From Verrucomicrobiota bacterium (GTDB lineage Bacteria > Verrucomicrobiota > Verrucomicrobiia > Opitutales > UBA953), in assembly GCA_003569205.1 (NCBI GenBank), contig BGOK01000002.1, forward strand, positions 1-64,000: a stretch of DNA of 64,000 bases. The letters are read 5' to 3'. The notes below the pieces were generated by a model. It saw only the letters and a program-made list of their open reading frames with translations, was not told the origin of the DNA and ran no database searches. The translations under genes were made by a program, and so were the position numbers. Below are positions 1 to 64,000 of the stretch, piece after piece; position 1 is the first letter of the stretch; each line of letters begins with the position of its first letter.

Positions 1-877
1 TCCATGTCGAGAACCGAGCCCGTGCGGGAGATGCCTTCGGTGTACATGATGTCGAACTCGCACTCGGTGAACGGAGGGGCGACCTTGTTCTTCACGACCT
101 TCACCTTGGTACGGTTACCGATCACCTTGCCGGAAGGCTCCTTGATCTGGCCGATACGGCGGATGTCGATGCGAACGGAAGAGAAGAACTTGAGGGCGCG
201 GCCGCCAGGGGTGGTTTCCGGGCTACCGAACATCACACCGATCTTTTCGCGGATTTGGTTGGTGAAGATCACCACGCAGTTAGTGCGGCTGATGGCTGCC
301 GTGAGGCGGCGCATGGCCTGGCTCATCATACGGGCTTGGACGCCCATGGTGGAGTCGCCCATCTGGCCTTCGAGCTCCTGCTTGGAGACGAGGGCGGCGA
401 CGGAGTCGATGACGATGACATCGATGGCGCCGGAGCGGATGAGGGTTTCGGCGATGTTGAGGGCGTCTTCGCCCGATTCGGGCTGGGAGACCAGGAGATT
501 GTCTAGGTCGACGCCGACAATCTTGGAGTAGCGGGGTCGAGGGCGTGCTCGACGTCCACGAAGACCGCATTACCGCCTTGGCGCTGAATTTCGGCGATGA
601 TGGAGAGACAGAGGGTCGTCTTACCAGAGGACTCTGGGCCGAAGATCTCGACGATACGACCGCGGGGGAGGCCGCCGACGCCCAGGGCGAGGTCGATGGC
701 GACGGAGCCGGTCGAGACGGTGGAGACCGTCATCTTGGTGGCGTCGCCCATGCGCATGAGCGTACCATCCCCGTATTGCTTGTTGATGGCGGAGAGGGCG
801 AGGTCGAGCGTCTTGCGCTCGGAGGACTGCGTGGCCGCTTTTTCTTTGGCTGTGGCGTCGGTCTTGGAGATGGACAT
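1..877 (-). CDS. recA: Recombinase RecA, 3' end beyond window, one frameshift
   Basis: RecA binds single-stranded DNA as an ATP-dependent filament, carries out strand exchange and triggers LexA self-cleavage. From the ATG at 877 the first frame gives residues 1-116 or so, with the Walker A motif GPESSGKTT at residues 80-88 and the segment VEHALDPA. The family sequence then continues in another frame, beginning [12 protein letters not shown] and running through [20 protein letters not shown] and [14 protein letters not shown] to the window edge. A single missing base at about 530 (GCTAC where GCTTAC is expected) explains the shift. The rest of the gene matches RecA closely, so I read this as a sequence error or a very recent lesion, not an old pseudogene. 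A LexA-like palindrome lies 59 bases upstream of the start. Confidence 0.95.
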
Positions 878-935
878 GGGCGTGAGGTGGGTGAGAAAGC
901 CAAACTGCCCGCTTAGGAGGCCCTTGCAAGTAAAA

Positions 936-949
936 TGAACAAATGTTCA
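936..949. promoter_or_regulatory. Candidate LexA operator (SOS box) of recA
   Basis: TGAACAAATGTTCA is a TGAAC-N4-GTTCA palindrome 59-72 bases upstream of the recA start. The half-sites match the GAAC-N4-GTTC type of LexA box known from Firmicutes and Actinobacteria. Position in front of recA and perfect arm symmetry make SOS control likely. I could not assign -35 and -10 elements with confidence. Confidence 0.7.
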
Positions 950-1010
950 CTACTTTCTTCCACCCCCCTGAACCCGGGGGTTAAAAGCTAAATAACCGCC
1001 TAGCCAGTCG

Positions 1011-1041
1011 AAAAAGCCCGGTTCTTCGGCTGGTTTCGGGC
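1011..1041 (-). terminator. Possible intrinsic terminator after the carboxypeptidase gene
   Basis: Read on the minus strand, GCCCG and CGGGC arms enclose a loop of about 15 bases that may itself fold, and are followed by TTTTT. It begins 10 bases after the carboxypeptidase stop. The stem is short, so strength is uncertain. Confidence 0.5.
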
Positions 1042-1050
1042 CCTTGGGGG

Positions 1051-1971
1051 CTATCTTGGGGGCGGCCGCCACGGGGGTAGTCCGGCGGGGAGGGCATGGA
1101 GCTTGGCTTTTTCTACCTCCAATAAGGCGAGGCGAACTAGGCCTTGGGCCATGAGACGGTCCGCCATCTGATCCCGGACGCGCTGGGCGGCCTTCGCCCC
1201 TTGAGGGCTATCGCAACCGAGGACGACGGCGATGACCCGAGCTTCGCCTTCGCGCGCGGTCGTAATCATCGAGGCGTCGGCCGCCACGGTCCAGCCCGTC
1301 TTGAGCCCGTCGCATCCTTTGAAGGAGCTCAAGAGGCGGTTGTGGTTCACCAAGTTCACGGACTTAGGCCCCGGTCGGAAGGTGTAAGTCTTGGCGGAGG
1401 TAAACTTTAGCGCGGCCGGCATCTTGCAGAGTACGACGCTTAACTTGGCGAGGTCCCGGGCGCTCGTGGTGTCGTGCGGCCCTTGTCCGTAGGTGAGCCC
1501 GTTGGGAGTGATAAAGCGGGTCCGCGTCATCCCGAGTTCAGCGGCCCGCGTATTCATGCGGATCACGAAAGCAGGTACACTGCGGCTCGGTTAATCGCGA
1601 GCGCGACGGCGGCATCGTTCGCCGACTGCAGCATGAGGGCATAGAGTAGGGCCTCAGCGGTGAAGGTCTCGCCTGCGGCGAGCCAGACCATCGATCCGCC
1701 AGTGCCGACCGCTGCCTTCGTGATAGTGATTGGGGAGTAGAGCGACGTCTTGCCGGCTGGATGTCCTCGAGGACGAGGAGCATCGTCATCTCAGCTTGGG
1801 TGACGCTGGCGGGGTGGCCAGGCCAGTCCGCCTTGCTTTCGGAGAGGACTGCGCCCGTGGCAGCATCCACGCAGATCGTACCGTTATAGGTGGCACCGAC
1901 CTCAGAAACCGCGGCGACGCTCGTCCTCGCAATAGTCCAAGGAAAAGGGTGGCGAGAATCAGCCGGCGCAC
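1051..1971 (-). pseudogene. D-alanyl-D-alanine carboxypeptidase (peptidase S11), multiply frameshifted
   Basis: Family S11 carboxypeptidases trim the terminal D-alanine from peptidoglycan stem peptides outside the inner membrane. A GTG at 1971 followed by MRRLILATLFLGL gives a signal-like start. Recognisable family segments lie in different frames: VDAATGAVLSESKADWPGHP, then AGKTSLYSPITITKAAVG with MLQSANDAAVALA (SxN motif), then IRMNTRAAELGMTRTRFITP and CDGLKTGWT (KTG motif). Frame breaks are near 1584 and 1757 (one missing base each), 1790-1800 (a 2-base and a 1-base insertion) and about 1935. The insertions turn the catalytic SVTK (SxxK) into SVTQAE. The corrected protein would have about 305 residues and no obvious PBP5 C-terminal domain. 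It is either a decaying gene or a poorly sequenced stretch; the identity is clear. Confidence 0.75.
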
Positions 1972-2029
1972 GCCAGCATTCGTCGGCGAGTCCGGTTTCT
2001 CGGCAAGACCAATTGCATAATATTTTAGA

Positions 2030-2041
2030 GACGCTAGCGTC
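2030..2041. promoter_or_regulatory. 12-base perfect palindrome before sixA
   Basis: GACGCTAGCGTC is a perfect palindrome ending 8 bases before the sixA ATG, in the region between the divergent carboxypeptidase and sixA genes. An AT-rich stretch (2011-2026) precedes it and could hold a promoter. It could be an operator or chance; no binding protein can be named. Confidence 0.3.
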
Positions 2042-2049
2042 GCCACACG

Positions 2050-2538
2050 ATGATCGTCTTCCTCTTGCGACATGCCGATGCGGTACCTGGCGAACCTGAT
2101 GAGGTCCGGCTGCTCTCGCCCAAGGGTCGGCGGCAATCCGCCCGCGTCGGTCGCCAACTAGGTCTGGAGGTCTGGTCGTTGGTCCGTGCCATCGAGCATA
2201 GCCCGTTGCTGCGCTCGGTGGAGACAGCTCAGCTAGTTAAGTCAGCCGCGAAGGTGCGCCAGCCGTTACAGGTATTGGCCGGCTTGGAGCCAGAGGCCGA
2301 TGCCCGGGTGACGGCAGTGCAACTTGCCCGCTCCCGCAGCGCACGTCTCTTAGTCGGACATAACCCACATTTGGCGTCATTAGTTGGGTTGCTGTTGGGC
2401 TTGCGTGATGGGGCGGAGGGTATCCATTTCCGCAAAGCCGCTTTGGTGTCCTTGGAGCGGATGGCCGGTCCGACGGCTCGGAAGCCCTATGGGACTTGGC
2501 GCTTAAAGAGTCTGGTGCCGCCGCCCGCTGGGAAATGA
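2050..2538 (+). CDS. sixA: Phosphohistidine phosphatase, SixA family
   Basis: This 162-residue protein is a small histidine-phosphatase-fold enzyme. It opens with LLRHADAV (residues 5-12), the phosphate-binding RH motif in the form typical of SixA, and carries LVGHNPH near residue 100, the second conserved histidine block. SixA of E. coli removes phosphate from phosphohistidine in a phosphorelay domain or in a PTS protein. The length is right for SixA and shorter than phosphoglycerate mutases. HPr is encoded about 11 kb away, but no partner lies next to it. The TonB-like gene follows 46 bases downstream on the same strand. Confidence 0.85.
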   Translation: MIVFLLRHADAVPGEPDEVRLLSPKGRRQSARVGRQLGLEVWSLVRAIEHSPLLRSVETAQLVKSAAKVRQPLQVLAGLEPEADARVTAVQLARSRSARLLVGHNPHLASLVGLLLGLRDGAEGIHFRKAALVSLERMAGPTARKPYGTWRLKSLVPPPAGK

Positions 2539-2584
2539 CACGCCTGCGTCTTGACTGTCCGCGGACGCCCAGCGACTCTGCGTC

Positions 2585-3208
2585 GTGAGCGAACCGCGCC
2601 GTCATCGCCTAATCTGGGCCGCCGTAGGGTGCGTCCATGTAGCGGCTTTGGCCGGGGTGGCTGCGAGTGGCTCTTGGCACTCGAGCGGAGCAGAAGCTCC
2701 CGCCGGCGGCTTAATTTTAGTCCGACTCGATGCCGAGCCCTTAGGCCTGTCGGGAGAAGTAAAGCAAGGGTTGGCCTTGGGCGGAGGCTCGCACGCCGTC
2801 TTAACGGAGGCAACGGCGGTCACCCACTCGGCCGTGCCCGTGGTCATCGAAAGTAATGTTGCCCTGGCCTTACCTGTTTCGGCGTTGGCCTCGTCCGGCC
2901 CCGGCGCCGCAGCGCCGACCGAAGTGCCCGCTCCCATCTTTGTGCCGCCGCAGTTCCGCGTACGGACGGAGCCGGCCTATCCCGAGCGCGCCCGTCGTGC
3001 CGGCGTGGAAGGTCGCGTCACGGTCCGCTTGCATCTTTCGGCCTCAGGCGAAGTGCTCACCGCACAAATCACCGCGAGCTCCGGAAGTGACTCCTTAGAT
3101 GCCGCGGCCCTCCAGGCGGCCCAAGCGTCGCAGTTCACGCCCGCCCGTGTCGGGGAAGGTTTCATTCCTTCGGACGCCACGGCGACCTACCGCTTCGAAT
3201 TAAAATGA
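2585..3208 (+). CDS. TonB-family energy transducer-like protein
   Basis: A 207-residue protein from a GTG start. One N-terminal membrane segment (about residues 10-28) is followed by a low-complexity periplasmic spacer and a C-terminal TonB domain: EPAYPERARRAGVEGRVTVR, then DSLDAAALQAAQASQFTPA, ending in a beta-strand-like TYRFELK. TonB domains couple the energised inner membrane to outer-membrane receptors. No ExbB, ExbD or receptor gene is adjacent, so the partner is unknown. The stop overlaps the next start (ATGA), so the two genes are probably translated together. Confidence 0.75.
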   Translation: MSEPRRHRLIWAAVGCVHVAALAGVAASGSWHSSGAEAPAGGLILVRLDAEPLGLSGEVKQGLALGGGSHAVLTEATAVTHSAVPVVIESNVALALPVSALASSGPGAAAPTEVPAPIFVPPQFRVRTEPAYPERARRAGVEGRVTVRLHLSASGEVLTAQITASSGSDSLDAAALQAAQASQFTPARVGEGFIPSDATATYRFELK

Positions 3209-3720
3209 AAGCGCTCACCCTCATCCTGGCATCTGCGACGTGGGTGGCGAACGCGGCATCGTTGCCCGACAAAGATGCCCAGGTGGTGGTGGTGCAGGCG
3301 ACCGCCTATCGAGACGCTGCCGCCAAGGGCGATGCCGATAAGTTCCTGCAACTGACCCACCCGGCTGTATTCACGTTGTTTGGCGGCAAGGAGCCCTTCG
3401 AAGCGGCCACGCGGCTCGCGTTGAAGTCTTTGGCTGGTTCGAACGTAATCGAGAAGGCGACCTTTGGCGTGCCCGCCGAGCTCCACGTCGCGGGCCAGGA
3501 AGAAATCTGTTTTGTGCCGTTCGTGCAAGTCGCTCGGGCGGGCGATATCCGCATCCGCGTCGAGAGTTTCTTCATTGCGGTACGTTCGGTCGGGAAGGCC
3601 GACTGGAAGTTCATCGACGCTGCTGGGCTGCGCAAGCAACCCGAGGTACTTCGACAGCTCTTCCCGGGACTTCCGGAAAAAGTCGTGACGCCGCCGAATA
3701 AGGTCGAGATCGTTAAGTAG
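3205..3720 (+). CDS. Small secreted protein of unknown function
   Basis: This 171-residue protein starts with a signal peptide (MKALTLILASATWVANAAS). The mature part reads like a small mixed alpha/beta domain: QATAYRDAAAKGDADKFLQL resembles the first helix of NTF2-like (SnoaL) folds, and a strand-rich second half includes ADWKFIDAAG. The NTF2-like idea rests on pattern only. It overlaps the TonB-like gene by four bases, suggesting an envelope role with it. The product is not recognised. Confidence 0.6.
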   Translation: MKALTLILASATWVANAASLPDKDAQVVVVQATAYRDAAAKGDADKFLQLTHPAVFTLFGGKEPFEAATRLALKSLAGSNVIEKATFGVPAELHVAGQEEICFVPFVQVARAGDIRIRVESFFIAVRSVGKADWKFIDAAGLRKQPEVLRQLFPGLPEKVVTPPNKVEIVK

Positions 3721-3758
3721 CCCCGCGCTAGGCAAGGAGAAGGGTGCGCACAAAGCAA

Positions 3759-4808
3759 TCAGCGCGCCGGAACGTAACGCGGGTCAGAGCCATCAAGCAA
3801 GCCCCCGAAGCGACCCCAGTCACCGTCCTCTAGCTTGCGGTCCATCAAAATTTCCACGGTGGAATTGTTCGAGCCATGCTTGGTGTCGCGTCCGAAGTAG
3901 ACCGACCATAACGGTCGACCGCTCGTAGGCAGCATGCCAAAGCGAATATCGCCGATGCCGACGCCCGCTTCAAAAGCAGCGTAGGAGTTCCAGCCTTGGG
4001 TGAACTTGGAGAAGTCCGCGAAATCCTTGCCAGCCTTGGAGTCCGTGGGTGGATTTCCAGGCATGGTTTCCTTCCACACGAGGCGCTCGTCGCCGGGTGC
4101 GATCATCGCCGGCCCCCAAGGTGGCACACGGACGGCGCCCACCTGCCAGTGGTCTTTGTGCTGCCAGACGCCGCGCCAGACAAGGAGATTGGAGACCGTG
4201 GGTTTAACGGTCAGGCGTGTTGGTTCAATCCCGCGCGTCCTTAGCCAAGCACGCAGGCTGGCCTCCGCGCGGTGGTGTTGCCAGACGCCGATGAACGCGT
4301 AGCTGGTGAACCAGATTAGCCCGTAAGCGGCCAGCCGACGCGATTGACGGCGGTAGGCGAGGATGACCAAGGTCAGGAGTGGTAGCGTCGCAAAGAGGTC
4401 GATGATTGGGAGGCAGTCCCAGGCATAGCGTACCTCGTTAAATGGCCAGAGTAGCATCGTGCCGTAGCTCGTGCAGCCATCGCAGAGGAGGTGCGTGAGC
4501 GCGCCGGCCAACGCGGGCAGGAAAAGCCCTCGCCAGGGTTCGTCGCCTTTCTGCCGCCACCGGAAGAGCCACGAGGTGAGCAGGGCGCTCAATACCGCCC
4601 AGACGGGCATGAACAGGAAGCTGTGCGTGAAGTGGCGGTGCCAGCGGAAGGAGACGAGCGGGTCGTCGGCATTCCGGATGAAGACGTCAAGGTCGGGGGC
4701 CTCGGCGGCGAGGAAGGCGGCGACGGCGGCCGCCGGCAAGGAGCCGCCGCGGCGGGCAACGAGCAGGCCGGCGGAGAGACCGAGGGCCGCATGCGTGACG
4801 TTGTCCAT
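3759..4808 (-). CDS. Membrane-bound metal-dependent hydrolase, YdjM/DUF457 family
   Basis: A 349-residue inner-membrane protein. I chose the ATG at 4808 because MDNVTHAALGLSAGLL is the usual start of this family; the frame stays open upstream without family sequence. Conserved features are the N-terminal THAALG, the APDLDVF acidic motif, WHRHFTHS with clustered histidines, and a later LCDGCTSYGT segment. About four transmembrane segments span the first 220 residues, and the C-terminal ~140 residues are soluble. Relatives (YdjM, LexA-regulated in E. coli) are called metal-dependent hydrolases, but their substrate is not established. It is divergent from the SGNH gene. Confidence 0.75.
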   Translation of the reverse strand: MDNVTHAALGLSAGLLVARRGGSLPAAAVAAFLAAEAPDLDVFIRNADDPLVSFRWHRHFTHSFLFMPVWAVLSALLTSWLFRWRQKGDEPWRGLFLPALAGALTHLLCDGCTSYGTMLLWPFNEVRYAWDCLPIIDLFATLPLLTLVILAYRRQSRRLAAYGLIWFTSYAFIGVWQHHRAEASLRAWLRTRGIEPTRLTVKPTVSNLLVWRGVWQHKDHWQVGAVRVPPWGPAMIAPGDERLVWKETMPGNPPTDSKAGKDFADFSKFTQGWNSYAAFEAGVGIGDIRFGMLPTSGRPLWSVYFGRDTKHGSNNSTVEILMDRKLEDGDWGRFGGLLDGSDPRYVPAR

Positions 4809-4991
4809 GGCCCGACTATTGCCGAGCCATCGGGGGGACGGAAGCGTTTTGTCGCGAGGGCCGCCATGCTGGCCCGCCGGCGCCGCGATGGGTTCCGTGG
4901 AGAGCCTCGGAGTCGCTGGCATCTTAGCGTAGCCCTTCGCTGCATCTCGGCGGGAACAAAAACGCTCTGCTGGCCACTTACCTCTTACCCC

Positions 4992-6293
4992 ATGCGATCC
5001 CTGTTTTGCGCCATCTTACTGTGCGTCGGCTTTGTCCAAGCGGCCGAGCCCGAGTTCCCTTTGGTCGCTGCCCAAGAGTGCCGCCCTCGCGCGGGCCTGC
5101 CAAACTTCTTGGCTAAAGCCCAAGGGCGTTTCGGCTCGGGGGCTTTGCCCGAGATTAAGGTGGGCTACCTCGGTGGCTCCATTACCGCCCAGCCCGGTTG
5201 GCGCGTGAAGTCGCTCGCCCATTTCAAGCAGGCCTACCCGAACGCGAAGTTCACCGAGATCAACGCGGCCATTGGTGGCACGGGCTCTGACCTCGGCGTG
5301 TTTCGCGTTCAGCAGGACGTCCTCTCCAAGCAGCCCGACCTCCTCTTCGTTGAATTCGCCGTGAATGATGGCGGTGCGTCGCCTGAACAAATCATCCGCT
5401 GCATGGAAGGCATCGTGCGCCAGACCTGGCGGACTAATCCGAATTGCGATATCTGCTTCGTCTACACGTTGGTCGAGGGCATGGCCCCTGGTATCGCTGC
5501 TGGCAAGTTCCCGCGCTCCGCCTCCGCCATGGAGAAGGTCGCCGATCACTACGGCATCCCAACGATTCACTTCGGCCTGGAAGTCTCGCGTCTCAGCAAG
5601 GAGGGCACGGTGCTCTGGAAGTCACCGCTCCCGAAGACACCGGAAGAAAAAGCCGCGCTCGGTGATAAGGTCGTCTTCGCCCCTGACAGCGTGCACCCAC
5701 ACGTGGAGACCGGCCACAAGATGTACCTTGAAGCGATCGTGCGTTCCTTACCAGGTATCAGCCAAGCATCTGGTAAGCTGATGAAACATGAACTCCCAGC
5801 ACCGCTCGTCACAGATAATTTTGAGCGGGCTTCGCTGACTTCCATTGCGGCCGCCAAACTTCCCGCTGGTGTCGCCCCGCTCGACCCCGCCAAGGATGCG
5901 ATGGCTAAATCCTACGCGAACCGTCTCCCAGCGCTCATTCGCCTGACGCAGCCCGGCCAAGCCATCGAGTTTAAGTTCAAGGGTACGCATTGTGCCGTCT
6001 ACGACATCGTTGGTCCGGCCGGTGGCAAAGTCGCCGTCACCCTCGACGGTGGCACGCCCAAGGTCATGACCCGCTTCGATGCCTACTGCACCTACGCCCG
6101 CCTCAGCACTTTTATGGTCGGCACCAAACTGACCGATACCGTCCACACGGTCCGCCTCGAGCTCTTGCCAGACGCCTTTGATAAGTCCGCCATCTTAGCC
6201 CAGCGAAAAGAGAAGATGGACAAGCCGGAGCGGTTTGAAGACCGCCACTTCTTCCCCGGCGGCCTCTTGGTTGTCGGGGAGCTCGTCCCTTAA
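4992..6293 (+). CDS. Secreted SGNH/GDSL-family hydrolase
   Basis: A 433-residue protein with a signal peptide (cleavage after about VQAA, residue 18). The frame is open for 500 bases upstream, but only the ATG at 4992 gives an export signal. SGNH blocks are visible: GYLGGSIT with Ser63 as likely nucleophile, NAAIGGTGSD (about 91-100), FAVNDGG (about 122-128) and DSVHPH with Asp232 and His235 completing the triad. The last ~150 residues form an additional beta-rich domain. Such enzymes often remove acetyl groups from polysaccharides; here the substrate is not known. The neighbours downstream are sugar-active, which supports a role in carbohydrate degradation. Confidence 0.8.
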   Translation: MRSLFCAILLCVGFVQAAEPEFPLVAAQECRPRAGLPNFLAKAQGRFGSGALPEIKVGYLGGSITAQPGWRVKSLAHFKQAYPNAKFTEINAAIGGTGSDLGVFRVQQDVLSKQPDLLFVEFAVNDGGASPEQIIRCMEGIVRQTWRTNPNCDICFVYTLVEGMAPGIAAGKFPRSASAMEKVADHYGIPTIHFGLEVSRLSKEGTVLWKSPLPKTPEEKAALGDKVVFAPDSVHPHVETGHKMYLEAIVRSLPGISQASGKLMKHELPAPLVTDNFERASLTSIAAAKLPAGVAPLDPAKDAMAKSYANRLPALIRLTQPGQAIEFKFKGTHCAVYDIVGPAGGKVAVTLDGGTPKVMTRFDAYCTYARLSTFMVGTKLTDTVHTVRLELLPDAFDKSAILAQRKEKMDKPERFEDRHFFPGGLLVVGELVP

Positions 6294-6374
6294 AACCTTT
6301 CTTATCGAGGCCCAGCCTTGACCGTGCCCAGCCCCGCGGCAAACTCGCCCATCTCCCCCCCCCCCTATCCCACC

Positions 6375-7229
6375 ATGCGTTTCGGCCTTAACACCTTCCT
6401 CTACGCCTCGCCGTTCACCAACGAGAGCGTTTCCATGTTCAAGAAGCTCAAGAAGTGGGGCTTCGATACGGTCGAAATCGCCATCGAAGACCCGGCGCAC
6501 GTCGACCCGGCTTTCCTCAAGGCTGCCGCCGCTAATGCGGGCATCGCCATCGGCTCCGTCTGTGCCGCCATGGGCCCGGGCCGCGACTTCCGTGGCAGCG
6601 CCGCTGACCAGAAGACCGCCCAGCAGTACCTAACCGCCCTCGTTGACCAAGCCGCCGCCATGGGCTGCCCGCGCATCATCGGCCCGCTCTACTCCGTTGT
6701 CGGCCTCATCGGCTCGCATGACGACAAGACCAAGGCGCTACACTTCAAGCTCGTCGTTAAGAACCTCAAGCAGCTCGCCAAGCACGCCGAGAAGAAGGGC
6801 GTCCTCCTCTGTGTCGAGCCCCTCAATCGCTTCGAGACCGACTTCCTGAATACCTGCGACCAGGGCCTGCGTCTCGTGAAGGCCGTTAACTCCCCGGCCG
6901 TGAAACTCCACCTCGACACGTTCCACATGAACATCGAAGAGAAGAATCAAGGCGCCGCCATCCTCAAGGCTGGTAAGCACCTCGGCCACTTCCATGCCTG
7001 CGGCACCGACCGTGGCACCCCCGGTGGCGACTCCCTTGATTGGAAGCCCATCGTGGCTGCGCTCAAGAAGATCGGCTACAAGAACGATGTCGTCATCGAG
7101 TCCTTCACTACCGACGTCAAGGTGATCGCCCGGGCCGCCGCCATCTGGCGCGCCATGGAGCCGAACCGCGATGACATCCCGGTGAAGGGCCTGAAGAACA
7201 TGCACCGCCTCTTTGGCCGCACCAAATAA
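6375..7229 (+). CDS. Sugar epimerase of the ketose 3-epimerase / xylose-isomerase-like TIM barrel family
   Basis: This 284-residue protein starts at MRFGLNTFLY; the upstream extension in the same frame is proline/serine-rich and unlikely to be translated. The metal and catalytic residues of D-psicose/D-tagatose 3-epimerases are present: Glu148 (CVEPLNRFETDF), Asp181 (LHLDTFHMNIEE), His207 (HFHACGTDRGTPG) and Glu242 (VIESFT). The family interconverts ketoses at C3 using Mn or Co; related barrels act on other sugars, so the substrate is only a prediction. It has no signal peptide, unlike its neighbours, and would act in the cytoplasm on imported sugar. The next start is only 10 bases downstream. 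Confidence 0.8.
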   Translation: MRFGLNTFLYASPFTNESVSMFKKLKKWGFDTVEIAIEDPAHVDPAFLKAAAANAGIAIGSVCAAMGPGRDFRGSAADQKTAQQYLTALVDQAAAMGCPRIIGPLYSVVGLIGSHDDKTKALHFKLVVKNLKQLAKHAEKKGVLLCVEPLNRFETDFLNTCDQGLRLVKAVNSPAVKLHLDTFHMNIEEKNQGAAILKAGKHLGHFHACGTDRGTPGGDSLDWKPIVAALKKIGYKNDVVIESFTTDVKVIARAAAIWRAMEPNRDDIPVKGLKNMHRLFGRTK

Positions 7230-7239
7230 TTCCATAAAG

Positions 7240-7926
7240 ATGAAACTCCGCACCTCCCTCCTCGCGCTCCTCGCGCTCGCCTCGACGGCTTTCGCCGAGG
7301 ACAAGAACCTCTTCAACGGCAAGGACCTGGCCGGCTGGAAGGGCCTCGACTTCTGGTCCGTCGAAGACGGTTGCATCACTGGCCGCACGACCAAGGAGAA
7401 GCCCACCAAGGGCAACACCTTCCTCGTCTACCAGGACGAGGTCGCTGACTTCGAGCTCACCTTTAAGTACAAGATCATCGGCGGTAATTCCGGCGTCCAG
7501 TACCGCTCCAAGCTCACCGACGAGAAAGCGTTTGTGGTGGCCGGCTACCAGGCCGACTTCGAAGCGGGCAAGACCCACTCGGGTATCCTCTACGAAGAAA
7601 GAGGTCGCGGTATCTTGGCACAGCGTGGCCAGAAGGTTGTAATCAAGGAAGGCGCTACTCCGAACAAGCCTAAGATCGAAGTCGCTGAGAAAGGGGTCGG
7701 CAAGTCCGCCGAGATCCAAGCTAAGATCAAGGCTGATGACTGGAATGACTATCGCATCGTCGCTAAGGGCGGCCACCTGCAGCACTTCATCAACGGCGTC
7801 CAGACCATCGACGTCACCGACGAAACCGCGCTCGGCGCCAAGAAGGGCATCCTCGCGCTCCAGCTCCATGCCGGCCCTGCGATGGTGGTCCAATTCAAGG
7901 ATCTCGTCCTGAAGGAAACCAAGTAA
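7240..7926 (+). CDS. Secreted DUF1080 (3-keto-disaccharide hydrolase-like) protein
   Basis: A 228-residue protein with a signal peptide ending TAFAED. The mature part is one DUF1080 domain, a concanavalin-like beta sandwich: it begins NLFNGKDLAGWKG, continues with FWSVEDGCITG and GGNSGVQYRSK, and ends in a VVQFKDLVLKE strand. Members are abundant in Planctomycetes and Verrucomicrobia; some hydrolyse 3-keto-glucosides and others may only bind glycans. A hairpin terminator follows, so it probably ends a transcript beginning with the SGNH or epimerase gene. Confidence 0.85.
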   Translation: MKLRTSLLALLALASTAFAEDKNLFNGKDLAGWKGLDFWSVEDGCITGRTTKEKPTKGNTFLVYQDEVADFELTFKYKIIGGNSGVQYRSKLTDEKAFVVAGYQADFEAGKTHSGILYEERGRGILAQRGQKVVIKEGATPNKPKIEVAEKGVGKSAEIQAKIKADDWNDYRIVAKGGHLQHFINGVQTIDVTDETALGAKKGILALQLHAGPAMVVQFKDLVLKETK

Positions 7927-7948
7927 CCTTCACCCAGCGCTTACCCTA

Positions 7949-7985
7949 AGGCCGCAGGATGTATATCTCTGCGGCCTTTCTTTTT
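7949..7985 (+). terminator. Intrinsic terminator after the DUF1080 gene
   Basis: AGGCCGCAG and CTGCGGCCT arms enclose a loop of 11 bases and are followed by TTCTTTTT. It lies 22 bases after the stop and just before the ThuA gene. Confidence 0.85.
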
Positions 7986-7998
7986 ACTAAACATACCG

Positions 7999-9000
7999 AT
8001 GAACAAAACCCTCCTCCTCAGTGTGCTCGCCCTTTGCGGCAGCCTCGCCGGCGTGCATGCCGAAGAAAAGAAGAACGTGCTCATGATTGCTGGCCGTCCT
8101 AGCCACGGCCCCGGCGAGCATGAACATAACGCGGGCATCCAGCTCTTAGCGGCTGGCCTCCAGCAAGGTGCCGCTGACCGCGTCACCGTCACCGTCAGCC
8201 TCGGCGGTAAGTGGCCGTCTGAGGACGTCGTCGCCAAGGCCGACACGATTGTCATTTATTCTGACGGTGGCGGCGGGCATCCGGCGCTCCCGCACCTCGA
8301 CCAGCTCGCGAAGAAGATGGCGGCGGGTTGCGGCTTCGTTTGCCTCCACTACGCCGTCGAGCCTGCCTATGAAAAGGCTGGCTGGCTCAGCGCGGATGGC
8401 CAGCCCGTGGCGGTTGCTCCGCCTGGCCGTTCTTCGACCGGCAAAGGCGCCAAGGACTTCAAAGACTGGCTCGGCGGTTACTTCGAACAGCATTGGTCGG
8501 TCAACCCGCACTGGTTAGCGGACTTCAAGACCTTGCCGAACCATCCGGTGAGCCGCGGCGTGAAGCCCTTTGCGACGACGGATGAGTGGTATTTCAATAT
8601 GCGTTTCCGTGACGGCATGGAAGGCGTGACCCCCATCCTCGCGGCGCTTGCTCCAGAGAGCACTATGAACCGCGGGATGGGTGCGCATAGCGGCAACCCA
8701 GACGTCCGTAAGATGGTGCTCGAGGAGAAGAAGCCGGCGGTCGTCGCTTGGGCGGTTGAGCGGAAGGATGGCGGTCGCGGCTTCGGTTTCACGGGCGGAC
8801 ATTTCCATAAAGGTTGGGCCAACGACAGCCAACGCACCCTCGTGCTCAACGCCATTGCCTGGACAGCGAAGGCCGAGGTGCCCGCGGCGGGGGTCGTGAC
8901 TAAGTTCACGGACGAGCAGCTCGCCGCGAATCAGGACCCCAAGGGCCGTAAGCCCGCCACCCCGGCGCCTAAGCCCGCGGGCACGCCGGCGGCGAAGTAA
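7999..9000 (+). CDS. Secreted ThuA-like domain protein
   Basis: A 333-residue protein with a signal peptide (LCGSLAGVHAEE). The mature part is a ThuA-like class I glutamine amidotransferase fold: KNVLMIAGRPSHGPGEHEH at its start, then VIYSDGGGGHPA, GCGFVCLHYAVE and, near the end, GRGFGFTGGHFHKGW. ThuA was first linked to trehalose use in rhizobia; recent work links related proteins to 3-keto-sugar hydrolysis. The tail is proline/alanine-rich (about residues 308-333). It sits directly after the DUF1080 gene, a common pairing in this phylum, but behind its own terminator. Confidence 0.8.
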   Translation: MNKTLLLSVLALCGSLAGVHAEEKKNVLMIAGRPSHGPGEHEHNAGIQLLAAGLQQGAADRVTVTVSLGGKWPSEDVVAKADTIVIYSDGGGGHPALPHLDQLAKKMAAGCGFVCLHYAVEPAYEKAGWLSADGQPVAVAPPGRSSTGKGAKDFKDWLGGYFEQHWSVNPHWLADFKTLPNHPVSRGVKPFATTDEWYFNMRFRDGMEGVTPILAALAPESTMNRGMGAHSGNPDVRKMVLEEKKPAVVAWAVERKDGGRGFGFTGGHFHKGWANDSQRTLVLNAIAWTAKAEVPAAGVVTKFTDEQLAANQDPKGRKPATPAPKPAGTPAAK

Positions 9001-9022
9001 ACCTCCGGCGAGAGGTTATCTT

Positions 9023-9050
9023 AGGCCGGAGGTTCGCCTCCGGCCTTTTT
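9023..9050 (+). terminator. Intrinsic terminator after the ThuA-like gene
   Basis: AGGCCGGAGG and CCTCCGGCCT form a 10-base perfect stem with a TTCG tetraloop, followed by a short T run. It starts 22 bases after the stop. Confidence 0.9.
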
Positions 9051-9110
9051 GTTGTCCGAGAAAAGCGTTGGGCGGTTTGACCTTAGCCTGCGGGCGCGGA
9101 ACTTGCCCGC

Positions 9111-9809
9111 ATGTCTAAGACCATTGCGATCATCGGCGGCAACAGCGGTATCGGCCTCGCCACCGTGCAGCGCCTCTTGGCGGCTGGTCACCAAGTGCAC
9201 GCCGCCGCGCGCAACGCCGGCTCGCTCGCCGAACTCGGCGTCTCCGTGCAGCCCTTCGACGCGCTCGCGCCCACGCCGCTCGTTTGGCCCGAGAAACTCG
9301 ACGGGCTCGTCTACTGCCCCGGCACCATCGCCTTGAAGCCCTTTCACCGCCTCACCGAGGAAGACTTCTTGCGCGACTACCGCGTCAACGTTCTCGGTGC
9401 CATCGCCGCGCTGCAGTCGGCGTTGCCGGCGCTCAAGGCTTCGGTCAGCGCCTCCGTCGTCCTCTTCTCGACGGTCGCGGTGGCCCAAGGCATGCCCATG
9501 CATGCGAGCATCGCTTCCGCGAAGGGCGCCCTCGAAGGCCTCACCCGCAGCCTCGCCGCCGAATGGGCGCCACTCATCCGCGTGAACGCGGTGGCGCCGT
9601 CGTTGACCGACACCCCGCTCGCAGGCCCCTTGTTAAACTCCGACCTCAAGAAAGAAGCCGCTGGTAAGCGTCACCCCTTGCAGCGGGTCGGTTCGGCGGA
9701 TGAGACCGCCGCGCTGGTCGAGCACCTCCTCGGCGACCACGCGCGTTTCATGACGGGACAAGTCTTGCGGCTTGATGGCGGCCTGTCGTCGGTACGGACA
9801 TTTACCTGA
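9111..9809 (+). CDS. Short-chain dehydrogenase/reductase
   Basis: This 232-residue protein has the classical SDR layout. The dinucleotide-binding motif GGNSGIG lies near residues 8-14, an YCPG segment replaces the usual NNAG, and GQVLRLDGGLSSVRTF forms the C-terminal motif. The active-site tyrosine of YxxxK is not seen: the equivalent stretch is MHASIASAKGALEGLTRSLA, with His/Ala in place of Tyr but the lysine kept. This suggests an altered or lost oxidoreductase activity. No substrate can be inferred from the neighbours; it stands alone between two terminators. Confidence 0.8.
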   Translation: MSKTIAIIGGNSGIGLATVQRLLAAGHQVHAAARNAGSLAELGVSVQPFDALAPTPLVWPEKLDGLVYCPGTIALKPFHRLTEEDFLRDYRVNVLGAIAALQSALPALKASVSASVVLFSTVAVAQGMPMHASIASAKGALEGLTRSLAAEWAPLIRVNAVAPSLTDTPLAGPLLNSDLKKEAAGKRHPLQRVGSADETAALVEHLLGDHARFMTGQVLRLDGGLSSVRTFT

Positions 9810-9813
9810 CAAC

Positions 9814-9841
9814 AAAAAACCCGGCCCCTGGTGAGGCCGGG
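9814..9841 (-). terminator. Intrinsic terminator after pdhC (shared with the SDR gene)
   Basis: CCCGGCC and GGCCGGG arms flank an 8-base loop. On the minus strand the hairpin is followed by TTTTTTG. It lies between the convergent SDR and pdhC stops and ends the pdh operon. Confidence 0.85.
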
Positions 9842-9862
9842 CCTTGGTCGGCTCCGGAGCGG

Positions 9863-11143
9863 TTAGATTAGGATGAGCGTGGGCTCTTCCAGGATCTGCT
9901 TGAGTGCCTGCAGGAACTGAGCGCCGTTGGCGCCGTCGACCACGCGGTGGTCGCCCGAGAGGCCAATCACCATGCGGTGACCCATCACGATGCGGTCGTT
10001 GGCGTCGATCACTGGCTTCTTGATGGTCGCACCCACGGAGAGGATTGCAGCGTTTGGCACATTGATGATGCCAAAGAAGCCCGTCACGCCGTACATGCCG
10101 AGGTTGGTCACGGTGAAGGTCGAGCCAGACATCTCGGCGGGAGACAGTTTCTTGGAGCGGGCCTTGCCGATGAGTGCTTTGGCGTCGGTGGCGATATCGC
10201 GGAGCGACTTCGCATGGGCGTCACGGATGACGGGGGTCACGAGGCCGTCCTCGAGGGCCACGCCGAAGGACAGGTGCACCGCAGAGTGCTGGCGGATGCT
10301 CGTGCCGGCCCAAGAAGCGTTCACGGTGGGCACGCGGCGGAGCGCTTCGGCGGAAGCCTTCAGGATGAAGTCATTAACCGAAAGCTTGAGGGCGGTTTCG
10401 CCGCCTTGTTCCGCGAGGCGCTTGTTCAGCGTTTCGCGTAGGCCCATGAGCGGAGCGGCGTCGACTTCGACCTCGAGGTAGAAGTGTGGTACCGTGTTCT
10501 TGGATTCCAAGAGACGGCGAGCGATAGTCGCGCGCATTCCGCCGACGGGGATATCGGCGTCGGGCTGGATGCCCTTACCGTCGGCGGGCGGAGCCACGGC
10601 GACGTTGATGGGGCCACTCGGTGCGGCGGACACGGGAGCGGAAGCGGCGGCGGCGACGTCGCGGGCGACCACGCGACCACCCGGGCCGGTGCCGGTGAGG
10701 GCAGCGACGTTGAGGGCGGCCTTCTCGGCCATGCGCCGAGCGTAGGGCGAGGCGCTGGTGCGGCTCGCGTCGGATTGCGGCGCGGGCGCGGCGTTGGCGG
10801 CCGGTGCGGCGGGCACGCACGGGATTCCCGTGGTTTCAGGGATGGGGGCCTTGGCGGAAGCCTTCGGGGCGACTGGTTTGCCCTTGGGGTCGGGCGCGGC
10901 TTCACCGGCCTTGCCGATGGCGCAGATCGGGTCGCCGACCGGGAGCTGGGAGCCCGCCGGGGCGTAGATTTTCAGCACCGTGCCAGGCACCGTGCAGGAA
11001 AGCTCCATCGTCGCTTTATCCGTTTCGACTTCCGCGAGGATGTCACCGAAGGCGACCTTCTGGCCTTCTTTAATATTCCATTTCACCAAGGTACCGACCG
11101 ACATCGTGTCGGACAACTTGGGCATATCGATAATTTCAGCCAT
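9863..11143 (-). CDS. pdhC: Pyruvate dehydrogenase complex E2, dihydrolipoamide acetyltransferase
   Basis: E2 carries the acetyl group on lipoate and passes it to CoA in the pyruvate dehydrogenase complex. The 426-residue protein has one lipoyl domain (about 1-80) with the lipoylated lysine in EVETDKATMELS, an Ala/Pro linker, an E1/E3-binding domain (about 130-165, SPYARRMAEKAALNV), another linker, and the catalytic domain with SGDHRVVDGANGAQFL near the C-terminus (the HxxxDG active-site motif). It is the last of three pdh genes and lies 21 bases after pdhB. No E3 gene is in the window. Confidence 0.95.
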   Translation of the reverse strand: MAEIIDMPKLSDTMSVGTLVKWNIKEGQKVAFGDILAEVETDKATMELSCTVPGTVLKIYAPAGSQLPVGDPICAIGKAGEAAPDPKGKPVAPKASAKAPIPETTGIPCVPAAPAANAAPAPQSDASRTSASPYARRMAEKAALNVAALTGTGPGGRVVARDVAAAASAPVSAAPSGPINVAVAPPADGKGIQPDADIPVGGMRATIARRLLESKNTVPHFYLEVEVDAAPLMGLRETLNKRLAEQGGETALKLSVNDFILKASAEALRRVPTVNASWAGTSIRQHSAVHLSFGVALEDGLVTPVIRDAHAKSLRDIATDAKALIGKARSKKLSPAEMSGSTFTVTNLGMYGVTGFFGIINVPNAAILSVGATIKKPVIDANDRIVMGHRMVIGLSGDHRVVDGANGAQFLQALKQILEEPTLILI

Positions 11144-11164
11144 CGTAGTTAAAAGGGTGGGGAA

Positions 11165-12142
11165 TTAGGCGAGGACCTTGAGGGCGGCCGCGACGACGCG
11201 CGCCGCGTGGGGGAGCTGCTCGTCCTCCATGCGCTTACAGTAGATCTGCGGGGCATCGATGGAAGACACGCGGCCGATGGGCGCATCGAGGTCATCGAAG
11301 GCTTTGGCTTGAATGATGTAGGCCACTTGGGCGTCGACGCCGCAGAAAGGCTTATTCTCTTCGACGAGCAAAGCGCGGTGCGTCTTGCGGACCGAAGCGA
11401 GGATGGTCTCCTCGTCGAGCGGGCGGATGGAGCGGAGGTCGACGACTTCGACGCTGACGCCGTGTTCCTTCTCGAGAATCTCGGCGGCCTTGAGGGAAGT
11501 GATGACCGCGCGGCCGTGGGCCACGATGGTGAGGTCGGTGCCGACCCGCTTCACGTCAGCGACTCCGAGCGGGACGATGTAATCCTCTTCGGGCACCTCG
11601 CCCTTATCGTTATAAAGGATGGTGTTCTCCATCACGTACACTGGGTCGTTATCGCGGATGGCGGCCTTCATGAGGCCCTTGGCGTCGTAAGGCGTGGCTG
11701 GGCAGACGACCTTGATGCCAGGGTGTGAAGCCAAAATAGCTTCGGGCGTATGGGAGTGGGTGGCGCCGACGTTAGTGCCGCCGTTACCTGGGCCACGGAT
11801 AACAATCGGGCAATTGATCAGGCCGCCGGACATGTAGCGGATGTTGCCCGCGTTGTTCACGATTTGGTCAAACGCCACGTAGGAGAAAGACCAGAACATC
11901 AGTTCCATCACTGGGCGGATGCCGAGCATGGAGGCGCCGATACCGAGGCCGATGAAGCCCGCTTCGGAAATTGGGGTATCCACGACACGCTTGGGGCCGA
12001 ACTCCTTGAGGAGCCCTTCGGTCACCTTATAGGCGCCGTTGAACTGCGCGACTTCTTCGCCCATGACGACGACGTTCTCGTCGCGCTGGAGCTCTTCGCG
12101 CATCGCGGCGCGGAGCGCCTCGCGGTAGGTAATGACAGCCAT
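11165..12142 (-). CDS. pdhB: Pyruvate dehydrogenase E1 component, beta subunit
   Basis: With the alpha subunit this 325-residue protein forms the thiamine-diphosphate enzyme that decarboxylates pyruvate and acetylates the E2 lipoate. Family features are MGEEVAQFNGAYKVTEGL, DTPISEAGFIGLGIGASM, GGTNVGATHSH and EVVDLRSIRPLDEETI, and the length is normal. It lies 20 bases downstream of pdhA and 21 bases upstream of pdhC, all read leftwards as one operon. Confidence 0.95.
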   Translation of the reverse strand: MAVITYREALRAAMREELQRDENVVVMGEEVAQFNGAYKVTEGLLKEFGPKRVVDTPISEAGFIGLGIGASMLGIRPVMELMFWSFSYVAFDQIVNNAGNIRYMSGGLINCPIVIRGPGNGGTNVGATHSHTPEAILASHPGIKVVCPATPYDAKGLMKAAIRDNDPVYVMENTILYNDKGEVPEEDYIVPLGVADVKRVGTDLTIVAHGRAVITSLKAAEILEKEHGVSVEVVDLRSIRPLDEETILASVRKTHRALLVEENKPFCGVDAQVAYIIQAKAFDDLDAPIGRVSSIDAPQIYCKRMEDEQLPHAARVVAAALKVLA

Positions 12143-12162
12143 GAAAAAGGTCGGGTAAGGGG

Positions 12163-13269
12163 TTATTCGAAGATGATCGTACCGCGGCTGGTCGAGTTGG
12201 GCCCGCGGTTGTCCTCTTCCCAGTAGATGTGCTTGGTGATGTCAGCGACCGTGGGGTCGGGCGATTCCTCGGCGAAGACCGCGGCCACATCCGCCTCAGC
12301 CATGGCGGCCTCGTTGATGGCATCGCGGGTGGCGGGCGTTAGTACGCCTTCGTCGAGCAATTCATTTTCGAAGAGCAGGACGGGGTCCTTATTTTCACGG
12401 TAGCCCTTGATCTCCTCCTTATCGCGGTACGTCTTGTCGGGGTCGGCCATGGAGTGGCCGAAGTAACGGTAGGTAAAGATCTCGAGCACCGTCGGCTTAG
12501 ATTCCTCATGGGCGCGCTTAACAGCCGCATCGGTCTTGGCACGGACTTCATACACATCGTGGCCGTTGATGACATCCCAGGCCATCCCGTAACCTTCCGC
12601 TCGCTTGGCCAAGCAACCCGGGTGGGCGGTGGAGCGTTCTTGGGAGGTCCCCATCGAGTAACCATTGTTCTCGATGACGAAGATCATGGGCAGGTCCCAG
12701 AGGGCCGCCAAATTGTAGGCTTCATGGACCGCGCCTTGGTTGACCGCGCCGTCACCCATATAGGCGAGGCAGCAGCCCTTCAGCCCCTTGTACTTAACGG
12801 CGTAGGCGAGGCCGGTGCCGAGCGGGGCTTGGCCGCCGACGATGCCGTGGCCACCCCAGTAGTTCTTGTCGGGGGCGAAGTAGTGCATCGAGCCGCCCTT
12901 ACCTTGGGAGCAGCCCGTGACCTTGCCGGTCAGCTCGGCCATGCACTCGTTCATGCTCATCCCCACCATGAGGCCGTGACCATGGTCCCGGTAGCCCGTG
13001 ATGATATGGTCGTGCTTACCGAGGAGGGAGATTGTGCCAGCGGCGACGGCCTCTTGGCCGACATACAAGTGCAGAAACCCCCCAATTTTACCCTGTTGGT
13101 AGGTGCGAATGCAGCGTTGCTCGAAATGGCGGATGCGTGCCATTTTGGTGTAGAGCGCCACCTTCTCGGCCTTGGAGAGGGCCGCGTTGACGGGGTGTTT
13201 AGCGAATTCTGAAGGACCGGCAGGCTTCTTCAGGGATTCCGGATGGGTGAGGACAGCGGGCTTGGCCAC
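12163..13269 (-). CDS. pdhA: Pyruvate dehydrogenase E1 component, alpha subunit
   Basis: A 368-residue E1 alpha subunit, first gene of pdhABC. The thiamine-diphosphate and magnesium motif is plain: YMGDGAVNQGAVHEAYNLAA through VIENNGYSM. The phosphorylation-loop region YRYFGHSMADPDKTYR and the N-terminal YLHLYVGQEAVAAG block also match. A short basic/proline extension precedes the domain. The start at 13269 leaves 140 bases to the divergent HPr gene, and that gap carries two inverted repeats that may regulate both. Confidence 0.95.
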   Translation of the reverse strand: MAKPAVLTHPESLKKPAGPSEFAKHPVNAALSKAEKVALYTKMARIRHFEQRCIRTYQQGKIGGFLHLYVGQEAVAAGTISLLGKHDHIITGYRDHGHGLMVGMSMNECMAELTGKVTGCSQGKGGSMHYFAPDKNYWGGHGIVGGQAPLGTGLAYAVKYKGLKGCCLAYMGDGAVNQGAVHEAYNLAALWDLPMIFVIENNGYSMGTSQERSTAHPGCLAKRAEGYGMAWDVINGHDVYEVRAKTDAAVKRAHEESKPTVLEIFTYRYFGHSMADPDKTYRDKEEIKGYRENKDPVLLFENELLDEGVLTPATRDAINEAAMAEADVAAVFAEESPDPTVADITKHIYWEEDNRGPNSTSRGTIIFE

Positions 13270-13309
13270 GGTAGTTCGTTTGGGACGATTGGAGGGGTCT
13301 AGCGGGGAA

Positions 13310-13365
13310 GGTCAAGCGAACCCTCCGGTCGGGGGATTTGCCTTGACCGAGGGGGGTACCCCCTC
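13310..13365. promoter_or_regulatory. Two inverted repeats between pdhA and the HPr gene
   Basis: GGTCAAG (13310-13316) and CTTGACC (13342-13348) are inverted copies 25 bases apart. Directly adjacent, GAGGGGGGTACCCCCTC (13349-13365) is a near-perfect palindrome. Both lie in the 140-base region between the divergent pdhA and ptsH starts. They could be operators or RNA hairpins in the pdhA leader; no binding protein can be assigned. Confidence 0.4.
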
Positions 13366-13409
13366 CCTTTTCTCTTTAATCGTCTAAAACGGCGAAAAGA
13401 CCCCTTTCT

Positions 13410-13697
13410 ATGTCCGAAACCTCCGAGGCCCTGGTGCGCGAATTCACCGTCCAAAACCGCATGGGTATCCATACCCGCCCGGCGGCCCAGATTGTCCGCC
13501 TCGCCAACCGCTACCCGGACGTCGAAATCACCGTTTCCAAGGACGACGAAGTCGTGAACGGAAAAAGCATCATGGGCCTAATGATGCTGGCGGCGGGACA
13601 GGGTTCGGTCTTAAGATTCTCAGTGAGGGGTAAAGATGCATCCCCGCTCCTCGACGAAATGGATGCTTTGTTTGCCCGTAAGTTCGACGAATCCTAA
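13410..13697 (+). CDS. ptsH: HPr-family phosphocarrier protein
   Basis: A 95-residue HPr. The phosphorylated histidine lies in MGIHTRPAAQ (about residue 20), and the regulatory serine region is NGKSIMGLMMLAAGQG. HPr passes phosphate from enzyme I to sugar-specific PTS components; in genomes without a full PTS it serves regulation through HPr kinase. Neither enzyme I nor HPr kinase is in the window, so I cannot tell which applies. The next gene starts 8 bases downstream. Confidence 0.9.
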   Translation: MSETSEALVREFTVQNRMGIHTRPAAQIVRLANRYPDVEITVSKDDEVVNGKSIMGLMMLAAGQGSVLRFSVRGKDASPLLDEMDALFARKFDES

Positions 13698-13705
13698 CCC
13701 ACCCC

Positions 13706-14890
13706 ATGTTAGCCCTGTTTGCCAGCCTAGTCGTCTTCGCCGCCGGTGAAACGGCTCCTCCTCCGTCCATCCCCATGATCCCGGACCCAGAGGTGCCGCG
13801 CTACCTCAACACCGTCGAACGGGCGGAGTGGGGACGTGCCGTGCGCCAAATCGAACTCGGTCAAGCCCGTGTCCAGCAGGGCATGAGCATTATGGGTGCC
13901 CCGCGGCTAGAATCCAAAGGCGCCTTTGCGGAGACCGCCGAACAGGCCAAAGCCCGCGCTCAGAAGATTATCGACGAAGGCCGGAATCAACTGAATCAAG
14001 CCCAGCCCTCGCTGACTCGCCTCCGGAATCTCGCTGGTACCCGCTACCTCGAGGTCACGAAGACCGTGAACCTGAACAACGATCTCCCGCAGACGTTATG
14101 GAATTATTCGCTGACGCTTTCCGCGGTGCGTTTGCAGAAAATCGCCCGCGACCAGGGCTTCAAGCAGCAGCATCTCGTGGGCGCAATCACGGTCGTTGAA
14201 GGTAATAAGCCGCTGCGCACCACCGCCTTGACCGATCAGTTGCGGGCTGCCTGGAATAAGGCTGACCCGAAGGCCCTGTCGCCGGTGCCGGTGGCAGGCT
14301 ACGGCTACGCTTGCCCCTCGGGCGATGGCCCCGCCACGCTTTCGTCCGAATGGAAATTGCCCGCGACACCCCGCCAGGCCGCCGTCATTTGGGCGGAGGT
14401 CTACCCGCTGACCGCCGATAACTCAGCCTCGCTACTCTTTGTCCGTATGGCCGACGCCTTCACGATGCGCGTCATCGCTTCGGAGGTCTACCTCACAACG
14501 ACGGGCCCGGCGGAGGCTTTCCCGAAGGTCTACAGCGCTTCGCTTTCGTTGAAGGACGAGAAGAGCTTCATCCCGCGTCTCGCTGGTTCGGGCGACTGGG
14601 TGCTCTCCTACGATGGCACCTGCTCCCCACTGGGCGCGGCCCTCATGCGTCACCTCTGTGTGCGGGTCGGCAACCTCGGCGTCGGCGCCAGCCAGTCCTT
14701 AGTGGAAGTGCTCGGTGGCGATACTCCCTCGCTCGATGGCGCTAAGGCCTCTTGGAACATCACGACGGATGGTGGCAGTAATCTCGTGAAGTCTTTCAAG
14801 GTCTCCAGTGCCTCTCCTGGGGCCGAGAAGACCGACGTCGGCCAACTCGTGCTGAAGCTCGAGGAGCCCGCTAAGCCAGCAGTTAAGTAA
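13706..14890 (+). CDS. Secreted protein of unknown function
   Basis: This 394-residue protein has a very short signal-like start (LALFASLVVFAAGETA). Residues about 35-110 are helical and charged, with coiled-coil character (ERAEWGRAVRQIELGQARVQ; TAEQAKARAQKIIDEGRNQL), and the rest is strand-rich, ending in a charged, Lys/Pro-rich tail. I do not recognise a family. It lies 8 bases after HPr on the same strand and convergently meets the deformylase gene 6 bases away. The coding frame is clean and codon use matches its neighbours. Confidence 0.6.
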   Translation: MLALFASLVVFAAGETAPPPSIPMIPDPEVPRYLNTVERAEWGRAVRQIELGQARVQQGMSIMGAPRLESKGAFAETAEQAKARAQKIIDEGRNQLNQAQPSLTRLRNLAGTRYLEVTKTVNLNNDLPQTLWNYSLTLSAVRLQKIARDQGFKQQHLVGAITVVEGNKPLRTTALTDQLRAAWNKADPKALSPVPVAGYGYACPSGDGPATLSSEWKLPATPRQAAVIWAEVYPLTADNSASLLFVRMADAFTMRVIASEVYLTTTGPAEAFPKVYSASLSLKDEKSFIPRLAGSGDWVLSYDGTCSPLGAALMRHLCVRVGNLGVGASQSLVEVLGGDTPSLDGAKASWNITTDGGSNLVKSFKVSSASPGAEKTDVGQLVLKLEEPAKPAVK

Positions 14891-14896
14891 GACGCT

Positions 14897-15478
14897 TCAG
14901 CCTTTGGGCTTCTTGGCGGCCTTGAGTTCAGCCGTCGTCGCTCGCAGTAGCTTCTTCACCTTGGTGGCGGTCAGGAGCTGGTGTGCGCGTGTCATGCGGT
15001 CGATGAAGAGGACGCCTTGGCAATGGTCGTGTTCGTGTTGCACACAGCGGGCAAGCAGGCCTTCGCATTCCAAGGTATGAGGCGCGCCGTCGGCGTCGCG
15101 GAACTGCACGATGGCCTTTTCCACACGCTCGACGTCGCCAGTGATACTGGGAAAGGACAAGCAACCCTCGGTGTAGATTTCGCCTTCACCCGCGGGTACG
15201 GTCACCTTCGCATTGGCGAACAGCATCGGCATGATTTCCTCCGGGTCCACGACCTTGCCGTCCAAGGTGGGCTTGAAGTCTTCGTCGTGCACGTTGACGA
15301 CAAAAAGCTGCAGCGAGAGCCCGACTTGCGGCGCGGCCAGCCCGATACCCTTGGCGGCGCGCATCGATGCGAGCATGGCATCGCCAAGATCCCAGAGGGC
15401 CGTCCCGAATTCGCGCACGGGCTCACCCTTGGCCCGAAGGATAGGGTCGCCGTAGCGTCGGATGGGATAGGCGGGCAT
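14897..15478 (-). CDS. def: Peptide deformylase
   Basis: Removes the formyl group from the N-terminal methionine of new proteins. The 193-residue enzyme has all three family motifs: GIGLAAPQ (44-51), EGCLS (104-108, metal ligand Cys106) and HEHDH (148-152, metal ligands His148 and His152, catalytic Glu149). The start at 15478 (MPAYPIRRYGDPILR) was chosen because this is the normal N-terminus; the open frame extends 40 residues upstream into the HTH gene. The Lys-rich C-terminal tail is a little longer than usual. Confidence 0.95.
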   Translation of the reverse strand: MPAYPIRRYGDPILRAKGEPVREFGTALWDLGDAMLASMRAAKGIGLAAPQVGLSLQLFVVNVHDEDFKPTLDGKVVDPEEIMPMLFANAKVTVPAGEGEIYTEGCLSFPSITGDVERVEKAIVQFRDADGAPHTLECEGLLARCVQHEHDHCQGVLFIDRMTRAHQLLTATKVKKLLRATTAELKAAKKPKG

Positions 15479-15522
15479 GGGCTCTTCGATAGCCGTCTCG
15501 GCACCGAGGTGAAGTGCAATCG

Positions 15523-16053
15523 TTAGGCGGAGGTCCCGTAAGCACCCTTTTCGCAAGCACGGACAAAGGCTTCGGTTCGTTTCTGCAGCGCATTCCACTT
15601 TACCCGGAGGGCTTGCGATTCATCAGGCAGGACGCGGCCGTCTTCGGCGGCGCTGACGACTTCGGTGATGATGACGCTGAACTCCTTGACCAAGGCGTTA
15701 GCGTCGCGGGCCAACAACGGGCTGGCCGTCCCCGCTTCATCGCGCACGAAATGCCCACCGGCCTGCTGGGCTAACCAATCAACGATTCGATCGTCGCCGG
15801 TGGCGGCGACCAACTTGGCCACGCGTTCGAGCGGATTGGTGTGACCACTACCGCGCTCGGCGGGCTCGCGCCACTTGTAGAGCATCGACGCCGAAACCCC
15901 GACGGCGCTGGCGACCCGCTTATGCGCCGCGACTTGGGCATTCTTACCGCCGGCCGCCGCCGGCGAGTCCCCCACGTGCAGCAAGGCTTCCTGCATGACG
16001 GTGTGGGCCTCCTTGATATGGGTGCGACGGGGGGAGGGGGCTTTTTTGCTCAT
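15523..16053 (-). CDS. Helix-turn-helix protein resembling phage CII-type regulators
   Basis: A 176-residue protein from ATG 16053 (MSKKAPSPRR). Residues about 40-75 (NAQVAAHKRVASAVGVSASMLY) look like an HTH with KW in the recognition-helix region. The following NPLERVAKLVAATGDDRIVDWLAQQAGGHFV resembles the core of phage regulatory CII (CP76-type) proteins. The C-terminal half is helical. No other phage gene is nearby, so it is probably a domesticated chromosomal version. It lies 44 bases upstream of def and could be co-transcribed with it. The family assignment is from pattern and moderately secure. Confidence 0.55.
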   Translation of the reverse strand: MSKKAPSPRRTHIKEAHTVMQEALLHVGDSPAAAGGKNAQVAAHKRVASAVGVSASMLYKWREPAERGSGHTNPLERVAKLVAATGDDRIVDWLAQQAGGHFVRDEAGTASPLLARDANALVKEFSVIITEVVSAAEDGRVLPDESQALRVKWNALQKRTEAFVRACEKGAYGTSA

Positions 16054-16156
16054 GAAGCAGGTTATGCTAAGGAGGGGCGGTAATTCCACCCCTGTTTTAT
16101 AGAATACCGCCGCAAAAAAGTATGGATAAGCTCCCCGCCCAGCCTAATTTGTCGGC

Positions 16157-16660
16157 ATGCTAGCGATTCTGACAGCCCATGGGGAAGTTTCCCTGGTCCT
16201 CCCCATCAGTTTACTCCTCGGGGGCTTACTCCTCATCGCTGCGGAGTTCTTCCTGCCCACCATCGTCCTCGGATTCATCGGTGCGGTCGTATCCTTCACG
16301 GGTATCTACTTATCGGCGGAGGCCGGCGGGGGCGTGGGTCTACTCTTTGCCGCCGTTTTCGTGGTGATCTTTATCTTGGAATTCGTCGCTTTCCGTCGGT
16401 TGCTACCGCAGACGGGCGTCGGTCGCTCCCTGACTAACGCGAGTAGCAACGATGGGTCGGCTGTTCCCTCGCCCGCCGCGCTCGCCCCTTACGTCGGCAA
16501 GACCGCCGTAGCCACCACGGTGTTGGCGCCTTCGGGCACCATCGAGGTGGAAGGCCGCCTGCTTGAAGCCATCACCCTCGACGGCTTTGCGGAGCGCGGC
16601 GTTGCCGTGACCATTGTCGAAGCCGGCGCGGGCCGCGTCACTGTCCGCCGTATCCGCTAA
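16157..16660 (+). CDS. NfeD-family membrane protein (short form)
   Basis: This 167-residue protein has three hydrophobic segments in its first ~85 residues ([56 protein letters not shown]). A C-terminal OB-fold-like domain follows: [20 protein letters not shown] and [19 protein letters not shown]. NfeD proteins partner flotillin/stomatin-like proteins, and floA follows after 14 bases, as in Bacillus yqeZ-floA. It is the short type without the serine-protease (ClpP-like) domain. Confidence 0.85.
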
Positions 16661-16674
16661 ATTTTTCCCTCACC

Positions 16675-17694
16675 ATGCCTCCCGATATTCTTACCCTTGT
16701 CACGTGGGTCGCCGCCGGCGCCCTGCTTATTCTGGTCCTCTTCCTACTCTCGTTCCTTGCCGTTTGGGTGCGCGCGCGTTTGGCGGGGGCCGAGGTTGGC
16801 CTCTTCGACCTCGTCGGCATGCGTTTGCGGGCCGTGCCGTACACCGTCATCGTCGACGCTAAGATTGCTGCGACCAAGGCCGGCCTGACGGTTGACGTCG
16901 AAAAAATCGACGCCCACTTCTTGGCGGGTGGCAATATCGTGCAGACTGTCCAGGCCCTCATCGCCGCGCAGAAGGCCGGCCTCCACCTCGATTGGAACCG
17001 CGCTTGCGCCATCGACATTGCCACCCGCGGTACGAACAAGTCTGTCTTGGAAGCGGTGCTCACTTCCGTCAGCCCCAAGGTCATCGACGTGCCTAATCCC
17101 GCCAGCGGTCGCACGACAATCGACGCCGTCGCCAAAGACGGTATTCAGGTGAAGGTGAAGGCGCGCGTCACCGTTCGCACCAACCTCGATCGTTTCGTCG
17201 GTGGTGCCCAGGAGGAAACCATCATTGCGCGCGTCGGCGAGGGCATCGTGACGACCATCGGTTCCTCCGAGAGCTACAAGTTCGTCCTCGAGAATCCGGA
17301 CCGTATTTCAAAGACCGTGCTGGAGCGTGGCCTCGATGCGAACACCGCTTACGAAATCATGTCGATCGATATCGCGGACGTGGACGTCGGCGACAATATC
17401 GGTGCGATGCTTCAGGAGGCACAGGCTAACGCTAATAAGAATATGGCGCAGGCGCAGGCGGAAATCCGCCGCGCTGCCGCAGTGGCCTTGGAGCAGGAAA
17501 TGCGCGCCCGCGTGGAAGAAATGCGGGCCCGCGTGGTCGAAGCGGAAGCCCTGGTACCGCAGGCTTTGGCGGATGCGTTGCGGTCCGGTCGCATGGGTTA
17601 CATGGATTACCAGCGCATCGAAAACCTCAAGGCGGATACCGCCATGCGCAAGGGTATCGGTGGTGACCAGCCGCCCTCCGCGCCGCAGGTCTAA
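16675..17694 (+). CDS. floA: Flotillin-like protein FloA
   Basis: FloA is a membrane scaffold that clusters in detergent-resistant domains and affects membrane fluidity and protein sorting. The 339-residue protein has an N-terminal hairpin or membrane segment (about 8-30), an SPFH-type domain including [20 protein letters not shown] and [20 protein letters not shown], and a long Ala/Glu-rich coiled-coil segment (about 245-300, [20 protein letters not shown]). The length matches bacterial FloA. It sits between nfeD and a small membrane protein. Confidence 0.92.
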
Positions 17695-17700
17695 GCCCCC

Positions 17701-18048
17701 GTGTCGCTCACGCCGTACATTCTCGGAGGGATTGCGATCTTCGTGGTCGGCCTTCTCATTCCGGCTGCGGGCGAAGCCCCGCCCACGCCACCGCCGTTGC
17801 CCACAACGCCCCCGCGGCGCTTGCGGAAGCGTTCGCTGAAATCTCCCACGACAGCGGAGGAAGAGGCCTTCGTCGCCCCGTCCGCTCCGCCGGTCGTCTC
17901 GCGTGTGCCGATTATCACTCGGCCGTTAATTCGCTACGGTCATCACGCCGTTCGTAAGGAGTTTGCTTCGCCCGCCGCTTTGCGTCGGGCCATCATCGCG
18001 CAGGAAGTCTTGGGCCCGCCGCTGTCGGAACGTCCGCCGCGAATCTAA
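17701..18048 (+). CDS. Small single-pass membrane protein of unknown function
   Basis: A 115-residue protein from a GTG start 6 bases after floA. One transmembrane segment (ILGGIAIFVVGLLI, about 7-20) is followed by a Pro-rich, then Arg/Lys-rich region (PPTPPPLPTTPPRRLRKRS) and a C-terminal helix-like ASPAALRRAIIAQEVLGPP. The tight spacing suggests it is the third gene of an nfeD-floA operon. No family is recognised. The C-terminal region could be a docking helix, but that is a guess. Confidence 0.6.
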   Translation: MSLTPYILGGIAIFVVGLLIPAAGEAPPTPPPLPTTPPRRLRKRSLKSPTTAEEEAFVAPSAPPVVSRVPIITRPLIRYGHHAVRKEFASPAALRRAIIAQEVLGPPLSERPPRI

Positions 18049-18051
18049 GGA

Positions 18052-18864
18052 TCAGCGCCGCGGTGCGCGGAGACGGGCAACGAGGTAAGGCAGTGCACAG
18101 CACAGCACGATGCCAGCGCCCGAGGGCACGCCGGCGAAGTGGTAAGACAGGTATAGACCGCTGATGCCGCCGAAGAGCGCGCACGCGATACCCCAGCCCA
18201 TGACCTGCGGTAATGTGCGTCCGAGGAGGACGCCCGTCGCGGAAGGAATGACGAAGAGAGCCGTCGTCAGTAAGGCGCCGACGAGCCGCACGCAGGCGAC
18301 GGCACCGAGGGCGACGAGGATCAGCAAAACGGCACGGAGCCAGGCGGGTCGCGCTCCGATGAGCTCGGCGTATTCTTCGTCGAAAGAGGCGAGTTCGAGT
18401 TCTTTATGCAACACCCGGAGGGTAAAGAGAATCCCCGCCGAAGTCAGCCCGATGATGAGTAGGTCGGTGGTGCCCACGGAGACCACGCTGCCGAAGAGTA
18501 GGCCGGTAAAATCGCGCCAAGCCTGCGCGGCCGACATGAGCGCAATCCCTGCGGCAAACATGACGGACAGCATCACGCCGATGGCGCTGTCTTCGCTCGT
18601 GCCGCGACGCGCCGATAGCCAGGCGATGCCACCGGCCGTCAGTAAGGCGGCGGCGAGCGCGCCGACATACGGAGAGAGCCCCAGTAGGATGGCGCCGACC
18701 ACGCCTGGGAGAATGGAGTGGGTGAGGGCGGTGCTGAGGAAGGCCATACGGCGGAGCACCACGTAGGCGCCGAGGCAGGCGCACGTCAGCCCGCTCAAGA
18801 AGACGGCGAGGAGTGCGCGTTGGAAGAACGGTTCGCGCAGCGGTTCGAGGAAGAACTCAAGCAT
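18052..18864 (-). CDS. Metal ABC transporter permease (ZnuB/MntB type)
   Basis: A 270-residue polytopic inner-membrane protein of the ABC-3 family, importing zinc or manganese. The ATG at 18864 (MLEFFLEPLREPFFQRALLA) matches the usual family start. Family features are GAYVVLRRMAFLSTALTHSI, DSAIGVMLSVMFAAGIALMS and RLVGALLTTALFVIPSATG; about eight membrane segments are visible. It overlaps the ATPase gene by 8 bases, the last gene of the three-gene importer operon read leftwards. Confidence 0.9.
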   Translation of the reverse strand: MLEFFLEPLREPFFQRALLAVFLSGLTCACLGAYVVLRRMAFLSTALTHSILPGVVGAILLGLSPYVGALAAALLTAGGIAWLSARRGTSEDSAIGVMLSVMFAAGIALMSAAQAWRDFTGLLFGSVVSVGTTDLLIIGLTSAGILFTLRVLHKELELASFDEEYAELIGARPAWLRAVLLILVALGAVACVRLVGALLTTALFVIPSATGVLLGRTLPQVMGWGIACALFGGISGLYLSYHFAGVPSGAGIVLCCALPYLVARLRAPRR

Positions 18865-19636
18865 GGCGGTGCGGGTGGCCGGCACAGGCGTGGACGGTGC
18901 GTAAGGCGCCGTGGCGGAGTTCGAGGATACGGTCGAAGCGTTGCGAGTCCGCCGGGTCGTGCGTCGCCATCACGATGGTTAGGTTAGCGTTGGGCGCGAA
19001 GAGGAAGCCCTCGACGATGTCACGGCTGGCTTGGTCGAGGGCGGCGTAGGGTTCGTCGAGTAACAATAATTCGGCACCTTGCACGGTGGCGCGGGCGAGG
19101 AGGGCTCGCTGTAGCTGCCCCCCGGAGAGCGTGTGTACAGACCGATCGGCGAGGTCAGTGAGTTGCAGGAGGTGGAGCGCGCGGTCGACCGCTTCGTCGC
19201 CATGGTGGCATTCTTCAAACCAACCGTGGTGAGCGTAGGTGCCCATTTGGACCAGTCGCCGGAGTGTCAGCGGGAAAGGGTCGGTCAACCGAGGACGTTG
19301 GGCGAGGTAGGCCACGCGGGCGCGGCCCAGCTGGGGCTTTGCTCCGAGAACTTGGACCGTGCCGCTGGTGGCGGGGAGTAAGCCGGCGAGGACGCGGAGG
19401 AGGGTGGACTTGCCCGAGCCGTTAGGTCCGATGAGCGCCGTGCGGCAGCCACACGGAATACTGAAGGCGGCGTCGGTGAAGGCCGTCGGGCCATCGGTGC
19501 GGGCGGCGGCAGAGAGACCCTGGGCCACGACGGCGATCCCTTGGCAATCGGAGCGGTCGGGGCGGGCGTAAGGAACGCGGGGAATCAACCCGAAGCACGC
19601 ATCCCCCAGTTGGCTCCACCAAGGTTGGGGATTCAC
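18857..19636 (-). CDS. Metal ABC transporter ATP-binding protein (ZnuC/MntA type)
   Basis: A 259-residue ATPase. It has Walker A (GPNGSGKST), Q-loop (YLAQRPRL), signature LSGGQLQRALLAR, Walker B with LLLLDEPYAALD, and the switch histidine in MATHD. I chose the GTG at 19636 because it overlaps the stop of the binding-protein gene as GTGA; the open frame extends further upstream inside that gene. The ~40 residues before the nucleotide-binding core are longer than in ZnuC. It energises uptake together with the flanking permease and binding protein. Confidence 0.9.
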   Translation of the reverse strand: MNPQPWWSQLGDACFGLIPRVPYARPDRSDCQGIAVVAQGLSAAARTDGPTAFTDAAFSIPCGCRTALIGPNGSGKSTLLRVLAGLLPATSGTVQVLGAKPQLGRARVAYLAQRPRLTDPFPLTLRRLVQMGTYAHHGWFEECHHGDEAVDRALHLLQLTDLADRSVHTLSGGQLQRALLARATVQGAELLLLDEPYAALDQASRDIVEGFLFAPNANLTIVMATHDPADSQRFDRILELRHGALRTVHACAGHPHRHA

Positions 19637-20493
19637 GGTTGCTGGAGGGCTTCGGCCAATTTCCGAGCATTCAGCCGCATCATGGTAGCCCAAGTATCTC
19701 CGGGGGTCCCGGGCTTCTGCAGGTATTCAAAACTCAACGCGGTGGGGGCTTTGATCCCGGCGTCCTTGGCTAGTTGCTGCGCGGCGGCGGGATTTTGCCC
19801 CTCATCGCTGAGGATGACGCGGACCTTTTGAGTGCGGATGGCTTTGAGCAGGTCGGAGTAATGCTTGGCGGACGGGTCGGCGGACTCGGCGGAAGAGCAG
19901 GCGAGGATGCTGCCGGCGACTTTGAGCCCAAAGGCCTCGGCGAAGCTTTCTAGGCCGGGGTGCTGGGTGACGAATTGCCGCTCATGGGGCTGGAGGCGTG
20001 CGAAGACATCCCGGAGATCCTTTTCGGTGGATTCAATTTCCCTAAGTATTTGTCCTAGAGCATCTTCAGATGTTTCAATCCCGGCGGAGTCTAGGCCCAT
20101 TTTTAGGCGAGTAATCATCCGCTTTACTTCCGCTGGGACGGTCCAGAGATGGCTGCCGGAAGGCAGGGGGGCTGGGTAGAGCCAGAGGAGGTCTTTCTCG
20201 CGTCGATTGGCTTGGGCCCAGTTGGCCAGCCAGGGCTCGAGTTCGGGGTTAATACCGATGATGAGTTTGGCCTTGGTAAGCGTGCGCGAATCGGCGGCGC
20301 TGATGCTGTACCCATGGAGCTCGCCGCCACTCGGAATGAGGGGTAAATTGGTGATTTTATGGGCAGTTACTCGGCCGACCCATTCATTTGGAATCGTGAA
20401 GCTGCTGACCACCTGCACCTCGGTTTTGGTCCACCCGGCAAGCGGGAGGGAGAGGCAGAGTAGGAGGAGTAAAAATCGGCTCAATGTGGACAC
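19633..20493 (-). CDS. Zinc/manganese ABC transporter substrate-binding protein (ZnuA-like)
   Basis: This 286-residue periplasmic protein starts at a GTG and has a signal peptide (FLLLLLCLSLPLAGWTK). The metal ligands of cluster A-I proteins are in place: His60 (ELHGYSIS), a second histidine in SGSHLWTVP, a third in VTQHPGLESFAEAFG, and an acidic residue in LSDEGQNP. The His-rich loop of many zinc-specific proteins is absent, so metal choice is uncertain. It is the first gene of the importer operon. A palindromic candidate operator lies 33 bases upstream. Confidence 0.85.
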   Translation of the reverse strand: MSTLSRFLLLLLCLSLPLAGWTKTEVQVVSSFTIPNEWVGRVTAHKITNLPLIPSGGELHGYSISAADSRTLTKAKLIIGINPELEPWLANWAQANRREKDLLWLYPAPLPSGSHLWTVPAEVKRMITRLKMGLDSAGIETSEDALGQILREIESTEKDLRDVFARLQPHERQFVTQHPGLESFAEAFGLKVAGSILACSSAESADPSAKHYSDLLKAIRTQKVRVILSDEGQNPAAAQQLAKDAGIKAPTALSFEYLQKPGTPGDTWATMMRLNARKLAEALQQP

Positions 20494-20519
20494 GATCGAC
20501 TGGAGGTAATGGCCCCATC

Positions 20520-20545
20520 ATTAATTGCAAGAGTTTTGCATTAAT
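20520..20545. promoter_or_regulatory. Candidate metalloregulator operator (Zur/Fur-like dyad)
   Basis: TGCAAGAGTTTTGCA (20526-20540) is a dyad with 12 of 15 symmetric positions, flanked on both sides by ATTAAT. It is AT-rich in a GC-rich region and lies between the divergent metal-importer operon and the pilus-like operon. Placement before znuA suggests a Zur- or Mur-type repressor site. This is inference; no Fur-family gene is in the window. Confidence 0.5.
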
Positions 20546-20612
20546 CAAATGTTCCAGCGCTCGGGCTTTTGCGTTTGCCACTATCTCTGCCGTCCTTACG
20601 ACATTGTTCCCC

Positions 20613-21320
20613 ATGCCCCGTTTCAAAGCCGTTTGCGCCCTCCTGTTGGCGATGGTCTGCCTGACTTCTGACTCCTTTGGCCAGGCTGCGCCGGCTCCAG
20701 GGGCCGTCGCTGGTAAGAGCCTCGTTTTTGTCCGTAGCGTCACTTTCCAGCAGACCAAACTGGGCGGTCAGGTAAACCCTTGGAACCGCATGCAGGTCGA
20801 AATACAGGCTAACACCGTGCCCGAGGCCAAGCCTGCGGCCGGTGCAGAAGCCTCCAAGCTGAGCAACAAGAAGTGGGTTGATAAGGTCAAGGTCACCGTC
20901 ACCCAAATCTATAAGACGGCTTCTGCAAAACCTGAGGAATGGAATTACTACCGTTCCTCCGCGACTGTTCTGACGATCGAAGTCAACCAGCCCCGCTCGG
21001 TTTTATTCTACCTCCCTGGCGACGTCGTCAAGCGCGACACCCTCAAGAAGGAACCCGATTACTATTACGTTCAGCTGGAAGTCGCCGGTAACGAAGAGCC
21101 GCTCTTTGACGCCCGCGGCCTCGTTTTGGCCGACCAGAAGTGGGCCCTGCATAAGGACCTACAGTCCAAGGCCAAGTTTGACCCCGCCAAGGATGCTGCC
21201 GACCGTGGTGTCATCACCACTCCGGGCGTCCTCCGCCCGCAGTACCTCGTCCTTTACGCCGACACCCCGGTCGTTCCGCCCTCCCCTGAGTTCATCCGCG
21301 AGGATGTGCCAACCCGCTAA
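20613..21320 (+). CDS. Amuc_1102-like pilus-associated secreted protein
   Basis: A 235-residue protein with a signal peptide (AVCALLLAMVCLTSDSFGQA). The mature part is one beta-rich domain: SLVFVRSVTFQQTKLGGQVN, WVDKVKVTVTQIYK and VLFYLPGDVVKRD. It is the first of five genes in the order of the Akkermansia Amuc_1102 to Amuc_1098 locus, and size and position match Amuc_1102. Its exact role is not known; it is thought to belong to a type IV-pilus-like envelope complex. I set the start at 20613, since upstream codons in this frame do not extend the signal. Confidence 0.65.
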   Translation: MPRFKAVCALLLAMVCLTSDSFGQAAPAPGAVAGKSLVFVRSVTFQQTKLGGQVNPWNRMQVEIQANTVPEAKPAAGAEASKLSNKKWVDKVKVTVTQIYKTASAKPEEWNYYRSSATVLTIEVNQPRSVLFYLPGDVVKRDTLKKEPDYYYVQLEVAGNEEPLFDARGLVLADQKWALHKDLQSKAKFDPAKDAADRGVITTPGVLRPQYLVLYADTPVVPPSPEFIREDVPTR

Positions 21321-21359
21321 GGTCGGCGCGGAATCCCACTAACCACACCCCCTGCACGT

Positions 21360-23054
21360 ATGAGCCAGAAGAAGGCCTTAATCGTCAACCTCGCCGCGTC
21401 CCACGTCTCGGTTTCCTCCTTCCGCGAGGAAGCGGGTCGTCTGTTCATGGACCAGTTTTTTGCTGAAGACTTGGCCCCTGGTCTCGGCGACGACGATTGG
21501 TTGAACGCCGCCGTGTCTGCCTTGGCTGGCCTCGTCAACGCTCACAAGATTTCTGGTCAGGTTACGATTATCGCTCCGAGCTTTCTGCTGCTGCAGAAGT
21601 CGCTCAAGGTGCCGCAGGTCGAGCGCGAACGTCAGGCGCAGATCGTCGCCTTCGAGGCTCAGAACGCGATTCCTTACCCCTTGAACGAAGTCATCTGGGA
21701 TAGCCAGGTGATGTCATCTGACGGCGTCGAAGCGGAAGTCCTCCTTTTTGCGCTGCGCACGGAAGTGGCGACGCGCATCGCTAACCTAGTTTCCGCTACT
21801 GGCCTGCGGCCCTACGCGATCCAAGCCGCCCCGCTGCTGGATAGCCGCGCGGCGCTCCTGCACGGTGGTTTGGCCAACGAGGAAGTCCTCATCATCAACG
21901 TGGGCGCCCGTTCGACCTCGTTGAGTTTCGTCGGCCCCGCCGGCGCCAATATTCAGTCGGCCAACATTGGTGGCAACCTGTTGACGCAGGGCGTCTCCGA
22001 TAACACTGGCCAGCCCTTTGCGACGGCGGAAGCGGTCAAAGTGGGATACTACTCCGGCGTCGTGCACCTCACGGAATCGGACCCGCAGGTCGCGTTATTG
22101 CAGGTTAACTCGCAGGGCTTCATTCGCCGTCTCTCGCAAGACATCAACCGCCGCCTCATTAATGTTCGCCGCGGTGCCGCCGGTCGGCAGCCGTCCCGCA
22201 TCCTCTTGACGGGCCGCGGTTCTTTGGTCCCCGGCCTCGCCGAGCAGCTCACGGAGTCCCTCCGTCTCCCGGTCGAGCAATTCGATCCCTCTTCGGCCCT
22301 GACGCCTGGTCCCGAGCTCAACCCCGACTACCTTCGCCAGCACGTCCACCAGATTTCCGAAGTCATCGGGGAAGCCGCTTCTTTGCTGCTCCCGCAGAGC
22401 GCCGGCGTGAATCTCATCCCGCGGGATATCGCTGCCCAAATCGCCTTTGATGCCCGTAAGCCTAAGCTCTTGGTGGCCGCCCTCCTCGCGGCGCTGGCGC
22501 CTTGGCCGGTCTTCTTAGCTTTGGCCGACGCCACCGACTATAACACTGCGCAGATTAATCTGCTGAATACGCGGGCCGCCGAGCTCACCGGGCGCCAAGC
22601 CACGATTGTCAAAACGCACACCGACGCTCAAGCCGTTCTGGTCACCAATCAATTGCTGGAGTCCGTGGTCACCAACCGCTCGAATTGGCCGGCCTTTTTA
22701 ACCGACCTCCAGTCTCGCGTGGCCCAGAGCAAGAATACTTGGGTCGAAGAAATTCGCGTGGTTCATATCGCTGGCGTGGTTGCTCCCGCTGTCGAAGGGG
22801 AGGCCCCGAAGCCCCCGTCGCCTCCCGTGACTAAGGTCACCGTCACGGCCCGTATCCTACTCGACAAGGTTGCCCCCGGTAAGACCTTCAACGCCCGCGA
22901 ACTCATCGAGCGGCAGAACGCCTTAATGGCTAGCCTGAAGAAGTCGGCGTTCATCGCGGACATCCCTTCTGACGAAATCAAGCCAGACTATAAGGAAGCC
23001 AACGTCCCCAAACTCACCTTCACGCTGATCATCCAAAAGGATAAAGCCCTCTAA
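21360..23054 (+). CDS. Amuc_1101-like PilM-type protein with a PilN-like C-terminal part
   Basis: A 564-residue protein. Residues about 1-355 are a PilM-like actin-fold domain: IVNLAASHVSVSSF at the start, QAQIVAFEAQNAIPYPLNEV in the middle (the PilM signature), LIINVGARSTSL and ILLTGRGSLVPGLAEQL. A membrane segment follows (about 378-392, LLVAALLAALAPWPVFLALA), then a helical and periplasmic part resembling PilN. PilM and PilN are normally separate proteins that form the inner-membrane platform of type IV pili. The next gene starts 3 bases later. Confidence 0.75.
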   Translation: MSQKKALIVNLAASHVSVSSFREEAGRLFMDQFFAEDLAPGLGDDDWLNAAVSALAGLVNAHKISGQVTIIAPSFLLLQKSLKVPQVERERQAQIVAFEAQNAIPYPLNEVIWDSQVMSSDGVEAEVLLFALRTEVATRIANLVSATGLRPYAIQAAPLLDSRAALLHGGLANEEVLIINVGARSTSLSFVGPAGANIQSANIGGNLLTQGVSDNTGQPFATAEAVKVGYYSGVVHLTESDPQVALLQVNSQGFIRRLSQDINRRLINVRRGAAGRQPSRILLTGRGSLVPGLAEQLTESLRLPVEQFDPSSALTPGPELNPDYLRQHVHQISEVIGEAASLLLPQSAGVNLIPRDIAAQIAFDARKPKLLVAALLAALAPWPVFLALADATDYNTAQINLLNTRAAELTGRQATIVKTHTDAQAVLVTNQLLESVVTNRSNWPAFLTDLQSRVAQSKNTWVEEIRVVHIAGVVAPAVEGEAPKPPSPPVTKVTVTARILLDKVAPGKTFNARELIERQNALMASLKKSAFIADIPSDEIKPDYKEANVPKLTFTLIIQKDKAL

Positions 23055-23057
23055 GTC

Positions 23058-24161
23058 ATGGAAAACTTTAAGCAGAACAAACTCTTCTATAGCTCGCTCA
23101 TCGCGGTCGGTGTCGTCTTCGTTGCCGGAATCGGTGCTAGTTATTGGAAGTATACGGATAAGAACGCGACCGCAGCTAAACTCTATCAGCAGCAGAAGAA
23201 CAGCCGCACCCTGTTGAATGGGCATACGCTACCCACCGCCACCGACAGCGTCTCCTTGACCCCAGCGAACGTGGATGCTGCGACCAAGGATTTGGTCGAT
23301 CTGAATGCCCAAAAAGATCAGCTCAAGGCCCTCATCGCAGGAGCCGCCGAGGCCCGCATCAATGGTAAGGATATGTCCAACACCGCGTTGGCCTCGGAGA
23401 TTAAGCAGTCCGTGGATGAGTGGACCAAGTTTGCCGCTGACCGTGACATCCGCATGCTGCCGAACGAAAAGTGTGAATTTGGTTTCCGCCGCTACATCCG
23501 TAATCCTGGCACCTCCCCGAAGCGTGACATCGTGCGCGTCGACCAGCAGCGCCAGATCGTCGACTTCCTTTACAAGACGCTGGCGGATTCCCGGCCGGTA
23601 ATCGCTGGCGCCCCGGCCCCCATTGTCCTCGAGTCCATCGATCGCGAAGCCGTTGAGACCTTCGAGAAGATTGCGGAAGGCAAGCCGGGTGCCGGCACTT
23701 TCGCTCAACCCGAAACCATCCGCAATGAATCGGATGAGTTCGCCCCGACCCGCACCTTCCGTCAGCCTGGCCTCGTCGACACGCTCTCCTTCCGGGTGCG
23801 CTTCGTCGGCACGACTGCCACGCTCCGCACCTTCGTCAATAAGGTCCGCAACAGTGGCCGCCCGTTTGCCGTTACGGCGGTCGAAGTCAGCACGCCGTCC
23901 GCGGACACGCTGAAGTTGCTTGGGGCTACTTCCACCGTCGTTTCTGCTTCGGCGCCGACGGCCGCGGTGCCCGTCACTAGCCTCCCGGGCTTCTTCACCG
24001 CCGATGCCGCCGCGGCCAGTAATTCTAAAGCGGCCGCCCCGGCGCCTAAGGAAGAGCGTAAGGTCGTCATCCGCCAAGCCCCCGCGCAATTCTCTATCCA
24101 AATCGATTACCTCACTGTGGTCGAAGATAAGCCCGCCGTTGAGGGTGAACCCAAGAAATAA
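23058..24161 (+). CDS. Amuc_1100-like pilus-associated membrane protein
   Basis: A 367-residue protein with a short cytoplasmic start, one membrane segment (about 11-28, FYSSLIAVGVVFVAGIGASY), a helical stretch, and a periplasmic domain in two parts with an Ala/Pro-rich linker near residues 310-335. Layout, size and place in the operon match Amuc_1100 of Akkermansia, a PilO-like protein that has drawn interest as an immunomodulator of the host. The homology is inferred from architecture and context; direct identity is low by eye. It is translated 3 bases after the PilM-like gene. Confidence 0.65.
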   Translation: MENFKQNKLFYSSLIAVGVVFVAGIGASYWKYTDKNATAAKLYQQQKNSRTLLNGHTLPTATDSVSLTPANVDAATKDLVDLNAQKDQLKALIAGAAEARINGKDMSNTALASEIKQSVDEWTKFAADRDIRMLPNEKCEFGFRRYIRNPGTSPKRDIVRVDQQRQIVDFLYKTLADSRPVIAGAPAPIVLESIDREAVETFEKIAEGKPGAGTFAQPETIRNESDEFAPTRTFRQPGLVDTLSFRVRFVGTTATLRTFVNKVRNSGRPFAVTAVEVSTPSADTLKLLGATSTVVSASAPTAAVPVTSLPGFFTADAAAASNSKAAAPAPKEERKVVIRQAPAQFSIQIDYLTVVEDKPAVEGEPKK

Positions 24162-24176
24162 CCCGAGACCCTTTCC

Positions 24177-25085
24177 ATGAATTCCCGTAAGGACTTCTTC
24201 CTCTTTATCGGCTCAACGCTTTTGTTGATTGCCGGTATCACCGCCTGGGGCCTGCTCGGCCAAGGCTGGTCGCCCGAACTCGTCAAGCCCCTGCTCCCTG
24301 CGGAAGAGGCCCGGCAAGTAGCCATTGAGGAACTCACCTTAGCGCCGAAGGGCGGCGATTACCCGAACACTCCTCGCGCGTCTCTGGCCGACGGCGCCAA
24401 TGATTGGCTCGCCCCAGAGGAAAACGACGATGGTTGGGATTACGACCTCTTCACGACCATCGACATCGCCTGGGACCCCGCTCAGTCCGAATACGTCCCG
24501 CTCGGCCGCAAAGTTATTCCGCTGCCCCCGTTTGGGGTCGCCTTAGTCAAGGTTGGCCACCCGACCTACCCTTACGTCCTGAGTACCACCATGGCACCGC
24601 GCTCCGGCCTGGAAGCGGACCGCGAGTTCCTGATTCAGAACATCGAAACCAAGACCTACTATGAGCGCTGCAAGCTGAAGCAGCGCCTCGACCCTAAGGT
24701 CCCCGTGACCCCGGTGGCTTTTAAGGTCGAAAAGATGGCCGATGGCTTCACCCGCAATGTCCTGACCCTGGACGACAAGACCGCCGGCCGGCTGGTCGAA
24801 ATTGACGATATCAAGCCCATCGAATTCAAGGATTCGATTAACATCCTCTTGGCGGCGACCGATAGCCCCACCACGACCTGGGCCCGCCACCGCAAGGGCG
24901 ATAAATTCGCCTATAAAGGTGCCGATTTCGTCATCAAAGACATTGACTTGATTAACAAGACCGTGACCGTTGAGAAGACCTTTATCCCCGACCCTAAGAA
25001 GGGGCGTAAATCCTTCACCGAGACCTTGGCTATCCCCGCCGAGGTCAAGCCTGCTTCCCCTAACAAAGATAAAGCTCCTAAATAA
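24177..25085 (+). CDS. Amuc_1099-like pilus-system membrane protein
   Basis: A 302-residue protein with one N-terminal membrane segment (DFFLFIGSTLLLIAGITAWG, about 5-24) and a periplasmic part with paired beta-rich segments. The LFTTIDIAWDPAQSEYVPLG and VPLGRKVIPLPPFGVALVKV segments could contact the secretin. It is the fourth of five genes, in the place of Amuc_1099, and may act like PilP, which links the inner-membrane platform to the secretin. The C-terminal tail is Lys/Pro-rich. Confidence 0.6.
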   Translation: MNSRKDFFLFIGSTLLLIAGITAWGLLGQGWSPELVKPLLPAEEARQVAIEELTLAPKGGDYPNTPRASLADGANDWLAPEENDDGWDYDLFTTIDIAWDPAQSEYVPLGRKVIPLPPFGVALVKVGHPTYPYVLSTTMAPRSGLEADREFLIQNIETKTYYERCKLKQRLDPKVPVTPVAFKVEKMADGFTRNVLTLDDKTAGRLVEIDDIKPIEFKDSINILLAATDSPTTTWARHRKGDKFAYKGADFVIKDIDLINKTVTVEKTFIPDPKKGRKSFTETLAIPAEVKPASPNKDKAPK

Positions 25086-25106
25086 CCTTTTACCTCCGCT
25101 GACCCG

Positions 25107-28100
25107 ATGAAAAATCATAAACGCAACCGGCTCACTTGGGCCACCCTCGCTGCCGCCGTCGCTGTCGGCTCTCTCGTCGCCCAAGACGTAGATCCGGTGA
25201 CGCAAAAGACCCAGCTTCTCTCCGAGGCGCTGGCTGCTCGCGAGAAGGGTGACCTCCAGGTCGCGCTCGAAAAGTTTGAGCAGATCCAAAAGATTTCCGC
25301 GGACGATGAAGCGGCCAAGGAAGGCATCGCCACCGTCAAGGCTGCGCTCGCCGCCGCTGATAAGGCCAAGGCCGATGCCGAAGCCGCCAAGCTCAAGGCT
25401 TCGCAGCCTGCTCCGGTGGTTCCAGCTAAGCCAGCCACCTTGCTCGACGAGGTCGCTTCGAGTCACGAAAACCTTTACCGCGAAGTGGCTCAGGCGATCG
25501 CCGTCGCCAAGCAGACCGCCGAACTAGGCGACTACGCGGGTGCGCTCAAGGTTCTCGATGGTGCCAACGGTGCCCTCCCGAACAATACCGCCGCCCAGAA
25601 CTGGCGCGATGAAATCGCTCTCGCGAAGCAGGACATCGTCAGCCGCCGCGAATCGGGCGACCAAGGTGCTGATCAACTGGCGCGTGCCGAAGTCGTCCGC
25701 CTCGCCAAAATTAACGCCGCCGCCATCGATGCTGCTTCGGCCCTCATTAACGAAGCCGAAAGCTCCGTCCGTAAGGGCGAGCTCGACGATGCCACCACCT
25801 TGCTGGACAAGGCTTCCGCCAATCTGCCCCGCAACATTGCGACCAAGCCGGTCAGCGACCGTATTAAGACGGTGAAGTCCTCGATTATCTCCCGTCGCGC
25901 CTTCCTCGCGATGGATGCCCGTGAGATGAATAAGGCCGACGCCTTCGTTCGCGAGTTCGAGCGCCTCAATGGTGCCGACGACTCCAGCTCCCGCCGCCTT
26001 CGTGCGGAGTTCGCTGCGAAGAAGTCCGACCCGGCTTACCGCAGCGTCGATGAAATCTCCCCAGGCCTCCGGGCCAAGGACGACAAGGTTCAGGAGCTGC
26101 TCGTGAAGGGCCGTGCTCGTTACCTCTATGGCGACTACGCCGGCGCCCTCGACGCCTACCGCGAAATCCTCCAGTACCAACCGAACAATTCCGAATCCAA
26201 GGCCTTTCAGGTTCGTATCCGTCAGCTTCTCTCTCAGAACTCGGGCCAGTGGAACCGCGGCGTCTCCAAGGGTAAGCTCCTCGAACTACTCGACGAAAGC
26301 TGGAAGCTGCCGGAAGTCTATAACCGTGAAGTCGGCCCTGTCGGAGGTGTCGCTACCTCTGACCCGGTGCTGGACAAGCTCCGCGCGATCACCGTTCCGG
26401 AAATCAATATCCGCGACCTGCCATTCGACCGCGCCATCGCTCAGCTGACGATTGTCTCCCAGTCCTACGACAAGGAAAACAAGGGTGTGAACATGTTTGT
26501 CATCGACCCGGATCGTAAGAATCCGTCCGTCAACATGACGCTCCGTAACGTCACCCTCGAGAAGGCCATCGACCTCATCACCAAGCAGGTCAATTTCACT
26601 TACACGATCAACTCGGGTATCATCGAAATCCGTCCGGACTCCGGCTCGAACGACCTCGAAACCGAGTTCTTTCCGCTGAGTTCTGCGGCTGAAACCAAGA
26701 TGACCGGTATCGGTACCGGCGCCCCGTCCGCTTCCACGGGCGGCACCCCCAGCCCATTCGGTGGCGCCACCGCTGGTGCGGGTGCGACCGACGCTAACCC
26801 TCGTAACGATGGCATTAAGAACTTCCTGACGCGCTCCGGTGTGTCGTTCGAAGTGACTGGTGCGGTCCTCAACTACGACGGTACGACCCTGATCGTGACC
26901 CAGAATCGCAAGAACCTGGAGCGCATCCGTAACATCCTCCGTCGTTACTCCGACATCAAGCAGGTCCACATTGAGTCTAAGTTCATCGAAGTCTCTGAGT
27001 CTTCCCTGAATGAGCTCACGACCAACCTGCGCCTGTCCCAGACCGTCGGCGGCGTCCAGACCATCCGCGCGCAGACGAACCTCCGTTCGGTCAATGACGT
27101 CTTCGGCTCCGCCACCGTTTCCAACCCGGGTACGATTGCCGTCGCTGGCCTTACGGCGACCGTTTTAGATGCTAACGGTAACCCTATCACCGTCACCCAG
27201 CCTGGCACCTCGACGCCGATCGCCAATAACCCGCCTAACTTCCCTTCCGGCAACTTCGGTGGCCGCGAGCCGAACTTCGGTGGGGCTGCTGGTTGGAGCG
27301 GTGCAGCTGGTGCCTACAACGGCTTAATCGGAACGATTGGTTCCTACGACCTCTCGATCTTCCTTAAGGCCGTCGAGCAGAACAGCGGTTCCGACCTGAT
27401 GTCCGCCCCGAGCCTCACCGTCCTCGACGGTAAGACCGCCATCATCAAGATCGCTCAGCTCCTTCGCTACCCGCAGTCCTATGGTGATACCCAGTCGAAC
27501 GTGGGTTCGCAGGGCGGTGGCCAGCAGGGCGGAGGTTCCGCGGGTGTGACCATCACGGCCGGTACCCCTCAGGACTTCACCGTCCAGGAAGTCGGCGTGA
27601 CCCTTGAAGTCACCCCTACTGTCGGTGCCGACGACTCGATTGCTCTTAACCTCAAGCCAAAGGTGACCGAATTCGAAGGCTTCGTTGAATACGGCGGCAC
27701 CTCCGTCGCAATCTCCGGCTCCACGACCGTCACCATTCCTTCGGGCTTCTTCCAGCCGATCTTCACCACCCGTGAAGTCTCAACCGACGTCACCGTCTTC
27801 GATGGTGCTACGGTTGTCATCGGTGGTTTGACCCGCGAAGAAGTGAAGACCGTCAACGACAAGGTCCCGGTCCTCGGTGACATCCCGCTCATCGGTGCGG
27901 CCTTCCGCTCTAGCGGTAAGTCCACAACCAAGAAGAATCTCACGGTCTTCGTGACGGCGAACCTCGTCTCCCCAGGTGGTGCGACCCTCCGTAGCAGCTA
28001 CCCTGGCATGCGCGCTGGTTCGGTCTTCCAGAACCCAGTCGTTCTCTCCCCAGGTGGTGCTGTCTACCGCGAGCCGGTCGAAGCGACCCCGACGAACTCC

Positions 28101-28142
28101 TCGCCGCGTGAAGCCGCTCCGGCTGCTCCGGCTGGCCAGTAA
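25107..28142 (+). CDS. Amuc_1098-like secretin (type II/IV outer-membrane channel)
   Basis: A 1011-residue outer-membrane secretin. A signal peptide (ATLAAAVAVGSLVAQD) is followed by about 370 residues of TPR-like helices (ALAAREKGDLQVALEKFEQI; YLYGDYAGALDAYREILQYQ), an STN/N0-like domain (about 430-515), an N1 domain (KQVHIESKFIEVSESSLNEL begins the secretin core) and the beta-barrel part with VIGGLTREEV and VPVLGDIPLIGAAFR, the classic secretin signature. A Gly/Ala/Ser-rich insert lies near 540-570. The long TPR region is unlike PilQ or GspD and typical of the verrucomicrobial Amuc_1098 group. A strong terminator follows. Confidence 0.88.
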   Translation: MKNHKRNRLTWATLAAAVAVGSLVAQDVDPVTQKTQLLSEALAAREKGDLQVALEKFEQIQKISADDEAAKEGIATVKAALAAADKAKADAEAAKLKASQPAPVVPAKPATLLDEVASSHENLYREVAQAIAVAKQTAELGDYAGALKVLDGANGALPNNTAAQNWRDEIALAKQDIVSRRESGDQGADQLARAEVVRLAKINAAAIDAASALINEAESSVRKGELDDATTLLDKASANLPRNIATKPVSDRIKTVKSSIISRRAFLAMDAREMNKADAFVREFERLNGADDSSSRRLRAEFAAKKSDPAYRSVDEISPGLRAKDDKVQELLVKGRARYLYGDYAGALDAYREILQYQPNNSESKAFQVRIRQLLSQNSGQWNRGVSKGKLLELLDESWKLPEVYNREVGPVGGVATSDPVLDKLRAITVPEINIRDLPFDRAIAQLTIVSQSYDKENKGVNMFVIDPDRKNPSVNMTLRNVTLEKAIDLITKQVNFTYTINSGIIEIRPDSGSNDLETEFFPLSSAAETKMTGIGTGAPSASTGGTPSPFGGATAGAGATDANPRNDGIKNFLTRSGVSFEVTGAVLNYDGTTLIVTQNRKNLERIRNILRRYSDIKQVHIESKFIEVSESSLNELTTNLRLSQTVGGVQTIRAQTNLRSVNDVFGSATVSNPGTIAVAGLTATVLDANGNPITVTQPGTSTPIANNPPNFPSGNFGGREPNFGGAAGWSGAAGAYNGLIGTIGSYDLSIFLKAVEQNSGSDLMSAPSLTVLDGKTAIIKIAQLLRYPQSYGDTQSNVGSQGGGQQGGGSAGVTITAGTPQDFTVQEVGVTLEVTPTVGADDSIALNLKPKVTEFEGFVEYGGTSVAISGSTTVTIPSGFFQPIFTTREVSTDVTVFDGATVVIGGLTREEVKTVNDKVPVLGDIPLIGAAFRSSGKSTTKKNLTVFVTANLVSPGGATLRSSYPGMRAGSVFQNPVVLSPGGAVYREPVEATPTNSSPREAAPAAPAGQ

Positions 28143-28165
28143 GCTGAACTGAAGTTCGCCCTTCG

Positions 28166-28197
28166 CAGGCCCGCCTTTTGGCGGGCCTGCTTTTTTC
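28166..28197 (+). terminator. Intrinsic terminator of the pilus-like operon
   Basis: GCAGGCCCGCC and GGCGGGCCTGC form an 11-base perfect stem with a TTTT loop, followed by six T. It begins 24 bases after the secretin stop. Confidence 0.95.
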
Positions 28198-28232
28198 TGG
28201 AAGCAATCGGCGAGTCGGAGACACTCGCTCCC

Positions 28233-29201
28233 ATGCGCTGGCTCCTTGTCGATGGTTTCAACCTAGTCTTCCGGAGCCATTTCGCGATGGAGCGCTCAAA
28301 CCTCCGCCGGCAGTCTGATCAATTCCCGACGGGTGCCTTACACGGCTGGATCAAGTCCCTGCAGGACCTGCGCGACGCCGAGAAGCCGGACCGCTGCGTC
28401 GTCTTCTTCGACCTCGGGGGCTCGGATCGGCACTTGGCGGTCCTCCCGGATTATAAAGGCCAGCGTGATGACACGCCGCCGGACATCATCCTGCAGTTGC
28501 CTGAGATCAAGAAGCTCACAGCGCTCTTGGGTTTTGCGGTGATCCAGGAACGCGGCGTCGAAGCCGACGACCTAATCGCCACGGCCGTTCAGCGTTTGGC
28601 CGCCGCGGGAGATGAATGCATCATCGTGAGCGCCGATAAGGATTTCGGGCAATGCGTTGGTGCTCAGGTGCTGCAGCTCGCACCACCACCCACCGCCAAT
28701 CCTGCGCTCGGCTGGCGCCGCCTCGATGCGGCCGGCGTGGAAGCGAAGTTCGGCGTGCCGCCGACCTTGATCGCCGACTACCTCGCGCTGGTCGGAGATA
28801 CCTCGGACAATATCCCTGGCCTCAAAGGCGTGGGCCCGAAGACGGCGGTGAAGTGGTTACAGCAATACGGTGGCTTGGAAGGGGTGCTGGGGGCGGTGGC
28901 GACCATCGAGCCGGCACGCTTCCGTGAGCAGATTCAAGCCGACGCTGACCGTATCCGCTCCAACCTATCTCTCGTGCGTTTTAAGACCGACTTCGCCTTT
29001 GAGCCCGGCGATGTCTCACCGGAAGACATCAGCGGCGTAGCGGCCTTTCTGGAGGCCATGGAGATGCATTCGACCTTACGACGCTATCAGGCCAAGCACG
29101 GCTTATCTACGGGGCAGGAGAAGTCCTCCGAGCCTACGATACGGCCGCCTACGAGCCCCGCCAAGCCGGCGCCCGGTCCCGAGCAGGGCGAACTCTTCTA
29201 G
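28233..29201 (+). CDS. 5'-3' exonuclease (FEN/Pol I N-terminal type), stand-alone
   Basis: A 322-residue nuclease. The acidic metal sites of the family are visible: LLVDGFN at the start, VFFDLGG, GVEADDLIATAVQRL, IVSADKDFGQCV and LVGDTSDNIPGLKGVGPKTA (the last two carrying the metal-binding aspartates and the helix-hairpin-helix). It has the exonuclease domain of DNA polymerase I without polymerase. Such enzymes remove RNA primers and flaps. The C-terminal ~30 residues are Pro/Glu-rich. It stands alone between two terminators. Confidence 0.88.
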   Translation: MRWLLVDGFNLVFRSHFAMERSNLRRQSDQFPTGALHGWIKSLQDLRDAEKPDRCVVFFDLGGSDRHLAVLPDYKGQRDDTPPDIILQLPEIKKLTALLGFAVIQERGVEADDLIATAVQRLAAAGDECIIVSADKDFGQCVGAQVLQLAPPPTANPALGWRRLDAAGVEAKFGVPPTLIADYLALVGDTSDNIPGLKGVGPKTAVKWLQQYGGLEGVLGAVATIEPARFREQIQADADRIRSNLSLVRFKTDFAFEPGDVSPEDISGVAAFLEAMEMHSTLRRYQAKHGLSTGQEKSSEPTIRPPTSPAKPAPGPEQGELF

Positions 29202-29205
29202 GCAC

Positions 29206-29230
29206 AAAAAAGCCCGCCGAAAGGCGGGCT
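29206..29230 (-). terminator. Intrinsic terminator between convergent genes
   Basis: AGCCCGCC and GGCGGGCT form an 8-base stem with a GAAA loop. On the minus strand it is followed by TTTTTT, ending the paralogous gene pair read leftwards; it may also serve the exonuclease gene. Confidence 0.85.
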
Positions 29231-29253
29231 TCGTGTTTAGGCGGGAAGAACTC

Positions 29254-30075
29254 TTACGAGCTCTTCTTGTCCTTCTTGACGTCGAGCTTCGGGGCGTCGG
29301 TTGCTTCGGCGAGGGCCTGAGCAGCGGTGCCGTGGTTCTGAGCGACGTAGGCCTTGAGTTCGTCCGGGGTGAGGGCGACCCAGAAGTGGGCTTCCAGCAC
29401 GTCGAAGACGAGGTTGTTGGTCACCACGCCGTAGGTCTTGCCCATGAACTCAGCGTTCTTGGTGAGGACGTCGGTTGCCTTAGCGAGCTCTTCCTTGATG
29501 CGGGCCTTAGCGGCTTCATCGGTGGCAGCCTGTTCGGCGGCACGGAGTTGGAGGATGGTGTTCTGCTGGACCTGGATCACTTCGATGCTGTTGTTCAGCA
29601 CCGGAATGTGGTCACCGGTCACCTTGGAGAGGACGACCATCTTGGCGTTACCGCGGGCCTGGATGTCGGCTTCCTTGAACTCAGGGTTCTTGCGGAGCTC
29701 GGCGACCTGCTCGTCGGAGACGGGGGTCATGAGCTGGATGGCCGTGTTCTGGATGAAGTGCGGGCGGATGGCGACGGAGTCGACCTTGAAGCCGTACACC
29801 TTAGCGAAGACATCGTCCTTCTGGTTGAAGTCGGCCAGTTCACCATCACGGAGCTTGGCGATGGCGTCCTTCTCGCCGGTGGTGAGGGAGGTCTGGATGC
29901 GCTGGTTGAGCTCGAGGATGCGACGAGCCTGAGCCGTCATCACGTTGAGGTCGTTGTTGAAACGAGCCAGCGTGTCGGGGCTGCTGATCGTCACGAACTT
30001 AAGGAAGACCTTATTGTCGTGCTGGAGCAGGTTGTTGTCGACGCGAGGCGCCGGGGTTTCGGTAGCGGTGGTCAT
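29254..30075 (-). CDS. Protein of unknown function, paralogue of the next gene upstream
   Basis: A 273-residue, mostly helical, charged protein without a clear signal peptide. The opening VFLKFVTISSPDTLARFNND, the LTTGEKDAIAKL segment, VYGFKV and the IQLMTPVSDEQ block align with corresponding blocks of the adjacent 30118-30963 gene, so the two arose by duplication. A late TPDEL matches its TEAEK region. No known family is recognised. It is 42 bases downstream of its paralogue in one transcription unit ended by a terminator. Confidence 0.65.
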   Translation of the reverse strand: MTTATETPAPRVDNNLLQHDNKVFLKFVTISSPDTLARFNNDLNVMTAQARRILELNQRIQTSLTTGEKDAIAKLRDGELADFNQKDDVFAKVYGFKVDSVAIRPHFIQNTAIQLMTPVSDEQVAELRKNPEFKEADIQARGNAKMVVLSKVTGDHIPVLNNSIEVIQVQQNTILQLRAAEQAATDEAAKARIKEELAKATDVLTKNAEFMGKTYGVVTNNLVFDVLEAHFWVALTPDELKAYVAQNHGTAAQALAEATDAPKLDVKKDKKSS

Positions 30076-30117
30076 GGTGTGATTAGTTTTGGGGTAGGGG
30101 TAAAGGCAGAGGGGGAA

Positions 30118-30963
30118 TTACTTGGCTTTTTCTTCGGTCTTCGGGGGGTTAGCCTTTTCGAGCTGAGCCTTTTCGGCTTCGGTGATCTGGACGAAGAGCT
30201 TGGCTTCAGCCGGGATGGTACCGTTTTCGGAAGGGTAGTCGAAGCCGCGGGACTTCTTGAATTCCTCGGAGAGCTTGTTGACGCGCTCCTGGGTGGCCTT
30301 GACGGCTTCTTCGGCCTTCTTCTTATCTTCGTCGGTCTTCAGCTTAGGCTGGAGGTCAACGAGCTGCTGGAGCTGGGTCTTCGTCTCGGCGATCTGCTTG
30401 AGGAGGACGGAGAAGGTTTCGACTTCGACGGCACCAGCGATGGTGTCGCGGACGAGGAACTTCTTGTCTTCGACGGAGAGGACGGACTCAGGCTTGAAAT
30501 CCTTCGCGGCGGAAACCTTGGTGAACTCGTCGTTGGAGAGAGGGGTCAGGAAGAGAATCTTCGTAGGGACGAGCTGGTAAGGGCGGAGGATGCTGAAGCC
30601 GCCGTAGAGCTTACCCATAGCTTCGTTATCGGCCTGGAGTTTAGCCTGCTTGGCGGCGATCTCGTGGCTGCGGGCTTCGCGTTCCGGGGTGGTCAGGGCG
30701 TTTTCCAGGAAGAGCTGGGAGCGCTTGAACTCCTCGACCTGCTGGGAGAGGATACGGATGCGTTGCTGGAAGTTGACGAACTCCTGCGGGGAGGTCGCGG
30801 TCCAAACTTGGGCGAAGAACTTCTGGTCGGCCTTAGGGGCCTCGGCAGCAGCAGCGGCAGCCTTACCGACTTCGAGCGTCGGCTTCAGGTCAGCACCGGG
30901 CTTGGCGTCCTGAGCGTTCAAAGTGAGCGCCAAAGCGGCAATGAGGAAGGGAAACGGCTTCAT
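30118..30963 (-). CDS. Secreted protein of unknown function, paralogue of the next gene downstream
   Basis: A 281-residue protein starting with a signal peptide (PFPFLIAALALTLNAQDA), unlike its paralogue. The body has the same blocks: KFFAQVWTATSPQEFVNFQQ, ALTTPEREAR, LYGGFSILRP and ILFLTPLSNDEF, followed by a long coiled-coil-like stretch (ETKTQLQQLVDLQPKLKTDE to VNKLSEEFKK) and a Lys/Glu/Pro tail. Function unknown. One copy appears exported and one cytoplasmic unless the shorter one uses a different start. Confidence 0.65.
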   Translation of the reverse strand: MKPFPFLIAALALTLNAQDAKPGADLKPTLEVGKAAAAAAEAPKADQKFFAQVWTATSPQEFVNFQQRIRILSQQVEEFKRSQLFLENALTTPEREARSHEIAAKQAKLQADNEAMGKLYGGFSILRPYQLVPTKILFLTPLSNDEFTKVSAAKDFKPESVLSVEDKKFLVRDTIAGAVEVETFSVLLKQIAETKTQLQQLVDLQPKLKTDEDKKKAEEAVKATQERVNKLSEEFKKSRGFDYPSENGTIPAEAKLFVQITEAEKAQLEKANPPKTEEKAK

Positions 30964-31032
30964 AGTTTTGGGGAGAGAAGTTCAAACCTAAGGAATTAGG
31001 CACCCTCTGCCACAAAAAAACCCCGCTGTGAA

Positions 31033-31848
31033 TTACTTGTGAATAGCTAAAGCCCGGTCGAAAATAGCAGGTAAATCTAAGGAATCGGCCTGCTTTTGAA
31101 ACTCCTCGTCCGCTAAGACCGCCCGAACCTTAGGGTGGTCGATAAAGCCGCTTAAGTCTTTGTTATTCAACAACTCACGAACTTTCTTATCCTCCCAGGC
31201 TTGGTAAAAGGATGGGTGGGCGGCTAGGCCCCGCATTTCCGGCATGGCCATCAGGCGCTTACGGGCCTCGGGATCGCCCATCAACATTCGGGTCTGGATG
31301 ATCAGGCGTTTCTGCCGGTCGGGCAGGGGGGTCCAGTCCTTCAGCCAATGGGTCAGTGGGGTTTCGGCGATTTGATTCCGGGCCTGAATACACAGGTGGG
31401 TTTGAGCTGCTTGGGGCCCACCGATGAGCTCTTGGAGCGAGGCGACGGTGGCTAACGCTAAAACCAAGAGGCTAAAATAGAGTAGGCCTGTCCAGCAGCC
31501 GACCATCGACCCGAGGACGGGGCTTTCGGCTTCATCCGTGCCTTCGGGGCGCTTCCCCATCCTCCAAGCCAGACCGTAAACTAGTAGGCCTGCCAAGCAG
31601 GTGATGCCGAGGACGCCGGCGGCACCGCGCATGAGCCAAGGAAAGGAAGTGCCGTGGAGTAATGAGTGCCCGAGCTCCGGCCCAAAGGCCCAACCGAAAG
31701 CGAGGCCCGCCGTGAGGGCGATGGGTCCAGCCAATTGCCGGAGTGGTCCGCGCTTATACCCCCGCCAAGCCCCGCGAGCCATGAGCAGGGCCAGCACCAC
31801 GCCGGCCAGCCAGAGCATCCACGAAGACTCGGGGGGAGGCATCGGCAT
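31033..31848 (-). CDS. CvpA-like membrane protein
   Basis: A 271-residue protein with four hydrophobic segments in its first ~140 residues. The GAWRGYKRGPLRQLAGPIAL block resembles the CvpA family (colicin V production), which starts with a membrane segment followed by such an RG-rich turn. The soluble C-terminal half contains repeated short helices (MPEMRGLAAHPSFYQAWEDK; LSGFIDHPKVRAVLADEEFQ) seen in verrucomicrobial relatives. Function is not established for the family. It starts 2 bases after the kinase-like gene stop, so the two are probably co-transcribed. Confidence 0.6.
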   Translation of the reverse strand: MPMPPPESSWMLWLAGVVLALLMARGAWRGYKRGPLRQLAGPIALTAGLAFGWAFGPELGHSLLHGTSFPWLMRGAAGVLGITCLAGLLVYGLAWRMGKRPEGTDEAESPVLGSMVGCWTGLLYFSLLVLALATVASLQELIGGPQAAQTHLCIQARNQIAETPLTHWLKDWTPLPDRQKRLIIQTRMLMGDPEARKRLMAMPEMRGLAAHPSFYQAWEDKKVRELLNNKDLSGFIDHPKVRAVLADEEFQKQADSLDLPAIFDRALAIHK

Positions 31849-31850
31849 CG

Positions 31851-32957
31851 TTAGCTTTCGCCGATGACCTTACGGATCGAACCTTCGCGTGCCTCAATAC
31901 TTTCAGCTAACTTGAACTGCACGAGCGCGCGCCGTAAGTTATGGCCAGGGTAGCGGACCTTGAAATACACATCGCCCGCGACATGGTCCGCCAAGAAGCG
32001 AATCCCGAGTTCGAGGGGGATGAGGTGAATGCAGTCGTACAGGAATTTAAGCTCCGCCGGGCTTAGGAAGTCCTTGGCATGCGAGCGATAGCCGCGGTAG
32101 ATCGCGGTAAAAAGGTCGAGGTCGAAGATGACACTCGCGAGGTCCGGTGCGTCTTCGCCGGCAGGATTACAGGCCGAGCGCGTCGCATCGCCAATGTCGT
32201 AATGGACGAGGCCTGGCTGCACGGTATCGAGGTCCACGATGCACGTGCCGCGACCCGTCGCCGTATCGATCATGATGTTGCCGACCTTGGGGTCGCCGTG
32301 CGTGGTGCGGAGCTGTAATTCCCCCGATTTTAAAGCGTTTTCCAGCACGCTACAGCGACCGCGGCGTTCCTCGACAAAGCGCAGCGCGCGTTTGGCTTCC
32401 GGTGAAGTCTGAACGCGTTCCTGGCCTTCCGGCGTGGCCACGGCCGCATCGAGTTTAGCCAGGTAGCCAGGCGTCACGTGGAAGCCGGGCAGGGCGTACC
32501 GAAGTTGATCGCAGGGCAGGTCGCTGACCATGCGATGGAAGTGGCCCAAGACATAACCCGCTTCAAAGGCGTGCTCTGGATTTTGCACTTTCTCGAAGGC
32601 CGTGGCGCTGGCGATTTGCGAGATGGCTCGCCAGATATCGCCGTTCGCGTCGGTGACCCAATCTTCGCCACCCTTGGTCTGGATGATTTTCGGGAGCTGC
32701 CAGATGCGGTCCGCCCCGTCGGATTCGGCCTCCAGTTTGGCGTGGCAGTGATCGGTGAGGACGCGCATATTTTGCATGATCGCCTCGGGGTCAGGAAAGA
32801 CGGCCTTGCGGACGCGTTGTACGATGAAGCGCTGCTCCGAAAAAGTCGTCCGGAAGATGGCCAAATAGGTGTCGTTGACGTTGCCCGATCCGTAGGGCTC
32901 GACCGTGACGAGCCTTCCTTGGACGTCGAATTGGCGGGCGATAAGGGCGGCACGCAT
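31851..32957 (-). CDS. Phosphotransferase-fold kinase resembling N-acetylhexosamine 1-kinase
   Basis: A 368-residue kinase of the aminoglycoside/choline phosphotransferase fold. The catalytic HGDPKVGNIMID block and the metal-binding CIVDLDTVQPGLVHYDIGDA block closely follow NahK of bifidobacteria, which makes N-acetylhexosamine 1-phosphate. The N-terminal SGNVNDTYL segment is the glycine loop. The length fits NahK (about 360). I start at the ATG at 32957 because the open frame upstream runs into the divergent tRNA-Thr gene. Substrate is inferred; other sugars or alcohols are possible. Confidence 0.7.
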   Translation of the reverse strand: MRAALIARQFDVQGRLVTVEPYGSGNVNDTYLAIFRTTFSEQRFIVQRVRKAVFPDPEAIMQNMRVLTDHCHAKLEAESDGADRIWQLPKIIQTKGGEDWVTDANGDIWRAISQIASATAFEKVQNPEHAFEAGYVLGHFHRMVSDLPCDQLRYALPGFHVTPGYLAKLDAAVATPEGQERVQTSPEAKRALRFVEERRGRCSVLENALKSGELQLRTTHGDPKVGNIMIDTATGRGTCIVDLDTVQPGLVHYDIGDATRSACNPAGEDAPDLASVIFDLDLFTAIYRGYRSHAKDFLSPAELKFLYDCIHLIPLELGIRFLADHVAGDVYFKVRYPGHNLRRALVQFKLAESIEAREGSIRKVIGES

Positions 32958-33066
32958 AGGTTGCAGGGGCAATTTGCCCTGTTTTTCCGGAGAGGCGAGG
33001 GCATTCCGGTCACGCCAAGGCTTGATTTTCGGTTCGGCCTCCCCATGTTGAACAGTCCTCTGCGAC

Positions 33067-33142
33067 GCCACCTTAGCTCAGCTGGTAGAGCATCTCATTC
33101 GTAATGAGAATGTCGCCGGTTCAAATCCGGCAGGTGGCTCCA
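33067..33142 (+). tRNA. tRNA-Thr (anticodon CGT)
   Basis: A 76-base cloverleaf with encoded CCA. The acceptor arms are GCCACCT and AGGTGGC, the D arm is GCTC/GAGC, the anticodon stem TCTCA/TGAGA encloses TTCGTAA (anticodon CGT, threonine), and the T arm is GCCGG TTCAAAT CCGGC. All stems pair fully. Confidence 0.96.
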
Positions 33143-33203
33143 GCGCAGGGGTTAATTTTTCAGTCCGTTTGCTAAGGCGGGCTTTCCCGCCACCCTCCTC
33201 CAC

Positions 33204-34205
33204 ATGAGCCGACGCTCCGACCCGCCCGCCCGCAGCCGCGATTTATCGCGCCGCTACGACCGGAACTTTAAGGTGGATGACGCCTACCGGGCGACGTTGC
33301 CCGACATGCAGAACAAGGACGCGTCTTTGATTCAAGGCGCTAACGTGCCGATTCAGCATGTGGGTATCTCGGGTTTCCGTCTGCCGATGCTGGTCATCTC
33401 CCGCGACGGTAAGCCGTTGCCCCTCGAATGCACGGTTACGGGGTCGGTCTCTCTCTCGGCCGATCGCAAGGGTATTAACATGTCGCGCATCATGCGCACG
33501 TTCTACGAGTTTAAGGACCGCGTCCTGTCGCATGAACTGCTCGAAGAGGTGCTGGTCCGCTACAAGAAAGACCTCGAGTGCAGCCGCGCCCGCATCCTCG
33601 TCGAGTTCCGCTACCCGATCGTTCAGAAGTCCCTGCGATCCGGCCTCGAGGGCTGGCAGTATTATAAGGCTACGCTGGAATGTACCATCGACGACCTCGA
33701 CCACCTGCGTCGCTTCGTTCATTTCGACTTCGTCTATTCGTCCGCCTGCCCTTGCTCCGCCGAGTTGACGGAGCATGCCCGCGAAGAGCGCGACACCTAC
33801 GGGATTCCACACTCCCAGCGCTCCAAGGCCCGCGTCATCGCCGAGGTCTCCCCGGGTAAAGCCCTCTTCGTGGAAGACATGAAGGACCTCTGCCTCGCCA
33901 GCCTGCACACCGAGACCCAGGTCATGGTGAAGCGCGAAGATGAGCAGGCTTTTGCCGAGCTTAATGGTGCTTACTCTAAATTTGTCGAAGATGCGGCCCG
34001 CCTCGTCTTTGAGCAATTCGACCGCGACGCGCGCGTGCGCGATTTCGTCATCGCCTGCTCTCACCTAGAGTCCCTGCATTCCCATGACGCCGTTTCGGTG
34101 ATCAATAAGGGGATGCCGAGCGGGCTCTCGGCCGATTTCAGCCAGTTCAGAGATTTGAATCTGCTAGTTCTTTGGCGGCTTGCTCCTTCGTCGGCGGCCG
34201 CCTAG
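33204..34205 (+). CDS. folE2: GTP cyclohydrolase FolE2 (type IB)
   Basis: FolE2 opens the ring of GTP to dihydroneopterin triphosphate, first step of folate synthesis, and uses metals other than zinc more readily than FolE. The 333-residue protein has the family blocks: [21 protein letters not shown]-like [10 protein letters not shown], the active-site [14 protein letters not shown] with its cysteine, and [16 protein letters not shown]. The window also holds folK at the right edge, so the folate pathway is represented twice. The gene lies between two tRNA genes. Confidence 0.93.
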
Positions 34206-34217
34206 GTTCGTCTTTAC

Positions 34218-34296
34218 GAGGGGGTAGCTCAGCTGGATTCAGAGCAGCAGCCTTCTAAGCCGCCGGTCGCGGGTTCGAGTCCCGCCCCCCTCGCCA
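34218..34296 (+). tRNA. tRNA-Arg (anticodon TCT)
   Basis: A 79-base cloverleaf with encoded CCA. Acceptor arms are GAGGGGG and CCCCCTC, the D arm GCTC/GAGC has an 11-base loop, and the T arm is GCGGG TTCGAGT CCCGC. The anticodon loop CTTCTAA gives TCT (arginine). The anticodon stem GCAGC/GCCGC contains one A-C mismatch; a G at 34248 would restore it, so a base error is possible. Confidence 0.9.
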
Positions 34297-34309
34297 CTTT
34301 CCCCGCCCC

Positions 34310-35155
34310 ATGTCCTCCCAGTCCTACCACCTCGCCGACCGCGGCCAGAGTCTAGGCACGTTGGATTCCCAAGCAGTCCTCGTTGGTTTGGCCACGGGGC
34401 GCTTGTCGCCCGACACCCTTTCCTGGCAGGAAGGGGAAGCGGGTTGGGTGGCGCTGCGTGAGCGGCCGGAGTTCGCTAGTGGCGTGAGCGCCGTGGCTTC
34501 GCTGGAGCCGCCGCCGCCCGCGCTGCCTTGGGAAGCACAAGTCACGCGCTGGAGTTCCCGTCCGCAGTTCGCCACTCTATGGGCGACGCTCAAGGCGGTC
34601 CTCTTTCGCCCGCAAGCCACGTTCACCGCCGCGGTTTCGTCGGACGGTCTCCGCGCCCCCATCCAGTGGCTGTTGTGGGCCAGCGTCGGCGCGGTGCTGG
34701 TTGGGTTTCCGTTGTGGAGTGTGCTGCTGAGCTTACGTCCAGCGTTGCTTGGGAAATTTGGCATGCCGGAAACAGCGGCGCCCGCGATTTTCAACCTCAC
34801 CTATTTCTTTCGGGCCTTAGCCCTCTATCCGCTGGCGGCCTTCGTGGGTACATTCGTCACCGCTTTCAGCGTACATGGGTTACTGCGGCTGTTCGGTGGC
34901 GGCCAAGCTGGTTGGCGCCGGACCTTCCGTACCTTAGCTTACGTCTTTGGTTCGATGTGCTTGGTCTTGGCTCTTCCGGTGACCGCCTGTGCCGTCCCGG
35001 TCTGGGGTTTTATCCTAGCCCTCTTGGCGCTGGGGTTCGCCCACCAAGAGCCCGCTTGGCGTGGGTTTCTCGCGGTGGGCTTGGTGGCTACCGTCGGCTG
35101 CTGCTCGGGCCTCATCGCCTCAGCCTGGTCTGTCAGCCGTAATTTCTTCCGCTAA
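34310..35155 (+). CDS. GYF_2 (DUF4339) and Yip1-like membrane protein, copy 1
   Basis: A 281-residue protein. Residues about 1-50 form a GYF_2-type domain (YHLADRGQSLGTLDSQAVLV; LSWQEGEAGWVALRERPEF). After a Pro-rich linker and the short WATLKAVLFRPQATF segment there are five hydrophobic segments of a Yip1-like domain (about 115-281). GYF_2 domains are thought to bind Pro-rich peptides; the function of the combination is unknown. It is the most diverged of four tandem paralogues at 34.3-37.9 kb and starts 13 bases after tRNA-Arg. Confidence 0.7.
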   Translation: MSSQSYHLADRGQSLGTLDSQAVLVGLATGRLSPDTLSWQEGEAGWVALRERPEFASGVSAVASLEPPPPALPWEAQVTRWSSRPQFATLWATLKAVLFRPQATFTAAVSSDGLRAPIQWLLWASVGAVLVGFPLWSVLLSLRPALLGKFGMPETAAPAIFNLTYFFRALALYPLAAFVGTFVTAFSVHGLLRLFGGGQAGWRRTFRTLAYVFGSMCLVLALPVTACAVPVWGFILALLALGFAHQEPAWRGFLAVGLVATVGCCSGLIASAWSVSRNFFR

Positions 35156-35203
35156 GTTAGTTGCGGGCTTGCAGGGCTCTCTCGCCTTGCCAGAAATAAT
35201 CTT

Positions 35204-36100
35204 ATGCAAATCCACGTCGCCCGTCCGCCCAATCAGCTCGGAGTCTTTAGCCAGGAGGAAGTCGCCGCTGGCCTGCAGTCGGGCCGCTTCCTGCCCACCG
35301 ACCAAGCTTGGCGCGATGGCATGTCCGCTTGGACGCCCTTGAGCCAGTGGGCAGAGTTTAGCAGTGTAGTCGCTGCGGTACCGGCGTCGCCCGCCGAAGC
35401 GGTGGTCGCGCCCTCGCAGGTGCCCTGGGAGCAGGGTAAGAGCGCTGGGAGTTTCTTTGCCACCGTGAAGGCCGCGGTCTTCAGCCCGCGTGAGACCTTT
35501 GCCAACGCTCGGATGGAGTTCGGTGATTGGCTAATCTTTGCCTACATCGCGCAGCTAGTGGTTCTACCAGTCCGTTTACTCCAAGCCTTTGTGTTTGAAG
35601 ATCCCACCGCCCAAATGGTGAGTTTCATCGAAAAACTAAATAACCCAGCGCTCGAACCATTGCTCACAGCTTTGCGTAAGAACATCGCCGATGCCGATTT
35701 GCCCATCACGCAGTTCGTAAAAGTTGGGTCGGTGTTCGGCAGCATCGCTATCGGCCCGCTGATGGTGGCTTTATTTGGTGTGATTATCTGGGTGGGGTTA
35801 TGGATCATGCGCCAGAAAGTCGATTGTGGCCGCGCCATTGGGCCCATGCTGATGGCGTCCTCCATCGCCTCTATGATTGTCATGCCCTTGAGCCTGCTCG
35901 GGTTTAATGTCATCCTCTTGTTCGGTCTCGGCTGCCTGCTCGGCATTCCTTACCTCATTTTTTACCATCGTCTCCATGGGGCGGCCATTCAGCGGAGCGC
36001 TTGGGTCTCGTTCGGTGCCCACCTCCTGTTCTGCCTGATCCTCGGCTGTTGTGGCTTTGCCTGTATGGCAGCTACACTCGGGCTCAGTTCAGCACGCTGA
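35204..36100 (+). CDS. GYF_2 (DUF4339) membrane protein, copy 2
   Basis: A 298-residue protein whose first ~50 residues (MQIHVARPPNQLGVFSQEEV; SGRFLPTDQAWRDGMSAWTP) are nearly identical to copies 3 and 4. A linker and FFATVKAAVFSPRETF lead into a membrane domain with about five segments. That domain differs from copies 3 and 4: it has a long loop with LNNPALEPLLTALRKNIADA and ends in Cys-rich hydrophobic FCLILGCCGFACMAAT. The conserved head on a different membrane part suggests recombination within the array. Confidence 0.7.
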   Translation: MQIHVARPPNQLGVFSQEEVAAGLQSGRFLPTDQAWRDGMSAWTPLSQWAEFSSVVAAVPASPAEAVVAPSQVPWEQGKSAGSFFATVKAAVFSPRETFANARMEFGDWLIFAYIAQLVVLPVRLLQAFVFEDPTAQMVSFIEKLNNPALEPLLTALRKNIADADLPITQFVKVGSVFGSIAIGPLMVALFGVIIWVGLWIMRQKVDCGRAIGPMLMASSIASMIVMPLSLLGFNVILLFGLGCLLGIPYLIFYHRLHGAAIQRSAWVSFGAHLLFCLILGCCGFACMAATLGLSSAR

Positions 36101-36191
36101 ACGACTGCCCTGTTTGGTGGTAACGGCTGAGGGTGGTTTCACGACCGTCCATAGGCTTGCCGTATCCTGGGTCGCCGTCTAAGCATGGGTC

Positions 36192-37037
36192 ATGCAAATC
36201 CACGTCGCCCGTCCGCCCGCCCAGCTCGGAGTCTTTAGCCAAGAGGAAGTCGCCGCCGGCCTGCAGGACGGACGCTTCCTGCCATCCGACCAAGGCTGGC
36301 GCGAAGGGATGTCCGCGTGGACGCCCCTGAGCCAGTGGGAAGAGTTCGCCGGCCTCGGCATCCCCTCGGCACCACCGGAATCCGCGCAGGCCTCGACCGT
36401 TCAACCGATGCCAGCTTGGGAGCGTGGTTCCTCGATCGGCAGTTTCTTTGGCACCATCAAGGACGTGGCCCTTGATCCTGTGCAGACGTTCGATAACCTC
36501 CCCGCGCAGGGCGGCTTCGGCCGTCCGTTGCTCTACAATTACTTAACGACTTTCCCTGCGTTGCTTCTGCTCGCCGCGCTCTATGCCTTGTTCTTCGCCG
36601 TCATGGGCGAAACCATCTTGGAAGGCATGCGCGCCGATTCGGATACGCCACAGTTCCTGCAAAACCTCTCCGTCGGTGGTTTGGTGGGTTTGTTGTTTGG
36701 TTTGGTGTTCTGCCTCGCCCTCTTCGCCCCGCTGGCACTGTTTGTAAGCAGTGCTTTCACGTATTTCTTGCTCTTGCCGTGGAGTCCGCGTGGGGGCTAT
36801 GCCGGGAGTTTCCGGGCTAATGCCTACGTCAACGGGGCGTTCTTTCCGCTGACCTGTATCCCTTGCCTCAACTACGTGGCGGCCCCTTGGCAGATGGTTG
36901 TCAACGTCATCGCCTTATCCCGCGTCCATCAAATCGCTTGGTGGAAGGTATTGATTTCGGTCGTTGTGATCCCCTGTTGCCTTTGTTGCGGTGTTTACGC
37001 CGCCGTTCTCCTTCCCCTCCTCACAAAGATGCGTTGA
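36192..37037 (+). CDS. GYF_2 (DUF4339) and Yip1-like membrane protein, copy 3
   Basis: A 281-residue protein. The head domain (VFSQEEVAAGLQDGRFLPSD) is followed by AWERGSSIGSFFGTIKDVAL, a motif shared almost exactly with copy 4, and a Yip1-like domain with five hydrophobic segments including LLLPWSPRGGYAGSFRANAY and WQMVVNVIALSRVHQIAWWK. It is clearly the closest relative of copy 4 along its whole length. Location is the inner membrane; function unknown. Confidence 0.75.
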   Translation: MQIHVARPPAQLGVFSQEEVAAGLQDGRFLPSDQGWREGMSAWTPLSQWEEFAGLGIPSAPPESAQASTVQPMPAWERGSSIGSFFGTIKDVALDPVQTFDNLPAQGGFGRPLLYNYLTTFPALLLLAALYALFFAVMGETILEGMRADSDTPQFLQNLSVGGLVGLLFGLVFCLALFAPLALFVSSAFTYFLLLPWSPRGGYAGSFRANAYVNGAFFPLTCIPCLNYVAAPWQMVVNVIALSRVHQIAWWKVLISVVVIPCCLCCGVYAAVLLPLLTKMR

Positions 37038-37059
37038 GGTATAGGCTTTCCATCTAGCC

Positions 37060-37911
37060 ATGCAAATCCAAGTCGCGCGCCCTCCGACCCAGCTCGGAGT
37101 CTTTAGCCAAGAGGAAGTCGCCGCCGGCCTGCAGTCGGGACGCTTCCTGCCGACCGACCAAGGTTGGCGCGAAGGGATGTCCGCCTGGACGCCGCTCAGT
37201 CAGTGGCTGGAGTTTGGTTCGCTTGGCATGCCGCCCGCACCATCCGAGTTCGCGCCGGCTGCGACCGTGCAACCGATGCCTGCCTGGGAGCGCGGCTCCT
37301 CGATTGGAAATTACTTCGGTACCATCAAGGACGTGGCCCTCAATCCGGTACAGACGTTCGATAGTCTGCCCACCGCAGGAGGTTGGGGCCGTGCTTTGTC
37401 CTTCAACTACCTCGCCATCGGTCCGGTCGTCCTGCTCGGCGTGCTTATCTTCGGTTTGCTCCTCGCCGTGGCGGGCGACGAGATCTTGGCGGATATGCGC
37501 GCCGACCAGAACCTCAACGCATGGACCCGCAACCTGTCGACGGGAGCCTATTTCGCTTTGGTCGCGGCGATCAGCGCCGGTTTCGCCCTCTTCGCCCCGC
37601 TCCTGAATTTTGTGTTTAGCGCTGCGACCCATGTACTCTTGCTTCCGTGGGGGCCGAAGGGCGGTTATGCGGGTTGTTTTCGCGCGAATAGTTACGTCTC
37701 CGGCGGCTTCTTCTTGGCCGGTTTAATCCCCTTCGTCGGTTGCATCGTCCTCCCGTGGCAGGTCGTCGTTAACGTCATCGCGCTGTCCCGCGTGCATCAG
37801 CTGGCTTGGTGGAAGGTCGCTATCTCCGTCGTGCTGATCCCATTCGTTGTCTGCTGCGGAGGTCTCTTTGTGCTGGTCTTCGATTCCATGACGGGGGGAG
37901 GCGGCCCTTAA
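37060..37911 (+). CDS. GYF_2 (DUF4339) and Yip1-like membrane protein, copy 4
   Basis: A 283-residue protein collinear with copy 3: the same head, AWERGSSIGNYFGTIKDVAL, LLLPWGPKGGYAGCFRANSY and WQVVVNVIALSRVHQLAWWK. It starts 22 bases after copy 3. Its stop is followed without a gap by the GTG of a DUF2752 gene, so the cluster reads as one operon through at least that gene. Confidence 0.75.
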   Translation: MQIQVARPPTQLGVFSQEEVAAGLQSGRFLPTDQGWREGMSAWTPLSQWLEFGSLGMPPAPSEFAPAATVQPMPAWERGSSIGNYFGTIKDVALNPVQTFDSLPTAGGWGRALSFNYLAIGPVVLLGVLIFGLLLAVAGDEILADMRADQNLNAWTRNLSTGAYFALVAAISAGFALFAPLLNFVFSAATHVLLLPWGPKGGYAGCFRANSYVSGGFFLAGLIPFVGCIVLPWQVVVNVIALSRVHQLAWWKVAISVVLIPFVVCCGGLFVLVFDSMTGGGGP

Positions 37912-38337
37912 GTGAGTATTGGCATCGTCCGTCGGCCCGCCTTCCCTGGTGAACTCAACCACGAGTTCATCTGGCCAGCGGTGTTCCTCGGTGGCGCGCT
38001 GTTCGCGTGGGCGTGGTTCCAGACGGGTTGGTCGCTGCCACCCTGTATTTTCTACGAATACACCGGGCTGCCTTGCCTCGGCTGCGGCGGCACGCGTTGC
38101 GCCCGCCAGTTGGTACACCTAAACTTTTTAGAAGCGCTCAAGTTCCACCCAGGATTCTTCATCGTTGTGCTGAGCGGTGTCCTCTGGACGGCCTATGCCG
38201 CCGTTTTCTGGCTGCGCCGTGACACGTTGCGCCTGCGGTTGTCAGTCGATGACCGCGGCGAAAAGGTCCTGCGCTGGACGTTCATCGGTGTGCTGCTTGT
38301 CCACTGGGCTTGGCAGTGCTACTACCTGACTCGCTAA
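37912..38337 (+). CDS. DUF2752 membrane protein
   Basis: A 141-residue protein from a GTG directly after the stop of copy 4. It has three hydrophobic segments and the family signature PCLGCGGTRCARQLVHLNFL (about 57-76), followed by EALKFHPGF. Function is unknown for the family; the conserved cysteines and arginine hint at a metal- or lipid-related site, but this is not shown. It is translationally coupled to the GYF_2 genes. Confidence 0.8.
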   Translation: MSIGIVRRPAFPGELNHEFIWPAVFLGGALFAWAWFQTGWSLPPCIFYEYTGLPCLGCGGTRCARQLVHLNFLEALKFHPGFFIVVLSGVLWTAYAAVFWLRRDTLRLRLSVDDRGEKVLRWTFIGVLLVHWAWQCYYLTR

Positions 38338-38338
38338 C

Positions 38339-39283
38339 ATGCGTCGGCTGCTGAAGCTCCTGGGTTGGTTGACGGTCGGTATCTGCGCCTGCCTCGTGGC
38401 CCTGCTGGTCGTCTATGGCTTGTCCGATCGCGCAGGGAAGATCGCCATCGAGCACCACGTCCTGAACGTTATCGATGGCGTCCGCGAAGATGGGATGACC
38501 CCCGACAAGGTCATCGGGACGCTCGATAAGTTCGCTGACCAGACCGAGGTGGTGAAGGGTGATATCGTCCCCGCGCCCGAGCCGGATAAGGAAGCCACGG
38601 CTCCGTACGGCGAACCAGCCGATCAGCGCGGCCTGAAGCTTTTCGTGAACAAGGGTTATAGCGTCGGCTATGACGATAGCCTCCCATCCCCGCGTTGGTC
38701 TTCTTACCGTGTCTTCCCGTATCAGGACGTGCACCTCGAGCGGCCTTCGAGCTTTAAGAGCGACGTCCGTACCACTGCGCGCGTGACGACCGCCGAGTTT
38801 GTCCGTTCGGGGTATGACCGCGGTCATCTTTCACCGAATTATGCCATCTCGGTCTGCTACGGCGAGGAGGCCCAAAAGGAAACCTTCCTGCTCTCGAATA
38901 TCGTCCCGCAGCTGCACGCCCTCAACGCCGGCCTCTGGAAGGACCTCGAGCAGCGCATCGTGCGCCGTTACGTCGAGCGCTACGGCACGGTCTGGGTGCA
39001 GGTCGGCCCAGTCTTCACCGAGCCCTCCGCGCAGAAGGTCGGGCGCATCCCTGTGCCCGCTGCTTTCTGGATGGTCGTCTCGGAATACGATCAGGATCAA
39101 CGTGGCCTTCGCGCCATCGCCTACCTTATCCCGCACGAAGAGACGTGGCGCGACCGTGAACTCACGCGCTACGTCGTGAGTATCCGGAAGGTCGAGGCCC
39201 TGACGGGCTTGGACTTCTTTCCGAAGTTAGCGAAGACGACGCAGGACCGACTCGAATCAACGCCCGCGCCCCGCGCGTGGTGA
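38339..39283 (+). CDS. Membrane-anchored DNA/RNA non-specific endonuclease (NUC1/EndA type)
   Basis: A 314-residue protein with one N-terminal membrane segment (about 11-27) and a spacer, then an ExtEndonuclease_NS domain (about 95-300). The active site DRGH lies at residues 160-163 (SGYDRGHLSPNYAI) with His163 as general base; the metal-binding asparagine lies in SNIVPQLHALNAGLW. Such enzymes cut nucleic acids outside the cytoplasm for nutrition, uptake or toxicity. The start follows the DUF2752 stop by 1 base. Its end overlaps the convergent prmB end by 27 bases. Confidence 0.9.
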   Translation: MRRLLKLLGWLTVGICACLVALLVVYGLSDRAGKIAIEHHVLNVIDGVREDGMTPDKVIGTLDKFADQTEVVKGDIVPAPEPDKEATAPYGEPADQRGLKLFVNKGYSVGYDDSLPSPRWSSYRVFPYQDVHLERPSSFKSDVRTTARVTTAEFVRSGYDRGHLSPNYAISVCYGEEAQKETFLLSNIVPQLHALNAGLWKDLEQRIVRRYVERYGTVWVQVGPVFTEPSAQKVGRIPVPAAFWMVVSEYDQDQRGLRAIAYLIPHEETWRDRELTRYVVSIRKVEALTGLDFFPKLAKTTQDRLESTPAPRAW

Positions 39284-40210
39284 TTTCGCCAAGGCCGCGC
39301 GGAGGTCGGCGGCTTGCATCAGTACAACGCAGTCGAGCCCATCGGCGGTCGGTAGCCAGAGCATCGGCAACTTCGGCCAGGCCTGGTGCATCGCATCGCG
39401 GAGACCGCCGACTTCGATGACCAGCACGCCGTGCGGTTGCAGGAGTTCGGTGGCTTGCGCGAGTAGTTTGCGGATGACGTCGAGGCCGTCCTTGCCGGAG
39501 ACCAAGGAGTTCTTGGGCTCCTTCTTAAATTCTGCGGGCAGACGCCGGTAAATGCCTTCCGGCTCGTACGGTGGGTTGCTGAGGATCAGGTCAAACTTCG
39601 GGCCGCCGAGCAGCGCCGTCATCGTATCCGTCTCGTGCAGCTTGATTCGCTTCGTCTCGCCGTGGTCCGCCACGTTGAGTTTCGCCACCGCGAGGGCGGG
39701 CGCCGAAAGGTCGGTCGCATCCACCTTCGCTTGCGGGAAACGCTTCGCGAGCAGGACGGCTAAGCAACCGGAACCCGTGCACACATCGGCCACGCGCTTA
39801 ACCTGCTCGACGGGCGGCAACCAGCGCGGGATGGCTTCGGGGATCAGCTCAACAAAGTAGGAACGCGGCACGATGACCCGTTCATCGACGCGGAAACGCA
39901 GGCCGCCCAGCCAAGCTTCACCGACGAGGTAGGCCGTGGGGACCCGTTCGAAAACGCGGCGTTCGAGCAGGGCGAGGAACTTGGCCTTCTCGGCGGGCTT
40001 GAGGGCGCGCTCAAAGCACTGCGGGAGCTTTTCCCAAGCGAGACCAGTGGCGGCGCTCATCAAGGTCAGCGATTCCTCCTGCTCATCGAGGAACCCTTGG
40101 CCGTAGGCCACGTCGGACGACTTTAGCAGCTTGTTCGCGAAACGCAGGTGTTCACCCCCCGTGCGCAGACGCGCGGTCTGGGCCGGAGTAGGGCGCGAAG
40201 GTGCGCTCAT
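39257..40210 (-). CDS. prmB: Ribosomal protein L3 / release-factor type N5-glutamine methyltransferase
   Basis: A 317-residue SAM-dependent methyltransferase. The SAM motif is VADVCTGSGCLAVLLAKRFP, and the catalytic NPPYEPEG motif (NPPY binds the glutamine amide) follows. The N-terminal helical region (FANKLLKSSDVAYGQGFLDE) and VPRSYFVELIPEA fit PrmB better than PrmC, so methylation of L3 is likely. I started at the ATG at 40210 (MSAPSRPTPAQ). It lies 16 bases downstream of accC, in the same operon. Confidence 0.85.
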   Translation of the reverse strand: MSAPSRPTPAQTARLRTGGEHLRFANKLLKSSDVAYGQGFLDEQEESLTLMSAATGLAWEKLPQCFERALKPAEKAKFLALLERRVFERVPTAYLVGEAWLGGLRFRVDERVIVPRSYFVELIPEAIPRWLPPVEQVKRVADVCTGSGCLAVLLAKRFPQAKVDATDLSAPALAVAKLNVADHGETKRIKLHETDTMTALLGGPKFDLILSNPPYEPEGIYRRLPAEFKKEPKNSLVSGKDGLDVIRKLLAQATELLQPHGVLVIEVGGLRDAMHQAWPKLPMLWLPTADGLDCVVLMQAADLRAALAKSPRAGRGR

Positions 40211-40226
40211 CAGAGATTCGCCGTCC

Positions 40227-41603
40227 TCAGGTGAGGGGCGCAGCCGACCACAGTTCCTTCGGGGTGCGTTCAAAGAAGTCCTCGAGGTACTTCGTCGTGG
40301 CACCGCCTTGGCGGAAGACAGGGTCCTTCATGATCGCCCGGCACACTGGGATGGTGGTGTGGATGCCGCGGATGATGTACTCGCTGAGGGCACGGTGCAT
40401 GCGATCGAGCGCCTTCTGGCGGTTGGCACCGACCGAAATCAGCTTGGCCACCATGGAGTCGTAATTCGGCGGGATGGTGTAGCCCGAGTAGCAATGGGAG
40501 TCGACGCGGACGCCGTGGCCACCGGGTGTGTAATAGAGACCGATGGTGCCAGGGCTGGGCGTGAAGTTGCGGGCCGGGTCTTCGGCGTTGATCCGGCACT
40601 CGATGGCGTGGCCAGTGATCTTGATGTCCTTCTGGTTAAGCTCTAGCTTCTCACCGCAGGCGATGAGGATTTGGCGACGCACCAAGTCGATGTCGGTGAC
40701 CTCTTCGGTCACGCCGTGTTCCACTTGGATACGGGTGTTCATCTCCATGAAGTAGTACTTTCCGTTGCGATCGACGAGGAACTCGATCGTGCCGGCGTTG
40801 TGGTAACCGATGGATTCGGTCAGGCGGACGGCGACCTTACCCATCTCCTCGCGGAGTTTGGGGGTCAGGAATGGAGAGGGGGATTCTTCGATGAGCTTCT
40901 GGTGGCGGCGCTGCACGGAGCAATCGCGCTCACCGAGGTGGAGCACTTTTCCATGCTCGTCGGCCAGCATCTGGAACTCGATGTGGCGGGGCTGTTCGAT
41001 ATACTTCTCGATGTAGACGGAGCCGTTGCCGAAGGCCTTTTCGGCTTCGCTGCGGGCGCTGTCGAACTCCTTAGAGAAAGCGGCGGCATTGTGCACGATG
41101 CGCATGCCCTTACCGCCGCCACCAGCGACGGCCTTAATGATGACGGGGAAGCCGATGCGTTGCGCTTCCTTGATGGCTTCCCGCTGGTTGTCGACGGGAC
41201 CGTCGGAGCCAGGGACCGTGGGGACCTTGGCCTTCGCGGCCGTTTGGCGGGCCACGGCCTTATCGCCCATGAGGCGGATGGCTTCGGGGCGGGGACCGAT
41301 GAACTTGATATTGGCGGTGGCGCACTTCTCGGCGAAGCCCGCGCGCTCGGAAAGGAAGCCGTAGCCCGGGTGGATGGCGTCGACGTTGGTGATCTCAGCA
41401 GCCGAGATGATACGGTCCTCGCGAAGGTACGAGTCCTTGCTGGGGCCGGGCCCGATGCAGACGGCCTCGTCGGCCAGTTGGACGTGCAGGGACTGTTCGT
41501 CGGCCTGGGAGTAGACCGCGACGGTCTTAATGCCCAGCTCGCGACAAGCGCGGATGACGCGCAGGGCGATTTCGCCGCGATTGGCGATGAGGATTTTGTT
41601 CAT
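40227..41603 (-). CDS. accC: Acetyl-CoA carboxylase, biotin carboxylase subunit
   Basis: Carboxylates the biotin of BCCP with bicarbonate and ATP, the first half of malonyl-CoA synthesis. The 458-residue protein begins [20 protein letters not shown] and has the ATP-grasp glycine loop [11 protein letters not shown] and the active-site [20 protein letters not shown]. The length is normal and all motifs are intact. It follows accB by 16 bases and precedes prmB by 16 bases. Confidence 0.97.
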
Positions 41604-41619
41604 GCTCGGAAATCGGTGA

Positions 41620-42078
41620 TCAGCCGACCTTCACGCGGAAGAGGGGCTGGCCGAATTCGACCGAGGTTCCGCTCGCCACGAGGCATTCGACAATGGTGCC
41701 GGAGAGTTCGGACTGGATTTCGTTCATCACCTTCATGGCCTCGATAATGCAGACGACGCTGTCGGCCTTCACGGGCGAGCCCACGGCGACGAAGTTAGGC
41801 GAGTCTGGGGAGGGGGTAGAGTAGTAGGTGCCGACCATCGGGGACGTGATGACCTTCATGTTGGGGTCGGCGGCCAAGGGGGCAGGGGCGGCGGCAGGGG
41901 CGGCAGCCACAGGCGCAGGGGCGGCGGCCACTGGAGCGGCGACCGGGGCGGGGGCAGCGGCACGTCCAGGCACGTCGCGCTTGATGCGCAGCTTGAATTC
42001 TTGGTCTTGGATTTCGAATTCGGAAAGGTCCGACTTCTTCATTAAATCCACGACTTGTTTGATCTTATTAAGGTCCAA
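41620..42078 (-). CDS. accB: Acetyl-CoA carboxylase, biotin carboxyl carrier protein
   Basis: A 152-residue BCCP. An N-terminal helical region (about 1-35) is followed by an Ala/Pro-rich linker (about 40-70) and the biotinyl domain with the modified lysine in EAMKVMNE. The start is a TTG at 42078 preceded by a clear ribosome binding site GGAGG (42087-42091) with an 8-base spacer, which decides the start. It begins the accB-accC-prmB set. It lies 64 bases after the AsmA-like gene on the same strand, so read-through from that operon is possible. Confidence 0.95.
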
Positions 42079-42142
42079 GGGTATGTCCTCCGTGAGGGGG
42101 TGGACCAGACTGATACAGCGGGACGGGGGGGCAAATCAACCC

Positions 42143-44914
42143 TCATTCCAGCAAGGAGGGGGGTATTTTACCTAAAGTGCTGTCCTTCTTAGGGTTAAGT
42201 ATGTCAGAAAGCTTCGGTAAAGCGCTGACTTCTGGGTCAGCGAGGGGGCCTTTTAGGCGCACTCGGGTGAGGCTCAGGAAGGCGCGGTTGATATTCAGGA
42301 TGTCCAGGGGGTTAAACCCACCCTTCTTGGGTAGGGAGAAGTCCCCTTCGAACTCTAGGGTGGACGCCTGCAGGTCAATTTCCCCAGTCATGGTCAAGCG
42401 GGCGTCAGGCCCTTTAATCACGAGGTCGGGGAAGTAGGCCCGCCCTCCCAAGCAGCCGAACTGGCCCGTGGCTTGGGTCAGGTCATAGGAGGTAGATTTG
42501 ACTCCGAAGGCCTCGAGGAAGGTCGAGACCCCGCCCAAGAGCCGGACGCGCTTGAGTTCTGGGTCGACGAGGTCGAAGTCCCCCCGGCCTTTGAGGAGGC
42601 GGGGCTCCTGGAGGTTGATGCTCCCCGCGAACTGGAGGTCGAGTTTCCCGGGGGCACTCGGTGCCGTCGTCTTAGGGGGAGTCGGCTGGGTGGTGGCTTC
42701 CGCGGTCGGCTTGGGTGGGTTGATTTGCTCCATGAGCTTCGCGACCTTCTTCGGGTCGCAGCCCTTCAGTACGAGGGAGACCTGCGAATCCTTCAGGGGG
42801 TCGCCTCGCATGCCGAGCGTCGCTTGGCCATCCGCCAGCGCGAGCACGGCCTTGATCTGGAGGTCCCTCGGCTGACTGAGCACGTCTAGGGTGAGCCCGC
42901 GGCTTTCAATACCCCAGGCCGAGAACGTCCCCGCGCAAGTCACCCGCGCTTTGATGTCCAATTCTACGCCATTAGGTTGGATATCGAGGGTGAGTTCTTG
43001 ATCCGCGGGCAAGCGCAGGCCGCGCATGGCTTCACCCAAGTCCACCCCCGCACAGCGAGCCGCCACCCAGGGTTGGAGGTTACCACGCGCTTGGATGTAA
43101 GGGCCCGCGACCGAAGCTTTCTTCGTCCAATCCCAGGTCATCGTGCCATCGAGGAAGCCGTCATCCTTGCCGACGCCACTGAGGCGGTGCAGGCCGATCT
43201 TCGTACCCTTGGCGTCGGCATCCACGAGGATTTCAACGGAGCGGAACGGTGACTGCATGAGCGTGAAGTCCTGGAGTAAGACCCGGCCGCGGACCTCGCT
43301 CTGCTGGTCACCCCAATGGCTATGCACTTCGATGGTCGCGTACGGACGTTGCTTCGCCACACAGAGTTTCCAGAGGTTGATCCACCAATCGCCGAGTAAC
43401 CGATCCAGTGCGGAGGGCTGGAGTTCGCCGCGCAGGCGCAAGGCAAAAGGACCGCCTGGGTCGAGGGAGCAATCGGCTTCACCGGCGACGCTCGCGAGGT
43501 GGCTGTCACGCAGCAGCAGCGCGAAAGGCGTCCGGTCCGGCACGAAGGAGAACTTGGTGCTAAAGGGAAGGTCTCGGGCTGGAGAAACCGCGCGCGGCGA
43601 GAGGCCGAGCACATCCAACCCGCTGAAGCTGACCTCGCCGTCGACTTGCCAGCTCGACGGGGTGCGCTGCGCATGGATATCGGCGAGGTTAAGCACCCCA
43701 GTGATTTCACCCGCTAAGGGTGCCAACGCCGTATCGAGCGCCGGCACCGCCCGGCGCAGGTCGACGGCGGTGATTTGTCCTTCGGGAATGCGGAGGGAAA
43801 ATCCGTCTGGTTCGGTCGCCTTCGCCGCTGGCGTCCAGATGGCCAAGCCGTGGACGCTACTGGTGGTGGTGGCCGCGTCGAAGCGTGCGCGCAGGCTAGC
43901 TTGGCCGGTGGGTGAGAGGGTCTGCGCGAGTTTCGTGCGGAGGCTTAGGCCAGTGAATTGCGCCACGGACACATCGTCTAACGAGAGGTGGCCCTGCGTC
44001 TCGACGAGGCTACCAGCACCCGTTAACTGGAGGGTCAGTTGCCCCGCACGAATGTCTCGGAAGGAAAGATTTTTCGCGGTGATCCGTGTCTGCCAAGCCA
44101 GAAGTCCTCCTCGCGAGTTGAGCTTGAGCTCGCCCCGTGCGAGCATCTCGCGTGCCTGGATTAGGCCGAGCCCTTCTTGGGACCAGTCGTTGCCGAGGAC
44201 CGCGTGACCACGCAGGTCGGCGCCGCCTTCGGCGTTACCAGAGGACGCTAAGTTGATCGAAGCCCCGCCCGAGCGTTCAGCAATCAGCAAAGTCTCTTCA
44301 ATTTGGCGCAGGAGTTTAGCGGCTTGCTCAGGGATCCCTCCGGCGGCGGGCGTTCCGTCGCTCGCGGCGTCCCGCTGGAGTAGGGCAGACGGGAGTTCAC
44401 CGTGGATGGAGGCGATAAATTTACCGGAGCGGGCGAGGAGCGACGACACCATTAACCAGCGTCCTTCGCGGCGCGCTTCCAGGCGAACGTCCTCGATGAG
44501 CAGTCGGCTTTGGCCGAGGCGCGAGACCGAGGCGGGACACCAGAGTTTTCCCCCGCGGAGGCGGACGCGCGTGGGGCTGACCCGGCCGGCGAGTAACTCG
44601 GGGAGACTCACGCCGACTTCGATGCGGGTGGCGGTGAAGATTTCGCCAGTCAGGCCGATGACCTCGAGCGAGACATCGTCGGCCGCCAACGATTGGTCGG
44701 GCAAGACCCAGAACTGCCGAGCTTGGAGGCGTAGGCCTTGTTCGGCCAAGCGCTTCGTCAAGGACTCCGTGAGGGTGCTCGGTAGCTGCACGGGACCGTC
44801 TAAAGACGCGAGCCAGAGGAGGGCTAGTTGAACGGGTAAGAGTAAGCTTAAACCAGTGATGACGAGCCCGCGCAGGAATTTACGAAACCCGGAGACTGCG
44901 GGGGCTTTCTTCAT
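42143..44914 (-). CDS. AsmA-like / DUF3971-type large envelope protein
   Basis: A 923-residue protein with one N-terminal membrane segment (about 15-34) and a very long periplasmic beta-rich body typical of the AsmA/TamB group. The C-terminal part shows the AsmA_2-like pattern: GGVSTFLEAFGVKSTSYDLT, GRAYFPDLVIKGPDARLTMT and LKGPLADPEVSALPKLSDIL. A Pro/Thr-rich linker (about 725-750) splits the body. Members help move phospholipids or fold outer-membrane proteins, as bridges between membranes. The start overlaps the DUF4340 stop by 4 bases, so it is the last gene of the six-gene operon. Confidence 0.7.
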   Translation of the reverse strand: MKKAPAVSGFRKFLRGLVITGLSLLLPVQLALLWLASLDGPVQLPSTLTESLTKRLAEQGLRLQARQFWVLPDQSLAADDVSLEVIGLTGEIFTATRIEVGVSLPELLAGRVSPTRVRLRGGKLWCPASVSRLGQSRLLIEDVRLEARREGRWLMVSSLLARSGKFIASIHGELPSALLQRDAASDGTPAAGGIPEQAAKLLRQIEETLLIAERSGGASINLASSGNAEGGADLRGHAVLGNDWSQEGLGLIQAREMLARGELKLNSRGGLLAWQTRITAKNLSFRDIRAGQLTLQLTGAGSLVETQGHLSLDDVSVAQFTGLSLRTKLAQTLSPTGQASLRARFDAATTTSSVHGLAIWTPAAKATEPDGFSLRIPEGQITAVDLRRAVPALDTALAPLAGEITGVLNLADIHAQRTPSSWQVDGEVSFSGLDVLGLSPRAVSPARDLPFSTKFSFVPDRTPFALLLRDSHLASVAGEADCSLDPGGPFALRLRGELQPSALDRLLGDWWINLWKLCVAKQRPYATIEVHSHWGDQQSEVRGRVLLQDFTLMQSPFRSVEILVDADAKGTKIGLHRLSGVGKDDGFLDGTMTWDWTKKASVAGPYIQARGNLQPWVAARCAGVDLGEAMRGLRLPADQELTLDIQPNGVELDIKARVTCAGTFSAWGIESRGLTLDVLSQPRDLQIKAVLALADGQATLGMRGDPLKDSQVSLVLKGCDPKKVAKLMEQINPPKPTAEATTQPTPPKTTAPSAPGKLDLQFAGSINLQEPRLLKGRGDFDLVDPELKRVRLLGGVSTFLEAFGVKSTSYDLTQATGQFGCLGGRAYFPDLVIKGPDARLTMTGEIDLQASTLEFEGDFSLPKKGGFNPLDILNINRAFLSLTRVRLKGPLADPEVSALPKLSDILNPKKDSTLGKIPPSLLE

Positions 44915-46742
44915 CGCCCATCCGACCCGAGCAGCGGGATAAGGATTTCGGCGAGGGAAGTTTCGAGCAGGAAGTCGTCGCCATCACCTTCATCGCGCAC
45001 GAGGACGGCGGTGCGGTTGAGCGGTGCCGTGCAGAGGTAGGTGCGGAAAGATTCGCTCGCGCCCGTGGCGCCGGCGGCGACTTGATCGGTGATGCGGAGT
45101 TCGTAGCGGAAGTCGCCGGCGCCGATATCACGCGTTGGGAATTCCGTCGCGCGGACCTGCATGAGGGCCGTGGCGAGTCGACGACTGCTGGCTGGGTCGA
45201 GGCGACCGGTGCCCGCCCAATTGCCGTCGGGGCCGAGGCGGGCTTCACCGATGACTTTACCGTCGGCTTTTTCGGTGAGCCGCAAGCCGGTGACTTTCGC
45301 GCCGGCCGCGAGCTCCGCGAGTTCGCGGTTACGCCAAGCCTTCGGGTCGACGGCGGCTTGGGCGTTACGCAAGAGGGAGATATCGCAGACCGCCGCCAGT
45401 GGAGACCCTTTTTGGTGGACCAGTAGGGAGCCTGGCGCAGCGGCGGAGGTGGGGGTGGCGTAGAACGAAAGGACAATCCGGTCGCCGCCGAATTCGACTT
45501 CGACCTTATGTAAGGGTTCGGCGGGAAGTTGGCCCGCAGGGACAAGTGTGGGGCTGGCGTTGGGCCCCGCGAGCGTCGCCCGCAGGCGCGTTAGCGAGGT
45601 CAGGAATTCTCGAATCAGCTTACCATCGGCTTCGCGCCGCTTGGTCGCTGTCGAGCCTGGGGCGACGGGGATTTCCCAGCGGGGTTCGGCCCCGGTTGCA
45701 TCGAGGCGATGTAGTGTGATGAAGCGGCCGCCGGAGGCAATGGTCAGGCCGCTAGCGAGTTCAGGGTCGAAGTCGGCGGGGCGGGCGGAGGCGAGGGTGG
45801 CCTTCGGGTTTTCCCATTCAGTGAGGGCTTTGGTTTCAACGAGAAAGAGCGAAGCGTTGTCCTCCAGCTTGGCCCAGCGTTGAGCGGGTGCGCCCACCTT
45901 AGGCTTACCGATGAGCAAGACTTGTCGGCGCGAATTCCCTTCCAGTCCCAGTCGAAGCTCTGGCGTGGCCAGCCCGGTTTCACTTTCATCGGCGTCGGCG
46001 AACTTAACGGCCCGGAGATTGGATAGGTCGGTGATAGCCTTGGTGGCCCGGTCAGGGTCGGCGAGGGCATCGAACGGGGCTTCAAAGCGCCACTCGGGTC
46101 CTTGATTCTTGCGACCAGGTCGGGTGCGTTCCTCGTAAGAGAGCGACGTCACGCTATCGCCGTCCTTCTGGCGAAGACGGGCCGAAACCGTGCGCACCTC
46201 GAAGTCGGCAATCTCAAAGATTTTGTCGACGCGGTAACTCTCCGGTTTGGCTTCCAGCGCCGCCGCCATCGCATCGCCCAACGGGATAATCCGGTTACCG
46301 TCCGCCGTCAGGAGGAAGAGTCGGCGGGTATCCTTATTTTCACCGATCTTTACTTCGAGCGTCGCGCCGGCATCGGAGGTCGTGCGGAGGATCCAGCGCG
46401 GGGCGGTGAGCCCATAGGTGGCGAGGCTACCGCCAGCGGCCTTAGTTTCAGCGGTCGCAAAGCCTTTGTCTCCGTCGATGAAACGAATCTCATCCAGCAG
46501 GCGTTGCACGGCCCAGAGGTTGGCCGGCCATTCAATGGGGGCGGTGATGCGCCAAGAGCTCGGGCGTTTTCGAGGACAAGTTTCTGGCCAGACTCGGTTA
46601 GCTCGATCTTCGCGAGCGCCGCTGGGAAAAGGAGGTCTTGGCTGGCGGCCGTTTGGCGATGGGCGGAGGTCGCCCGCCAGACCAGGCCGAATGCGACGAG
46701 GTTGGCCAGAAGTAGGACAAGGGTGGTGCGGGCGATCCGCAT
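44911..46742 (-). CDS. DUF4340 protein of the Gld-type ABC cluster, one frameshift
   Basis: About 610 residues when corrected. One frame from the ATG at 46742 gives a membrane segment (ARTTLVLLLANLVAFGLVWR) and TESGQKLVLEN. The sense continues in another frame as RPSSWRITAPIEWPANLWAV and then QRLLDEIRFIDGDKGFATAE to the stop. The break is in a T run at 46567-46570, where one base is missing (four A for five on the coding strand). The body has repeated beta segments with the typical DUF4340 WRFEAP and LVHQKGSPLAAV motifs. It lies 7 bases after the GldG-like gene, as in many Bacteroidetes and PVC genomes. Confidence 0.8.
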
Positions 46743-46749
46743 GTGACCC

Positions 46750-48288
46750 TTAACTTCTGCGTCGCCAGACTGAAACCGCAAGCCCGACTAACAGGACCGC
46801 TAAGGGAATCCCTCCAAAGCGGAGCGCTAAGGCCCAGAAATCCGCCGCAGTCGCATTGACTTGATAGACGCCGGCGGCACGAGTCGGGAGGGAGATGGCG
46901 CGGTCGCGGTCCGAAAGCCAGGCGGCGCATTGGGTCACAAAGGCTTGGTTGCCACCGCGGTTTAGGCGGGCGTTGGAAACGAGGTCGGTGCTGCCGATGA
47001 CGATGAGGCGTCCGCCGATACTGCCCGTGCCCTTACGGATACCGGCGGCCCGTTCGGCGGCGGCGGCGATGCAGACCGGACCTGGGTGATCGCGGTCAGG
47101 GTCGAAGCGGATGGGGCGCTGTAAAGAATCGGCCTCCCCCCAAGAGAGCATGGCGCCATTTCGGACGTTGGATGAGAAGACTAGCGGCGTCACGGAAAGC
47201 GTGCTGTCCGGGGTGCTACCTTCGTCAAAGCGTGCGGGGCGGGCGCGCGTGACCACCAGGGGAAGGTCCTGCTCGCGCAGCACGCGGGTCAAGGCGTGAA
47301 TCTTCTCTGGGAGCATCCGGACGGCGATGTCGCCGTCGGCGGTGCGGCAAGAGGGGTCGTTTTCCTGCAGGAGGGCGTCCGGTGAGAAGATGGCCCATTC
47401 GGATAAGACCGCTTCGAGGCCATGCTCGCGGCCTGGCTCGAGGAAGACCAACACGCGGCCGTTCCGGTCATACAGGTAGCTGCGGAGACGTTCAGCTTCG
47501 GCGGCCGAGAAGGCCGCTTGTGGGCCGGCGATGAGGACCATCGTCGCATCGCGCGGGATTTCCGACGCCGTCGGTAGGTCGAGTTCGCGGAGGACGAAGT
47601 TGCGGTTGCGTAATTGGCGAGAGAGTTGCGAAAGGCCGCGCAAGGGCGAGGTGTCGCTGAGCCCGAGTTCGCCATGCCCACGGGTAACGTAGCAGACGGC
47701 TGGCCGGTCTTCGGTGACTTCGAGTAAGGCCGAGGTGACCGCTTCTTCGCCGCGAAAGCTGGCGACTTTGCTGGCGTTGCTATCGACGAGCTCGGCGAGG
47801 GTAACGAACTTGGCGCGCGTCCCGCAGGTGAGGATTAGCCCGATATTACGGCCCGGCGGGCCATGGCGGGCCGCGACTTCCGACAGCAGCTCTTGGTTGA
47901 GGCCGTTGCTAACTTGCAGGATATTAAACCATTCGCTGCCCGTGTTTGAAGCTTCCAGTTTATAGGCTTCGAGTAGCTTGATGAGTTGGCTCCGCAGGCC
48001 GGCGTCGCCTTCGCTGAAGTTATCCGAGAGCACCAAGGCGCGGACCCAATTACGGTTCTGCTTATCGCCAATCGGACTCTTCCGCCCCGCAACGCGGACC
48101 GTTTCGGCGGACTCCGCCGCCAATGAATGCCGGTTATCCCAGGTGAGGTCTTGGCGGAAGCGGAACTCGGTTTGCGAGGCGAGGTAGTTGACCGTCACGG
48201 CCAAGCCGATGGCGAGCAAAGCTTGGGTCAGCCGGTTGAAGCGGCGGATCGGGCGAACGGCGCCGAAATCATCACGGGGCGGAGCCAT
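46750..48288 (-). CDS. GldG-like ABC-associated protein
   Basis: A 512-residue protein with an N-terminal and a C-terminal membrane segment (FNRLTQALLAIGLAVTVNYL; FGGIPLAVLLVGLAVSVWRR) and a large extracytoplasmic part between them. Features of the family are YVTRGHGELGLS, VLRELDLPTASEIPRDATMV, LIAGPQAAFSAAEAERLRSY and RVLVFLEPG. In gliding Bacteroidetes GldG works with GldA and GldF; here there is no other gliding gene, so the complex probably transports an unknown substrate. It starts 1 base after the GldF-like stop. Confidence 0.85.
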   Translation of the reverse strand: MAPPRDDFGAVRPIRRFNRLTQALLAIGLAVTVNYLASQTEFRFRQDLTWDNRHSLAAESAETVRVAGRKSPIGDKQNRNWVRALVLSDNFSEGDAGLRSQLIKLLEAYKLEASNTGSEWFNILQVSNGLNQELLSEVAARHGPPGRNIGLILTCGTRAKFVTLAELVDSNASKVASFRGEEAVTSALLEVTEDRPAVCYVTRGHGELGLSDTSPLRGLSQLSRQLRNRNFVLRELDLPTASEIPRDATMVLIAGPQAAFSAAEAERLRSYLYDRNGRVLVFLEPGREHGLEAVLSEWAIFSPDALLQENDPSCRTADGDIAVRMLPEKIHALTRVLREQDLPLVVTRARPARFDEGSTPDSTLSVTPLVFSSNVRNGAMLSWGEADSLQRPIRFDPDRDHPGPVCIAAAAERAAGIRKGTGSIGGRLIVIGSTDLVSNARLNRGGNQAFVTQCAAWLSDRDRAISLPTRAAGVYQVNATAADFWALALRFGGIPLAVLLVGLAVSVWRRRS

Positions 48289-48289
48289 C

Positions 48290-49051
48290 TTATTCTTGGC
48301 CCTCCACGGCGAGTACGGCTAAACCGAGCGAGAGCATCATGCCAGTGACATAGAGCACGAGCGGTCGGGAATCGAGGATGCCCCCGGCAAAATCTTGGAG
48401 GTGCCCAAAGGTGCGTAGGTGTGCGGCGGGTTCGCGGAGCCAACCCAGCCACGACCAGCTTTCGATGGGCAATGAATCCATCGCACCGCCGATGGCGGTG
48501 AGGCCGAGGAGGCAGATGAACGTCAGTAGGGCCGCCAGAGCCGAGCTCCGCGTGAGGCAGCTGCAGAGGATGCCGAGGGCGACGTGGAGCAGGCCGCTCA
48601 CTAACACGAAGCAGAGTCCGCCGAACAGCGTGGCGGGATCGCTGAGGCGTTGATCGCCGCCCGTCCCGAGGCGGGCGGCGACAATCCAAGGAAAGACGAG
48701 GAAGGCGCACCAGAACACCGCCCACGTGAGCCAAGCGGCCAAGAACTTTGCCCACACGATAGCAGCGGTGCTGGCGGGCGTCGTGAGGAGGGCGGACAAG
48801 GTGCCGCTCCGCCGTTCTTCAGCGAAACTACGCATCGTGAGTAGCGGCAGGACACAGAGCAACGGAAGCCAGAAGAGGCGGAAGGTGGCTTCGACGGGCG
48901 TCCATGGTTGCGGCGCTCGGCTGCATTCCAGTAAGGCGAAGAAGTGGATACCGCCCATGAGCGCCAGGAATAGCGCCGCCGAAGCCCAGGTATTGCCAGA
49001 GAGTAGGGCGGTGCGCAATTCGTGCGCTAAGAGCGTGCGGAAGTGTCGCAT
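48290..49051 (-). CDS. ABC-2 type permease, GldF-like
   Basis: A 253-residue membrane protein with six hydrophobic segments. The SFAEERRSGTLSALLTTPAS segment is a hallmark of ABC-2/GldF permeases, placed after the second membrane span as expected. It starts 2 bases after the GldA-like stop and ends 1 base before GldG. The permease, ATPase and GldG-like protein most probably form one complex in the inner membrane. Confidence 0.85.
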   Translation of the reverse strand: MRHFRTLLAHELRTALLSGNTWASAALFLALMGGIHFFALLECSRAPQPWTPVEATFRLFWLPLLCVLPLLTMRSFAEERRSGTLSALLTTPASTAAIVWAKFLAAWLTWAVFWCAFLVFPWIVAARLGTGGDQRLSDPATLFGGLCFVLVSGLLHVALGILCSCLTRSSALAALLTFICLLGLTAIGGAMDSLPIESWSWLGWLREPAAHLRTFGHLQDFAGGILDSRPLVLYVTGMMLSLGLAVLAVEGQE

Positions 49052-49053
49052 GT

Positions 49054-50043
49054 TTAGGAACGGCGGCCCTCCGCTGGGGTGCGTCGCGTGGCGGCGAGGA
49101 AGATGTCTTCGAGGCCGTAGCGTTCTTCGGCAATCTCGCGCAGTGGGAGGCCGGCACTGAGGAGCGTCGTAGCGAGGGCCTCGCGCGCTGGCGATTGCGC
49201 CGGGAGCACGACGCGGTAACGCGTCCAGCCGAGATCGGTGGCGACGCCGTCCTCGACGGTGGCGGCAGGTTCGGCCGCCGTGCAGAGCGCAGCTAGTTCC
49301 GCTTGGCTGGCCTTAGTCACCACGGTAAAGCCCGCGTGCGGTAGGAGTTCGCGCCGGAGGTCATCAGTGCGGCCTTGGGCGACGAGTCGACCCCGGTTAA
49401 TGATGACGACCTTGTCACAGACCTGTTCGACTTCGTGTAAGATGTGACTCGAGATGAGCACGGCCATCTGACCGCGGAGCGAGCGAATGAGGTCGCGGAT
49501 GCCGAGGATTTGGTGGGGGTCGAGGCCGATGGTGGGTTCATCCAAGATGACGACCTTGGGTTGGGCCAAGAGCGCGTCCGCAATACCGACGCGTTGCCGA
49601 AAACCTTTAGAGAGTTGGCCGATGAGGCGCCCGGAAGCCCGCCGCACGAGGTCACAGTCTTCCATCACTTGGTTGACGCGGGCGTCGACTTTGCCGGCTT
49701 CGACATCTTTGAGGCGGGCGCGCAGGCGTAGGTATTCTTCAACGCGCAGGTCTTCAGGGAGCGGGTTATTCTCCGGCATATACGCCATGTGACGTTTGGC
49801 TTCGGCGGGATTGAGCGCGACCGAGACGCCCCAGATGGAGGCGCATCCCGACGTGCCCGCCATCGTACCCGAGAGGATCCGCATCGTGGTCGACTTGCCA
49901 GCGCCGTTGGGTCCGAGGAACCCAACGACTTCGCCGGGGGCCACGGAGAAGGTGAGGTCTTCGATCGCCGTCAGCGAACCGTAGCGCTTAGTCAGGCGTT
50001 CAGCCGCCACGGCGGCCTCCGGCTGCGGCGCGACGTCGCTCAT
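49054..50043 (-). CDS. ABC transporter ATP-binding protein, GldA-like
   Basis: A 329-residue ATPase with Walker A GPNGAGKST, a Q-loop near MAYMPENNPLPEDLRVEEYL, signature LSKGFRQRVG, Walker B VVILDEPTIGLDP, and the switch histidine in ISSHILHEVEQ. The YMPENNPLPEDLRV block and the SKGFRQR form of the signature are usual in the GldA/NatA/CcmA group. A C-terminal extension (about 230-329) is the regulatory region found in ABC-2 exporters. It lies 6 bases after the TPR gene. Confidence 0.88.
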   Translation of the reverse strand: MSDVAPQPEAAVAAERLTKRYGSLTAIEDLTFSVAPGEVVGFLGPNGAGKSTTMRILSGTMAGTSGCASIWGVSVALNPAEAKRHMAYMPENNPLPEDLRVEEYLRLRARLKDVEAGKVDARVNQVMEDCDLVRRASGRLIGQLSKGFRQRVGIADALLAQPKVVILDEPTIGLDPHQILGIRDLIRSLRGQMAVLISSHILHEVEQVCDKVVIINRGRLVAQGRTDDLRRELLPHAGFTVVTKASQAELAALCTAAEPAATVEDGVATDLGWTRYRVVLPAQSPAREALATTLLSAGLPLREIAEERYGLEDIFLAATRRTPAEGRRS

Positions 50044-50049
50044 CGAAAC

Positions 50050-50781
50050 TTACTTACCCGCGGGGAGCGCGGGTGGGACGCTCACGGGGGTGAGCAGCGA
50101 AGGTTCGGAACGGACGAGCCAGCTTTTATCGGAGGCCCAGACATGGTTAGGCTTCAAGCGCTTGTCCATGAGGTTAACCCACTTGGCGGCGGTGGCGCTA
50201 TCGCCCTTGGCGAGAGCGAGGTTGGCGAGGACGTACATGGCGTAGCCACGCAGGGTGTCCGGGGCGGAATTGTCTTCGGCGACGGCGACGATGCCGGCCT
50301 CCGCGTCGGCTTGACCGAGCTCCTGGCGAGTGAGGGCCGCGTACAGGCGAGCCCGGGTGGCGATGGCCTTCGCGGCTTTCACATCACCGACGACAGCCTT
50401 CCCGGCGGCGTCGTAGGCCTTGGCGGCGTCTTCAAGTTTGTTGGCCTTGCGGAGGTCGTCAGCGACTTCCAGGAGGGCGACGGCGGCGAGGGGTTCACCA
50501 GGGTGGGCCGCAGCGAAAGCTCGGCGGGCATCCGCATCGGTGCAGGCCACATAGGCTTGGCCGAGTTCTGCGCGCTTCGATTCCTGCCAGAAATGGAAGC
50601 CAATGGCTCCGATAATGGCCAAGACGACCGCGGTCGTCCCGCGGACGATGAGGTTCTTGTTACGTTCCCAAAACAGCCACAGGCGGTCTTCCGCATCGGC
50701 GTTTGCAAAGTCTTCGTCTACGACCACGAGATTACGGTCATCGTCGCTCGGGGGACGCTTTTTGGAGCTGTCTTCGGCCAT
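50050..50781 (-). CDS. Membrane-anchored TPR-like protein
   Basis: A 243-residue protein with a charged cytoplasmic start (about 1-44), one membrane segment (about 47-65, VRGTTAVVLAIIGAIGFHFW) and a helical repeat region (PLAAVALLEVADDLRKANKL; AKAYDAAGKAVVGDVKAAKA; YVLANLALAKGDSATAAKWV). The layout is that of YfgM/TPR_21 proteins, which assist export or folding outside the membrane. It is the first gene of the Gld-like operon. Short inverted repeats with GGGGGTT/AACCCCC arms lie just upstream (50783-50823). Confidence 0.65.
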   Translation of the reverse strand: MAEDSSKKRPPSDDDRNLVVVDEDFANADAEDRLWLFWERNKNLIVRGTTAVVLAIIGAIGFHFWQESKRAELGQAYVACTDADARRAFAAAHPGEPLAAVALLEVADDLRKANKLEDAAKAYDAAGKAVVGDVKAAKAIATRARLYAALTRQELGQADAEAGIVAVAEDNSAPDTLRGYAMYVLANLALAKGDSATAAKWVNLMDKRLKPNHVWASDKSWLVRSEPSLLTPVSVPPALPAGK

Positions 50782-50881
50782 GGGGGTTCAACCCTTGCCA
50801 ATGCCTGCCCAGTGTCAACCCCCGCCTCCCCCCGTTGCTCCGGGCTTGTGCCAGTCCGCCAGACGCTAACACTGGGGCTTC

Positions 50882-52813
50882 ATGAGCGCTTCCGCCTCCG
50901 TCCTTTCTGCCCTCAAGACGGCCAAAGCCAAGGGCCAGCTTTCCGCGGCCTCCTTGGCTAATGCTGCTGGCTGGCTTGAATCCGGTGCCCTCCCCCCCGC
51001 CGCGGTGGAAGCCTTGGCCGACTTGGTGGCCCAAGGGGCCTGGGCTGAATTAGAAGATCGTTTCTATAAGGGTATCGCTTTTGGCACCGGGGGCATGCGC
51101 GGCCGCACGGTCGGCCGGGTCAGCGCCGCCAACGAACTCGACGCTGCTGGGTTGCCCATCCGGGCCGCAGTCGGCTCGGCTTGCCTTAACGACTTTAACG
51201 TCCTTCGCGCCGGCCTGGGCCTCTGGCGTCAGGCCTCCGCTCACAACCCTACCCCTCGTCTCGTAGTCGCCCACGATGTCCGGCATTTCTCCCGCCACTT
51301 CGCGGAGCTGCTAGCCTCCGCTTGGACCCAGCTGGGTGGTGAGGCTTACCTCTTCGCCGACGCCCGCTCCACGCCGCAATTGAGTTTCACGGTCCGTCAC
51401 CTCGGTGCCCACGCCGGTGTGGTCATTACGGCCAGCCATAACCCTTCACATGATAACGGCTTTAAGTGCTGTCTCGCCACTGGCGGGCAGGTCACGCCGC
51501 CCGATGACGTCGCGATTGTTGAACAGGTCGGCCGGATCAGCTTGGCCGACGTCGAGCCTTACCTTGAAAAGAATCTCGCGGGTGTTTTGACCGTTCCAGC
51601 CGATGCGGAAGATGCCTACCTCGCTCGCCTCGCCGCCTTGGTCGTCGACCCGGAAGTACTCTCCCGCCACGCCCCCAAGGTCGTCTTCACTAATCTCCAT
51701 GGTACGGGCGACGTCATGGTAATCCCGGCCCTGCGTCGGGTCGGCCTCGACCCGTTTGTGGTCGATGAGCAACGCGAGCACGACGGCCGCTTCCCGACGG
51801 TGCCTTCGCCCAACCCCGAAAGCCCAGCGGCGTTCGTCCTCGCGCTCAAGCACGCCGAAGAAATTGCTGCCGACTTAGTCTTGGCGACCGATCCCGATTC
51901 GGATCGCGTCGGGGTGGCTTGTCCGCTGCCCAAGGGAGGGTATCGTCTCCTCACGGGTAATGAAGTCGCGGCCCTGCTGACGGAGTTTCGGATCTCATCA
52001 CTCAAGGATGCCGGCATCTTGCCCGCGGCCGGAACCGATGCCGCCGTCGTGGTTAAATCTCTGGTCACGACCCCGCTCGTTCAGGCCATCTGCGACCGTC
52101 ATGGCATCCGTTGCGTCGAGACTTTAGTTGGCTTCAAGTGGATTGCGCGAAAGCTCGAACGCTGGGCGAGTAAACTCGCCGCCGGCGCGGGCACCGAGGC
52201 GCCCGCCCTGCCGCTGCATCGGCGCGCCCCGCTCGCGTTACGTCACTCCTCGCTCTTCCTCTTGGGTGCCGAAGAGAGCTACGGTTACCTCGCCGATGAC
52301 GCCGTTCGCGATAAGGACGCCAATGCGACCGTGGTGATGCTCTGCGAGTTTGCGGCCGTCCTGCGCTCGCGCGGGCGCACGCTACTCGATGCCCTCGACG
52401 CCCTGCACCTCGTGCATGGGGCTCACCACGAAGATCTCCTCAACCTTTCGTTTGAAGGCGCTGAAGGCGCTGCTGCCATCCGGCGCATCGTCTCCACGTG
52501 GCGCGCGCACCCGCCCAAAGAAATCGACGGGGTTAAGGTCGTACGCGTGACCGACTTCGAGCGCGATGAAGTCCTCGACGCCGAAGGCGAGCGCGTGCCC
52601 AAGGAAGAATTCATCATGGCTGAGCTGGCGGATGGGCGCCGCCTGGCCGTCCGGGCGTCGGGTACGGAGCCGAAGGTGAAATTCTATTCGTTCGCCGCTG
52701 CTAAGGCTGAAGACGCGGATGACCTCGGGGCCGCGCGTGAACGGGCCAAGCGGTCGGCCCTCGCCTTGCGCGCTTGGCTCGAAACCGACGCGCGCAAGCG
52801 CGCCCAAGCTTAA
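50882..52813 (+). CDS. Alpha-D-phosphohexomutase (phosphoglucomutase/phosphomannomutase, PGM2-like)
   Basis: A 643-residue enzyme interconverting hexose 1- and 6-phosphates. The phosphoserine lies in VVITASHNPSHDNGFKC, the magnesium loop is ATDPDSDRVGVAC, the sugar-binding EESYGYLADDAVRDKDAN follows, and the phosphate-binding loop is RASGTEPKVKFYSF near the C-terminus. The size and GIAFGTGGMRG start are of the PGM2 type, which also acts on pentose phosphates in some organisms. It is followed by a lipoprotein gene overlapping its stop by one base. Confidence 0.9.
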   Translation: MSASASVLSALKTAKAKGQLSAASLANAAGWLESGALPPAAVEALADLVAQGAWAELEDRFYKGIAFGTGGMRGRTVGRVSAANELDAAGLPIRAAVGSACLNDFNVLRAGLGLWRQASAHNPTPRLVVAHDVRHFSRHFAELLASAWTQLGGEAYLFADARSTPQLSFTVRHLGAHAGVVITASHNPSHDNGFKCCLATGGQVTPPDDVAIVEQVGRISLADVEPYLEKNLAGVLTVPADAEDAYLARLAALVVDPEVLSRHAPKVVFTNLHGTGDVMVIPALRRVGLDPFVVDEQREHDGRFPTVPSPNPESPAAFVLALKHAEEIAADLVLATDPDSDRVGVACPLPKGGYRLLTGNEVAALLTEFRISSLKDAGILPAAGTDAAVVVKSLVTTPLVQAICDRHGIRCVETLVGFKWIARKLERWASKLAAGAGTEAPALPLHRRAPLALRHSSLFLLGAEESYGYLADDAVRDKDANATVVMLCEFAAVLRSRGRTLLDALDALHLVHGAHHEDLLNLSFEGAEGAAAIRRIVSTWRAHPPKEIDGVKVVRVTDFERDEVLDAEGERVPKEEFIMAELADGRRLAVRASGTEPKVKFYSFAAAKAEDADDLGAARERAKRSALALRAWLETDARKRAQA

Positions 52814-53043
52814 TGAAAATATTCCTGACTTGTCTCGCGTTGGCCCTCGGCGGCTGCGCCATCCCGAAGAACGACCCGTCGTTCGTGGCGGAGAAGAGCC
52901 CTGCTGCGGCTGCCTTAGCTGGCGAGGCACCCAAGGAAGGTAAGCTGGGCGAGCGTATCAAGGCGGCCAACGCCAAGAACGACCAACGACTGCTTGATGG
53001 CGATTGGCGCGCGGTGCAACCCGCCGTCGGCCCCAAGCCTTAA
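52813..53043 (+). CDS. Small lipoprotein of unknown function
   Basis: A 76-residue protein starting in the TAATG overlap with the phosphohexomutase stop. The signal MKIFLTCLALALGGCAIPK ends in an LGGC lipobox, so the mature protein is about 60 residues anchored by lipid. It is Ala/Lys-rich with no family recognised (EKSPAAAALAGEAPKEGKLG). Its stop nearly meets the convergent amidohydrolase-like gene. Confidence 0.7.
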   Translation: MKIFLTCLALALGGCAIPKNDPSFVAEKSPAAAALAGEAPKEGKLGERIKAANAKNDQRLLDGDWRAVQPAVGPKP

Positions 53044-53047
53044 GCGT

Positions 53048-53986
53048 TTACCGCTCGACTGGGTCGGTGGTGAGCTTCATCCGAAAGTGTCGTTCGAAAT
53101 AAATTTCCAACGCATCGGCCAAGGCTAGGGCGGTGGCGGCGCGATGTTCGGCCGTATCGCGCATCTGTACCGGTACTTCCAGTTGGATGCCGTCAAGCTG
53201 TGCCTTGTCGCGCGAACCATGTGCCGCGATGTCGTACGCGCCGTTGAAGTAGGGCTCTCCAGCGGCCAGCGTTTGCTTCGGTGAGGGCACGGCGGCGAGG
53301 CCGCGGGCCTCGAGTAGTCCACCGAGGCTAGTCTGGCCGCGGACGAGTTCGGCGAAGCCTGTCGGGGTGAGGCGCCCGAGTTGGCGAATTGAACTCCGCG
53401 CCCGCACGGTCTCGTCGGTATCCAGTTCGTGGTCGGTCAACTTAAGGTCAGTGGCTTTCAGGAGGTAGCCGATTTCGATTCGCTTGTTCGGGTGCGCATG
53501 CGAGTGGATGTCGAGGTAGAGCCCGTGCGGGGTTTGCGCGAGGACGCTTTGCTCCGCGGTGTCGATGAAGCCATGGAATTCCTGCCAGGCCTGGATGGCC
53601 TTGGGGTGGCCTTGGGTCGCAACGGCTAACTCACGGTTACAATCCACTTTCTTCCGCGAGATTTCGCAGACGATGAGGTGCGGGGCGCGGCCAAACTTCT
53701 TAGTCAAGGCCGAGCGGATGGCTTCGGCGAGGGCCCGAGAGTAGGTGTCGCGGACCGTGACGCCTTCGGTGCGATCGGGAATTTCCAGCGGCATGACCGC
53801 GCCGTCATGTGGGACGGAAATCACAATGGGTAAGGTGCCTGGCCAGTATTTAATATAGCCCGAGGTGCTGACCTGAGGGGCACTCGCGGTAGCGCTCGGC
53901 GCCGTTTCGGTGGCGGGACTGGCGGCCCGTTGCCCGCAGCCGATCAGTCCGTAGCTAGTGAGCAGAATAAAGAGCAGGCGGGTCAT
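53048..53986 (-). CDS. N-formylglutamate amidohydrolase-like lipoprotein
   Basis: A 312-residue lipoprotein with a lipobox LIGC after residues 1-16. The mature part resembles the N-formylglutamate amidohydrolase family: PIVISVPHDGAVMP, ICEISRKKVDCNRELA, YLDIHSHAHPNKRIEIGYLL, and LEVPVQMRDT near the end. Zinc ligands appear in PHDG and DIHSH. A lipid-anchored form outside the cytoplasm is unusual for this family and may act on peptide-like cell wall or extracellular substrates. It is the last gene of the leftward rib-nusB-ftsY-aroB run. Confidence 0.65.
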   Translation of the reverse strand: MTRLLFILLTSYGLIGCGQRAASPATETAPSATASAPQVSTSGYIKYWPGTLPIVISVPHDGAVMPLEIPDRTEGVTVRDTYSRALAEAIRSALTKKFGRAPHLIVCEISRKKVDCNRELAVATQGHPKAIQAWQEFHGFIDTAEQSVLAQTPHGLYLDIHSHAHPNKRIEIGYLLKATDLKLTDHELDTDETVRARSSIRQLGRLTPTGFAELVRGQTSLGGLLEARGLAAVPSPKQTLAAGEPYFNGAYDIAAHGSRDKAQLDGIQLEVPVQMRDTAEHRAATALALADALEIYFERHFRMKLTTDPVER

Positions 53987-54016
53987 GGTTAGTCGCCTTA
54001 TTTGGTCTCGCTCGCG

Positions 54017-55113
54017 TTAAGCGACGGCGCCGCCAGCGAGGAGCGCGCGGACGGCGGCTGCTTCGGGGACATCGTCGGCCGTGCTGGCTGCACCGATGCC
54101 TTCCTGGAGAACAAAGCGGAGCTTGCCGCCGCGGACTTTCTTGTCGCGACGCATCGCCTCCAGTATGCGTTCGAGCGGTAGGCTCGTATGCAGGCGGGTG
54201 GGCAGCTGGTGCGCGGCCAGCGTGTGGGCCACGGCGTCTGCTTCGTCCGCGGTGCACCGGCCGAGTTCCGTGGAGAGACGCGCGGCCATGACTAAACCAA
54301 TGGCGACGGCTTCACCGTGTAGGTAGGTGCCGTAACCAGCGATGGCTTCCACCGCATGGCCGAAAGTGTGTCCGAGGTTGAGCAACGCGCGACCGCCATG
54401 GGCGCTGGTTTCGCGTTCATCGCCGGCCACGACGCCCGCCTTGATCTCGACGCAGCGACGGATAATGCGCGGGAGGAGCGGGTGATTCCAAGCTAAGGGC
54501 GCGGTGGTTTGCAGTTCGGTGAACAGGGCACGGTCGGCGATGAGCCCGTGTTTAATGACTTCCGCCATGCCAGCCGCGAATTCGCGAGCGGGCAAGGTGG
54601 AGAGCAAAGCCGTGTCGGCAAAGACCGCGGTCGGTTGATGAAAATTACCGACGAGGTTTTTGCCGGCGGCGAGGTTGATACCCGTCTTCCCGCCCACCGA
54701 GCTATCGACCATTGCAAGAGCGTCGTCGGGACTTGATAGAAATCGATGCCCCGTTGGTAGGAGGCAGCCGCAAAACCAGCGAGGTCACCGACCACGCCGC
54801 CGCCGACCGCGAAGAGTGCCCCGTCACGGGCGACGCGGTGTTCCGCGAGAAAATCCCAGACCCGGGCGAGTTCGGCCGCGGACTTAGCCTTCTCGCCGTC
54901 GGTCATCGTGACATAGACCGGCATGCGTTGTTGCAGGGCTTGCAGGAGTTCCGGACGGGCCGCGGCGATGGCGGGAGAGGTCACGGCTACGCAGCGGGCC
55001 CCCTGGGCAAGGCGTTGCTCAGCGGCCGCTAAGGCTTCGGCGAGGACGCCGGTCCCAATCCGCACCGGATAGGCGCGCGAGCCGAGTTCCACTGTGACGC
55101 TTTCAGCCGACAT
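54017..55113 (-). CDS. aroB: 3-dehydroquinate synthase, one frameshift
   Basis: Second step of the shikimate pathway, NAD-dependent. From the ATG at 55113 the first frame gives FAVGGGVVGDLAGFAAASYQ and DFYQVPTTLLQ. The rest is in another frame from MVDSSVGGKTGINLAAGKNL through AEVIKHGLIAD, LNLGHTFGHAVEA and LHGEAVAIGLVMA, all typical AroB motifs including the zinc histidines. One base is missing near 54715 (TTGCAATG where TTGGCAATG is expected). The corrected protein has about 365 residues, normal for AroB. A sequencing error is likely, as the gene is normally needed. Confidence 0.93.
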
Positions 55114-55155
55114 GAGCCCACCCTGATGCCTTCACGTCCCAGTGGCAAGCCAACC

Positions 55156-56064
55156 TCACTCGCCGAGGCCGACCACCGAGCGGGCATAGGCCCGTTTATC
55201 GAAGGCCTGCAGGTCCTCGGGCTTTTCGCCGACACCGATGAAGCGGACGGGCACGTCGAGCTCCCGGACGATGGCTACCAACGCCCCGCCGCGGGCGGAG
55301 CCATCCAGTTTTGTGACGATTAGCCCGGTGAGGCCAACGGCTTCATGGAAGACCTTGGCTTGTTCGAGCGAGTTCGCCCCGAGTGAGCCATCGATGACGA
55401 GCCACTTCTCGTGTGGTGCGTCGGGCAAAGCCTTGTGGACCACGCGCACGACCTTGCGGAGTTCTTCGAGGAGGTGCGCCTTCGTGTGTAGTCGGCCAGC
55501 CGTGTCTAAAATCGCAAAGTCAACGCCCCGAGCAGTGGCCGCTTTAACGGCGTCGAACGCCACGGCAGCAGGGTCAGCGCCGGAGGCTCCACCGACGACT
55601 TCGGTGTCGAGGCGTGCGGCCCAGGTCGCCAACTGTTCGCCGGCGGCGGCGCGGAAAGTATCGCAGGCACCGAGTAATCCACGCTGGCCTTGTTGCTTCC
55701 ACAGTGAAACCAGTTTCGCCGCGGTCGTCGTCTTGCCCGCGCCATTGACGCCCAGTAATAGGATGACGATGGGTTTGCGGTCGGTGGGCATCGTCCAAGG
55801 CCCGCTCGTGCCGAGGGCCTTTTCGAGGACGGCGGCGGCGGCTTCGGCCGGTCCGGCCTTGCGCAGGCCAGCGTCAGACTTCCAAGCTGCCTTGGCGGCG
55901 GCAACGGCTTCATCGGCGGTGGCGGGACCGAAGTCGCCGAGGATTAAACGCTCGCGTAGTTCTTCGGCGGCTTGGTCGTCCATGGGACGGGCCAAGAGGT
56001 TGGCCACCGCTTCCGCGGTGCGGCTCAACCCGGCTTTTAGCCTCTCGAAAAAACCACCCGCCAT
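55156..56064 (-). CDS. ftsY: Signal recognition particle receptor FtsY
   Basis: The SRP receptor GTPase targets ribosomes making membrane proteins to the translocon. The 302-residue protein has a short N domain (about 1-85) and a complete G domain: GVNGAGKTTTAAKL (G1), DTFRAAAGEQLATWAARLDT, DTAGR (G3), TKLDGSARGG (G4) and GVGEKPEDLQAFD (G5). The acidic A domain of E. coli FtsY is absent, as in many bacteria. VIDGSLGANSLEQAKVF replaces the commoner VLDATTGQN form. It lies 4 bases after the fused nusB gene. Confidence 0.93.
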   Translation of the reverse strand: MAGGFFERLKAGLSRTAEAVANLLARPMDDQAAEELRERLILGDFGPATADEAVAAAKAAWKSDAGLRKAGPAEAAAAVLEKALGTSGPWTMPTDRKPIVILLLGVNGAGKTTTAAKLVSLWKQQGQRGLLGACDTFRAAAGEQLATWAARLDTEVVGGASGADPAAVAFDAVKAATARGVDFAILDTAGRLHTKAHLLEELRKVVRVVHKALPDAPHEKWLVIDGSLGANSLEQAKVFHEAVGLTGLIVTKLDGSARGGALVAIVRELDVPVRFIGVGEKPEDLQAFDKRAYARSVVGLGE

Positions 56065-56068
56065 GGCC

Positions 56069-56857
56069 TTAGGCCCCTTCGGCCTTACGAGGATCGCGGC
56101 CCAGCGTCGCCGCGTAGCGGTCGAGGATGCCGTTGACGAAGCGCTTGGATTCGTCGGTGGAGAAGACCTTGGCGATGTCGATCGCCTCGTTCATCGTCAC
56201 GACCGGCGGGATATCGGTGCGACGCATGAGTTCAAAGATGGCGAGGCGGAGCGTGGCGAGGTCGACCTTCGCGACGCGTTCAAAGGCCCAATTTTGGGCG
56301 AAGCGCACGATGATCTCGTCGATGAGGGCTTGGTCGCGGATGACCCCATGGATCAGCTCTTCAGCGAAGGCGTAATACTCGCGGGGTTGGGACTGTTCGC
56401 CGAAGAAGTCATACAGCGCCGTGACGATGTCGCCCTGGCGTTGGACTTCCCAGGAATAGAGGAACTGCATCGCGGCGACGCGGCTATCGCGGCGGCGGTT
56501 GCGCTTGGCGGGGGCTTCGCCGGGGACGGACTCGACGGCGGCGACGGGGTCCTCGGGGGCGACCACGGCGATTTCAATCCCAGCGGGCAGGTTGATGCGA
56601 CGGAGTGCATCAATCGTCTGCGGCTTCGACTCGATGATTTCGAGGAGGCGGTGATGGCAACGGAGCTCGTCGTAGGAGCTGGACGAACGCAGTGCTTCGA
56701 CCGTCGAAGGCAGGGGCAGCGGGCCGAGCGCGCGGACACCGGTGGCGGTGACGCTGTGGGCCACATCGGCCGCCGCTTGGTCAGCGAGACGGAAGTCAGG
56801 CCCCTTGATGCGGATGCGGATCCGGGTGCGGGCCGGGGAATGCGAGTCGGTATCCAT
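56069..56857 (-). CDS. nusB: Fusion of ribosomal protein S10-like (NusE) and NusB antitermination factors
   Basis: NusB and S10 (NusE) form a dimer that binds boxA RNA and allows antitermination of rRNA operons. In this 262-residue protein residues about 10-98 follow S10: TRIRIRIKGPDFRLADQAAA, GVRALGPLPLPST, and RCHHRLLEIIESKPQTIDAL with NLPAGIEIAV. Between GPLPLPST and RCHHR only 13 residues stand where E. coli S10 has 23, so most of the ribosome-binding loop is missing. A linker (about 99-120) precedes a complete NusB domain: RRDSRVAAMQFLYSWEVQRQ, FAEELIHGVIRDQALIDEII and VVTMNEAIDIAKVFSTDESK. The start overlaps the ribH stop by one base. I see no frameshift, so it is one gene. Confidence 0.85.
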   Translation of the reverse strand: MDTDSHSPARTRIRIRIKGPDFRLADQAAADVAHSVTATGVRALGPLPLPSTVEALRSSSSYDELRCHHRLLEIIESKPQTIDALRRINLPAGIEIAVVAPEDPVAAVESVPGEAPAKRNRRRDSRVAAMQFLYSWEVQRQGDIVTALYDFFGEQSQPREYYAFAEELIHGVIRDQALIDEIIVRFAQNWAFERVAKVDLATLRLAIFELMRRTDIPPVVTMNEAIDIAKVFSTDESKRFVNGILDRYAATLGRDPRKAEGA

Positions 56858-57396
56858 CAGTTCTGGGCAAAGGGTTCGTGGCCGCCGTTTTTAGCGCGCT
56901 CTTCCGCTTCGACTTGGTCGAGGCGCTCGCCGAGCTGGAGGCGGTGTTGGGCCATCATTAGGGCGGCTTGGGCGAATTCCATCCCGCGGTCGAGGGCGCC
57001 CGTGCAGCGCTCTTCGGCTTGGTGGCGGGTGTTGGTGACGATGATGCCGTTGATGACGGGGACCTCCGAGCGGAGAGCGACGTCCTGCATCGCCTTGGCG
57101 GTCGAGTGGGCGATGATCTCGTGGTGAGGGGTGTCGCCGGCAATGACCACGCCGAGGCCGATAATGCAGTCGTAGTCACCCGACAGCGCGAGCATGTTGG
57201 TGGCGTAAGGAATCTCGCCCGAACCTGGCACCATTAGGAGCCGGAGATTAGCTTCTTTCACGCCGCCAGCGGTGAGGCCCTTGGTTGTCCGTTTCACTAA
57301 CGCATCCACGAGGGCCTGATTGTAAGAGGCGGCCACGATGGCGATGAGCAGGTCGGTACCATCGACCTTTTCGTAGTGGGGCTTATCTTGGCTCAT
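56857..57396 (-). CDS. ribH: 6,7-dimethyl-8-ribityllumazine synthase
   Basis: Condenses the butanone phosphate made by RibB with the pyrimidine intermediate to the lumazine precursor of riboflavin; usually forms a pentamer or icosahedral shell. The protein has 179 residues from the ATG at 57396. Family motifs are LLIAIVAASYNQALVDALVK, LLMVPGSGEIPYATNMLA, VIAGDTPHHEII with the catalytic histidine, and VINGIIVTNTRHQAEER. The C-terminal tail is charged. The ribBA-ribH-nusB order is common across bacteria. Confidence 0.95.
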   Translation of the reverse strand: MSQDKPHYEKVDGTDLLIAIVAASYNQALVDALVKRTTKGLTAGGVKEANLRLLMVPGSGEIPYATNMLALSGDYDCIIGLGVVIAGDTPHHEIIAHSTAKAMQDVALRSEVPVINGIIVTNTRHQAEERCTGALDRGMEFAQAALMMAQHRLQLGERLDQVEAEERAKNGGHEPFAQN

Positions 57397-57466
57397 AGCG
57401 GTGGAAGAACGGAAGGCTGATGCAAGGGTTTCCGCCCTTGCGTTCAAGAGGAAACGCCAGAACCGC

Positions 57467-58544
57467 CTAGAAGGGTACCTGTTCGACGATTTCCAGCCCG
57501 TAACCGCCTAATCCGACGACTTTCCGACTGATTATTCGTGATGAGACGAATCTGGCGGAGGCCGATATGGGAAAGAATCTGAGCCCCGATACCGTAGTCG
57601 CGCGAGTCCATGGTGCTGAGACGAATGCCTTCGGCATCGGCTTTGACACCGCCACCTGGCTGGGCCACGTGGACGATGACACCGGTGCCAGCCTGGGCGA
57701 CAGCGGCAAAGCTGGCGGCGAGGGAGTCGCCCGCCCCAAAAGCTTCGCCACGGAAGAGGTCGCCTAGCAGGTTTTCGCGTTGGACGCGGACGAGCGTCGG
57801 CGCGTTGGTTGGCTGGCCAAGCACGAAGGCCAGGTGCTGGCGGCCGTCGGGGAGCGAGCGGTAGACGCGGAGTTGGAATTCACCCCAAGCGGAGTGAAAG
57901 GGGCTTTCGGCGATGAGTTCGACCAGGCGTTCTCGGCGATGGCGGAATTCGATGAGCTGCGCGATGGAGACCATGCGGAGCCCAAAGCGCTGCTTGAGCT
58001 CAATCAGTTCTGGCAGGCGTGCCATCGAGCCATCCTCATTGAGGATTTCGCAGATGACGCCGCTGGGGTGCAGGCCCGCGAGCGAAGCTAGGTCAACGGC
58101 GGCTTCGGTGTGGCCAGCGCGCTGGAGCACGCCGCCAGGGCGCGCCATCAGCGGGAAGATATGCCCAGGTTGGACGAGTTGTTCCGGCTTAGAGTTCGGG
58201 TCAGCGAGGATGGCGATGGTCTTGGCGCGGTCGTAGGCGCTGATACCCGTCGAGATACCATCAGCGGCGTCGACCGAGACGGCAAACGCCGTGCGTTGCG
58301 ATTCACGGTTCTCGGGCACCATTTGGGAGATGCCTAGGCGGCGGAGCTGATGCTCGACCGTTGGCACGCAGATGAGCCCACGCGCGTGGCGAATCATCAT
58401 GTTGACCGCCTCCGGCGTGACCTTGGCGGCCGCCATCACGAAGTCGCCTTCGTTCTCACGGTTCTCGTCATCGGTCACAATGACGAGCTTCCCCGCGGCG
58501 ATGTCCGCGAGGGCTGCCTCGATGCTGTCAAAGGGCTCGTCCAT
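57467..58544 (-). CDS. ribBA: 3,4-dihydroxy-2-butanone 4-phosphate synthase with degenerate GTP cyclohydrolase II domain, one frameshift
   Basis: The first ~200 residues are a complete RibB: DDENRENEGDFVMAA (acidic active site), VSVDAADGISTGISAYDRAK, and RAGHTEAAVDLASLAGLHPS. The C-terminal part should be GTP cyclohydrolase II, but the zinc cysteines of SECLTGD and RCDCG are absent (RENLLGD; RGEAFGAG), and the GRGIGL to TVEANHQLG stretch is largely missing, so the domain is very probably inactive. Near the end an extra base at 57527 shifts the frame; corrected, the protein ends KVVGLGGYGLEIVEQVPF at 57467, about 359 residues. GTP cyclohydrolase II must come from elsewhere, or the pathway differs. 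Confidence 0.88.
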
Positions 58545-58618
58545 GAAACGGTGAGGTTCGAAGGTGACGAGTCCGCCCGCTGGTGCAAGCGGGGAGATGG
58601 CTTGGCCCCGTTGGCCGC

Positions 58619-59326
58619 CTATTTCTTGGGTTTTGCAAGGGGCTTGGGGAGCGTGCCCTTTTTCTCGGCCCAGGTCGGCTTGGGTTCGGCCTTGGCCGTC
58701 CAGAGGCGAAAGTTGCGGACGGAGGCGAAGGTACCGTCGATATGGAAGCCGGGGTTGGCACGGATTTCCTTCAAGTAGGCCGGGTCGCTGCCCCAGCCAC
58801 TGATTTTACCGTCCACGGTCAGCACGATAGTATCACCGACCATTTCAAAGACGACCGTGTGCCAAGTGGCCGCGTCGATGGATGTGGGCTGGGTGAAGAG
58901 CGTGTACGCTTTCTCGGGGCCGTTGCCATCGTAGTCGTCGCGACGGAGGCTGACATACGTTGGAGCGATGATGACGCGGGCCAATTGTTCCTTAGCGTTA
59001 TTGATGGTGAAGGCCAAGTTGGCGGCACCATCCAAGCGGACGTCGAAGGCCAGGACGAAGGACTCGAGCTTCACCGGCAAGCGGATGATTGCGTTGTGCT
59101 TGTCAGCGGGCAGTTCCGCCCCGCTGGTGCCAAGGGCGGTTCGCTCCCAGCGGCCCTTGGTGATTTTCCAAAGCAAGGCGGGCGAGCCTTTCGTCATCGC
59201 GTCGGCTCCGACGAGCTTATCGGTTTGCGCCAAGAGGGTCGCAGGGGCTTCCGTCAACGGCGTGGGCGCATCGGCCGCACCGAGGGAACTCAGTCCGAAT
59301 AAAAGGGCTATGAGGGGGCTTCTCAT
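58619..59326 (-). CDS. Secreted concanavalin-like (LamG/DUF1080-type) protein
   Basis: A 235-residue protein with a signal peptide ending SLGAAD. The body is a beta sandwich: AIIRLPVKLESFVLAFDVRL, ATWHTVVFEMVGDTIVLTVD and PGFHIDGTFASVRNFRLWTA are strand patterns of the DUF1080/LamG group. The tail is Lys/Pro-rich (PKPTWAEKKGTLPKPLAKPK). It may bind or act on glycans. The large secreted gene lies upstream on the same strand (41 bases), so both may be expressed together. Confidence 0.6.
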   Translation of the reverse strand: MRSPLIALLFGLSSLGAADAPTPLTEAPATLLAQTDKLVGADAMTKGSPALLWKITKGRWERTALGTSGAELPADKHNAIIRLPVKLESFVLAFDVRLDGAANLAFTINNAKEQLARVIIAPTYVSLRRDDYDGNGPEKAYTLFTQPTSIDAATWHTVVFEMVGDTIVLTVDGKISGWGSDPAYLKEIRANPGFHIDGTFASVRNFRLWTAKAEPKPTWAEKKGTLPKPLAKPKK

Positions 59327-59366
59327 GAGACGGGTAAGTAAGGGGGAATCCCACCCCCCCGCAAGG

Positions 59367-61855
59367 TCACTTGTATTCCAATTGGGCAGAGAAGATGCCG
59401 TCAGTGTCCGCGACGAAGCGAATCCAGTAGGCGTTCAACGAGCGCTCAAAGGCATGGACCACTTGCCCGCCGGCTGGTACCTCGAGGACGCGGTAAGGGG
59501 CGGTCTTGCCGTCACCCGTGACGTCGAGCAGCACCGAGACACGCGCGGCTTTGGCGCCATGGTTACGCAGGTCAGCGTCTTCTCCTCATAGGCGGTCATC
59601 AGATACGGATCAGAGGGGGTCCCGCCGGTGACGGTGGTATTGAGCCACGGGCCACCAAAGCCGCGGGGCTTGCCGAGCTTCCAGAGGTCGTCGGCGGCCC
59701 CGACCCACACGGCCGCTTGGCCGTCTTCCGAACGGATGATATGGGCGTCATTCTTCACGCCATCTTGGAGGCCCGAAAGAACGAGCAGGCCGCGGTAGGA
59801 GCAGTAGTCATGAATTGCCAAGCCACTAGTGGCGACCGGGCGCATGCGGATGGCGCCGAAGGCGTTGAGTGCAGGTAGTTCGTAGAAGGTGCCATGAGCC
59901 TGCAGGAGGTCGCGCTCGGTGCAGACTTCGCGTGCCTTGCGCAAGGCATTGCGAGCGAGGAGACGGTCTTGGGCTACGTTGCGGGCATCGCCGATTGGGA
60001 AGGCCCGCGGTAGGCGCCAGCGCTGACCGTTTTCTTCGAAGATGACGGACGCTGCATCGGTGGTGACGATGCCAGTAGGAATCGTCGTATTTTTCGCGAC
60101 GTAGTCGGTGACCTTGGAGTCGGCTTGTTTGATGAGCTTGAGGTCAGCGGTGAGTTCATAAGCCACGTCGACTTTAGTTTGGTCAGTCGTGAGCGTTGCC
60201 GGCAGGACGGACAGGGTACGTAAATTAGCCCCGCGCGTGAGGAGGAAGGCCCCGCGGCTGGTAGCCGCATCGGCGGAGCTGAGGCCTGCGAACATGGGGT
60301 CGACTTCGGTCCCGCGTTGGTCGGCGTTAGCGTATTGGAATTGGGCGGTGGCTTTCTGTTGATCCCGTGAGCTGGTCACACGAATCCACGCCCCGCTGAC
60401 CTGCCGCGGCGAGAGGTCGACCCAGAGTCCCGGCGCGGCGGCGGTAAGACCAAACTGTTTCCAGGTCGTCCATGTGCCGTTCCCTTGCTGGTCGATTTCC
60501 AACGTGTAGCTCGTGTCGGCAGTGCCATCGTGGCTGAGCCAGAGCGTCCGTTCCGTGAACCCATCGAGCAGGAAAGAGTCCGAAGGCACGCCGGCCTTAA
60601 CCGGTTCATCGACCCAGACGCCGCCGCGGCCAATCGCTGGGCCAAGTTTTGCGGTAATATCGAGCGGGGTGAACCAGAGGTTCGACTGCGATTGACCAGG
60701 GCCCGCCAGCGTCCCCTTGGCGGGGCGCTTGTTAAGAAACTCGGACTTCGCGGTGTCGTCGCAACCAAACACCAGGCGATCCTGCCAGCGGGTGAAGTCG
60801 CCGATGACCTTGAGGTAGTTGGAGCGTGGCGCGATGCCCGCGGAGTTTTTGGCGGAGAAGCCCGCGGGGAAGGTCCAGAACGAACCGTGCATCGTCATGA
60901 GGCGTTGGCCGGGTTCGCCGATGTCGCGGATGCGAGGCCATTCGGTATTCCAGCCGTGGGCGCCATCGTAGGAGTGGCTCGGCTTCGGCAGACGGAAACT
61001 CGTCCACTTGCCGTCTTCCATGACCATCAAGATCAAGGAGCGGAAATCCCAACCAATCGTCCAGATCTGGTCCTTGGCTGGGTCGGCGTTGCCGGTGAGT
61101 CCACCTGGTCCAGTGACTTCCGTGAATTGATTGCGGCGTATGAGGGACCAATTGCCGGTGCCGTTGAAGGAGCCGAGGCCGCCACTGACGATGGTCGGAT
61201 CGATGGTGGCCTTCGCACTGCGTTCGCCATTATTCGCAAGGATGACCAGCCCTTGGCCCGAGTAGAGGCCTTTGCCGTGATAGCCTGACAGCTTTGAAGT
61301 GATGGTCGCTGGGTTTACCTCCTCGGTTTGCCCAGGCTTAGGTGTGTTCATGATTTCCTTGATTAGGCCTTTCACAGCGAGCGTGTGCACGTCGACCTCG
61401 TAAAGACCGTCTTCCATCGTGGCGAAATAGACCTTGTTTGCCGGGTCGGTCAGGTGGCGCGCGTTACCCGTGTGTCGACCGGGCATGAGTTTGGGCGGAA
61501 TGACGCGCACCTTGCGGTCCGCATCAATGAAGTATGGTCCGATGATGAGTTGCTTCGACTCCACGTGAATCATCCGGTTCGCGGGCGTACCGCCGACGCT
61601 TTCAGGGCGGACGATTTGCTTCAGGTCGGGCGTGATCTCGTAGAGCTTATCGCTCGAGCCGTAGGGCTTATGCGGGGCGTAGCTGATCAACCAAAGTCGG
61701 TCGGCCCAAGGCACGACTGCGCCGGTACCGCACTCGCCTTCGTCATTGAAGGTCGCAAGGTTGGGGTAGATGCCGCTCCATTGCGGCGGCGCTTCGGCGG
61801 CGAGTAAAGCCAGCGGAAGACCGAGGAGCGAGGCGAGGGCGGGCAACAGGCGCAT
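59367..61855 (-). CDS. Large secreted beta-propeller-like protein of unknown function, one frameshift
   Basis: About 829 residues when corrected. A signal peptide (LLPALASLLGLPLALLAAEA) is followed by a long run of repeats with a beta-propeller feel: KLYEITPDLKQIVRPESVGG, NKVYFATMEDGLYEVDVHTL and QDRLVFGCDDTAKSEFLNKR. Near the end one C is missing at about 59570. The sense continues in another frame as LRNHGAKAARVSVLLDVTGD and ends IFSAQLEYK at 59367. No enzyme motif is recognised. A function in sensing or binding an extracellular polymer is plausible, but the family is unknown. Confidence 0.7.
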
Positions 61856-61904
61856 CGCGGGACTTTTGGCTGACGATAAGCCAAGGCAAGCCTCTCATTC
61901 TCGG

Positions 61905-63524
61905 TCAATAGACGAAAAGAATAATCCACAGCACCACCAAGACGGCGGGCACGCCCAGCAGTCGCAGGGCACTTTTAGTTTCTGCTTGGGCGAGGAAGCA
62001 CGCCACGAGTAAAGCGGCGCAGGCCGGGCCGGCGGTCGCAGGCTGGACGGTGCCCGTGAGAACCAAGCCGGGGATCTGCGCAAAGGCCTGTGTAAACCAA
62101 CTCATGGCATCCAACACCAGGGCCGCGCCGCCATTGATCCACGCCGCGATGGGCAGCAGACTGGGCCAAGGGCAGAAGAGGAGCGAAGCCATGCCTAAGA
62201 CGAGGGGGATTTCCGAGAGCGGAACGAGCACGAGGTTAGCGAAGATGCCGCCCCAGCTGCTACTTTGGAAATAGGTCAGCGTGAGGGGCGCGCCAGCGAT
62301 GGTCGCCGCGAGCGAAACGCAGAGTCCACCCAGCGTTGCGCGGCGTAGTCGCCAGCCCCAGCGTTGCCAAGTTTGCACCGCGTTCTTCGGCGTCAGGCGT
62401 TCCTCCAAAGTGGGTGCGGCGATTTGCTCGGCCGCCGGAACACCGACGAGTAGAATCGCCAGCACTGCGAGGTAGCTGAGTTGAAATCCAGGGTCGCTGC
62501 TCGCCTCGGGGCTCCAAAGTAACGTCGCCGCGGCTGCCAGCGCGAGGGACTGTAAGGGGGGCGTGGCGCGTTCGCCGGTTTGTCCGGCCCAAATGAAGAC
62601 CGCCATAATCCAAGCGCGGAGTGAGGACGGTGAGGCGCCCGTGACTTCGACGTAGAGCCAGAGCAGTGCGAGGATGGCGATGCCGGTGGGTTTCTCGGGT
62701 AGGCGAAGTCGCCGCGCGGCCCAAATCAACGCTGCGGCCATACCCGCGATATGCAGTCCGCTGATGGCGAAGAGGTGGAGTGTGCCGGTCGCGGCAAAGG
62801 CGCCTTTGGCTTCTTCGGGCAGCAGGGCCGTCCGCCCGAGCATCGTCGCCGCGAGCAGGGCGCCACCATCCGGGTCATTCCAAGGCAACGTCCGCAACCA
62901 TTGCTCGAGGTAGTCTTGACTCTGTTGGCACCAAACTGCGAAGGCCGTGGGCGCCTCCAGTACACCCAGATTTTTACCACCTCGTAGTGTGAGTGTCGCG
63001 CCTTGGGAGGCGAGCCACGCATCGTAGCCAGAGGGATTGGCTGGTAAGGCCGTGAGGTGGCCGGAGATTTTAAGTTCGGCGCCGCGAGCGGGCGTCGGGC
63101 CTTTGACCGAGAGTGCGAGCCGTCGACGAAACAGCGGACCCTTATCGGTGACGATGCCTAGTCCATTCCACCCTTCGCCCGTGCGTCGCGGGTTGGCACT
63201 CTCAACCTGCACGGAGAGTTCGGCGTAACTGCGAACGGAGGTCAGCGTTGTCTGCGGGGGGAGTTTTGCTTGATGCCAGGCAGCACCCCAGCAAATCCCT
63301 GCGCCGACTAGAAGGAGTCGACTAAAGTTTTCGTGGCGGGCGCAGAACCAAAGCGCTGCGGTGCTGAGGCTCCCCAGCCAGAGAAGGGCCACGATGTCCG
63401 GCCGGGCGAAATCGTCCCAGGCACAACCAGCCAACAAGGGGAGCGCTAACCAGAGCGCGGGGGCGTGACCGAAGCGGTCGTGCTTCAGCGGGTGGGTTTG
63501 ATCCAGGGGGTCGGTCCTTGCCAT
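61905..63524 (-). CDS. ComEC/Rec2-type competence channel protein without the beta-lactamase domain
   Basis: A 539-residue polytopic membrane protein. An N-terminal hydrophobic part and a soluble OB-like domain (about 90-200, DUF4131-type, GLGIVTDKGPLFRRRLALSV; PNPSGYDAWLASQGATLTLR region) precede the Competence domain with ALLAATMLGRTALLP, LHLFAISGLHIAGMAAALIW, PSSLRAWIMAVF and DPGFQLSYLAVLAILLVGVP. It ends after the last membrane segment; the metallo-beta-lactamase-like domain of long ComEC is absent. ComEC is the inner-membrane pore for DNA uptake. The ATG at 63524 overlaps folK by 40 bases, so the start is not certain. Confidence 0.8.
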   Translation of the reverse strand: MARTDPLDQTHPLKHDRFGHAPALWLALPLLAGCAWDDFARPDIVALLWLGSLSTAALWFCARHENFSRLLLVGAGICWGAAWHQAKLPPQTTLTSVRSYAELSVQVESANPRRTGEGWNGLGIVTDKGPLFRRRLALSVKGPTPARGAELKISGHLTALPANPSGYDAWLASQGATLTLRGGKNLGVLEAPTAFAVWCQQSQDYLEQWLRTLPWNDPDGGALLAATMLGRTALLPEEAKGAFAATGTLHLFAISGLHIAGMAAALIWAARRLRLPEKPTGIAILALLWLYVEVTGASPSSLRAWIMAVFIWAGQTGERATPPLQSLALAAAATLLWSPEASSDPGFQLSYLAVLAILLVGVPAAEQIAAPTLEERLTPKNAVQTWQRWGWRLRRATLGGLCVSLAATIAGAPLTLTYFQSSSWGGIFANLVLVPLSEIPLVLGMASLLFCPWPSLLPIAAWINGGAALVLDAMSWFTQAFAQIPGLVLTGTVQPATAGPACAALLVACFLAQAETKSALRLLGVPAVLVVLWIILFVY

Positions 63525-64000
63525 GGGCGCAGGCCAGACCCATCGACAGGCAAGGAGGCGACCTTAGCTCGAAGCCAATCCCAGCTGGCGTCCTTAGCGA
63601 GGGCGGGGGCTTGAAGCAGATGCCTCAGGGGGAAAACGACAAACCCACGCTCCTGCCAGCGGGGGTGGGGGAGGGTGAGGTCGGGGAGCTCGACGGTGCC
63701 GCCTTGATAGAAAAGCACATCGATATCAATCGTGCGGGGACCATCTTTAATCGTCCGGATACGGCCTAGTTTCGCCTCAATGGAGAGACAGGCGGCTAGT
63801 AATTCCTCGGGATTAAAGTCACAAGTTACTGCTATACAGATGTTTAAAAATGAATCCTGCTCTTTGTAGCCCACCGGGTCAGAATCAAAGGCCTCAGAAA
63901 TAGCCAAGATTTTGGTCTCAGGCAGGGCGGCCAAGGCCGTCACCGCTTGTTCTATATAGTAGGCCCGGTCTCCCAGGTTGCTGCCGAGCCCAAGTAGGTA
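63485..64000 (-). CDS. folK: 2-amino-4-hydroxy-6-hydroxymethyldihydropteridine pyrophosphokinase, 5' end beyond window
   Basis: HPPK transfers pyrophosphate from ATP to the pterin in folate synthesis. The visible part starts inside the first strand: YLLGLGSNLGDRAYYIEQAV is the N-terminal pterin-binding segment. It continues with SDPVGYKEQDSFLNICIAV, RIRTIKDGPRTIDIDVLFYQ (DxD magnesium site) and LPHPRWQERGFVVFPL. Only a few residues are missing at the start. The C-terminus has an extra ~30 residues rich in Trp/Pro/Lys. Its 3' end overlaps the start of the ComEC-like gene. Confidence 0.93.
   Translation of the reverse strand, partial: YLLGLGSNLGDRAYYIEQAVTALAALPETKILAISEAFDSDPVGYKEQDSFLNICIAVTCDFNPEELLAACLSIEAKLGRIRTIKDGPRTIDIDVLFYQGGTVELPDLTLPHPRWQERGFVVFPLRHLLQAPALAKDASWDWLRAKVASLPVDGSGLRPWQGPTPWIKPTR

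Follow-up and report, generated by a model that had tools for sequence, protein, structure and literature searches.

A natural fusion of a loop-shortened S10 paralogue to NusB in part of one genus of the Opitutales

S10 is a textbook ribosomal protein with a second role in transcription. As the protein is essential, its division between the ribosome and transcription is difficult to address experimentally. According to the available part of PMC10931766, E. coli NusB pairs with S10 to bind boxA, and S10 in complex with NusB is barred from the ribosome. In the window, i.e., the complete stretch of 64,000 nucleotides of contig BGOK01000002.1 from a Verrucomicrobiota bacterium, a single gene appears to encode both partners in one chain. 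This raises the questions of whether the fusion is real, how far it extends, and whether its S10 part is a dedicated transcription subunit or a second ribosomal protein.

The gene (positions 56069..56857, minus strand) forms one frame of 262 residues from an ATG at 56857 to the stop at 56069 and is complete in 37 of 55 genomes of the same genus, that of the window included. The gene order at the locus is ribBA-ribH-fusion-ftsY. Directly upstream, ribH (56857..57447, minus strand; Pfam DMRL_synthase) overlaps the fusion start with its stop codon, and ftsY (55156..56064, minus strand; Pfam SRP54) is situated directly downstream; in all 37 fused loci both genes were matched beside the fusion, ftsY in three of them in part. 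In case of ribBA (57444..58544, minus strand; Pfam DHBP_synthase and GTP_cyclohydro2), located upstream of ribH, the 3' end (57444-57751) is frameshifted in the window, and this frameshift is absent from six named relatives compared. Likewise, aroB (54017-55113, minus strand) falls into two separate frames in the window and occurs as a single frame in the six relatives; an assembly error or a fresh mutation is therefore likely for aroB.

The S10 (NusE-like) domain was assigned to residues 11-99 (56561..56827, minus strand). The Pfam model Ribosomal_S10 (PF00338) matches residues 14-98 with an E-value of 9.3e-10 and 39.1 bits (cut-off 21.2), and two NCBIfam models of bacterial rpsJ match residues 10-98 and 12-98 (E 1.3e-15 and 4.7e-14), in agreement with the S10-like part that the sequence-only reading had placed at residues 10-98. 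A chance match to S10 is ruled out by these scores and by the 37 full fusions. Due to scores below the cut-offs of the rpsJ equivalogs TIGR01049 (52.5 vs. 72.75 bits) and NF001861 (57.5 vs. 85 bits), the S10 half is to be regarded as an S10 paralogue and not as rpsJ. It is followed by a linker of about 20 residues (residues 100-119; 56501..56560, minus strand), which is variable across the 37 members and shows a higher dN/dS than the S10 part in four of five subclades. The NusB domain (residues 120-252; 56102..56500, minus strand) is the sole NusB match of the genome. With Pfam NusB (PF01029) at residues 124-249 (E 3.3e-31, 108.9 bits, cut-off 23.1) and 128.4 bits for NCBIfam TIGR01951 (curated cut-off 88.35), the second half is a complete NusB, as had been proposed.

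An assembly error or a wrong start codon might be suspected as the origin of the fusion, given that aroB and ribBA are frameshifted in the window and not in the six relatives. The same frame with the same ribH-side start was found in 37 genomes, ten of them as named MAG records, and the probability of such an artefact is practically negligible. The start codon (ATG in 34 loci, GTG in three) is located at or a few bases from the ribH stop in all 37 loci, and 17 of these have an in-frame stop one codon before it. Due to this adjacency and the in-frame stop just upstream, a translation start near residue 115, which had been named as speaking against the fusion, is not favoured. In-frame GTG or ATG codons occur in and after the linker of the seven members examined, at no conserved place before the NusB core. 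None of the 37 complete copies contains an internal stop. Full fusions were also observed on ten Opitutae/Verrucomicrobia MAG contigs with different isolate labels, e.g., UppL5_bin-0020, Kiruna3_bin-4549, UBA957, and PowLak16_MAG4, which probably correspond to members of the 37.

The genome of the window (2.23 Mb, 34 contigs, 85% complete) contains a separate canonical rpsJ, which reaches 119.8 bits with the Pfam S10 model vs. 39.9 bits for the fused copy, one nusG above the curated cut-off, and no NusB match besides the fusion. The best NusA match (G000:C2:258704-259553; L205, L206) lies below the curated cut-off at a contig end and contains four stops. In a first look at 52 genomes of the order, the fusion was found in the window's genome alone, and S10-model searches of 188 class and 145 phylum genomes likewise yielded a second S10 in this genome alone; each of the class, order, and phylum draws contained only one other same-genus genome, the unfused G098. 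Six of the 188 class genomes (G058, G070, G133, G036, G078, and G163), three of which are at least 96% complete, gave no S10 match, which perhaps reflects gaps. A profile search of 387 phylum genomes used a model of 160 positions that represents the NusB part only and is uninformative on S10, and two scans of viral contigs gained no further homologues.

A family search with the fusion protein as query covered 79 genomes, 55 of the same genus and 24 of four sister genera, and rules out a single-genome oddity. Besides the 37 full fusions, the genus comprises three genomes with fragments that fit a fusion (G250, G285, and G258), nine with an unfused NusB, and six without a NusB match. In all 24 genomes of the sister genera, NusB matches without an S10 part were observed; the match of G236 seemed to extend far into the S10 part, which on reading proved absent. 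Among close relatives, the presence of the fusion is thus partial: the fusion is real beyond the window, and as far as searched it is confined to part of one genus. With this restriction and two probable losses (see below), it is not a general trait of the Opitutae. Of the 37 fusion genomes, 30 also gave a match for a normal rpsJ, a check that had been proposed; the remaining seven are each at most 85% complete.

The missing residues of the ribosome-binding loop fall between residues 56 and 57 (56689..56690, minus strand). Compared to rpsJ of the same genus, the loop is shortened by 9 residues in the window's clade, by 10 in most other members, and by about 17 in L127, the most diverged member, whose S10 part is hard to align. 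The columns 50-58 of E. coli S10 are empty in all 37 fused copies, and the shortening of about 10 residues that had been read from the window alone therefore extends, with 9 or more residues gone, to 37 of 37. In addition, K30 is lost in all and R31 in 34 of the 37, and both are kept in the 48 rpsJ sequences counted. The fused copies share 39-48% identity with canonical rpsJ (same-genus matches). Invariant in all 37 are R7, R9, D14, R16, D19, Q20, A22, G38, P39, P41, P43, R68, H70, R72, T83, R89, and G95, among others. Position 15 is occupied by Tyr (25), Phe (8), or His (4) and position 26 by Ile (16), Ala (10), Val (10), or Thr (1), compared to Tyr and Val, respectively, in 48 of 48 rpsJ. 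Identity to the commonest rpsJ residue amounts to 57% for columns of the NusB face, 50% for other columns, and 40% for columns that we took as the face towards RNAP/NusG (alpha2 and beta4, our own assignment).

The counts of 48 rpsJ sequences lack five of 53 loci that were missed by the search motif, all of them with the variants GPIVLP or GPITLP of the window's subclade; the counts of 78 include these five and are without L006, L009, L010, L024, and L028 (of 83). Two candidate marks of functional change were rejected on the basis of the latter set. A change from Gln20 to His in rpsJ was considered as a mark of lost NusB binding, but position 20 is other than Gln in 23 of 78 rpsJ, and His occurs in the unfused genus g141 (L182 and L183) as well. 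Position 86, which we take to be the site of an E. coli mutation, carries Ala or Val in the fused copy; as Glu86 is present in 78 of 78 rpsJ read, a regained function was dropped in favour of a lineage trait.

In E. coli, helix alpha1 and strand beta2 of S10 contact NusB, and H15, R16, D19, and V26 of NusE face Y18, L22, E75, and E81 of NusB, according to the accessible sections of PMC8341153. R16 and D19 are both kept in all 37 fused S10s. For NusB, 81 proteins were surveyed, and 40 columns are at least 95% constant in the 44 unfused NusBs. All 44 unfused proteins have Tyr or Phe at position 18; 26 of the 37 fused proteins carry Cys or Val instead, and Tyr is kept in 11. In the clade-2 fusions, Tyr18 is the only one of the 40 constant columns lost by the majority (Cys in 25 out of 28), and L127 lost three constant columns, Tyr18 (Val) among them. 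Members of the window's clade kept Tyr18 in eight out of eight cases, with conservative changes in two other constant columns. Position 81 is Asp in all 37 fused proteins and position 75 is Glu in nine of them; unfused NusBs also differ from one another at positions 22 and 75. Since the most changed of the constant columns is an S10 contact, the fusion is tied to the S10-NusB interface. With the two domains tethered, high affinity may have become less necessary, or the change may now keep free S10 out; alternatively, the loss of Tyr18 in 26 of 37 could mean a weakened interface.

On the side of rpsJ, Pro41 is replaced by Val or Thr (GPIVLP/GPITLP) in five genomes of the window's subclade (L137, L171, L172, L173, and L188) and kept in the other 73 of 78 rpsJ read as well as in all 37 fused copies. 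These changes are taken as a hint only, because they represent one or two events in close relatives. The change of Pro41 next to the NusB-touching strand and the loss of Tyr18 elsewhere are the basis for supposing that the tasks of S10 were split, the loop-less fused S10 acting in transcription only and the ribosomal S10 giving up NusB binding. We regard such a split as possible, if somewhat doubtful. Only in the window's own subclade is there a hint that rpsJ has handed over the NusE role completely; the aligned rpsJ of clade 2 is normal in appearance, which argues against a general hand-over. If true, the split would provide a natural separation-of-function system for NusE.

Structure models were computed from alignments of 22 and 17 rows. 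The model of the window's protein is poor (pLDDT 55.3, pTM 0.41) and that of the homologue L101 is moderate (pLDDT 70.4, pTM 0.56); the placement of the domains relative to each other is unreadable from the output of either. The NusB half of the L101 model consists of seven helices and matches 3d3b_A (target TM 0.76) and 5lm7_D (0.85) in Foldseek, and its S10 half matches solved S10 chains. Short S10 chains, loop-deleted as judged by name or length, fit the L101 model with an rmsd of 2.3-3.3 among the matches listed and full-length chains with 3.7-7.8 among the 50 matches listed, bearing in mind that a shorter chain lowers the rmsd by itself.

Selection was estimated as Nei-Gojobori dN/dS pooled over sequence pairs within each of five fusion subclades, which comprise 36 of the 37 proteins, L127 being left out. 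For the S10 part, values of 0.040, 0.082, 0.016, 0.064, and 0.163 were obtained, and for the NusB part of the same subclades 0.062, 0.036, 0.040, 0.031, and 0.065. The S10-part values are those expected for a translated and retained domain under purifying selection.

A locus tree was built from ribH, ftsY, and the NusB domain with 53 rows, without L133 and L196, which lack ftsY. The fused members are not monophyletic in this tree: grouping all 37 gives a p-AU of 0.0025, and grouping them with L127 set aside gives 0.0009. Eight unfused members form a clade that is sister to the window's clade (99.5/100, the outgroups being placed on the opposite side). The position of the unfused G098 amid other fusions is weakly supported, and L127 branches at the base of the genus (92.6/88). 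The S10 domains of all 37 fusions form one group against 78 rpsJ (92/81), as read from few columns and with a long branch of L127. The locus tree needs three changes, two of which are forced by well-supported branches. The simplest history is a single gain with probably two losses, at least one of which is firmly required if there was only one gain; independent gains or a transfer of the fused gene may be considered as alternatives. In nine out of nine unfused same-genus members, no S10 remnants were found between ribH and nusB, which abut or overlap with the start chosen. Due to the nine unfused genomes and the two probable losses, the fusion does not seem to be indispensable over long times.

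The two probable losses and the strong divergence of L127 would suit an S10 extension that is a neutral or decaying relic. This is very unlikely considering S10-part dN/dS values of 0.016-0.163 in the five subclades and the absence of internal stops from 37 complete copies. Another conceivable role is that of a plug, in which the fused S10 covers the S10 site of NusB and is displaced for NusB to work, or spares ribosomal S10. The NusB contacts R16 and D19 are kept as a plug would need, the changes of Tyr18 would suit a looser, displaceable partner, and the columns taken as the RNAP/NusG face are less kept (40%). However, R7, R9, R68, H70, R72, and other residues off the NusB face are invariant in 37 of 37, which is beyond the needs of a plug, and the altered NusB contact in 26 of 37 is expected to hinder canonical S10 as well. 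We thus consider a plug unlikely. Entry of the fused S10 into some 30S subunits, by which NusB would be tethered to ribosomes, agrees with an S10 domain evident from sequence and from the moderate model, but columns 50-58 are gone and K30 is lost in all 37 members and R31 in 34, and 30 of the 37 genomes have a canonical rpsJ besides. The exclusion of NusB-bound S10 from the ribosome, as given in the available part of PMC10931766, argues in the same direction, and this role appears highly improbable.

We consider it likely that the gene encodes a covalent, dedicated NusE-NusB module directed at boxA, with the ribosomal work left to rpsJ. A natural fusion with a shortened loop beside a normal rpsJ, as put forward by the sequence-only reading, is borne out by domain matches, alignments, and the genome search, and its further proposal of a dedicated transcription subunit in preference to a second ribosomal protein is favoured by purifying selection on the S10 part and by the retention of R16 and D19. 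In an ancestor of the genus, a second rpsJ copy would have arisen, shed most of its 30S-inserting loop, and become fused in frame with nusB at the 5' side of the latter, resulting in a one-chain module. The S10 part would then dock in cis on NusB in analogy to S10 in E. coli, and the boxA-binding pair would be present at 1:1 and not draw on ribosomal S10, the separate rpsJ serving the ribosome. Putative steps of this mechanism are the docking in cis, the binding of boxA, and a part in the antitermination of rRNA transcription. According to the available part of PMC4642336, little NusE is estimated to occur in free form, and the protein by itself is unstable; because of this, and because NusB-bound S10 is barred from the ribosome, the fusion would have a purpose, since a tethered loop-less S10 would supply every NusB with a partner and presumably solve the supply problem. 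Counting against the dedicated module, the S10 contact V26 is retained by no more than 10 of the 37 members, and the only slightly better conservation of the NusB face (57% vs. 50%) as well as the 40% of the columns taken as the RNAP/NusG face weigh against it, too.

Evolution appears to have separated the roles of S10 by means of a dedicated copy that lacks most of the loop and is tied to NusB. The fusion is a single-chain candidate for a boxA-binding module in structure work and would allow one to ask whether antitermination is limited by the supply of S10. The genus with its fused and unfused members represents a natural comparison set.

RfaH and LoaP are NusG paralogues and exemplify duplicated transcription factors specialised for antitermination; to our knowledge, they belong to a different protein family, in which no ribosomal protein was duplicated and no fusion to a partner took place. 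Closest to the present case are the E. coli complexes of NusB and S10 (PDB 3D3B and 3D3C) and of NusB, NusE, and boxA (3R2C), which consist of the same two domains; their chains are matched by each half of the fusion by sequence and in Foldseek, and R16 and D19 of S10 are kept. In contrast to E. coli, the domains form one chain here, S10 is a second copy and not the ribosomal protein, and Tyr18 is changed in 26 of 37. A loop-deleted NusE paired with NusB has been used in the laboratory, as described in the available part of PMC4642336, and shares with the fusion a loop-less S10 paired with NusB; it is man-made and two-chain, whereas the present protein is natural and linked, with at least 9 residues of the loop region gone. 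The canonical rpsJ of the same genomes is homologous but has the full loop. As presumed at the outset, no earlier description of a natural NusB-S10 fusion was found in titles and abstract openings of the open-access literature, subscription papers and bioRxiv being outside this scope.

With regard to boxA, no 16S genes were matched in the 55 same-genus genomes, one was matched among the 79 family genomes, and none in 15 further genomes of the order, single-contig genomes included; the control was matched in 9 of 14 well-known genomes. Single-contig genomes without a 16S match are G024, G081, G085, G093, G117, G137, and others. An rRNA spacer tRNA pair was likewise found in one of the 79 family genomes. 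It thus appears that 16S genes went undetected or are hidden in the data searched. In the one relative with a 16S match, which belongs to another genus of the family, TGCTCTTTAA was not found even with one mismatch allowed; TGTTCTTT sites, two mismatches from TGCTCTTTA, are located in its rRNA leader and spacer. At L197, upstream of the 16S gene of G240 (minus strand), two tandem near-copies of a block with a promoter-like core TTGACG...GAGACTAA were recognised by eye.
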